Positions 1 through 32,189 of a stretch of 32,189 nt of DNA are shown here, one piece after another (within the stretch, counting starts at the first letter, position 1; each line of letters starts with the position of its first letter). Position numbers and translations under genes: made by a program. Origin of the DNA: a virus; the IMG/VR virus record IMGVR_UViG_3300030329_005675, positions 1 through 32,189 of that record, one strand, 5' to 3'. The notes beneath the pieces are model-generated. The model did no database searches. It was not told where the DNA came from and saw only the letters and a list, made by a program, of their open reading frames with translations.

Positions 1-40
1 CGAAAATGTTCATAAATAGATCAAAAGCGCTTCATTTGGC

Positions 41-247
41 TCAAGTTTGAACCAAAACTGACCACACTATGTTGCTATATATGTATGGCAAGGGGGGGGT
101 ACCCCCCCGTCGAGGTACGCCCCGTAATTTATATATCCCCCACACACAGCAGACCCGCATCCGATTGACGCACTGCATTATCTTTATTATTTCCAGGGTG
201 CTACTTGACTGTACTTTCTGTTTTGGTAAACTAGTTTCAAAGCTCAT
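41..247 (-). CDS. Small leftward ORF with the phage-specific leader
   Basis: A 68-residue reading frame with no family I recognise. It has a basic, cysteine-containing middle (around residues 27-50) and no clear membrane segment. The main support is upstream: on the minus strand the ATG is preceded by AACAACAAAAGG at 259-270, the same leader that precedes several genes of the leftward operon (starts at 25784, 28978, 31088, 31707). A 16-bp G/C palindrome lies inside the frame. If the window ends join, this would be the promoter-proximal gene of the leftward operon. Codon pattern alone does not prove coding, and a rightward ORF (69-254) covers the same bases, so I hold it as possible. Confidence 0.4.
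   Translation of the reverse strand: MSFETSLPKQKVQSSSTLEIIKIMQCVNRMRVCCVWGIYKLRGVPRRGGTPPLPYIYSNIVWSVLVQT
93..108. repeat. Perfect 16-bp G/C palindrome
   Basis: GGGGGGGTACCCCCCC is a perfect palindrome centred between 100 and 101, with one extra G on the left. An imperfect echo (GAGGTACGCCCC) follows at about 113-124. No T-run follows on either strand, so it is not an ordinary intrinsic terminator. Confidence 0.7.
205..232 (+). promoter_or_regulatory. Possible sigma70-type rightward promoter
   Basis: TTGACT at 205-210 is followed after 16 bases by TAAACT at 227-232, four of six matches to a -10 box. It lies about 100 bases upstream of the first rightward gene in the divergent region, where a structural-operon promoter is expected. 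The match is moderate and unproven. Confidence 0.3.
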
Positions 248-258
248 CTTATGATGAT

Positions 259-270
259 CCTTTTGTTGTT
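259..270 (-). promoter_or_regulatory. AACAACAAAAGG leader/RBS
   Basis: Read on the minus strand this is AACAACAAAAGG, 11 bases before the ATG at 247. It matches the leaders of four other leftward genes (25793-25806, 28986-28999, 31098-31107, 31718-31728), so it probably sets translation, and possibly mRNA 5' end identity, of that gene class. Confidence 0.5.
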
Positions 271-272
271 TT

Positions 273-308
273 GCGGGGGTTGGGGCGCCTATCTATCTCA
301 GCCCCCGC
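273..308. other. GC-rich hairpin in the divergent control region
   Basis: GCGGGGGTTG (273-282) pairs with CAGCCCCCGC (299-308) over 10 bp, with one G-U wobble on the rightward transcript and a 16-nt loop. No T-tract follows on either side. It sits between the leftward leader (259-270) and the first rightward gene (338). It could be a 5' mRNA structure, an operator or an insulating hairpin. Confidence 0.5.
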
Positions 309-337
309 TTTGACTTCGGTCGTCCTTGGGGGCAAGT

Positions 338-733
338 ATGGGTAAGAGCAAGAAATCTCCATTGTCCATCAACTTCGACACCATTGATATAGAGGAAGCG
401 GTTGCCCTTGAGGTTGAGGGTAAGGAAGTAGAGATCAACAGGGAAGTGGACAAGGTTGAGGTATCTCTTCTTCCATCTCTTAGGCACATGATGGACAACG
501 GCTACTCCATCATTGACGAAGAGTTTCACAGGCTAAAGGTAAAGGCCAAGACTCGGGGCCTGGATGCTGCGGACAACAAGAATTTTGCGATGCTGACAAA
601 CAGCCTGGTTAAGCTGGCCAACCTTAAGATGAACATTACGGACCAGAACGAACTAGAGACAATGGATGATGAAAGAGTAAATGAGTTAGCTGCTAAGGCC
701 CTTAAAAAGTTGGAGGGCAAGGGTGGAAGATAG
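338..733 (+). CDS. Probable terminase small subunit
   Basis: A 131-residue acidic/charged protein, mostly predicted alpha-helical, directly upstream of the packaging genes. A small-terminase role (recognising phage DNA and loading the large subunit) is inferred from position, size and first place in the morphogenesis operon; I see no diagnostic motif. I chose ATG 338, which has a G-rich stretch (TTGGGGG) about six bases upstream; an in-frame TTG at 326 would add four residues. The last 11 bases overlap the next gene, which suggests translational coupling. It could also be an unrelated packaging-associated protein. Confidence 0.55.
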   Translation: MGKSKKSPLSINFDTIDIEEAVALEVEGKEVEINREVDKVEVSLLPSLRHMMDNGYSIIDEEFHRLKVKAKTRGLDAADNKNFAMLTNSLVKLANLKMNITDQNELETMDDERVNELAAKALKKLEGKGGR

Positions 734-1232
734 TGAATACCAACAGTTCAAACAACTCCCGGTTAGAATTCGCAAAGCGTATGAGTCAGATGCTCCGTTT
801 GTTTATAAGAGCTGGGTGCAAAGCTATCAGGGTCAAAATCGTGATATACCGAAAAAAGCTTTATCGAAGATGCATAAAGGGGTCATCAAGAGGCTTCTTG
901 AGAATTCTACGACGATTGTTGCGTGCGGCAACACACCGGAGACCGAGAACGACATCTACAGTTGGCTGACTGCTAGGCGGACCTCAAAATTTTTGGTGGT
1001 CCACTTTGCATATACCAAAGCCCCGTTCAGGAAATGGGGTCTGGCCAACGCGCTAATGAAAGTGTTTGAGTACAACCAGGGCGAAGCTATATTGGCTAGC
1101 CATAAAAGTTACATCATCAAGGAACTGAAACCACGGCACAATATTATGTATGTGCCCCACTTACAGATGCACAACGGCGTCGAGGACTTGGAAAAGATTT
1201 ATGAGATTGAGCACGGTAATATTGAAGTCTGA
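723..1232 (+). CDS. GNAT-like acetyltransferase fold protein
   Basis: 169 residues starting at GTG 723 inside the end of the previous gene. The N-terminus (VRIRKAYESDAPFVYKSW, about residues 14-31) has the beta1-alpha1 pattern of GNAT proteins. A central strand followed by APFRKWGLANALMK (about 99-112) is placed like the acetyl-CoA-binding 'RxxGxA' segment, with K-W-G replacing the usual R/Q-G-x-G. The degenerate motif leaves catalytic acetylation uncertain. Proteins of this kind occur beside phage terminases, but their role is unknown; options are modification of a host or virion protein, or a structural part in packaging. The overlap with both neighbours places it in the packaging operon. 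Confidence 0.6.
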   Translation: MEDSEYQQFKQLPVRIRKAYESDAPFVYKSWVQSYQGQNRDIPKKALSKMHKGVIKRLLENSTTIVACGNTPETENDIYSWLTARRTSKFLVVHFAYTKAPFRKWGLANALMKVFEYNQGEAILASHKSYIIKELKPRHNIMYVPHLQMHNGVEDLEKIYEIEHGNIEV

Positions 1233-1479
1233 TTCTAGAAGTGTTGGCGGCCACACCTCGTTTAGTACAACGATACGTGGCCAGGAACACTATGTCATAG
1301 AGTATAATGAAAAGCTACAAATGGTTGTAGTTAAAACAGATAAGGGTGAGTACATTATTCCGCTTACTTCGATCAGCCACATGCAGGCGTGCGAGCAAAT
1401 AAAACCACAGGTTGCCACACGTAAAAAACGTAGTAAGATTATGAAGAAAGCCGAACCAGTGAGGGAAGCGAGTGCCTAA
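1222..1479 (+). CDS. Small conserved-position protein upstream of TerL
   Basis: About 85 residues from a TTG at 1222 that overlaps the previous stop by 11 bases; no better in-frame start is visible before the conserved-looking part (HYVIEYNEKLQMVVVKTDKG). The middle looks like a beta-strand-rich module with an 'EYIIPLTSISHMQ' element, followed by a lysine/arginine-rich tail (KKRSKIMKK) that could bind nucleic acid. I do not recognise a family. Its end overlaps the large terminase by 8 bases, so the two are probably co-translated. The start codon is the weakest part of the call. Confidence 0.55.
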   Translation: MKSDSRSVGGHTSFSTTIRGQEHYVIEYNEKLQMVVVKTDKGEYIIPLTSISHMQACEQIKPQVATRKKRSKIMKKAEPVREASA

Positions 1480-2938
1480 GAAAAAGGTATATGATGGACG
1501 CGCCGTATTGGGCGAATTCATTAAGCGTCAGGGAGAGCTAAAGCCGCCCGAAGAAACGGTTACGGCAAAAAGAAGCTATCCGTGGCGCAAAGGCCTTTTT
1601 GATAAGCAACTTGCACTTATAGACGACCCCTCAAAATTTAAGGCCGCCCTTTGTTCTCGTCGGGCCGGTAAAACACACACCTGCTGTTACTACATGATAG
1701 AGGCAGCGTTCAAGAATCCGAACTCCATTGTCGCTTACATCGCCATTACTCGCCAGGTCGCTAAGCGTCTTATGTGGAATTTACTTAAGCAGGCCAACCG
1801 GCGATATCACATCGGAATGAAGTTCAATAACGTTGAGCTGATTGCTACCCTTAAGAATGGCGCGCAAATTATTCTAAACGGTGCAAATGATGAGGCGGAT
1901 GTTGATAAGCTTCGCGGGTCTGGCTATCCGCTTGTCATTATCGATGAAGCCGCGAGTTACGGCCCATTCCTGGCTGGCCTTGTTGAGGAGGTCATTGAGC
2001 CTGCTCTGATTGACTACAACGGAACACTTTTGCTCACCGGAACCCCCAACGCTAGATGTTCTGGTTATTTCTACGAAGCTACGACCAACCCAAAGTATAC
2101 GTATCAGGTCCACCACTGGACAGTTCTTCAAAACCCGTACATTCCACACGCCCAAGAGTTTTTGGACAAAAAGCTGCAAAAGCGAAGTTGGACTTTAGAT
2201 AATCCTATTTTTTTGCGGGAATGGTGCGGCAAATGGGTTAAGTCGGAAGATTCCCTTATTTACAAATATACAGAGGACAATCTCTATGCAGAGCCGCCGG
2301 ATGATTCTGCTGATTGGGAGTTCGTCCTGGGGGTGGATTTAGGTTATGCAGATGCTACCGCATTTTGTGTTCTTGGTTTTAGTCGCGACTTGCCTGAGTG
2401 TTATGTGGTCGATACTTTCAAAGAATCTAAAATGATCCCCACTCAAATAGCGCAAAAAATTTCAGAACTTAACGAGACGTTTGATTTTGTTTCAATCGTC
2501 GCAGACACGGGGGGTTTGGGTCGCTCTATTGTTGAAGAGATACGGCAGAGGTTCGGTATTCCGGTCCAGGCAGCGGAGAAAAAGAAGAAGGCAACATTCA
2601 TAGAGCTTATGAATGACGACCTCGCTTCTAAAAAATTGCTTATCCCAGTCGGCAATGAAATTCTCCAGGAATGGGACCTCCTCCAGTGGGATGAGAGTAG
2701 GCTGAAAGAAGATGGCAGGTTTGAAAACCACCTGTCAGATGCTGCTCTCTATGCATGGCGCGAGTGTCGCCATTACACCTACAAGGCTCCGATAGAGCGG
2801 CCCCGCTATGGCACGCCCGAGTATTGGCAGATGATAGAAAACCAATACATTGGGCAGCTTGAAAAAAACTTATATGGCGATTCTCAACCGGATGCGTGTA
2901 GGATAGCCACAGTTATATCCGAAACCAACTATCACTAG
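1472..2938 (+). CDS. terL: Terminase large subunit (ATPase-nuclease)
   Basis: 488 residues: the DNA-packaging motor that translocates phage DNA into the prohead and cuts it. The N-terminal ATPase has Walker A SRRAGKT (residues 62-68), Walker B LVIIDEA (154-160) and the coupling motif LLLTGTPN (186-193). The C-terminal RNase H-like nuclease shows its acidic residues in VDLGYADA (D289), VADTGG (D345) and LSDAALYAWR (D423). Length and motif order are normal for the family. The GTG start at 1472 follows GAGGG and overlaps the preceding stop by 8 bases. The portal gene begins nine bases downstream, the usual terminase-portal order. No defect is seen. Confidence 0.97.
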   Translation: MPKKKVYDGRAVLGEFIKRQGELKPPEETVTAKRSYPWRKGLFDKQLALIDDPSKFKAALCSRRAGKTHTCCYYMIEAAFKNPNSIVAYIAITRQVAKRLMWNLLKQANRRYHIGMKFNNVELIATLKNGAQIILNGANDEADVDKLRGSGYPLVIIDEAASYGPFLAGLVEEVIEPALIDYNGTLLLTGTPNARCSGYFYEATTNPKYTYQVHHWTVLQNPYIPHAQEFLDKKLQKRSWTLDNPIFLREWCGKWVKSEDSLIYKYTEDNLYAEPPDDSADWEFVLGVDLGYADATAFCVLGFSRDLPECYVVDTFKESKMIPTQIAQKISELNETFDFVSIVADTGGLGRSIVEEIRQRFGIPVQAAEKKKKATFIELMNDDLASKKLLIPVGNEILQEWDLLQWDESRLKEDGRFENHLSDAALYAWRECRHYTYKAPIERPRYGTPEYWQMIENQYIGQLEKNLYGDSQPDACRIATVISETNYH

Positions 2939-2947
2939 GGGTAACCA

Positions 2948-4780
2948 ATGGAAGATCGAATTTTTTGGTGGCAAGCAAGAGAAGCAAACGCGCACGACTT
3001 TGTTTTTGACCTGCTTAATTCAATGCAGCGCGATTATGAGTATGTGACCAGTTTAAACTTGCAGCACTATAGATCTTACAATGACGAGATGGCGGCATCC
3101 ATCAACCTCACAGGAATATCCAGGCCACAAGGCGCAGGTAAGCATAGGCCAGTCACTTTTAATGTAATCAAAAGCATGTGTGACACGGTTCAGGCAAAAA
3201 TCGCAAAGAATCGCCCTCGGTGCACCTTTCTAACTTCTGGCGGAGACTTTTCACAGCAAAGAAAAGGAAAGCTCCTGGAGAAATTTTGTGATGGTCAATT
3301 TTATAGAACTCGACTTTACGAAAAAGCTCCAGAGGTGTTTTTGGATGCATGTGTTTTTGGGACCGGTGTTCTAAAGGTATATGAGCACAATTCAGACATT
3401 CTATGTGAGCGTGTTTTCCCTGAAGAGATTATGGTCTCAATTGAAGAGGCTAAATACAAAAATCCTCGAAGTATGTTTCAGGTAAAGGCTGTCCCTAGGG
3501 ACGTGCTTACATACACCTACCCTGAGTACGCCGATAGAATCAAGGAAGCGTCCGCATATGAGACAGAGGAATATAACGCCGACTCAAACGTGAACGAAAT
3601 GGTTCGTGTTGTAGAGGCATGGCATTTACCAAGTATTGAGGGTGCCCCAGATGGAAGGCACGTGATTTGCTTGGAAAACCTAACACTGTTAGATGAGCGT
3701 TATGAACACAATTACTTTCCTTTCATTTTTCTTCGTTGGTCTGATCGTTTGCTCGGATTCTGGGGTCAGGGACTTGCTGAACAGCTTATGGGCATCCAGC
3801 TTGAAATTAATACGCTCCTTCAGAACATCCAACAACAAATGCACCTCGCAAAGCCCAAGGTCTTCCTTGAAACCGGCTCGCAGATAGCAGATCACCAGAT
3901 TAACAACGAAGAGTGGGGCATTATTGATTATGTGGGAAATCCACCTACATTTTTTGTCCCAAAAACGGTATCAGGTGAGGTGTTCTCACATTTAGACAGG
4001 TTGTTTAATCGGGCGTATCAGATTGCTGGCGTAAGTGAGTTGGCAGCGATGTCTAAAAAGCCAGCTGGCCTAGAGTCTGCTGTAGCGCTTCGAGAATTTA
4101 GCGACATTGAGACTGAGCGTTTTATGATTGTCGCTCAAAATTACGAAAACATGTTTTTGGCTGCATCGCGTCAAATGATAGATTTGGCCAGGAAAATTTC
4201 AGAGCGTGGCGATAACTATGCTGTTGTTAGCTCTGGTGATAAGTATATCGAACAAATCGACTGGAAGGATATAGATCTCCGGGAAGAGCAGTATGTCATG
4301 AAGATATGGCCCACTTCTCTACTGCCTCAGACTCCTGCAGGAAAGCTGCAAAAAGTCATAGAACTTGCGCAATCCGGAATTATTCAAGATCCAGGAACAA
4401 TCCTTAAGTTGTTGGATTATCCAGACATAGAAGCGGTAACTCAGTACATGACGGCAGATCAAGACGAGATTGATATGCTAATTGAAAACATGGTGAATAA
4501 GGGTGAGTACGTTCAACCAGAACCATATAGCAATTTGGCTTTATCGGTGAAGCGGGTGCAGCAGGCTTATTTACGCGCAAAAATAAACCGTGTGCCCGAG
4601 GAACGAATGGCTCTTCTTCGCCGTTATATTGAGGATTGCATGGCGCTAATGGCTACCATGGCGCAGGCAGCTCAACCCCCGATGGAGCAGGTCCCCCCTC
4701 CTGAAGGGGTTGATGCCGCACTTCCCGACGCGGGGCCACCCGCAGCACCGGAGGAACTCCCCCCTCAAGAACTACAATAA
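2948..4780 (+). CDS. Portal protein
   Basis: 610 residues: the dodecameric vertex ring through which DNA enters and leaves the head. The sequence has the podovirus portal pattern: a helical N-terminus (REANAHDFVFDLLNSM), a central wing/stem with FFPF-like hydrophobic segments, GQGLAEQLMGIQLEINTLLQNI (about 274-295), VSELAAMSKKPAGLESAVALRE (about 361-382), and a helical crown ending in a Pro/Glu-rich tail (last about 40 residues). It lies directly between large terminase and scaffold. The ATG follows AGGGGTAACC. Family assignment rests on these features and the gene order. Confidence 0.93.
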   Translation: MEDRIFWWQAREANAHDFVFDLLNSMQRDYEYVTSLNLQHYRSYNDEMAASINLTGISRPQGAGKHRPVTFNVIKSMCDTVQAKIAKNRPRCTFLTSGGDFSQQRKGKLLEKFCDGQFYRTRLYEKAPEVFLDACVFGTGVLKVYEHNSDILCERVFPEEIMVSIEEAKYKNPRSMFQVKAVPRDVLTYTYPEYADRIKEASAYETEEYNADSNVNEMVRVVEAWHLPSIEGAPDGRHVICLENLTLLDERYEHNYFPFIFLRWSDRLLGFWGQGLAEQLMGIQLEINTLLQNIQQQMHLAKPKVFLETGSQIADHQINNEEWGIIDYVGNPPTFFVPKTVSGEVFSHLDRLFNRAYQIAGVSELAAMSKKPAGLESAVALREFSDIETERFMIVAQNYENMFLAASRQMIDLARKISERGDNYAVVSSGDKYIEQIDWKDIDLREEQYVMKIWPTSLLPQTPAGKLQKVIELAQSGIIQDPGTILKLLDYPDIEAVTQYMTADQDEIDMLIENMVNKGEYVQPEPYSNLALSVKRVQQAYLRAKINRVPEERMALLRRYIEDCMALMATMAQAAQPPMEQVPPPEGVDAALPDAGPPAAPEELPPQELQ

Positions 4781-4789
4781 GGAGAAAGA

Positions 4790-5740
4790 ATGGAAATGGC
4801 CCAAGATCCTCTTCAGAACACAATTGATTTAGTGAATAACATGATGGCAGAGCAGGAGGCTGCGGCTGAAGCAGAGGCTTCCGAAGAGCCTCAGGTTGAA
4901 GCGTCTCCGGAGGCTGAGAATCCAGAGCCAGAGCCAGAAAAGCCCAAAATTAATGAAAATCGAGACTTCAACCGCAGATTTGCACAACTTGCGAAGCGAG
5001 AGAGAAGCTTTAGGGATCGTCAGGACGAGTTCAAAAAAATGCAAGCAGAGCTTGCGGAGCTTCGTGAAAAATCATCCGCCCCGAACACCGCAGCGCAGGA
5101 GCTGGAAGAAATAAAAAGAATTGCAAGAGAGAACCCGGCGCAGCTTTTATCTAGGCTTGATACAGATTGGGATGAGTTTAATAAGGGCATTCTGGCAGGC
5201 AATAAAAACCCCGACGATTATGCTCGAGAGGCGGGCATCGGCAAGCTCATGAACCGCATTGAAGAGCTAGAGAGCAAGCTAAGTAAGCGCGAAGAGCAAG
5301 AGGTTGTTTCACGTCAAGAAAGGGCGTATAATAATTTTGTTGACGAAATTAACAAATTCATTGAGACTAATAACGAAGACTTCGAGTTAATACACTCCAG
5401 GGGCGAGCAGGGTTTAGTAGCAAACGTAATGCAAGAACATTACAACTCAACCGGGCAAGTCATGGAGTTTGGACAAGCGGCGCAAATGGTCGAGGACTAC
5501 CTCGAAGAACAAGCCCGCAGCTACTTTGGCAGCAAGAAAATAGCCAAAAAATACAAAGATTCCTTTGGGAACGAAGCGAAAAGCGAAGCTCCTCGGCAGC
5601 CAGATTCAAGGCCGAAAACATTATCAAACTCAGTTGCGGCGGTCGGAACGACCACGGACGGCGAAGTGCACTCTAAGGAAATGACTAGAGACGAGCATAA
5701 AGCCTATTTAGCCCGCACGCTGAACTTTTTTGGCGAGTAG
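4790..5740 (+). CDS. Capsid scaffolding protein
   Basis: 316 residues, strongly acidic. It has an N-terminal Glu/Ala/Pro-rich disordered segment (about 20-55), a long charged coiled coil (FRDRQDEFKKMQAELAELRE, about 75-94, and again about 150-180) and a short C-terminal helix ending near RDEHKAYLARTLNFFGE. This is the usual architecture for a prohead scaffold, which templates capsid assembly and is then lost or cleaved. The position between portal and major capsid protein supports it. The ATG follows AAGGAGAAAGA; a second ATG two codons on is less well placed. Confidence 0.88.
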   Translation: MEMAQDPLQNTIDLVNNMMAEQEAAAEAEASEEPQVEASPEAENPEPEPEKPKINENRDFNRRFAQLAKRERSFRDRQDEFKKMQAELAELREKSSAPNTAAQELEEIKRIARENPAQLLSRLDTDWDEFNKGILAGNKNPDDYAREAGIGKLMNRIEELESKLSKREEQEVVSRQERAYNNFVDEINKFIETNNEDFELIHSRGEQGLVANVMQEHYNSTGQVMEFGQAAQMVEDYLEEQARSYFGSKKIAKKYKDSFGNEAKSEAPRQPDSRPKTLSNSVAAVGTTTDGEVHSKEMTRDEHKAYLARTLNFFGE

Positions 5741-5755
5741 GAGGCTGATCTCCTA
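5738..5755 (+). other. Small hairpin between scaffold and capsid genes
   Basis: TAGGAG (5738-5743) and CTCCTA (5750-5755) form a 6-bp stem with a 6-nt loop, starting at the scaffold stop codon. There is no T-run. It could be an mRNA-stability or processing element that separates scaffold from capsid expression. Confidence 0.3.
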
Positions 5756-5788
5756 TCGCTTATTAATTCGCGACCAAGGAGATAAAAA

Positions 5789-7012
5789 ATGGCAGCCCCA
5801 TTGAATCTAAGCACCGTCGATCAGGCGGTAAAGCAGCACTATAAGCCGCTTACAGTTAAAAACCTCGTTTACAAAAACAACCCATTTTACGCACTGGTTC
5901 CTAAGTATGAGCAGTTTGGCGGTTTGAATATGCCGATTCCTCTGATCTACGGAAACCCACAAAACGTTTCAGCGACGTTCTCAACTGCTCAGGCTGAAAC
6001 CTCTACCTCTAGCCTCGGTCAGTTCTTGATGACTCGAGTAAGCAATTACTCAGTTGCCTCTATTACTGGCGAAACCATCAAGGCCACCGATGGCAAAGCA
6101 GATGCTTTTATTCGGTACCTTACCATGGAGATTGATGGAGCAATTCACGCATTGGCTCGAGATCTCTCCGTTGCTCTTTTCCGTGACGGCGGTGGTTACA
6201 TTGGCCAGGTAAACAGCAGCTACAGCTCCGGAACCACAATTACCCTTGCGAACACTGATGAAATCGCCAACTTCGAAGTTGGCATGACCATCCTTTTCGC
6301 TTCGGATACTGGCGGCTCCACCTCTGCAACAAGTGCAACAACTATCAGCTCTATTGACCGAAGCGCTGGATCATTCGTTGTTGCAAGCGCTACTGGCATT
6401 GCCGCAGATGATTATGTTTTCCGGTCGGGAACTCAGGCAGGGGCAACTCTTACCTCAACAAGCGCTAAGGCGGTTATGGGACTAGACGGATGGCTTCCAT
6501 CCTCTGCTCCTGGTTCAACAGCGTTTTTCGGTCAAGACCGAAGCGTAGACACTGAGCGTTTGGGCGGTATCCGGTTTGACGGCTCTGCAATGCCAATTGA
6601 AGAAGCGCTTGTCTCTGGTGCAGCTAAAGCAGCACGCGCTGGAGCACGGCCTGACACATGCCTCATGAGCTATGAGTCATACATCAACCTAGAGAAGTCT
6701 TTGGGCTCCAGGGTTCGCTATGATGAGCTTAAGGCTCGTGATGCTGACGTTGGCTTCAGGTCATTATCGGTTCAAGGACCAAACGGTGTTATCAGTGTTG
6801 TTCCTGATCAAAACTGTCAGCCAGATGTAGCTTACATGCTTCAGCTTGACACATGGTCATTGAACTCACTTGGGGGCGCCCCACACATCCTTGATCTAGA
6901 TGGAAATAGAATTTTGCGGCAGTCTACAGCAGATGCTTACGAGGTCCGAGTTGGCTTCTACGGTAACCTTGCTTGTAACGCCCCAGGATACAATGTTCGT
7001 ATTGCACTTTAA
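5789..7012 (+). CDS. Major capsid protein, HK97-like fold, with insertion domain
   Basis: 407 residues. The N-terminal arm and E-loop region (residues 1-80) and the C-terminal P-domain/A-domain pattern fit the HK97-like shell protein of podoviruses. Residues about 137-222 form a Gly/Thr/Ser-rich block (ANFEVGMTILFASDTGG to FVVASATGIAADDYVF) that looks like a beta-barrel inserted after the spine helix (MEIDGAIHALARDLSVALFRDG). The strong AAGGAG RBS is eight bases before the ATG. It is preceded by the scaffold and followed by small decoration-like genes. Identity is well supported by position, size and sequence character. Confidence 0.92.
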   Translation: MAAPLNLSTVDQAVKQHYKPLTVKNLVYKNNPFYALVPKYEQFGGLNMPIPLIYGNPQNVSATFSTAQAETSTSSLGQFLMTRVSNYSVASITGETIKATDGKADAFIRYLTMEIDGAIHALARDLSVALFRDGGGYIGQVNSSYSSGTTITLANTDEIANFEVGMTILFASDTGGSTSATSATTISSIDRSAGSFVVASATGIAADDYVFRSGTQAGATLTSTSAKAVMGLDGWLPSSAPGSTAFFGQDRSVDTERLGGIRFDGSAMPIEEALVSGAAKAARAGARPDTCLMSYESYINLEKSLGSRVRYDELKARDADVGFRSLSVQGPNGVISVVPDQNCQPDVAYMLQLDTWSLNSLGGAPHILDLDGNRILRQSTADAYEVRVGFYGNLACNAPGYNVRIAL

Positions 7013-7023
7013 GGAGGTGAAAC

Positions 7024-7428
7024 ATGGCTAATAGGTCATTTAAGCCTACACAGGCAGTAGCCCAAGCGGTGACGCACATCTTTGCTGAGGTAACGATTGG
7101 GGGCTCCGGCGCTCCAACTCTCGTTGCTGCTGACAGCGCAGGTGTTAAGTCTATCGCAAGGAACGCGGCAGGAAGCTATACCCTGACACTGGGTACAGTT
7201 AGCGGCGCTGACGACGCATACTCAAAGCTTCTTTTCTTCAATGGAATATTCATTGTTGATGGAGACACAGAACAAGACCTGATTTACCAGATTGATGCTG
7301 AGACTATCTCTGCTGGTGGATCAACAATTGAGTTTGAAACAATTACCGGAGCAACCCCTACTGACCCAGCAAGTGGCGCAGTAATGAAGCTTCATGTCAT
7401 TGTTAAGAACTCAAGCTACAGCTTCTAA
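7024..7428 (+). CDS. Probable head decoration / minor capsid protein
   Basis: 134 residues, Gly/Ala/Ser/Thr-rich and beta-strand-rich, without cysteines or a signal peptide. It begins 12 bases after the major capsid stop behind a near-perfect AAGGAGGTG ribosome-binding site, so high expression is likely. Size, composition and position match capsid-stabilising decoration proteins, which bind the outside of the head shell. I see no family-specific motif, so the function is inferred from context. Confidence 0.65.
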   Translation: MANRSFKPTQAVAQAVTHIFAEVTIGGSGAPTLVAADSAGVKSIARNAAGSYTLTLGTVSGADDAYSKLLFFNGIFIVDGDTEQDLIYQIDAETISAGGSTIEFETITGATPTDPASGAVMKLHVIVKNSSYSF

Positions 7429-7439
7429 GGGGGTGCACC

Positions 7440-7658
7440 ATGGCTAAAAAGGATGGTGTAGCTGTTATGATCCTTGAGAAAAACAAGCCCAAGGATGAAG
7501 ACGACCGGTTGGACTACAAAGAGGCCCTGATGGGCGCTTGTAATGAATTCCTTACGGCTGTCGGCATCGAGCTTGATGAAGACAAGGAAGAGGAAGCTTG
7601 TGAAGCACTACATGATTTTTTCCAAATCTGCATGAGCGGAGAGGATGAAGATTATTAA
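7440..7658 (+). CDS. Small acidic protein in the capsid operon
   Basis: 72 residues, very acidic towards the C-terminus (DEDKEEEACEAL, about 49-60, and GEDEDY at the end), with three cysteines and a helical middle (DYKEALMGACNEFL). No family recognised. It begins 12 bases after the decoration candidate behind AAGGGGGTG and is the last gene before a strong terminator, so it belongs to the head transcription unit. An assembly-helper or minor virion role is possible. Confidence 0.75.
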   Translation: MAKKDGVAVMILEKNKPKDEDDRLDYKEALMGACNEFLTAVGIELDEDKEEEACEALHDFFQICMSGEDEDY

Positions 7659-7662
7659 TGGA

Positions 7663-7690
7663 ACGGGGGCTTCGGCCCCCTTCTACTTTC
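7663..7690 (+). terminator. Intrinsic terminator after the head genes
   Basis: GGGGGC (7665-7670), a TTCG tetraloop (7671-7674) and GCCCCC (7675-7680) form a very stable hairpin followed by TTCTACTTTC. It separates the highly expressed capsid genes from the neck/tail genes. The T-tract is interrupted, so some read-through to the neck genes is likely. Confidence 0.85.
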
Positions 7691-7700
7691 GAGGTATAGC

Positions 7701-8417
7701 ATGGCAAGAAATACAGCATCACTGTCAAGCTTGATCACAAGGTCAAGACGTCGTGCGGACCAAGAAAACTCTACGTTCTGCACCGATGCCGAGGTTACTG
7801 ATTATATCAATGAAGGCATTGCAGAGCTGCATGAAATGATGGTTAATGAATACGAGCTTTACTATGTAAGCTCTACTTCCTTTTCTATACCAACCGGACA
7901 TTCAGACGGTGACAACGTTAAAGACCTTCCGAATAATTTTTGGAAGGCTCTTGGGTGTGACTATGATTATGGTGGCGTAAAGAGAAGAATCCGTCGTTAC
8001 ATGTTTCAAGAGAGAAATGTTTACGAGTCGCCCCTACTGAAGCAGGGGTATATGGCAAATACGTTTTTCATTATTCAGGGTGATCAAATCCGATTTATTC
8101 CCGAGAGCCCCCCGGGAGGAACGGTAACTCTTTGGTGGATACCGGAGCCACAGCAGTTTGACGCGGGATCTCCAAGCGATCAGCTTTATACCATAGATAA
8201 GGCCCTCGCTAATGGCTTTGAGAGATTCCTTGTTTTGGATGCAGCAATTAAGATGCTCCAGAAGGAGGAGTCAGACACACAGCTTTTGGTTGCTGAAAGA
8301 GAGTCAGTTAGACAGAGGCTTAGGGATGCGGCTAAAACTCGAACCCCTGGAGAAAGCCGGGCAATTGCAGATGTTAAGGTAGGAACAGCGTTTCATGATT
8401 ACATAAACTGGATGTAG
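7701..8417 (+). CDS. Head-tail adaptor / connector protein
   Basis: 238 residues. The N-terminus (SLITRSRRRADQENSTFCTDAEVTDYINEGIAELHEMM, residues 8-45) matches the helical start of podovirus adaptor proteins, which form the ring under the portal. A beta-rich middle follows (YELYYVSSTSFSIPTG; FFIIQGDQIRFIPESPPGGTVTLWWIP), then C-terminal helices with a KEESDTQLLVAERESVRQRLRDA coiled segment. Gene order (capsid, adaptor, nozzle) fits. It starts at an ATG behind GAGGT, just after the terminator. Confidence 0.8.
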   Translation: MARNTASLSSLITRSRRRADQENSTFCTDAEVTDYINEGIAELHEMMVNEYELYYVSSTSFSIPTGHSDGDNVKDLPNNFWKALGCDYDYGGVKRRIRRYMFQERNVYESPLLKQGYMANTFFIIQGDQIRFIPESPPGGTVTLWWIPEPQQFDAGSPSDQLYTIDKALANGFERFLVLDAAIKMLQKEESDTQLLVAERESVRQRLRDAAKTRTPGESRAIADVKVGTAFHDYINWM

Positions 8418-8421
8418 GTTA

Positions 8422-9261
8422 ATGTCGTTTCGAGGTTTTACAAACGCAAAGCACAGTGATGGGGCTTTGAATGACCTTGAGGCGAGGATTAAAAACTCGT
8501 TTGCCGAAATTTCTAACTCCAGAATCCTTGGTGGCCGACTTTTATCGGGCGTAAAGCTAAAGTCTACAGGCACAACATCAGCAAACACCGTTTTCGGTGT
8601 TGGTCGGTGTGAGGTGCTTATTAGCTCTTACAGCGATATACCCGGCACTGACTGCGAGATTCACACGAACAACACCTTCAGGCAAGGTAAAGAGGGTGTT
8701 GAGTGGAGCAAGGGAGCCGACGCAACCGAAGCAGCAACTAACTTTGCTAGCTACTTTAGCACTGCCGCAGCTAACCTTGTGTGCACGTCAAGCGGCGCAA
8801 CAATAGAAGTGCTAACTGGAACGGCCAGTGTTTTACAGAGTGTAATGTTTGACGACAAAGATGGTGTTGATTCCACGTCAAACCCAATTCAATCAGTTCA
8901 GCCGGCGGTAAGGCTTGGAAGTGTTAGCTCTGGATACGTTAATGGGGACTATGTTAGGTTTGGTCCATCCACTCTATCGGCAACAGGCCGGTGCCTTCCT
9001 GGTATGTCCAGGGTTATCTCATTAAATGCAGAGACATCAGGAAGTGGATATTACCTTCTTCTAGACGGGTTTACGTCTGCAATGGAGGGAGGGCTCTATA
9101 TCTATAAGGCCATGAGAAATAATATCCCAGGGACAAATATTGGAACAAAATACTTCATTGTAAATCAAGACAAACCAGCAAAGATATTCAGGGGGCAGGG
9201 GTCTGGCAATCTGTCCTTACTTTGTGATGACGACTGTACGGTCGATATGTGGGTGTTTTAA
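8422..9261 (+). CDS. Neck/tail structural protein of unknown family
   Basis: 279 residues, rich in Ser/Thr/Gly and predicted mainly beta. After a short helical start (HSDGALNDLEARIKNSFAEISN) come strand repeats, and it ends VDMWVF. No family recognised. It lies between the adaptor and the nozzle candidate, four bases after the first and overlapping the second by one base (TAATG), so it is probably a tail-tube, tail-appendage or head-closure part. Four cysteines in the C-terminal half are unusual for a cytoplasmically assembled beta protein. Confidence 0.7.
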   Translation: MSFRGFTNAKHSDGALNDLEARIKNSFAEISNSRILGGRLLSGVKLKSTGTTSANTVFGVGRCEVLISSYSDIPGTDCEIHTNNTFRQGKEGVEWSKGADATEAATNFASYFSTAAANLVCTSSGATIEVLTGTASVLQSVMFDDKDGVDSTSNPIQSVQPAVRLGSVSSGYVNGDYVRFGPSTLSATGRCLPGMSRVISLNAETSGSGYYLLLDGFTSAMEGGLYIYKAMRNNIPGTNIGTKYFIVNQDKPAKIFRGQGSGNLSLLCDDDCTVDMWVF

Positions 9262-12200
9262 TGGCGCTTAATAAGCAAAATCTTACGTTTCCGTTTTCCA
9301 AGGGCCTAAATGAACGCCCTTCTGACCTAGCTACCCCGGTTGGAGAGCTTAAGACCGCGCAAAACGTTACAATCACAAAAACAAACGAACTTAACCCAAG
9401 GTATGGCTTTCATGAGGAATCTTGGGCTGAAATAGGCGGAGCATCGCAGCCGTCTGAGCTCTACAGTGCGGCAAAGCACCAGGATGAGCTTGTGGTGTTT
9501 GATGGGGAGAAGGCTTATTCTAGATACACTCACGGAAAGTTTAAAGATCGCGGCACATGTGTAAACGTTCAAGCTAGGCAGCAAGCTGTAAACGTTGACT
9601 CCACATCCATTGATGGAGCCCCGGCATATTCAACAATCACAGCTAGCTCATCTAATGATCTCTATGAGATCTATGTATGGGAGTCTCGATCTTTCGGGGT
9701 GGACGACGTAAGGAGCGATACTAAGTCATACGCAAATACTGGCGATACTGTAAACTATAGAAATAAGCCGTCTCGTCTTCTTTACTCCGTAAGGCATAAG
9801 GCATCCGGAGTTCTTCTTTATGACGCAGTCCCCATTTCAATACCGTATGCATCCGGCATCAATAAAAGCTTTGTTGATAGGGACCTGCTGATAGGAGGGG
9901 CGTCGGGCCTTGGTGTATATCATCATGCGTCAGATGCCGCCGGAAGAATCAGGATTGAGGGATACGGAAGCTCTGCCGCCATAACGGGAAGAGGGTGGAG
10001 CAATGTTGTTGTAAACGGAAACCAGTTTATTCTCGATGGTCCATTCGACACAGGCACAACAGGTAGCGCAAAATGCCCAATGTTTTTCACTGATGAATCG
10101 GCCGCTGTAACCGGAAGCGCCTATGTGGAAATAGCAAAGCTGTCTAATAGCGATGTTGATAACACAGCAAAGGTAACCACTGGGACGTCAGCGCTAGCTA
10201 ATGTTGATGCCTACCTTAACGTTGAGACAGGCCAGAACGCCATGTATTTTACCACTCAACCAATGCTGTTTAGTGTTGCTGATAATGTGGTTATTTTGAC
10301 ATTCGCTGCTCAGTCGGCAGCAGTAAAGGATAAGGACGGGGGAACCGGAGAGGTGGGCATGTGGTCTATCTTTCAGGCCACGTTTGACTTTAGCAGCGCA
10401 GTAGGTGCCATAGGGGCCGCTACTCCCATAAGCAATTTCGAGGATGGCTACTTAGACTTAAACTATAGATATCCAATATGGGACGCTGATTTAACATATA
10501 CCACTGAAGATGATCATGGTGTTGTGTATGTTTATTACACGAATGACTCTACAAATACGACCAAGCTGCAGTATTACAAATATGATTCCTCAACAAAAAA
10601 GCTCGTAACAACACCAACGGCCACAACAAATGTCCCCAGAGCTGACGGAAGCGCTTCAACACAGCTTATCCAGATAGCAAATATGGGGAGCGCCAAGGCT
10701 CAGTTCGGGGGAAGTAATCCAGACAACTGGCTCCGGTATGCGGTTCCAAGCAGATTTGTACTTAAGGCCGTTAACGACACAGATGCGGGGCAGATAAGGT
10801 GCCATGCAAGCAATAAGATTGTGTTTGTATTTTCTTCGGACTCATCTAAGGATGATGATATATATGTTTATACAGCGCCGGCATTAACAGATTCTGCCTT
10901 TGGGAGCTGGAGCAGCGGCCTAATAAAGCCTCTTTTGGATAGGGCGCAGAACAGCTCAACCTGGAATGTCCCTGATGACTTGATGACATATAGAAATTCC
11001 TCTGGGGCTGCGGTGGGCTCTATTGTCACGTATGACTCAAGCGCAGACAAGTTCAGCTGCGGTGGGGCTAATGGTCTTCGCGTTGCAAATGCAGCCATTA
11101 CAAATGTCAAAAGCGTTAGCGGTGATAAGATTTATGTTTTTGTCGAATGTGCCCTGGCAAACGGGTCAGGCGGGGCTGTTTGGTACACGCAGGCAGCATC
11201 GGCAGATACATCTAATAACTACATTGGATCTGAGCAAAGATGGATTATCCGCAAAAATATCGCGAACAGCTCAGACACAAAGGTTCTTGGTAGGAACGTA
11301 AATATACTCTCAGACGCCTGGTATCCTTATTCTGGAAGTAAGGCTTATTTCGCCGGTCACTCGGTTTTTTCTGGGGACCCATCAACAGCAAGAACATGCG
11401 TTTTCAATGAGGATGGTGAGGTCGTTGCAACTTTTGGCCAGGGTCAGGCTGCCCTTTGCCATCCTTACCAGCTAAGGCAAATGTCCATACCTGTAACCAA
11501 ATACTGCAATGCGCCATTGTCGGTATTAAGGTCTAGGCTGGATTACAATAGATCGAACAGTATACTTCTTCCGTACAAGACAGCCAACTCCCCTTCCCTG
11601 GCAGAATACCCGATGCCTGCTTTTGGGATATCGGTGGTGGAGCACGCAGAGAGATCTTACCAGTATATGTCGCCGTTTAGCCCTCGCGTTGCAATGATTG
11701 ATTACTTTCCTGCGAGAACGTATTCAAGCGCGAATATTAACGGGACCCTTTTTGTGGGATCTGGTCTTCTATGGGCCTTTAATGGTGGTAAGTTTGTTGA
11801 AAACGGGTTCCTTCAGAAGCCTCTGATCAAACTAGTAACTCAGGATAATACGGAGTTTTCTGATGGAACCGTCTCTACAGCAGGGCTGAATAAGGGTGAT
11901 TATGAAATTGCTGCTGCTTACTTCTGGAAGGATGATATGGGGGTCACCCATTACAGCGCTTTGGACTTTTATGGAGACGGAAGCAGGAACCACACAGTTC
12001 AGGTTAATGCGTCAGGAAAAAGGCTTCTTGTACAGATAGCTAACACCTCTTTGACCAATAAGAGGTCTGCGGCCATGCAGAGCATAGGCTACAGCGGAAC
12101 GGCTCCGCTCATTACTGACATAGCCGATATGGAGCCGTCTTCCGTATCGATAGCAATATTTATGTCTGTGATTCTATCTGAGACAATTCAGGGCGAAGAG

Positions 12201-13547
12201 GAGCTTACAAACATCCCGTTAAGGCTTGTGGCGATGCAGCCCCTGAACTCGAACGCAAGAAATGTTGTAATTTCAGTAGATACTCCAAACAAATCCACGC
12301 AATGGAAAGAGCACATGACAGGGGCTTCGCCTCTTATCACAAGTGTTCCTGTCCAGCCTTCTTGCCCAACAGATATTACCGTGCATAAGAATCATGTGTG
12401 TGTGGCAACCACAGACGGTTATATTTACCCATCTCAATCATTTTCCTCTACCCTTGGTACTGAAGGCTCTTCGGTTTGCCCGGTATTTTCCGCAGGGAAC
12501 ACCATAAACATTGGTGAAGAGACAGGCGGGGTTGGGGCGTCTAATATTGAGAGTGATGGACAGTTCTTGATGGCCTTTAATAAGGAGGCCGTTTATGCCT
12601 TTGGCGGGGATGGGCCTGATTTTATCAATCAGGGTAACTTCACACCTCCGGAAACTATTTACTTAGATCAGGGCATTACGGTTGGCGGTGCAACAGTCAG
12701 AACACCAGCAGGGGTTATTTACCAGTCAACACATGGTATGTATTTACTGTCCGGGAAGAACCTGAGCTTTATTGGGTCTCCTGTATATGGGGACCTGGAC
12801 GGCGATACTGTTGGTATTATTTCATCGTCCGTTGTTATGGATGAGACTAACGAGATTCTTTTTGTTACCGGCGGGAACGCCTCATATAACGACCCGTTTA
12901 ATTATCTTCCAACATATGGGATGAAAATCTTTGTATATAATTACGAAGTTAATCAGTGGTACACGTGGGCTATCCCCAGAGACCAAACAGGCCAGGCCCT
13001 GAGCGGAGCGGCTTACGTTAGAAGGACCGACAACAGTAGAGATCTGTATTTAGTGGATAATAAGGGCGGAACTTGGCTTTATGTTTCCCCTAGCGCGGAC
13101 AGAACTTCTGACAATTCAACGTACTCACGTTCTGATTACTCCCTATCCAAGTCAGGCGGCGCCGGGTATTATGAGGTTCAAATGAATATTAAGACGGGTG
13201 AGGTTCAGGTTCCTCAGTTTTTTTCCGGATTTAGGCTCTATCGTCTTGGCATTCCCTTTACTCTCTCTAGCAGCGGTAACTACGGTCAGTTCAGCATCAG
13301 CTACACTTCTGAACAAGGCACGCGGTCGGTTGCTCAGGCTTTGACATACACCCAGTCAGCAGACACGGAAAAAGAGATAGTGATAAAGCCAGGGATGCAG
13401 AAGATAGACAGGTTTAACGTGGACATTACATGCAGGGCAACGGCAACGAACAGAAGTCCGCCTACTCTGCATGGACTTGGGATGCTTGTAGCACCAAGGC
13501 AGACCAAGGCAGTATACAACGTAGAGAAAACTCAAGTAGCCACATAG
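9261..13547 (+). CDS. Giant tail nozzle / tubular protein B-like
   Basis: 1428 residues from ATG 9261, which overlaps the previous stop as TAATG; a GTG four codons upstream is less likely. The N-terminus (FPFSKGLNERPSDLATPVGE, then KTAQNVTITKTNELNPRYGF) matches the start of podovirus nozzle or 'stabilisation' proteins (T7 gp12 / P22 gp10 type), which form the tip of the short tail as a six-fold beta-propeller. The rest is long beta-sheet sequence with repeated Gly/Asn/Ser turns, including FGGDGPDFINQGNFTPP late in the chain. It is nearly twice the size of T7 gp12 (794 aa), so extra domains, perhaps host-binding, are likely. No frameshift seen. Confidence 0.75.
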   Translation: MALNKQNLTFPFSKGLNERPSDLATPVGELKTAQNVTITKTNELNPRYGFHEESWAEIGGASQPSELYSAAKHQDELVVFDGEKAYSRYTHGKFKDRGTCVNVQARQQAVNVDSTSIDGAPAYSTITASSSNDLYEIYVWESRSFGVDDVRSDTKSYANTGDTVNYRNKPSRLLYSVRHKASGVLLYDAVPISIPYASGINKSFVDRDLLIGGASGLGVYHHASDAAGRIRIEGYGSSAAITGRGWSNVVVNGNQFILDGPFDTGTTGSAKCPMFFTDESAAVTGSAYVEIAKLSNSDVDNTAKVTTGTSALANVDAYLNVETGQNAMYFTTQPMLFSVADNVVILTFAAQSAAVKDKDGGTGEVGMWSIFQATFDFSSAVGAIGAATPISNFEDGYLDLNYRYPIWDADLTYTTEDDHGVVYVYYTNDSTNTTKLQYYKYDSSTKKLVTTPTATTNVPRADGSASTQLIQIANMGSAKAQFGGSNPDNWLRYAVPSRFVLKAVNDTDAGQIRCHASNKIVFVFSSDSSKDDDIYVYTAPALTDSAFGSWSSGLIKPLLDRAQNSSTWNVPDDLMTYRNSSGAAVGSIVTYDSSADKFSCGGANGLRVANAAITNVKSVSGDKIYVFVECALANGSGGAVWYTQAASADTSNNYIGSEQRWIIRKNIANSSDTKVLGRNVNILSDAWYPYSGSKAYFAGHSVFSGDPSTARTCVFNEDGEVVATFGQGQAALCHPYQLRQMSIPVTKYCNAPLSVLRSRLDYNRSNSILLPYKTANSPSLAEYPMPAFGISVVEHAERSYQYMSPFSPRVAMIDYFPARTYSSANINGTLFVGSGLLWAFNGGKFVENGFLQKPLIKLVTQDNTEFSDGTVSTAGLNKGDYEIAAAYFWKDDMGVTHYSALDFYGDGSRNHTVQVNASGKRLLVQIANTSLTNKRSAAMQSIGYSGTAPLITDIADMEPSSVSIAIFMSVILSETIQGEEELTNIPLRLVAMQPLNSNARNVVISVDTPNKSTQWKEHMTGASPLITSVPVQPSCPTDITVHKNHVCVATTDGYIYPSQSFSSTLGTEGSSVCPVFSAGNTINIGEETGGVGASNIESDGQFLMAFNKEAVYAFGGDGPDFINQGNFTPPETIYLDQGITVGGATVRTPAGVIYQSTHGMYLLSGKNLSFIGSPVYGDLDGDTVGIISSSVVMDETNEILFVTGGNASYNDPFNYLPTYGMKIFVYNYEVNQWYTWAIPRDQTGQALSGAAYVRRTDNSRDLYLVDNKGGTWLYVSPSADRTSDNSTYSRSDYSLSKSGGAGYYEVQMNIKTGEVQVPQFFSGFRLYRLGIPFTLSSSGNYGQFSISYTSEQGTRSVAQALTYTQSADTEKEIVIKPGMQKIDRFNVDITCRATATNRSPPTLHGLGMLVAPRQTKAVYNVEKTQVAT

Positions 13548-13556
13548 AGGTTTGTT

Positions 13557-14201
13557 ATGGCAGTAGACAGAGCAACAGTATTGAGACAGCAGCAGCTTTT
13601 AGATCAGGCAATGCAGAGAGCGGGCAATAATCCAATTGAGGCTGAGCGCTTATCAAGAAACGCCATACTTCAAAGCGGCCTAGAGTATATGAGACGAAAG
13701 CAGCAGGAAGATATTGCCAGTGGCGGCAGAGCCAGAGAGTTAGCACTTCGCAAGGGGTCTTTTGATCAAAGGATGCGCAGCGAGGCCGAAAGGTTTGATC
13801 TTCAAAAAGAGGCTTTGGCGGAAGGGCAGAAGATCAGGAACATCGGTCTTGCCCTAAATGTGGCCTCAACACTTGGTGGAACCGCATTGGGCGTTATTGG
13901 GGAGAAAATGAAAGACTCAGGGGCCAAGGAAGTGCCGTCTGCGGGTAAGGAAAAAACGAGCGCCATGGAGGCTTTGTCTTCGGGTGCCGCAAGCCCCCCT
14001 GAAGCAGTCATGAGGGCTCGGGATGAGAGCGCAATGGAGGCACTTCGTCAGTCCGACCGGAGGGCGGCGGAAGCAGCGATGCAAACTGAGTTAGACATGA
14101 TTGGTGCCGAGCCGCAAAGTGAAACACCACTTCCGGCAAGCAGAAATCCTTTAGATGATCAGATTATGAATATGATCAACGCCAACATGGGAGTTGGGTG
14201 A
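13557..14201 (+). CDS. Small internal virion / ejection protein
   Basis: 214 residues, helical and highly charged (about 10-90), with one hydrophobic stretch (NIGLALNVASTLGGTALGVIG, about 94-114) and a disordered Ala/Glu-rich C-terminus. First of four consecutive genes with this style (coiled coil plus Gly/Ala hydrophobic segment) between the nozzle and the fibre, the place where podoviruses encode proteins ejected with DNA. The RBS is AGAGG before the ATG. The role in forming the trans-envelope DNA conduit is inferred; no motif proves it. Confidence 0.65.
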   Translation: MAVDRATVLRQQQLLDQAMQRAGNNPIEAERLSRNAILQSGLEYMRRKQQEDIASGGRARELALRKGSFDQRMRSEAERFDLQKEALAEGQKIRNIGLALNVASTLGGTALGVIGEKMKDSGAKEVPSAGKEKTSAMEALSSGAASPPEAVMRARDESAMEALRQSDRRAAEAAMQTELDMIGAEPQSETPLPASRNPLDDQIMNMINANMGVG

Positions 14202-15262
14202 TGAGTACCACATTTACTGTTGACGAGGAAAAGGCGGAGAGGTCAAAAAAGGAAAGCGCTCAGCGAAGAGGGTTCTCTAGCGTTGAGGAGATGCAGGATC
14301 ACGACGAAAGAGAGGCGGCAAAGAGGCAGGGTTATGAAACCTACGAGGACTATCAGAAGGATAAAGAGGATTACTCCAGGTCGATGCGCCTTCAGAGAAA
14401 GAAGCAAAGACTTGAAGACCCAAGGACACCCCCTGGGGAAAAATATCATTTGCGCCAAGAGATCGAGGAAGAGGAGAGGGCACTAAAAAGAGATGCAGCC
14501 CTAGGGGAGGCCCTTGCAGATCCAAGGATCCGGGAGAAGAAAAGGGAGCTAGAGCAAAGGGCTAGCATAAAGGCCATGTATGATACGCCTCGAGATGAGG
14601 CGATAGCCAGAGGGGTAATACCATTTGAAAGAAAGGCCCGAAGGGCGGCGGAAAGGCAGAAGGATGAGGTTTTGCTCAGAGCTTCAGCTATGGGTCTAAC
14701 CCCCGCACAAATGGAAGCCCTTAATCAAGGCCTACAGCAAGCCGATCGAGAATTCGAAAGACAAATTAAGCAGGCCAGGGTTGATGAGGCGCAGGCAGCG
14801 AAGGAGGAGCTTGGTGTCTTTATGCAGGCCATTGAGGAGCAGGGTGCTCAGGCATTGTTTGCTCAGGAGCAGCTAGCCTTTCAGAGGGAGAAGGCAGAGG
14901 CCGACAGAAGCTCAAGCCTTTGGGGCAGTATCTTTGGCGGCTTAGCCACGCTTGGCGCGGCGGCTCTTCCTTACTTGATTCCGAGCGACGAGCGCATGAA
15001 ATCAGACGTTAATCGGGGGAAAACTAAAAACGCGGCTTACGATTTTCTCGAAAACCTAGATGTCGCACAATACAAAATGCCTGGCTCAAGGGCTCCCGAA
15101 ATGGGGGTTATGGCACAAAGCATGGAGAAGACCCCTCTTGGCCAGCAGGCTGTAGAAGAGGTTGGCGGTGTGAAGGGCGTAAATGTGAACGAGGCATTCA
15201 AGTCCTTGATTGTCGCTCAAAAAGAAATGCATGATCGAATAAAGAAACTGGAGGGCAAGTAA
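14201..15262 (+). CDS. Virion protein with C-terminal S74-like chaperone domain
   Basis: 353 residues starting at an ATG that overlaps the previous stop (TGATG), behind GGGAG; a GTG one codon earlier is possible. Residues 1-235 are an almost continuous charged coiled coil (KRQGYETYEDYQKDKEDY; FERQIKQARVDEAQAAKEEL). A hydrophobic stretch (about 241-261) leads directly into SDERMKSDV at residue 262. The last 92 residues follow the intramolecular chaperone/auto-processing (peptidase S74) pattern: SD-x-R-x-K, then AYDFLENLDVAQYKM, GVMAQSMEKTPLG, VNVNEAFKSLIVAQKEM and a terminal RIKKLEGK coiled coil. In that family the protein cleaves itself near the conserved serine after trimerisation. The domain is shorter than typical, and it sits on an internal-type protein rather than a fibre. 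Confidence 0.7.
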   Translation: MSTTFTVDEEKAERSKKESAQRRGFSSVEEMQDHDEREAAKRQGYETYEDYQKDKEDYSRSMRLQRKKQRLEDPRTPPGEKYHLRQEIEEEERALKRDAALGEALADPRIREKKRELEQRASIKAMYDTPRDEAIARGVIPFERKARRAAERQKDEVLLRASAMGLTPAQMEALNQGLQQADREFERQIKQARVDEAQAAKEELGVFMQAIEEQGAQALFAQEQLAFQREKAEADRSSSLWGSIFGGLATLGAAALPYLIPSDERMKSDVNRGKTKNAAYDFLENLDVAQYKMPGSRAPEMGVMAQSMEKTPLGQQAVEEVGGVKGVNVNEAFKSLIVAQKEMHDRIKKLEGK

Positions 15263-16659
15263 TGGCGGATGCAAGTTTTGAAACAGAGGCGGAATTTGCC
15301 CAGGTGCAACCAGGACAGGGCCTTAGTCCGGACGTGACCGAGAGTGTCGCGCTTACCGTTATGAGGGGCCAGCCTGGTGAAGAAGAATACCTGAGGAATT
15401 ATGTCGATTATCAGATGGAGGTAGGCGTAAAGCCAGGCCAATTTGAATCTCAGTATTTGAATAATCTCGCAACAGATCAACTGAGTAGGAGGGCCTCTGG
15501 TGTCACTCCTCAGCAGATTGACGCCATTAAGAAAGAAGCTCCAGTTAGAAGGGATCCTGCACCGGAGCCTGTCGCCCCGACCCAACCGACACTTAGGTCT
15601 GGTGTCGGTGTTCCAAGAAGACCAGAGAAATTGGAGATGGAGGAAGCGTTTGCTGAGGCAACTGAGCAGCTGGGTGTGGGTGGATTGAGTGAGGCAGCGC
15701 AGGAGGCCGAAAGAGCCGCTGCCAAAGAGAAAAAACTATTTGAAGACCTTGGCCAGGAGCTAAAGGAGTTTAAGATTCAGCCATTCCGAGCATACGACAA
15801 TACGATGTTTGCTGTTGTTGCAGCCATATCGGCAGGGCTTGGGGCGGCAGCGCAGTCATTAACCGGTGTTCCAAACACCGCAGTTAAGCTAATTAACCAA
15901 GCCATAGACAGAGACATTCAGTCCCAGAAAGACCAGTACAACGCTCTGAAGGACAAAACGAATGTTCAGAACAATGTGTATGGGCGCGCTATGAACGCTT
16001 TGGGTGACGCCAAAAAAGCAGAAGACGTTGCAAGGCGGCTTGCTTACCAAACAGCCACCCAAAGGGTGGACGCTTCCGAAAAGAGATACAGCCAAAACGA
16101 ACAGCTAAGAACAACCGCTCAAAGATACAGAGACATGTTTGCGCTTGAATCTGCCAAGCTTGGCGCCATGACGGGCAAGGGCGCTGGTGACCGAGAAACC
16201 CATGCGGTGGCGGCGGAGCAGGGCCTTAATGAGATATCTGCCCTTATTGAGGCGTTCGGTGCGGTCCAGGAAAAAGCAGGCCCTGCAACGTTAGCTCTAA
16301 CTGACATGGCTCAAAGTGTTGTTGGTCCGGCTCTTTTTGGGATCACAAAGCAGCGAGATGCTGAGGTTTTCTTTAGGGCAAGAAACGCCCTCAAAAACAC
16401 CCTTCCTGCCTTAACCACCTCAGTCCTTAAGGCCGTGGGAGAAAAGGGCAACCTGTCCGAGGACGAACAGAGGAGATACCAGAGTATCCTTGAAAGGGCC
16501 CTTCCGCAGGCTAGCCTAGTGGATGTGTTTGGTGCCGAAGAAAGAAAGAGGCAGTTCACTGATAACGTTAACTTAATACGTAGGGTTCTTGGCCTTCCCG
16601 CAGGGAACAGAGAAAGAGCCAAGCAACTGCTAGATCAAATTAAACAATTTGAGGGTTAA
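15262..16659 (+). CDS. Internal virion / ejection protein
   Basis: 465 residues with a TAATG overlap to the preceding gene. The N-terminal third is acidic and Pro-rich (EAPVRRDPAPEPVAPTQP, about 90-107). It is followed by coiled coil (EAAQEAERAAAKEKKLFEDL), a hydrophobic Gly/Ala segment (MFAVVAAISAGLGAAAQSL, about 181-199), and then long amphipathic helices rich in Arg/Gln/Asp. This is the layout of podovirus core proteins that enter the cell with DNA and line or anchor the envelope channel. No enzymatic motif is seen. The assignment rests on architecture and position next to three similar genes. Confidence 0.65.
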   Translation: MADASFETEAEFAQVQPGQGLSPDVTESVALTVMRGQPGEEEYLRNYVDYQMEVGVKPGQFESQYLNNLATDQLSRRASGVTPQQIDAIKKEAPVRRDPAPEPVAPTQPTLRSGVGVPRRPEKLEMEEAFAEATEQLGVGGLSEAAQEAERAAAKEKKLFEDLGQELKEFKIQPFRAYDNTMFAVVAAISAGLGAAAQSLTGVPNTAVKLINQAIDRDIQSQKDQYNALKDKTNVQNNVYGRAMNALGDAKKAEDVARRLAYQTATQRVDASEKRYSQNEQLRTTAQRYRDMFALESAKLGAMTGKGAGDRETHAVAAEQGLNEISALIEAFGAVQEKAGPATLALTDMAQSVVGPALFGITKQRDAEVFFRARNALKNTLPALTTSVLKAVGEKGNLSEDEQRRYQSILERALPQASLVDVFGAEERKRQFTDNVNLIRRVLGLPAGNRERAKQLLDQIKQFEG

Positions 16660-16662
16660 TTA

Positions 16663-19600
16663 ATGCCATACGTAATAGAAAACAAAACCGGGCGTCAGCG
16701 ATATATAGGTGCTGATCTACTGCAAAGCGCGTTGGACTCTGGTGGGTTTTCTCTTGCGGAAAACCAGCAGATCTTAATGGACAACGGAGAGGGCTCTATC
16801 GTCAAGGTGTCCTCAGGCGACTACAGCAGCGTGGTGGATAAGGGTGGAAGACCGCTTACGTCCGATGAGCGAATGACTGTAGGCGAAAACCTCATGAAAG
16901 AGGCTCGCTACAATACACCCGAGCAAAGACTTAAGGCAGGCACCCTTGGTGCTGCCAGAGGACTTACGCTTGGGCTGAGTGACGTCATTCTTGAGGGCGG
17001 AGATGTCCTTCCGGTTGTTGTTGATGAGCAAGAAAGAAAGGCCCTTGAATACTTTAATCAAGCCGAATCTCTAGCAGGAGAGGCCCTGGGTATGGGGGCG
17101 GGGCTCATCGCCACAGGAGGACTAGGCGCAGTTGCAAAGGGCGGCGCCGTGGCCGCGAAGGGGGCAAGCTCACTTGGGGCACTTCGGCATGCGGCCAGCC
17201 CCTTAATGGCGGCGGCAAAGTATACGCCAGCGGGCGCAGTTGGTGCAGTGGGCCGAATGGCCTCTGAGAAAACCGCTAAGCTGATTGCAAAGAAAGTTGG
17301 GGCCAGTGGCCTAGCTGGCAGTCCAGTGGCCCTTAGGGCGGCAACAACAGTGGCTCCGTTGGCCGTGCAGGGTGCTGTTGAAGAAGCCCTTATTGGTGGA
17401 GCACAGGCAGCTGCCGAGTTTGATTATGATGGCAATGCGAGCGACTGGGCTTCGGCTGTTAGGGCTGCGGGAATTGGTGGTGCTCTTGGTGGTACCCTTG
17501 GCGGCACTATTGCGCTGGCTCCTGGCGCAATGGATTACGGCGTGGCCCTTTTCAAGAAAGGCATCCAGCCAATACCTGCAAGTCTCTCCTCAAAAACCAA
17601 TAATGTGGTTGATAGGGTAGCCAGGAGGCTTTCAAACGCTGACGCAAAAACCGTAAAAGAAACAATCGAGGGAAGTGCCTATACTCCTGGTGATATCAAG
17701 AGGGTAATTGACGAAGAAGGCGCGCTCACCGCTCAGTCACCGGACGTGCTCGCTCCTCAGCTTGAGGAAATTGCCACAACTGGCCCCCGGTCAATTAATG
17801 ATTTATTTTTCAGTCTTGATAACGGCATAAGAAAACAGACTGTAGACAAGATTAGGCCAGAGTCTAAGTCATTTGGCGAACTGAAAAAGAGCTTTGACCA
17901 AGATGCATTTCAAGAAGCGTATATCCGGTTTGACTCAGAGCTTGGTGATATAGCTAAAAATACTGATCGATACCTTGCCAAGTCCATGAAGAGCGATTCG
18001 GCCCCATCAACCGTATTAGGGCACGAGCTTAAGAAGCTTCATGAGATCCTTCTTCCTACCCCCGAGGCGTATGATCGCATTGTTCGAGACCTGGCCAAAT
18101 CATCCCGAGTTGCAGTGTCGCGCCTTAGGGAAAGTAGTTACCTTGGGCCACTAACAGAATCGGTCGATAGCATTCTTGATGCAAACCCCAATCTTCCGTC
18201 ACACCTTGCGGACGTTCTTGTTGATGTTAACGAGAAAACAAGAAACTTCATTTATAACAATATAGGCAAAGGAAGGAAGGACGCCGGGGAGTTGTTCGCC
18301 CCAACAAGGGAATATTTTCAAGGCGCCCTACTTGATCGGTCACTGTTCGGAGAAGCTGCTGATTTTTACGACGAAGTAAATACGGTTTACAAAGATTACG
18401 CCAGAGCGAAGTATGAGGTACGCAAGAAGCTACCCGACGATATGAACGCTGAGGCTGCTCGTGACCTTCTCGAAAGGGCAGAGGCAGGCGATAGCGATGC
18501 GCTGAAGACCGTTGCTAACTATAAAATATTATCAGAGGCGACTGATAAATATGCACAGCGAGTTTTAGACCTAACCAAGCAAAACCCACAGAGCTACACT
18601 GACCCAATCCAAAGAAATATTAAGGCGTATAATTCACTTGAAAACATTGAAGAGGTTTCGGGGCTTATAAAAACCCTAAGCCCAACAAAACAAAGCGGCT
18701 ACATTTCAAGCGTTGCGGACGGAGTTAAGGAGGTTGCTGGCGCGAAGGTTTCCGGGATGACAAGGGACGGCCTTCGGGGATTTATGGCAATGCTGGCGCT
18801 TGGAGATCCTACTGCTGGCAGCGTCGTTGCTGCGGGCGCCGCCGCAAACTTATCACGGTCTGTGGCGAGAGCTTTTCGCGACCCCTATAAGCAACTGAGC
18901 CGATTAGCCAGGATTGAAGAACTCAAAAGGCAAGCCGAGAATAAATTCAAATCAAGTGTAAACCAGGTTGTAAAAAGTATCGGTAAGGACGGGCAGAATG
19001 TGGAGCAATCCATGAGAATCGCACACAAGTCCGCCCGTGTGTTTATGTCCGAGCTTGCGCGAACAGTTGCCCCAGAGCAATTTGGATATATAGAAACAGA
19101 AGGGGACAGCAAAGAGAGGTCCCTGGAAAAAAGAGCATTCGCCTCACTCAGCACCCTGGCTGCTGACCCGGCGCTACTTGAGTCAAAGATAGACGAGAAA
19201 ATAGGTAACTTTGAGAGGTCCCCCCAGCTAAGGGAGGCGACCAAGTCTCAGGTAAGGTCCTCCATCCTGGCTATAAACCTAATGAAGCCCAAGGAGATAC
19301 TTGTAAAGATTGACCCACTAACAGGGGCCCAGACAGTGACAGGCCCAGACTATGCTTTCGATAAGATGAATCAGCTTTACGCCGTATGCCAAAACCCACT
19401 AAAGGTTGTTAGCTCCGCGGCTGAAGCAAAGACATTAACCAGGGAAATGTCCTCTGCCTTCAAGACATTACACCCGCACGCATACACCAGTTTTGTTTCC
19501 AGCGTCCAAGAATCATTGTTAGGTAAAAAGGGTAGCAATAAAACCAAATACTCTGATAGGCTTATGTTGTCTACATTGTTCGATATTCCAATGGAGGCGT

Positions 19601-19749
19601 CGGTTACCGCTCCAATGATGACTACCTTGCAGGCAGCTTATCAGGAGGAAGCGCAGCCCGAGCCGAGACCACAGAGAGGCTTAGCCTCTCTTAAATCTCA
19701 AGTTACAAATACCATGACCCCATCACAGAGGGCCATGCAGACGACTTAA
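16663..19749 (+). CDS. Large internal virion / ejection protein
   Basis: 1028 residues. A short conserved-looking N-terminus (MPYVIENKTGRQRYIGADLL) is followed by a long Gly/Ala-rich hydrophobic region (about 138-295, several possible membrane-spanning stretches), long charged helices, a second hydrophobic block (about 705-732, MAMLALGDPTAGSVVAAGAA) and a C-terminal helical region with a Gln/Pro/Arg-rich end. Size and alternation match the largest ejection protein of a podovirus core, which inserts into the host envelope. I see no lytic transglycosylase motif (no clear E-S-x-x-n or goose-lysozyme pattern). It ends just before a new, strong RBS. Confidence 0.65.
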   Translation: MPYVIENKTGRQRYIGADLLQSALDSGGFSLAENQQILMDNGEGSIVKVSSGDYSSVVDKGGRPLTSDERMTVGENLMKEARYNTPEQRLKAGTLGAARGLTLGLSDVILEGGDVLPVVVDEQERKALEYFNQAESLAGEALGMGAGLIATGGLGAVAKGGAVAAKGASSLGALRHAASPLMAAAKYTPAGAVGAVGRMASEKTAKLIAKKVGASGLAGSPVALRAATTVAPLAVQGAVEEALIGGAQAAAEFDYDGNASDWASAVRAAGIGGALGGTLGGTIALAPGAMDYGVALFKKGIQPIPASLSSKTNNVVDRVARRLSNADAKTVKETIEGSAYTPGDIKRVIDEEGALTAQSPDVLAPQLEEIATTGPRSINDLFFSLDNGIRKQTVDKIRPESKSFGELKKSFDQDAFQEAYIRFDSELGDIAKNTDRYLAKSMKSDSAPSTVLGHELKKLHEILLPTPEAYDRIVRDLAKSSRVAVSRLRESSYLGPLTESVDSILDANPNLPSHLADVLVDVNEKTRNFIYNNIGKGRKDAGELFAPTREYFQGALLDRSLFGEAADFYDEVNTVYKDYARAKYEVRKKLPDDMNAEAARDLLERAEAGDSDALKTVANYKILSEATDKYAQRVLDLTKQNPQSYTDPIQRNIKAYNSLENIEEVSGLIKTLSPTKQSGYISSVADGVKEVAGAKVSGMTRDGLRGFMAMLALGDPTAGSVVAAGAAANLSRSVARAFRDPYKQLSRLARIEELKRQAENKFKSSVNQVVKSIGKDGQNVEQSMRIAHKSARVFMSELARTVAPEQFGYIETEGDSKERSLEKRAFASLSTLAADPALLESKIDEKIGNFERSPQLREATKSQVRSSILAINLMKPKEILVKIDPLTGAQTVTGPDYAFDKMNQLYAVCQNPLKVVSSAAEAKTLTREMSSAFKTLHPHAYTSFVSSVQESLLGKKGSNKTKYSDRLMLSTLFDIPMEASVTAPMMTTLQAAYQEEAQPEPRPQRGLASLKSQVTNTMTPSQRAMQTT

Positions 19750-19798
19750 CCGCTTGGGATGAAGATATGTCCCGCCATTGTGCCATAGGAGGTTAATC

Positions 19799-20125
19799 AT
19801 GCGCACGATATCCTACAAGAAGACCTTAGCCAATGCCACGCTTACAGAAGAGGATGCTTTTGACCTTAAGGTTCAGCAGCAATACGGCTCTGCTTTTGTC
19901 ATGTTCACTGACTCTACCAACGTCATTGTGACGCTTTATTATGTATACACGGACAAGGATGGGAACGAAAACGACCTCATGGCACTAACAACTCAAAACC
20001 TAACGCAAAACGTTGGGACAGTTGTCAGCTTCCCCTGGAAGGCGGGCCACATACGGGCAACTGTAAAGGCAGATTCAACCATGAGTGGCGGAACACTGCG
20101 TATTGACGCATCCACTAGCAACTAA
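19799..20125 (+). CDS. Small beta-rich structural protein before the fibre
   Basis: 108 residues from ATG 19799 behind AGGAGGTTAATC; a GTG seven codons earlier lacks an RBS at the right place. It is beta-strand-rich (FVMFTDSTNVIVTLYYVYTD; HIRATVKADSTMSGGTLRID) and resembles the small accessory proteins next to phage tail fibres. Family unknown. It starts a new high-translation segment, together with the fibre and downstream genes each preceded by AAGGAG or AGGAG. It could be a fibre-adaptor, fibre-cap or virion decoration protein. Confidence 0.7.
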   Translation: MRTISYKKTLANATLTEEDAFDLKVQQQYGSAFVMFTDSTNVIVTLYYVYTDKDGNENDLMALTTQNLTQNVGTVVSFPWKAGHIRATVKADSTMSGGTLRIDASTSN

Positions 20126-20136
20126 GGAGTCAAGTC

Positions 20137-21846
20137 ATGGCAGACGCTAATATTATTGTCATCGGCGGTAATGCTGATGACCAAGACCACGATATCCCTG
20201 ATAATACAGATCCAGCATGGCGAGTTCATCAAGGCGCTACGGATTATATTGTAGTAGATACAACCAACAGCTCTGAGAAGGTTGAACTATGCGGAAGTGG
20301 TACTGGGACCGTTGTCGCCAACAACGCCATTGTGGTGCAAAAAGCAGACAATACCGCAGAATTCCGAGTTCAGAACTCCGGGTCGATTAGATCCAGCGGT
20401 ATGGGCCTTGGGAGTGATGACGATATCTTAAGGCTTTTCGCGGATGATGATGCGCAAGGAACCAATAGCGCGATTGTGTTTCACGTTGATGGTTCCGAAC
20501 ACATGAGGATCGACGACGCTGGCGATGTCGGGATTGGGACGACGAACCCAACGTCCCCACTTCACGTCAAAGTCACTGATGACTCATCTAAGTGGCTTAC
20601 TAAAATTGAGGCGGACGGAACCACGCAGAACGCGCTGAAGGTTATTGTTGATGGGTCATCGGGAACCGGCGTTAGCTTTGAACAGGGCGGCAATTATAGC
20701 GTATGGATGAATAATGGTCGTGTCGGATTTGGGACATCCTCTCCTGATGACACCAAGCTCCATCTTGCTAGAGCGGGAACAGCCAAAGGCACTGTAAATT
20801 TTCTTACAATCGAAAACACCGTTAATGCTTCAGACATGGACGGCACCGGGTCGGCTGTTAACTTCAAGCAATATTATTATGATGCTGGCAGCCCTGCCGC
20901 TGACGACTCCGCTAAAATCACAGTTGCAACAGAAACTGACTGGACATCAACGGCCAGCACCCGCGATTCGAGGATGACTTTTGAAACCTCTGATGGCGGA
21001 ACTCTTGGCGAAAAGATGCGGATTACGTCTTCTGGCGTCAACATGGTCAACACGGGTACTGTGGGGACCGGTGCCGTTGCCATAGGCAATGGTTCATCGG
21101 CGGCTGGAACTTATGCAATCACAGTAGGTAGACTTTCAACGGCTACTGGAACCGCTTCGGTGACTGTGGGTAATGGTTCATCGACGAACACGAAGTCGAT
21201 GGTTTTTAGCCCCGACAACGGGTATTCTTCTGGTGCTAACGCTCAGGCAATCGGTTATAGTTCTCGCGCCTTGCAAAGTTATGAGCAGTCCTTTGTTGGC
21301 GCAAATTACGACAGCAAGAACGCAGCAGCTTTAAGGAAGTTTGTTGTTGGCCAATGCCAGACAACCGACGGAACAACCACAACAATGCTCAATGCGGAGG
21401 CGGGCGGATCAACCGCCATGACTGTGAACACAACAAACTCAAGCTCAACGGATAAATCAAGCATTAGCTTTTTCAAAGTTAGGGTAATGTCCTCCGTGAC
21501 TAGCGCCGGTGGCACTGGGTTTGCTGTGGGTGACTTTCTTTGCAGAGAGTATGATCTAGCGATTTACTTTAAATACTCTTCGTCTGCATCAACTATTGCT
21601 ATGTATAGCGATGCAGCGGGAACAACGATTGCAAGTGCAGCAACCCTTTACGCTGCCCGTTCAAACGTTAGAGCTAGCAATAGCACCATCTCACACGCCA
21701 CAAATGGGATTGTTGATGCAATCACACTGACAACATCCAACAGTGCTGAAAGAGGATCTTGGCAGTTTACGGTGGACTCAGCCGATACCGGCGCGACAAT
21801 TAGACACACATGCCACGTTGATCAGGTTGATCAAATTCTGGCCTAG
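20137..21846 (+). CDS. Tail fibre / receptor-binding protein
   Basis: 569 residues. It carries fibre-shaft repeats VGIGTTNPTSPLHV (131-144) and VGFGTSSPDDTKLHL (196-210), each ending in the typical P-x-LHL/V turn, an 'EKMRITSSG' strand (about 293) and a YadA-like left-handed roll segment (AVAIGNGSS...AITVG...SVTVGNGSS, about 310-345; QAIGYSSRALQSYEQSFVG about 370-388). The C-terminus is Ser/Thr-rich and ends HVDQVDQILA, with no S74 chaperone. Proteins with these repeats are usually trimeric fibres whose tip contacts the host receptor. The AAGGAG RBS is strong. The S74-like domain missing here occurs instead on the 14201-15262 protein. Confidence 0.88.
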   Translation: MADANIIVIGGNADDQDHDIPDNTDPAWRVHQGATDYIVVDTTNSSEKVELCGSGTGTVVANNAIVVQKADNTAEFRVQNSGSIRSSGMGLGSDDDILRLFADDDAQGTNSAIVFHVDGSEHMRIDDAGDVGIGTTNPTSPLHVKVTDDSSKWLTKIEADGTTQNALKVIVDGSSGTGVSFEQGGNYSVWMNNGRVGFGTSSPDDTKLHLARAGTAKGTVNFLTIENTVNASDMDGTGSAVNFKQYYYDAGSPAADDSAKITVATETDWTSTASTRDSRMTFETSDGGTLGEKMRITSSGVNMVNTGTVGTGAVAIGNGSSAAGTYAITVGRLSTATGTASVTVGNGSSTNTKSMVFSPDNGYSSGANAQAIGYSSRALQSYEQSFVGANYDSKNAAALRKFVVGQCQTTDGTTTTMLNAEAGGSTAMTVNTTNSSSTDKSSISFFKVRVMSSVTSAGGTGFAVGDFLCREYDLAIYFKYSSSASTIAMYSDAAGTTIASAATLYAARSNVRASNSTISHATNGIVDAITLTTSNSAERGSWQFTVDSADTGATIRHTCHVDQVDQILA

Positions 21847-21858
21847 GAGAATTGAATA

Positions 21859-22212
21859 ATGGCAGCTAAATGGACAATTAATCAGTGTGATGACTACAAG
21901 CAGAAAGACGGCCACTCTAAGGTTATCTTTAATCTGCATTGGAGTTGTTCCGACGATAGAGAATACCCTAACCCGGAAGGGGGAGACCCCCTTGTTGCGC
22001 ACGGAAGCGTGTACGGAACATGCGCCGTAAGCACAGACGACATTCAAGACTTTACCCCATATGACGAAGTAACCGAGGCAATGGCTCTTAGCTGGCTTTT
22101 CTCGGTCATGACCGTTGAGCAAAAAGCCGGGTGTGAGGCCAGTGTTGAAAAGCAAATAGCGGACAAGATTGACCCACCAACAGAGTCGGGGCTACCTTGG
22201 GCTAGCGAATGA
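21859..22212 (+). CDS. Small conserved phage protein downstream of the fibre
   Basis: 117 residues with a tryptophan-containing start (KWTINQCDDYKQKDGHSKVI), a beta-rich body (FNLHWSCSD...YGTCAVSTDD), an acidic helix (YDEVTEAMALSWLFSVMT) and a final GLPWASE. The helix-then-GLPW end is a pattern I associate with small proteins of unknown role encoded after fibre genes in marine phages; I cannot verify the family here. Strong AGGAG RBS. Its stop overlaps the next start (ATGA), so it is coupled to the lysis cassette. Confidence 0.75.
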   Translation: MAAKWTINQCDDYKQKDGHSKVIFNLHWSCSDDREYPNPEGGDPLVAHGSVYGTCAVSTDDIQDFTPYDEVTEAMALSWLFSVMTVEQKAGCEASVEKQIADKIDPPTESGLPWASE

Positions 22213-22514
22213 TAGAGAACATCGGTGAGGTTGGGGCAACAGGGGTTTTGGCCGCTGTATGCTTCGCCTTGCTCGATTTCTTAAAGAATCACCTAAAAGA
22301 CGCTAAGGCAAAAAAGAACGGCGGGACAACCTACACTCGTCTAGCTCTTATCGAAGAAGCCCAGCGCGACCTAGAAGTAGCAATAAAAGATAATCAGGAT
22401 AAGCTACAAAGCTTTCATCGGGACTTTTGCGAATTCAGAGAAGAAGTTCGCGTTAACACTGCGGTGCAGAAGGCGAAAGCCGAAGCGCTCAGGGAGCTAA
22501 GAAATGAGCAATGA
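22209..22514 (+). CDS. One-TM, coiled-coil membrane protein (lysis cassette)
   Basis: 101 residues with an N-terminal hydrophobic helix (VGATGVLAAVCFALLDFL, about 8-25), a basic stretch (KNHLKDAKAKKNGG), then a long acidic/basic coiled coil to the end. The layout suits an inner-membrane lysis protein (holin accessory or inner spanin), but there is no motif to choose between them. It overlaps its upstream neighbour by an ATGA junction and the holin-like gene by 11 bases, a strong sign of coordinated translation in a lysis block. Confidence 0.6.
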   Translation: MIENIGEVGATGVLAAVCFALLDFLKNHLKDAKAKKNGGTTYTRLALIEEAQRDLEVAIKDNQDKLQSFHRDFCEFREEVRVNTAVQKAKAEALRELRNEQ

Positions 22515-22746
22515 AGGAAAGAAAACGTCAGAAGCTAAGCAATCCACTCTCGTTATTTTGTTGTCCACACTGCTACCAGCTACAGCCCTGGTTCTTGATA
22601 ACCTTGTTGGGAACGGCGTTATTAACGGAACATGGGCTATGGTTGCGGGTCTTGTATCTGCTGGCATTGCCAGCGCTGGTTATAGCTATTCTAGAGGAAA
22701 GGTAAAGGCAGCTGAGGCTATCGCTGAAGTAGCAAAAAAAAAGTAA
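22504..22746 (+). CDS. Holin-like two-TM protein
   Basis: 80 residues with two hydrophobic helices (about 15-34 and 44-62) separated by a short turn (DNLVGNGVINGT), and a charged C-terminus ending EVAKKK. Small size, two helices and a charged tail match class II holins, which permeabilise the inner membrane so the endolysin can act. The reading frame ends GCA AAA AAA AAG TAA. The heptamer A AAA AAG (22737-22743) is in the phase of a -1 slippery site, and the -1 frame stays open for 81 more codons, so a longer isoform is possible. It overlaps the preceding gene by 11 bases. Confidence 0.75.
   Translation: MSNEGKKTSEAKQSTLVILLSTLLPATALVLDNLVGNGVINGTWAMVAGLVSAGIASAGYSYSRGKVKAAEAIAEVAKKK
22734..22743 (+). 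other. A9-G run containing a -1 slippery heptamer
   Basis: Nine A residues (22734-22742) followed by G. In the holin frame the last seven bases (22737-22743) read A AAA AAG, then TAA. This is the same heptamer and phase as the E. coli dnaX -1 frameshift site. No obvious downstream pseudoknot is visible. An SD-like AGAGGAAAGG is about 30-40 bases upstream, further than is ideal. Confidence 0.6.
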
Positions 22747-22988
22747 CGGGATTAGTCAATGAAGGATTCAGAGAGTCAGTCGCTCGCAAAATCGATCTTA
22801 ATCCAAGCAACACTATGTTGCTCGGTTTACGGGCTGCTGACGACTGGTCTCTTGATAACGGAATGCTTCAAGCTGAAGCGTTCGTTGAAGCGAACGTTAA
22901 TATCAATGATGAAATAAAACTATTTGCTGAGGCCTCAGCCAACACTGAGTCCTGGCAAGCCATAACGGGGATAAAAATTGACTTTTAA
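22743..22988 (+). CDS. Open -1 frame after the holin-like gene (frameshift product)
   Basis: 81 sense codons in the -1 frame, read from GTA at 22743 and ending at TAA 22986-22988; fused to the holin-like protein this gives 161 residues. First codon positions are rich in G and A, unlike the competing frame. The peptide (KIDLNPSNTMLLGLRAADD; QAEAFVEANVNINDEIKLFA; ITGIKIDF) shows alternating polar/hydrophobic strands and a final aromatic residue, like a small beta-meander. No ATG, GTG or TTG occurs before ATG 22815, so normal initiation would make only the last 57 residues. Independent translation from 22815, or a homopolymer-length error, are the alternatives. Confidence 0.5.
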   Translation, partial: VTGLVNEGFRESVARKIDLNPSNTMLLGLRAADDWSLDNGMLQAEAFVEANVNINDEIKLFAEASANTESWQAITGIKIDF

Positions 22989-23002
22989 AATAGGGGCAGC
23001 CA

Positions 23003-23746
23003 ATGGGGAGTCGGCTTACTCGTGTCGCGTTTCTGCCAGACACGCACGTTCCGTTTCACTCGAAAGCGGCCCTACAGATAGCAACCAATGCAATCCGTAG
23101 GTTCGCGCCAGATATCTTAGTCGTCCTAGGCGACTTCGCAGACTTTTATTCAGTTTCATTTCACGACAAATCTCCAGACCGATCGATACACCTTAAAGCC
23201 GAAATCAAAGAAGTTCGAAAGCATCTTTCAAAATTTGAAGCAATGCCTATCAAGCGAAAGATATTTTTGATGGGCAACCATGAGTATCGACTTCAAAGAT
23301 ACCTAACAAACAAAGCGCCTGAGCTTTTTGGTTTGGTCGATGCGCACGAACTATTCAAGCTAGAGGAAAATGATTGGGAATGGGTACCGTATCGTAGAAG
23401 CGTCATACTTTATAATGTGGCTGTATCTCATGACTTTGGCAGCTCCGGTGCGAATGCCGCAACTAAGGCAATGACAAAAATGGGCACTAGCGTTGTAATG
23501 GGGCACACTCACAGAATGTCTGTCACAAGCAGAAGCGACGCAGGGGGTAACTTGATTCAGGCTGCCATGTTTGGGTGGCTCGGAGATATCAGTGAAATAG
23601 GTTATGCCAACAGGCTTAGCGTTAGGAGCGATTGGCTACATGGGTTTGGTGTTGGCTATGTTTACAAGGGGGAGTTTGTAAAGATTTCGGCTATCCCCAT
23701 TATCGATGAATCTTACTGTATATTGGAAGGTGAGGTGGTGAGATGA
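23003..23746 (+). CDS. Calcineurin-like metallophosphoesterase
   Basis: 247 residues with the full metal-ligand series: LPDTHVPFH (D13, H15), VVLGDFADF (D44), MGNHEYR (N92, H93), SHDFG (H143) and VMGHTHR (H168, H170). Such enzymes use two metal ions to cut phosphomono- or diesters; the substrate (nucleotide, DNA end or host phosphoprotein) cannot be told from sequence. It lies inside the lysis/accessory cassette, with a GGGGCAGCC RBS and an ATGA overlap to the next gene. It is complete, so probably active. Confidence 0.9.
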   Translation: MGSRLTRVAFLPDTHVPFHSKAALQIATNAIRRFAPDILVVLGDFADFYSVSFHDKSPDRSIHLKAEIKEVRKHLSKFEAMPIKRKIFLMGNHEYRLQRYLTNKAPELFGLVDAHELFKLEENDWEWVPYRRSVILYNVAVSHDFGSSGANAATKAMTKMGTSVVMGHTHRMSVTSRSDAGGNLIQAAMFGWLGDISEIGYANRLSVRSDWLHGFGVGYVYKGEFVKISAIPIIDESYCILEGEVVR

Positions 23747-24015
23747 GGAGGATACCAAAGCAACTCACAATTGCGGGGCACACAATTGACGTTGAGTTTG
23801 ATGAACTTGATGAATGTTACGGGTTATTTGACCCGATGAAAATGAAGATAGTTATTAGCAATGACTCAACCAAGTCGATGCAATGGGAAACCTTTTGTCA
23901 TGAGCTAGTAGAAGCGATAAACTTTTTTGCAGAGGCAGACTTAGAACACAAGTCGATTCAGGTCTTTGGGCTCTTATTGGCTCAGTCACTTGCATCGTTT
24001 AAACATAAAAAATGA
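23743..24015 (+). CDS. Zincin-like small phage protein
   Basis: 90 residues. The core WETFCHELVEAINFF carries H53-E54 and E57, followed by H69 in LEHKSIQVFGLLLAQSL. This resembles the HE-x-x-E...H zinc-site arrangement of small phage proteins whose helix carries HE(L/I)(I/V)EA. It may be a metallopeptidase-like or purely structural zinc protein. It overlaps the phosphoesterase by an ATGA junction, so the two are probably co-translated. Function unknown. Confidence 0.65.
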   Translation: MRRIPKQLTIAGHTIDVEFDELDECYGLFDPMKMKIVISNDSTKSMQWETFCHELVEAINFFAEADLEHKSIQVFGLLLAQSLASFKHKK

Positions 24016-24022
24016 GGAAGCT

Positions 24023-24256
24023 ATGGCGTACAGAAAAGGAAACGGAAGTAAGAAGAACTGGATTCAAGGGGTCAAGAAGACAATGAAGAAGAAGGGAACC
24101 GCCGGCGCTTTTTCAAAACAAGCCAAGCGCGCGAAAATGGGAACCGCTGCTTACGCGACTAAGGTTCTCAAGCCTGGCAGTAAGGCAAGTGCAACAACAA
24201 AAAAGAGAGCAACGCTTGCCAAGACCTTTGCTAAAATGCGGGCGAAAAAGCGATGA
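24023..24256 (+). CDS. Small highly basic protein
   Basis: 77 residues from ATG 24023 behind GAGGAAG; an upstream ATG in the same frame falls inside the previous gene and lacks an RBS. About a third of the residues are Lys/Arg (KKNWIQGVKKTMKKKGTAG, KATTKKRATLAKT, MRAKKR), with Ala/Ser/Thr in between, like histone-type or DNA-coating proteins. It could bind DNA, RNA or the peptidoglycan/membrane surface. The next gene starts four bases before its end, so the unit is tightly packed. Confidence 0.7.
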   Translation: MAYRKGNGSKKNWIQGVKKTMKKKGTAGAFSKQAKRAKMGTAAYATKVLKPGSKASATTKKRATLAKTFAKMRAKKR

Positions 24257-24678
24257 TAATTGATGACCAAAAATGGGTAGGGCAATACTTCCAAGCAAAA
24301 GAGTTTAAATGCCCATGCTGCGGAATAAACACGGTACACCCTCGACTGGTCTTGCGGCTCGATAAGATACGAGCAGAGATAGGCGTTCCTCTTCGGATAA
24401 GCAGTGGCGTAAGGTGTCCGTCTCATAATGCAAATGTGGGCGGTGCAAGTAACTCGTTCCATATGCCGAGAGACGGCGGAAAGGGATGGGCGGCAGACTT
24501 CACTTTCTCAAGCGCAGCCCTTAAGGTCCCCATAAATATAGTTAAGTTATACCTGGCAGCATGCGAACAATCGATAGCTAGTGGCGGCGTCATACTTTAC
24601 CCGACATGGGTTCATGTTGACGTGCGCCCAAAAAGATATCGATCAACCAAGAAATTCCCATGGCCTAGACTTGCCTAA
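24253..24678 (+). CDS. Endolysin, M15 peptidase (L-Ala-D-Glu / D-Ala-D-Ala type)
   Basis: 141 residues with the M15 zinc-peptidase signature: SSGVRCPSHN, SNSFHMPRDGGKGWAADF (H70, D82 as metal ligands) and TWVHVDVR (H121 as third ligand, D123 supporting). This is the phage endolysin/VanY-like group, which cuts peptide bonds in the peptidoglycan stem. No signal peptide or transmembrane segment, so release through a holin is expected, matching the upstream holin-like gene. The N-terminal EFKCPCCG cluster may add a metal site. It ends the main rightward block, just before a repeated control sequence. Confidence 0.92.
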   Translation: MIIDDQKWVGQYFQAKEFKCPCCGINTVHPRLVLRLDKIRAEIGVPLRISSGVRCPSHNANVGGASNSFHMPRDGGKGWAADFTFSSAALKVPINIVKLYLAACEQSIASGGVILYPTWVHVDVRPKRYRSTKKFPWPRLA

Positions 24679-24680
24679 GC

Positions 24681-24700
24681 GTCAAGTATGTGCAAGTATG
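24681..24700. promoter_or_regulatory. 10-bp phased repeat, site A
   Basis: GTCAAGTATG at 24681-24690 followed directly by TGCAAGTATG at 24691-24700, then TAGTCAAAC. Two other sites in the window (29023-29042 and 31791-31810) carry GTCAAG repeated at exactly the same 10-bp distance. A one-turn spacing suits cooperative protein binding on one face of DNA. Confidence 0.6.
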
Positions 24701-24730
24701 TAGTCAAACAACAAACAGGAGGCTACTAGT

Positions 24731-24886
24731 ATGTTGCTGTGTGATTTTCATAGAATTGTTGGCGCAAAGATTTTAAAAGAGCACGTGAACCGAGTAAAGG
24801 TTAAGTACTTTGACCCTGTGAAGGGAGAGGTCATTATGTGGATCGATAAGAGCGAGGTGCTCAAGATTTACAGATACGCTAGTTAA
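24731..24886 (+). CDS. Small protein gene with strong RBS
   Basis: 51 residues: an N-terminal helix (DFHRIVGAKILKEHV), a strand-turn-strand (RVKVKYFDPVKGEVIMWID) and a final KSEVLKIYRYAS. The ATG follows AACAACAAACAGGAGG, which combines a perfect Shine-Dalgarno with a version of the leader found before leftward genes. It is the last rightward gene and overlaps the last leftward gene (stop at 24879) by 8 bases, head to head at the 3' ends. Family unknown. The strong RBS and the upstream repeat at 24681-24700 suggest separately regulated expression. Confidence 0.75.
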   Translation: MLLCDFHRIVGAKILKEHVNRVKVKYFDPVKGEVIMWIDKSEVLKIYRYAS

Positions 24887-25061
24887 GCGCTTCGACCAGC
24901 CTTTCCTCTAGCTGAAAAACTCGCTGCCTGAGTTGTTCATTTTCAGCCTTAAGCCTTTCAAATTCAATTAAGAACTCAACCGTAGATTGATGGGTTTCGT
25001 CACCTTCAGCTGGAATTGTCCACGCTTCCCATTCGGGGTCAGTGTCTTCACGTTTGCTCAT
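24879..25061 (-). CDS. Small acidic coiled-coil protein
   Basis: 60 residues. The second half (FLIEFERLKAENEQLRQRVF) is a leucine-zipper-like coiled coil, so it probably dimerises. The first half is acidic (DTDPEWEAWTIPAEGD). No clear Shine-Dalgarno is visible before its ATG. Last gene of the leftward operon; its end overlaps the converging rightward gene by 8 bases, with no bidirectional terminator between them. Function unknown. Confidence 0.6.
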   Translation of the reverse strand: MSKREDTDPEWEAWTIPAEGDETHQSTVEFLIEFERLKAENEQLRQRVFQLEERLVEALN

Positions 25062-25108
25062 ATGAAGAGTTTAGCGACGAGAGGAGTGTGTGTCTAGGGT
25101 GTGGGGAG

Positions 25109-25129
25109 ATGGCCGACTATGACGGCCAT
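25109..25129. other. Inverted repeat in a leftward-operon gap
   Basis: ATGGCCG (25109-25115) and CGGCCAT (25123-25129) form a 7-bp stem with a 7-nt loop, in the gap before the last leftward gene. There is no T-run, so it may be an operator or processing hairpin, not a classic terminator. Confidence 0.45.
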
Positions 25130-25152
25130 GATGGCTGTTAGAATGGCAACCA

Positions 25153-25503
25153 CTACCAAGGAAGGGCCTTAGCGATTGAGGCCCCGTTTGACATGACAGC
25201 AAAGACAACGCCAGCACCAGCAAGCGCACCAGATGCGTACATTATCCTTTTTGCAATGTCTTCTTTTGTTGTTTGTGGGTCAATCTCCATTCCGGCCCTT
25301 ACGCTTTCCTGGAGGTTCTCTCTCGCTTGCTTGATCAGTGAAACGGTTTTATCAATATTATCAGCAACTTTGAGATGATCTTCTTTCCCGTAAATTTCAT
25401 AGGACCCCTGAAACCAAGCCTTTTGATCTAGTGCCTTTGCTAGTGAAAGCTTAAGCTCTTCGTCCAATGCTCTTACTCTTTGTGATGGTCTAAGTTTTTC
25501 CAT
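25153..25503 (-). CDS. Helical protein with C-terminal membrane segment
   Basis: 116 residues. Residues 1-85 are charged helices (EELKLSLAKALDQKAWF; NIDKTVSLIKQARENLQESV). A C-terminal hydrophobic stretch (SGALAGAGVVFAVMSNGASI, 91-110) suggests a single tail anchor. No family recognised. It lies two bases after the stop of another membrane protein (start at 25784), so the two may act together at the membrane. The RBS on the minus strand is AAGGGGG. Confidence 0.65.
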   Translation of the reverse strand: MEKLRPSQRVRALDEELKLSLAKALDQKAWFQGSYEIYGKEDHLKVADNIDKTVSLIKQARENLQESVRAGMEIDPQTTKEDIAKRIMYASGALAGAGVVFAVMSNGASIAKALPW

Positions 25504-25505
25504 AG

Positions 25506-25784
25506 TTATTCCCCCTTGATGATTGCAATCAGTTGCTGTTTGTCTTCGTCAGTGATCTGCTCTTCTTCCCTTGCTGCACGGTACATCTCTTCCCGCGCCT
25601 CAAGCCTACGAAGGCTATCAATAGCGTCTCTCTCCGCTGACATTTGTTGGTATTTCCTGAACTCATTTTCACCCATACCTGAAAGCGGATTACCCTGAGA
25701 GCGCCCCACCATCAGACCGACAAAACCGGCAACCATTATTCCTATGACCAATATCATGGCCGTAACCTGATTATCATAACTCAT
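25506..25784 (-). CDS. Signal-anchored small membrane protein
   Basis: 92 residues with an N-terminal membrane helix (AMILVIGIMVAGFVGLMVG, about 9-27), then a charged helical domain (NEFRKYQQMSAERDAIDSLR; AREEEQITDEDKQQLI). The layout (N-in anchor plus coiled coil) resembles inner spanins, but it is in the leftward operon, away from the rightward lysis genes, and an early membrane-associated role is as likely. The ATG has the AACAACAACAAAGGGG leader, placing it among the genes with shared translation signals. Confidence 0.7.
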   Translation of the reverse strand: MSYDNQVTAMILVIGIMVAGFVGLMVGRSQGNPLSGMGENEFRKYQQMSAERDAIDSLRRLEAREEMYRAAREEEQITDEDKQQLIAIIKGE

Positions 25785-25792
25785 CTATATCC

Positions 25793-25806
25793 CCTTTGTT
25801 GTTGTT
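25793..25806 (-). promoter_or_regulatory. AACAACAACAAAGG leader/RBS
   Basis: On the minus strand AACAACAACAAAGG is followed by GGATATAG and the ATG at 25784. It is one of five leftward copies of this leader; the purine-rich AAAGGGG part would serve as the ribosome-binding site. Confidence 0.6.
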
Positions 25807-25810
25807 ATCC

Positions 25811-26059
25811 TTATTCGGCCCAATCACGAGCCTGTACCGCGCCACCGGTAGCCTTCTCAAGTGCCACCGCTTTTCTTAGTGAGGGCCGCCTTTTTCGCGA
25901 CCCCCACCTCGAGATTGCGCAGGGACAAAATCCGTGCTCATCACAAAAATCCTGAATGGTCATTCCGTTGTCATTGCAATAACTGACCAACGACATGTAC
26001 GCCTTCGGCTTCTCGTAACGATTCAACGATGCTTTCTCTTGTTCCTGCTTCTTTCCCAT
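25811..26059 (-). CDS. Cro/YdaS-like helix-turn-helix regulator
   Basis: 82 residues. The helix-turn-helix is about 34-52 (TIQDFCDEHGFCPCAISRW), followed by KRRPSLRKAVALEKATGG and AVQARDW, the typical end of Cro/YdaS proteins where LEKATGG leads into a short final strand. Such proteins are dimeric operator-binding repressors. The ATG at 26059 has a good RBS (GGAGATTATT before it), so an 89-base overlap with the VRR-NUC gene (ends 25971) appears real. The phased repeats and the palindrome near 31834-31856 are candidate operators. Confidence 0.75.
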   Translation of the reverse strand: MGKKQEQEKASLNRYEKPKAYMSLVSYCNDNGMTIQDFCDEHGFCPCAISRWGSRKRRPSLRKAVALEKATGGAVQARDWAE

Positions 26060-26486
26060 AAATAATCTCCAATGCGCCTAGGTTAGGTTGGAGCCCCTTG
26101 CAGCAAATGCAGAGCCAACCCAGAGCTGACGCCTTTTCCATAAAATCAACTTGTTCCGGGGAAATCCGGCCCTTCGGCTTTTTTATCTCCCAGAACACTC
26201 CTTTGAACTCCGCCGGAGCGTCTAGCACCACGAGATCTGGAGTGCCGCGCAGCGCCCCCATCCTCTTGTACCTTGATGCTTGTATAGCGTCCGCCCGACC
26301 GCCCGCGTTCAGAGGTGTATGAAACACGAAAAGTCCTAATTTTCGCATAGCCGTTACAACCCTGTTTTGGATCTGCTCCTCTGTCAGCTCTGAGCTTTTG
26401 CTTTTCTTCTTCTTTATCTTCGGTAGCTCTTGCGCCTTCTTTGATGCGTAGAACCTTTCCATTGCTTTCTTGACACCTTTTGTCAT
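25971..26486 (-). CDS. VRR-NUC domain nuclease
   Basis: 171 residues: a Lys/Arg-rich N-terminus (KIKKKKSKSSE, 23-33), then the VRR-NUC fold with E36/E37 helix (TEEQIQNRVVTAMRKLG), the conserved GRADAIQASRYKRMGALRGT (63-82), PDLVVLD (D84 metal ligand), FWEIKKPKGRISPEQ (E100-I-K102, Q112). This is the PD-(D/E)xK arrangement for structure-selective DNA cutting, used by phages for Holliday-junction or flap processing. All catalytic residues are present. RBS GGAGGG lies nine bases upstream. It sits between the PrimPol-like and regulator genes. Confidence 0.88.
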   Translation of the reverse strand: MTKGVKKAMERFYASKKAQELPKIKKKKSKSSELTEEQIQNRVVTAMRKLGLFVFHTPLNAGGRADAIQASRYKRMGALRGTPDLVVLDAPAEFKGVFWEIKKPKGRISPEQVDFMEKASALGWLCICCKGLQPNLGALEIIYGKEAGTRESIVESLREAEGVHVVGQLLQ

Positions 26487-26554
26487 CCTCGAAGTCCCTC
26501 CAGACTAAAGTTGTCATCTTCCTTTCCTCCTCTTGCTGTTTATATAAAGTAACA

Positions 26555-27367
26555 TCAACTAACGGCATGGTCAACAATCTCCCCCCCAAAAATAGCAGCC
26601 GCCTTAACTGCTTCTTCCGGAACGCTCGGAAGCGTTTCTATGCGCTTGATTTCGTCTTCAACTATTCTTATAAATACTGACTTATGAATAGGTGGTGTGG
26701 TGTGCGCGTTATATGCAAGAGCCTTCTCCCTTACATATTCGCGCCTCTCATCACCGGTCATTTTTCCTTCTTTAGAAAAATAGATTCGACGAATAAACAT
26801 ATGTAACGCGCTGCGTTTTACCTTTCTTATTTCTTCGGCTTCTTTCCAATAAATGTTTCTATAGTTTTTTTTTGTTGCTTCCATCTGAAGCCGCAGCTTA
26901 GCGGGCACAGATGCAAGGGGTTTATCTGGACCAACAAGCCATGAAACGCGCTTACCGTCCGGAAGTTTACTCGGAGGTGCTAAGACGTATGCAACTCTAA
27001 CGCTCACGCCTTCGGCCTCCCACATGACATTCAAATCATCAAACGCCCTGAAGAAAACGCACCACTTACCTTCTGTGAAACAAGCCCACGTTTTAGGTAT
27101 ACTGTATTTATCTTTTAAAGCGTTCCACGCCTGTATGTCGGATATTTCTAGACATAGGAGAGACGTCCCATTTACGTCGATCGCTATGTTTTGATTGTCT
27201 ATTAGCTCTTGTCCTATTTGTGGAAAATCCACACCATTCCCTACATGTGACCCTTTTTGCGAACAGTGGGGGTCACCACATGTACATTCATTATTCGGCA
27301 TTAGTCCCGCACTCGGTACGACGGGAACACCATTATCCAGGTACCAAGCGTACCATTGCTTTATCAT
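26555..27367 (-). CDS. PrimPol-like protein with degenerate active site
   Basis: 270 residues from ATG 27367, two bases after the preceding stop; an upstream ATG at 27409 is inside that gene. The N-terminus matches the bifunctional primase-polymerase (archaeo-eukaryotic primase) family: CTCGDPHCSQKGSH (28-41, probable zinc site), a 'YVLAPPSKLPDGKRVSWL' segment (127-144) and 'KPLASVPAKL' (149-158). The catalytic parts differ. Where the family has an acidic pair (LDxD/E), here is CLEISD (E74, S76), and the GG-x-H-x-YF motif is replaced by EGKWCVFF (99-106) with no histidine. I infer that primase catalysis is lost and a DNA-binding or helicase-partner role kept. The SF3 helicase is encoded separately upstream. 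Confidence 0.7.
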   Translation of the reverse strand: MIKQWYAWYLDNGVPVVPSAGLMPNNECTCGDPHCSQKGSHVGNGVDFPQIGQELIDNQNIAIDVNGTSLLCLEISDIQAWNALKDKYSIPKTWACFTEGKWCVFFRAFDDLNVMWEAEGVSVRVAYVLAPPSKLPDGKRVSWLVGPDKPLASVPAKLRLQMEATKKNYRNIYWKEAEEIRKVKRSALHMFIRRIYFSKEGKMTGDERREYVREKALAYNAHTTPPIHKSVFIRIVEDEIKRIETLPSVPEEAVKAAAIFGGEIVDHAVS

Positions 27368-27369
27368 TG

Positions 27370-28059
27370 TCACTGATCTACCCCCGGAGGTGGCGGCGCG
27401 TCTTCCCATACCATCTTGAATTGCTGCGTTGCGGCAATAGAGCTGGCCGCCCCTTCCTCAATAACCTCGGGCTCCTTTGCCTTCTCCTTTGCCTTAGGTT
27501 TGGGCTTAGGCGCAGATAGCTTTTTCTTAAGAGCCTCTTTAGCTTCTGTGTTTTCCTTTTTTGGGGGAGGCGTTGAAATCTTCTCGTGGCCTGACATAGT
27601 ATCAAGCTCGCTTTCATCCAGCATGCCTAAACCGCATATGGAGAGGGTAACCCGTCGCTTGGCCTTCGTTACGCACTTCATCCGGGCGTTAACGAGGGCC
27701 TCGCCTCGGAGCTTCTCGCAGTTGATCGCTGCGATATCCTCATCCACTCGGCCATCTCTATCAGTAGCTTTTGCATGAACCACAATGCATCCGTCTTCAA
27801 TGACGTTGCGCGTTATCTCAATTGAGACGCCGTGAATCTTGCGTAGCTGGTCCGTTGCAGACTTTGTCGCATAAAGAACCACCCTCCCCTGGAAGCGAAT
27901 GAACGAGAAGGGGCGGGCCATTGCGTTCAAGCCAGTGCTTTCGCAAAGGCGTTGAACGTACTCTACGCGCTGTTGTGGTTGTAGTGCCGATAGATTGCCG
28001 TCAGTTAAGACCTGCTCAATCTGCTCGAATGCTTCTTCTTGTTTTGTTAACTGTCCCAT
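27370..28059 (-). CDS. Single-strand annealing protein candidate (RecT/Rad52-type)
   Basis: 229 residues. The conserved part (residues 25-150) contains RLCESTGLNAMARPFSFIR, VVLYATKSATDQLRKIHGVSI and CVTKAKRRVTLSICGLGMLD (about 130-149). This basic 'TKAKRR' segment and the following acidic LDESEL are typical of a phage group often annotated as RecT-like annealing proteins. The C-terminus is disordered (Lys/Pro/Ala-rich, 160-200, then PPPPG). Directly downstream of a YqaJ-type exonuclease gene (28061-28978), with which it would form an annealase/exonuclease pair acting on DNA ends. Without a search I cannot separate it from a related replication protein. Confidence 0.65.
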   Translation of the reverse strand: MGQLTKQEEAFEQIEQVLTDGNLSALQPQQRVEYVQRLCESTGLNAMARPFSFIRFQGRVVLYATKSATDQLRKIHGVSIEITRNVIEDGCIVVHAKATDRDGRVDEDIAAINCEKLRGEALVNARMKCVTKAKRRVTLSICGLGMLDESELDTMSGHEKISTPPPKKENTEAKEALKKKLSAPKPKPKAKEKAKEPEVIEEGAASSIAATQQFKMVWEDAPPPPGVDQ

Positions 28060-28060
28060 A

Positions 28061-28978
28061 TTATTCTCCTAAATCGATTGTGTCTGTCATTCTTCTTGTT
28101 TTCTTGCCGGTCCATTTGACCTTGCCGTAATCCCCGAATGAGATCCCAGCGCTCTCTCCAATCCTTGCCTTCAAATTGTTTTTAGCCTCCTCCAATGCGA
28201 ACTTGGCTTCAGCTGACATTTTCTTGGCCACGACGTAATTTGACATAAGACCCATGTCATCTTCGTCCGCTTCAATAATATCATCTTGGGCTTGCTCAAT
28301 TCGCTGTAGGTATTTTGAGCACCCCGCGCTGCCATCAATTGAAAGCATCTCGTCGGTGTCAATATATTGACGGTGCCAAGTAACTAGGTTGTCCATGACT
28401 GATTCCATCTCAGATTCTTCTGGGCGCTCAACCAGGTAAATCGTGGGTTCGTTTGGCGTATAGAACCAGCTAGCCACAAAGCATTTATCTATCCCGTTGG
28501 CGTGCATGTGGGCCCAACACTGAAGCTTGACGTGTAGAGGCACTTGGTCTGTCCACTCCTCACCCCAGAGTTTCTTCTGTTTGAAGCTCGAAACGGTCTT
28601 GATTTCTAGCCCATAAGTTTCTTCCCAGTCGGGGCGACTAAGGATGAAATCACATGTATCCCGGAAGTTTACGCCCTCGTACTTGAGTACGCGTGTTGGG
28701 CATGCGTCGATTTGCAGATCTCCAATACCCATCTCTTTGGATATCTTTAAACGCGCAATCTCCCCGATGGGTCGCTCGAGAACTAACCCCAGAGTCATGG
28801 CCATATTCTGAACCTTTGACTTACCGGTCATGTCCATAAACATGTCGTGCTGTGAATAGGGTGCCTCCTCGGAATCGAACCCGTGAATCCAATGAGTGCT
28901 GGAGAAGTGACCGTCCCTTGGTGGGGGCGTCACTGGTGCATGCCATTTAGATAAAGCTGTGTAAGAAGGATGTGTCAT
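28061..28978 (-). CDS. YqaJ-type viral exonuclease
   Basis: 305 residues with the YqaJ/lambda-exonuclease core: VNFRDTCDFILSRPD (D110), YGLEIKTVSSFKQ (E125-I-K127) and PLHVKLQCWAHMHANG (Q153), the PD-(D/E)xK catalytic set for end resection to produce single strands. The C-terminal third is helical and acidic (about 225-300, DDIIEADEDDMG) and may contact a partner. It has its own control signals: a GTCAAG repeat with a possible promoter at 29009-29042 and the AACAACAACAAAGG leader. Its stop nearly touches the annealing-protein start. Confidence 0.85.
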   Translation of the reverse strand: MTHPSYTALSKWHAPVTPPPRDGHFSSTHWIHGFDSEEAPYSQHDMFMDMTGKSKVQNMAMTLGLVLERPIGEIARLKISKEMGIGDLQIDACPTRVLKYEGVNFRDTCDFILSRPDWEETYGLEIKTVSSFKQKKLWGEEWTDQVPLHVKLQCWAHMHANGIDKCFVASWFYTPNEPTIYLVERPEESEMESVMDNLVTWHRQYIDTDEMLSIDGSAGCSKYLQRIEQAQDDIIEADEDDMGLMSNYVVAKKMSAEAKFALEEAKNNLKARIGESAGISFGDYGKVKWTGKKTRRMTDTIDLGE

Positions 28979-28985
28979 TTAGAAT

Positions 28986-28999
28986 CCTTTGTTGTTGTT
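28986..28999 (-). promoter_or_regulatory. AACAACAACAAAGG leader/RBS
   Basis: On the minus strand AACAACAACAAAGG is followed by ATTCTAA and the ATG at 28978, identical over 14 bases to the copy at 25793-25806. Confidence 0.65.
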
Positions 29000-29008
29000 T
29001 ATTGTTTT

Positions 29009-29037
29009 AATGTATAAGAGACGTCAAGTAACGTCAA
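29009..29037 (-). promoter_or_regulatory. Possible leftward promoter before the exonuclease gene
   Basis: On the minus strand TTGACG (29032-29037) is followed after 17 bases by TACATT (29009-29014), five and four matches to sigma70 boxes; TATACA at 29011-29016 is an alternative -10. The -35 box is part of the phased repeat 29023-29042, so a regulator binding the repeat would cover the promoter. Confidence 0.5.
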
Positions 29038-29042
29038 GAATA
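29023..29042. promoter_or_regulatory. 10-bp phased repeat, site B
   Basis: GTCAAGTAAC (29023-29032) and GTCAAGAATA (29033-29042) are two GTCAAG copies exactly 10 bp apart, between the SSB and exonuclease genes. Same arrangement as 24681-24700 and 31791-31810. Confidence 0.65.
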
Positions 29043-29043
29043 T

Positions 29044-29379
29044 TTAGAAGGGACTTTGATTATTTTCGCTTTTAGACCCAATTGCCTGAACGGTATTGGC
29101 ATCAATATCGAGAGAGAATTTCTTTTCACCCTGCTTGTTGGTGTATTCGGAGACCTTGAGCCGCCCATCAACAATTACGGTTGAGCCTTTCTTAAGGTAC
29201 TCGGTCACAAACTCGGCTTGCTTGCGCCAGCATGTGACTCTGTACCAAGTGGTTTCTTCTGCGCCTTTGCGCTTGTCGTTGACGGCGACGGCGAGAGTAG
29301 CATAGTTGTCCCCCGCTTTTGTGTAAGCCATTTCGGGATCTCTCCCTAAGCGGCCGCAGATAATAATTTTTGAATACAT
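29044..29379 (-). CDS. ssb: Single-stranded DNA-binding protein
   Basis: 111 residues with the OB-fold pattern of bacterial SSB: MYSKIIICGRLGRDPEM, NYATLAVAVND, TTWYRVTCWRKQAEFVTEYL, GSTVIVDGRLKVSEY and KKFSLDIDANTVQAIG. The tail is short and ends SPF, keeping the terminal Pro-Phe that SSB uses to recruit host partners, although it lacks the acidic residues usually before it. It protects single-stranded DNA during replication and recombination, and its neighbours are the helicase and the exonuclease/annealing pair. Confidence 0.95.
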   Translation of the reverse strand: MYSKIIICGRLGRDPEMAYTKAGDNYATLAVAVNDKRKGAEETTWYRVTCWRKQAEFVTEYLKKGSTVIVDGRLKVSEYTNKQGEKKFSLDIDANTVQAIGSKSENNQSPF

Positions 29380-29389
29380 GATAAATCCT

Positions 29390-30703
29390 TTAGTTAAGTG
29401 ATGGCCAATCGATTTGGCTTTTCACGGTTAAGTCAAAGTAAGCCCCGTGAGCGTTTCGGCTCTTGGGTCTGCGCGAATATTTTGAAAGCGATTCAACCAA
29501 CGCTGCCGAAAACTTCTTATGGCTCCAGCTTGTTTCATCGTGACCGCGTATTTGGATAAACTTGCAGAACGCCTTATAGGTGTCAGTGCTTCGGGAATCA
29601 CCGCCTATAGAACAAGCATTTTCTAAAAAGTCCTCTATCGGATTCTCCATTCTTACCAGCTCCATAGCGTGCCGGCTGCTGTCTGGTGGTTTGATATCCT
29701 GGTTGCTTAGCGTGTAGCATGCGCCTTCGAGTGCCCACGCCAAAATCATCGGCACTTCAGGCTGAATCTCAGACCAAATTTGGTCGAAGGACTTCGCCCT
29801 TCCATCGAAACGTTGATGGAATCCGAGTATTAAAAGGCGTCGTTCCCAGCCAAAAGAGCTATCTTCGAACTCTGAAAGTGGATGGTTAGTAGAGAAAACA
29901 TGGGTGCAAGTGGGATGGATTGTCTGCGGGTTGCCGTATGGTGGGCGTCCAACGACTGCGTCCCTCGCAATAATGCTTTTGAGTAGTTCGGTTCTCTTAA
30001 AGCTTGTCTTGCTCAGCTCCCCGCAAAAATTAAATCGAGAGTCTTTCAGCCTGTAAATGTAATACTCCCCATTACCGCGCTGCATCATATCGGGGGAAAT
30101 GTTCGTTGAGTGCTGGTGCCCAACGATATTTGCTAGACAGTGGAGCAGTGCAGATTTTCCGTTAGCTCCACCTCCGAGCAAAAGTAATGCCCGCTGAATG
30201 GGTGCCCTGGTCATCGTTGCGCCTAGAAACTGCTGGATGGCGTCAATCTTTTCCTGGCCGTCGTGCTCAGGCCAAAGCTCACCAAGGAACTTGAGCCACG
30301 CTTTGGGTTTGGTTTTCTTTAGGTCTGGCCATGCGTGTTTTTGTCGCCATTTAGGATTGGGCTTGTGTGGCTGGATAACGCCGTTCTTTGCCAGCCAGAA
30401 TTTGCTTTCGGTCTGAAGCCCGGTCGGTGCGCTATCAAAATATCCGGGTTGCAGGATTTTATCATTGGTCAAAATCGCTTGCGCTATCTCCCGCACCTTA
30501 CCAAAGGAAAGGTTCAGTCTTTTGTCTGCACACGGAGACCCCTCTAGGTTTTGCATGATCCAGCCGTGCAAATTGGAAATCTCTTGATAGACGGTACCGT
30601 CAAAAAGAAAAACGCTATTGCCGTCTGAAACTGGTGATTGGTCTGCCCATGAATCAACCACTACCTGAGCTATGTGAACTGTCGTCGCTCTCTCGAAAAT
30701 CAT
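29390..30703 (-). CDS. SF3 replicative helicase (phage P4/D5 type)
   Basis: 437 residues. The C-terminal half is an SF3 AAA+ helicase: D5-type helix (KAWLKFLGELWPEHDGQEKI), Walker A LGGGANGKS (176-184), Walker B-like FNFCGEL (224-230), motif C HVFSTNHPL (268-276) and a following WERRLLILGF with the arginine finger (286-295). The N-terminal 130 residues lack a recognisable primase; the primase-like part is a separate gene (26555-27367). This splits the usual primase-helicase fusion. The ATG follows a strong AAGGAGGGGGT. It would unwind the phage origin. Confidence 0.92.
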   Translation of the reverse strand: MIFERATTVHIAQVVVDSWADQSPVSDGNSVFLFDGTVYQEISNLHGWIMQNLEGSPCADKRLNLSFGKVREIAQAILTNDKILQPGYFDSAPTGLQTESKFWLAKNGVIQPHKPNPKWRQKHAWPDLKKTKPKAWLKFLGELWPEHDGQEKIDAIQQFLGATMTRAPIQRALLLLGGGANGKSALLHCLANIVGHQHSTNISPDMMQRGNGEYYIYRLKDSRFNFCGELSKTSFKRTELLKSIIARDAVVGRPPYGNPQTIHPTCTHVFSTNHPLSEFEDSSFGWERRLLILGFHQRFDGRAKSFDQIWSEIQPEVPMILAWALEGACYTLSNQDIKPPDSSRHAMELVRMENPIEDFLENACSIGGDSRSTDTYKAFCKFIQIRGHDETSWSHKKFSAALVESLSKYSRRPKSRNAHGAYFDLTVKSQIDWPSLN

Positions 30704-30788
30704 ACCCCCTCCTTTTTACGTGTCCCCAATGATAGCCATGGATCGATCCCCCCGACAAGGAGCCGGGAGGATTTGGACCCACCAGACC
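30704..30788 (-). other. Gap with GC hairpin upstream of the helicase gene
   Basis: The minus strand contains CCTCCCG and CGGGGGG (7-bp stem with a wobble, 9-nt loop), then the helicase RBS. No gene or promoter that I can support. Confidence 0.35.
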
Positions 30789-31088
30789 TTACTTGTAATC
30801 CCTAATCCCCGAGAACCGATTACGTTTGATCTTCTGCTGATAGTGGCAGTCCTCGCACTCGTCGGTCAGATTCCCCAGTAGATCCCAGTCATCTGAGGAG
30901 AGATTCGTGTAGCAGGTGGAGCAAGTCGAGTGCCTCACCGCTTTAAGTGACTCCGCGAGAGACGCATAAAACCACCGCTCGACCTCGTGCTCTGTTGCGC
31001 CTGATTCCAGGATGTTTCTGATGCTAGATCGAAGAGTCATTTTCTCTACGTCTAAACGAAATTGCTGCTCATACTTTTCTGATGTCAT
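30789..31088 (-). CDS. Zinc-ribbon protein
   Basis: 99 residues: N-terminal helices (KYEQQFRLDVEKMTLRSSI; EVERWFYASLAESLKAV), then CSTC (56-59) and CEDC (77-80), two CxxC pairs 17 residues apart that would bind one zinc ion, and a basic end (KIKRNRFSGIRDYK). This pattern suits a small DNA-binding or transcription-modulating early protein. The leader ACAACAAAGG lies before its ATG. Function unknown. Confidence 0.75.
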   Translation of the reverse strand: MTSEKYEQQFRLDVEKMTLRSSIRNILESGATEHEVERWFYASLAESLKAVRHSTCSTCYTNLSSDDWDLLGNLTDECEDCHYQQKIKRNRFSGIRDYK

Positions 31089-31097
31089 TTGATAAAT

Positions 31098-31107
31098 CCT
31101 TTGTTGT
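31098..31107 (-). promoter_or_regulatory. ACAACAAAGG leader/RBS
   Basis: On the minus strand ACAACAAAGG is followed by ATTTATCAA and the ATG at 31088. The ATTTATC spacer is also found before the SSB start, where AAAGG precedes it without the ACAAC part. Confidence 0.55.
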
Positions 31108-31157
31108 GTGCTCCCCGCGCCTACAGGGTGCTTGATGTTTGTTATCCTATATATAAA

Positions 31158-31460
31158 CTAAAGCCAAGCGCTTGAGTAAGATTTTGTTCCCGAGCAGGGG
31201 CAAAAATACGAAGAGCAACCACAGGCATCTTTTTCTGCCTCCTCTATCCGATAGGTGAAGAGCTTCCGGCTGGTCTTTTCTCCCGTGTCAGCACAGCGAT
31301 AAAACACAACCCCCTCTTCATCCTCAATATCACAGTAAAAATCTCCGTCGTATTTGGTCTTACTGAACACCCACTTTTCAATGGCTGCCCAGTTTTCTAG
31401 GGGAAACTCTGCCCATTCCTCCCCGTCTGGGGTTTCGATGATGATTGATTTATCCGCCAT
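31158..31460 (-). CDS. Small early protein with cysteine cluster
   Basis: 100 residues from ATG 31460 (GGAG RBS eight bases before); an upstream ATG at 31511 in the same frame lies inside the previous gene. It has an N-terminal beta-strand start (KSIIIETPDGEEWAEFPLEN), a central strand hairpin (DFYCDIEDEEGVVFYRCAD) and a C-terminal cysteine cluster (CGCSSYFCPC, near 82-91) that could bind a metal. Family unknown. Overlaps the end of the first leftward gene by 11 bases. Confidence 0.7.
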   Translation of the reverse strand: MADKSIIIETPDGEEWAEFPLENWAAIEKWVFSKTKYDGDFYCDIEDEEGVVFYRCADTGEKTSRKLFTYRIEEAEKDACGCSSYFCPCSGTKSYSSAWL

Positions 31461-31707
31461 GTTCAGCTCCGTATAAACAGCCTTCAAAAAATGCCACAGC
31501 CTCGAGACCAAAGAGCTCTAAGGATCCATCCCGAAGCTCCACTGTAGACCCGTTTGCTTTCAGGGAGATCATAAGCCCCCTTTCGTTTGCCAGTCGATTT
31601 AGAACGCCAGTCATTCTTTCCAGGACGCTTTCGGATGGGTAACCAACTCGATCGGGATCTGCAAAACCATCACAAGAGACAGCTTCTTTGTTTAAATAAT
31701 CGCTCAC
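31450..31707 (-). CDS. First leftward-operon gene, unknown function
   Basis: 85 residues starting at GTG 31707 with the ACAACAAAAGG leader before it. Helical in the middle (SESVLERMTGVLNRLANERG), then a strand-rich part (LMISLKANGSTVELRDGS) and a hydrophobic end (LFGLEAVAFFEGCLYGAEHG). I recognise no family. Position directly after the control region suggests early expression. A phased GTCAAG repeat (31791-31810) lies about 85 bases upstream. Confidence 0.7.
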   Translation of the reverse strand: MSDYLNKEAVSCDGFADPDRVGYPSESVLERMTGVLNRLANERGLMISLKANGSTVELRDGSLELFGLEAVAFFEGCLYGAEHGG

Positions 31708-31717
31708 TTTATACCTT

Positions 31718-31728
31718 CCTTTTGTTGT
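31718..31728 (-). promoter_or_regulatory. ACAACAAAAGG leader/RBS
   Basis: On the minus strand ACAACAAAAGG is followed by AAGGTATAAA and the GTG start at 31707, showing that the leader works with a GTG start as well. Confidence 0.55.
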
Positions 31729-31790
31729 GTAGCATCGGAGCTTATTATGTAACTTGTGTAGCTACCGACATCATTAGTATTGCACATAAC

Positions 31791-31810
31791 GTCAAGAGTG
31801 GTCAAGTATA
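31791..31810. promoter_or_regulatory. 10-bp phased repeat, site C
   Basis: GTCAAGAGTG (31791-31800) and GTCAAGTATA (31801-31810), GTCAAG repeated at exactly 10 bp. It sits about 85 bases upstream of the first leftward gene and overlaps a possible -35 (TTGACC on the minus strand, with a weak CAATAC 17 bases on). Probably an early-promoter regulatory site. Confidence 0.65.
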
Positions 31811-31833
31811 AAAAGGATTGGGAGTAAAAACCC

Positions 31834-31856
31834 TGCATCCCTACATGTATGATGCA
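31834..31856. promoter_or_regulatory. Nested palindrome, operator candidate
   Basis: TGCATC (31834-31839) and GATGCA (31851-31856) flank TACATGTA (31842-31849), two palindromes with almost the same centre. The 23-bp span is a size typical for a dimeric repressor; the Cro/YdaS-like protein is a candidate binder. Confidence 0.5.
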
Positions 31857-31898
31857 CTGGGTCAAAGCTATGGATTGTATTAGGGATTTCTTTCTTAG

Positions 31899-31914
31899 TG
31901 TAGGATTGTAGGAT
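31899..31914. repeat. Tandem TGTAGGAT repeat
   Basis: TGTAGGAT occurs twice in direct contact (31899-31906 and 31907-31914), beside an AT-rich stretch (about 31915-31960). A related GGATTGTA is at 31872-31879. Short iteron-like repeats next to an AT-rich block suggest origin or regulator binding. Confidence 0.6.
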
Positions 31915-31994
31915 AGAAATACTAAAAATAATATATTAGTATAGTGTATATTTAAACTTTGGGAAATTACCCGACATCCCGTCATACCCGTCAT
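31915..31994. other. Candidate replication origin: AT-rich block plus CCCGTCAT iterons
   Basis: A stretch of strongly AT-rich sequence (about 31915-31960) is followed by three direct copies of an 8-base unit: CCCGACAT (31970-31977), CCCGTCAT (31978-31985) and CCCGTCAT (31987-31994), spaced 8-9 bases. AT-rich DNA next to iterons is the general look of a replication origin where a phage initiator (here the SF3 helicase or an unknown protein) would load. Not experimentally supported. Confidence 0.45.
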
Positions 31995-32065
31995 TGGCTC
32001 CTATAAGGGTTCTCGCTTATGCTTGACTTTGTGAGTTTCTCTAGGTCAAAATATCAAAGCGTGAC

Positions 32066-32160
32066 GACGCAAGCGCGCACTAGAGGCGGGTGATATTGAT
32101 CTACGATTTGTTGCACAGAAAGAGGCATAAATTGACTCGTTTCTAGTGCTTTTTTGCGTC
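32066..32160. repeat. Inverted pair of a bipartite 19-base motif
   Basis: GACGCAA-N4-GCACTAGA at 32066-32084 and its reverse complement TCTAGTGC-N4-TTGCGTC at 32142-32160. Fifteen of the fifteen non-spacer bases match exactly and only the 4-base spacer differs (GCGC / TTTT). The arms face each other across 57 bases. The fixed spacing and sequence point to a protein-binding site, such as an origin, replication terminus, packaging or recombination site. Confidence 0.75.
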
Positions 32161-32189
32161 ATTCGACCCAAAAACCGACGATTCCCGCT

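Follow-up and report, generated by a model that had tools for sequence, protein, structure and literature searches.

A probable programmed −1 frameshift adds a conserved beta domain to a holin-like protein in uncultured phages

For the tail and capsid genes of phages, −1 frameshifting has been amply documented. In dnaX, the product of the −1 frameshift is the shorter one, and the shift is strongly stimulated by a Shine-Dalgarno sequence and a hairpin. Pairs of holin and antiholin made from a single gene are exemplified by lambda S105/S107 and by S21. The 24.1/24.1* and 26/26* proteins of SPP1 are further holin/antiholin pairs of this kind (PMC6316719). Among tailed phages, the tail-assembly chaperones use a programmed −1 frameshift, as in lambda G/GT and P2 E/E+E' (Xu, Hendrix and Duda 2004, cited in PMC3091744 and PMC3556154), and simple heptamers unaccompanied by RNA structure are known in phage tail genes, including P2 E/E+E' (PMC3091744). 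Our coverage of the literature is incomplete, and within it we found no published description of a frameshift in a holin or holin-like gene. Here we describe a locus in an uncultured virus at which a programmed −1 frameshift at the end of a holin-like gene is likely to yield a minor extended form of the protein, which may act as a modulator of lysis.

The gene cassette and its frame junction

The window, by which we mean the whole stretch of DNA analysed, is the 32,189-base uncultured virus record IMGVR_UViG_3300030329_005675 (positions 1 to 32,189). A DUF7936 gene (21859-22212; Pfam PF25590, E 3e-18) lies upstream of a lysis-type cassette, the first member of which (22209-22514; weak matches to PHROG 1863 and 1009) encodes a protein with one N-terminal transmembrane (TM) segment followed by a charged coiled coil, called the partner below. 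The holin-like gene (22504-22746) has an ATG start with AGGGAG 7 nt upstream, and its zero-frame product is 80 residues long. An M15-type endolysin is encoded at 24253-24678 (PF08291, E 2e-12; phrog_894, E 3e-30). These four genes, and all of the junction features given below, are on the plus strand. The region between extension and endolysin (23003-24256) holds a metallophosphoesterase, a DUF6782-like metallopeptidase and a small basic protein.

The holin-like frame ends GCA AAA AAA AAG TAA, the stop codon occupying 22744-22746. The nine consecutive A residues (22734-22742) form the longest A run in the window and a potential site of RNA polymerase slippage. The slippery heptamer A AAA AAG (22737-22743) is in phase and abuts the stop codon, and a second in-phase heptamer, A AAA AAA (22734-22740), overlaps it. 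From 22743 the −1 frame reads through 81 codons without a stop (coding to 22985), ending in GIKIDF and a TAA that finishes at 22988. A TGA in the −1 frame directly upstream of the A run (22725-22727), absent from the first-pass annotation, means that the frame can be entered only within 22728-22746. The first ATG, GTG or TTG of the extension frame is an ATG at codon 25 (22815-22817), without a Shine-Dalgarno sequence, so that 24 codons lie beyond the reach of ordinary initiation. The fused product is predicted to have 161 residues, with KKK joined to VTG in the context EVAK KK/VTGLVNEGFR (the slash marking the junction), and its extension includes the peptide AADDWSLDNGMLQAEAFVEANVN.

Direct reading bears out everything that the first-pass annotation had stated about the sequence: the codons with which the holin-like frame ends, the phase of the heptamer and the adjoining stop, the 81 open codons with no ATG, GTG or TTG in the first 24, and a joined product of 161 residues, which agrees with the 80 and 81 codons read. 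At the level of mechanism, most ribosomes would stop at the TAA to give the 80-residue two-TM protein, while a minority would move back by one base on A AAA AAG (on G GGA AAG in another lineage). The resulting 161-residue form would have the same membrane part followed by a helix and a beta domain of four strands. That ribosomes slip here, how often they do so and what function this serves are all inferred.

Elsewhere in the genes of the window, in-phase heptamers of this kind open into −1 continuations of just 2-26 codons. A second in-phase run of nine A on a coding strand is found in a minus-strand replication-type gene (26555-27409), appearing as a T run at 26865. Its heptamers are A AAA AAA and A AAA AAC, and the −1 frame stops after just 2 codons, so that a slip there would produce a truncation, if anything. 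When codon choice was randomised under local codon usage for a fixed protein sequence, the window's holin-like gene acquired an in-phase heptamer at its end with P=0.26; by itself, therefore, the window site proves little.

Related loci and the route into the second frame

Scans with alignments of the holin, extension, partner, DUF7936 and endolysin yielded 12 loci beyond the window. The resulting 13 loci, all from uncultured phages, were divided into five lineages: the window (I); L001, L002 and L008 (II); L017, L024, L028 and L033 (III); L038 and L039 (IV); and L040, L041 and L042 (V). In each, the holin-like gene is followed by a homologous −1-frame domain ending in W or F, complete in all except L040, where the contig end cuts it, and present in one copy per record. 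The DUF7936 gene, itself a query for finding further loci, is kept in six loci of lineages I-III, as judged by alignment. Between the window and lineage II, the extension is only 33-38% identical, compared with 75-79% for the holin and 62-65% for the endolysin, and it thus evolves faster than its neighbours.

Conservation of the −1 frame across the five lineages is directly observed: the extension is in the −1 frame relative to the holin-like gene at every one of the 13 loci, never 0 or +1. Equally, each locus has an in-phase slippery heptamer within the overlap where both frames are open, lying 0-24 nt before the zero-frame stop. The heptamer is A AAA AAA/G/C in ten loci and G GGA AAG in three. 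Lineage II junctions read GCA AAA AAA AAC TAA or GCA AAA AAG AAC TGA, and those of lineage III GCC AAA AAA AAC TCC TGA, TTA AAA AAA AGC TCC TAG or TCT AAA AAA AAA TAA. The lineage IV junction reads GTA AAA AAG and, after a further 24 nt, TAG; that of lineage V is GTG GGA AAG TCC AAG GAG TAG, for which the predicted joined peptide is KVQGVAD. GGGAAAG is the lambda G-T frameshift site. As in the window, a −1 stop lies directly upstream of the slip site in L028/L033 and L040/L042, so that in these representatives of lineages I, III and V the heptamer falls inside an interval of 7-22 nt between the −1 stop and the zero-frame stop.

Among 28 homologous holins that have no extension, by comparison, not one carries an in-phase slippery heptamer in its last 37 nt. 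The contrast between 13/13 and 0/28 gives a Fisher value of 6e-11, which is not phylogenetically corrected and overstates the significance since the loci are related. The codon-randomised P values for the five lineages are about 0.26, 0.19, 0.18, 0.16 and 0.02, with a product of about 3e-5. The comparative evidence thus supports the original proposal of a −1 shift adding 81 residues. That proposal had also suggested asking whether homologues have A AAA AAG at the junction, a direct fusion, or a separate start codon for the second part. No plain fusion was seen among them, the heptamers include G GGA AAG, and separate starts are inconsistent, there being none for 24 codons in the window and variable ones elsewhere.

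Homopolymers are error-prone and 81 open codons are not in themselves rare, both of which might point to an assembly error in the A run or to a chance open frame. The same −1 relation is, however, found in independent metagenomes, the G GGA AAG of three loci contains no homopolymer and cannot be a homopolymer error, and the −1 domain is homologous between loci and under purifying selection. Sequencing error and a chance ORF are therefore ruled out by the relatives, and we give this explanation practically no credence.

A more serious contender is slippage of RNA polymerase on the nine A residues, adding one A so that ten A make a plain fusion and the long form is translated from edited mRNA. 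In many bacterial genomes, selection against slippage starts to show once a run reaches nine A, and insertion sequence (IS) elements exploit 9-A sites for transcriptional slippage (PMC1088944). Runs of this length are present in the window, L001, L008, L028 and L033. The runs of L017 and L024, however, have 8 A, and polymerase slippage is not expected at the six-A sites of L002 and L038/L039 (AAAAAAG) or at the GGGAAAG of L040-L042; it would yield other frames too. We therefore think it rather unlikely as the explanation, while recognising that transcriptional slippage may add to a ribosomal shift at the 9-A sites. Ribosomal −1 frameshifting, by contrast, fits every lineage, and evidence from E. 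coli (PMC5009743) was counted in its favour.

The second frame might alternatively be a separate small gene, expressed without fusion by termination and re-initiation after the holin stop. Possible places for this are the ATAATG of L028/L033, where an ATG overlaps the stop, and the GTG codons found 4-7 codons past the slip site in lineages II and V (L001, L002, L008, L041 and L042); L017 has an ATG at 5 codons. Yet neither the position nor the codon of the start is conserved. The window has GTC where its relatives have GTG, no start for 24 codons and no Shine-Dalgarno sequence, and L038 lacks a start in the first 22 codons past the slip, as does L024 in the first 10-11. The frame, moreover, is always the same and a slippery heptamer always present, and re-initiation appears improbable.

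Programmed −1 recoding thus remains the preferred reading, and we consider it highly probable that it joins the two frames, in the absence of any expression, peptide or reporter data. No conserved downstream stem-loop was found (z-scores −2.0 to +1.0), pseudoknots being outside the model, and an upstream GAGG is weak, 13-16 nt from the site and seen in some loci. The site is accordingly dnaX-like in its heptamer only, with no conserved stem-loop and at best a weak, distant GAGG.

Among 50,697 isolate phage records there is no homologue of the holin, extension, partner, capsid (5789-7012) or portal (2948-4780), tblastn having been used for the capsid and portal, so that the window lineage is without a cultured relative among those records. 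Neither the extension nor the lineage III holin has a match in GTDB genomes. The isolates MW202825, CRP-7, CRP-227 and S-EIV1 were considered for their DUF7936 neighbours; in MW202825 and CRP-227, the two with ORFs examined, other proteins follow DUF7936, with no such extension.

The holin-like protein, its extension and a possible role in lysis

The window protein has TM segments at residues 17-35 and 38-56 and a charged C-terminus, satisfying the criteria for a small two-TM protein, although the second TM segment is weaker in lineages III-V. A position in the lysis cassette beside the endolysin is likewise satisfied in most lineages, where the order is partner, holin-like gene, extension, endolysin. 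The protein matches no curated holin family in Pfam, and PHROG 962 'holin' is reached only by L017 at E 0.34. What makes it holin-like is its anatomy and position rather than a family match. Comparison of the two holin types among the loci gives an hhalign E of 0.008 but a probability of 5%, so that homology between them is only suggested.

The endolysin is immediately 3' of the extension in L001, L002, L008, L028 and L038, and shortly after it in L017; it comes one gene later in L024 and L042 and three genes later in the window. None was recognised just after the extension in L041. In the three lineage II loci the endolysin ATG comes directly after the extension stop, and in L038 a phosphoesterase follows the endolysin. 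Lineages I-III have the M15 type, while L038 (4474-5064) and L042 (1904-2491) have a phrog_3000/33083-type endolysin occupying the cassette region of the M15 enzyme. This swap around the frameshift gene is a modular exchange.

Between close relatives the dN/dS of the extension is 0.08-0.30, from which it is seen to be under purifying selection. In leave-one-lineage-out tests, HMM bit scores for every lineage exceeded those of 500 shuffles per sequence, narrowly so for lineage III, and profile-profile comparison of the extension between lineages with hhalign gave E-values of 1e-6 to 2e-5. AlphaFold predicts the lineage III form (L024) confidently as a four-strand antiparallel beta-meander (mean pLDDT 85.5) and the window form, with low confidence, as a helix plus four strands (mean pLDDT 54.5). 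The suggestion that the extension is a small beta-meander ending in Phe is in keeping with these models and with the GIKIDF terminus. Searches against Pfam and PHROGs returned nothing convincing, and the PDB yielded by sequence only a weak stretch of DcaP porin (E 0.02). Since there is no start codon near the window junction and the domain is absent from PHROGs and Pfam, gene callers miss this conserved 81-residue domain in these phages.

The charge distribution, read by the positive-inside rule, suggests a cytoplasmic location for the N- and C-termini of the holin-like protein and for the partner's coiled coil, the partner being predicted to be N-out. The extension is thus probably cytoplasmic too, and its beta domain would face the same side of the membrane as the coiled-coil product of the adjacent gene. 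The counterpart of the partner in the loci examined is a fast-evolving one-TM coiled-coil protein encoded 5' of the holin-like gene. Its predicted topology is the opposite of that of an i-spanin (N-in, coil in the periplasm), which it does not satisfy, and resembles XhlA-type partners.

The extended form would, in our proposal, be a minor partner at a fixed ratio in the same membrane assembly, altering the timing or the shape of hole formation. Such a role as lysis modulator is the likeliest of those considered but is put forward tentatively, at somewhat less than even chances; lysis tuning is untested. That the extension persists although the endolysin changes type from lineage to lineage speaks against a role specific to that enzyme.

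A different possibility is that the extended form links the inner and outer membranes in a spanin-like manner, the frameshifted minority carrying a trimeric Hia/YadA-like anchor on the holin part and so joining hole formation to outer-membrane disruption in phages without recognisable spanins. Fold searches were run with the L024 model because of the low confidence of the window model. The top PDB match is the Hia anchor (3emo), with further matches to the AtaA and YadA anchors and to the end strands of EspP, and several phage YadA-anchor proteins are matched in BFVD. In addition, the extension ends in W or F, its strand polarity alternates, and no spanin lipobox ORF is found in the window under a strict pattern. 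The Foldseek E of the top match is only 0.014, however, which is not significant, and unrelated methyltransferase meanders score as well as the anchors (VIA Z 7.2 versus 6.0). Nor does PF03895 (YadA_anchor) match any of 11 records at E<=10, and the positive-inside reading places the C-terminus in the cytoplasm. A membrane-linking role is accordingly doubtful, and we would be surprised to see it confirmed. BFVD also includes a phiEco32 'agglutinating adhesin', a weak fold match to the extension with about the length of phiEco32 gene 18, a tail protein gene (NC_010324, 15601-16404) that comes straight after the holin and endolysin. As context for a YadA-like phage protein, phiEco32 proved uninformative.

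Comparison with known recoding and lysis systems

If the extended form is expressed, recoding rather than a pair of start codons sets a fixed ratio of two lysis-protein forms, and lysis timing would be coupled to slippage rate and tunable by single silent changes. The change of slip site from A AAA AAG to G GGA AAG with the frame fixed provides a clean natural experiment on what is selected.

When compared with the tail-assembly chaperones, the present gene would share a shift near the gene end at a simple heptamer (for instance AAAAAAC, GGGAAAC or TTTTTTG in the chaperones), often without RNA structure, products with a common N-terminus, and a motif that varies by lineage while the frame is kept. 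It differs in that the chaperones precede a tape-measure gene, whereas the protein encoded here is a two-TM holin-like one beside an endolysin, with a beta-meander as its extension. With dnaX it has in common the heptamer A AAA AAG in the same phase, but here the shifted product is the longer one and no conserved stimulator was found.

Like the holin/antiholin pairs, the locus would provide a small membrane lysis protein in two versions that differ at one end. In those pairs two start codons are used and the N-terminus differs by a few residues, whereas here a whole C-terminal domain would be added via recoding. The two-component systems XhlA/XhlB and SPP1 gp24.1/gp26 (PMC6316719) similarly combine a one-TM protein, a two-TM holin-like protein and an endolysin, but no frameshift extension is described for them and the TM segment of their one-TM partner is elsewhere; the likeness has not been tested for homology. 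The model of the extension resembles the trimeric autotransporter anchors (Hia 3emo, YadA 2lme; PF03895) in its helix, four-strand meander and aromatic end, on a fold match short of significance, and is distinguished from them by the lack of a PF03895 match or a signal peptide and by its predicted cytoplasmic side. Frameshifting at simple heptamers is already known; what would be new, going by the literature searched, is to find it in a holin-like gene, where it adds a conserved beta domain.
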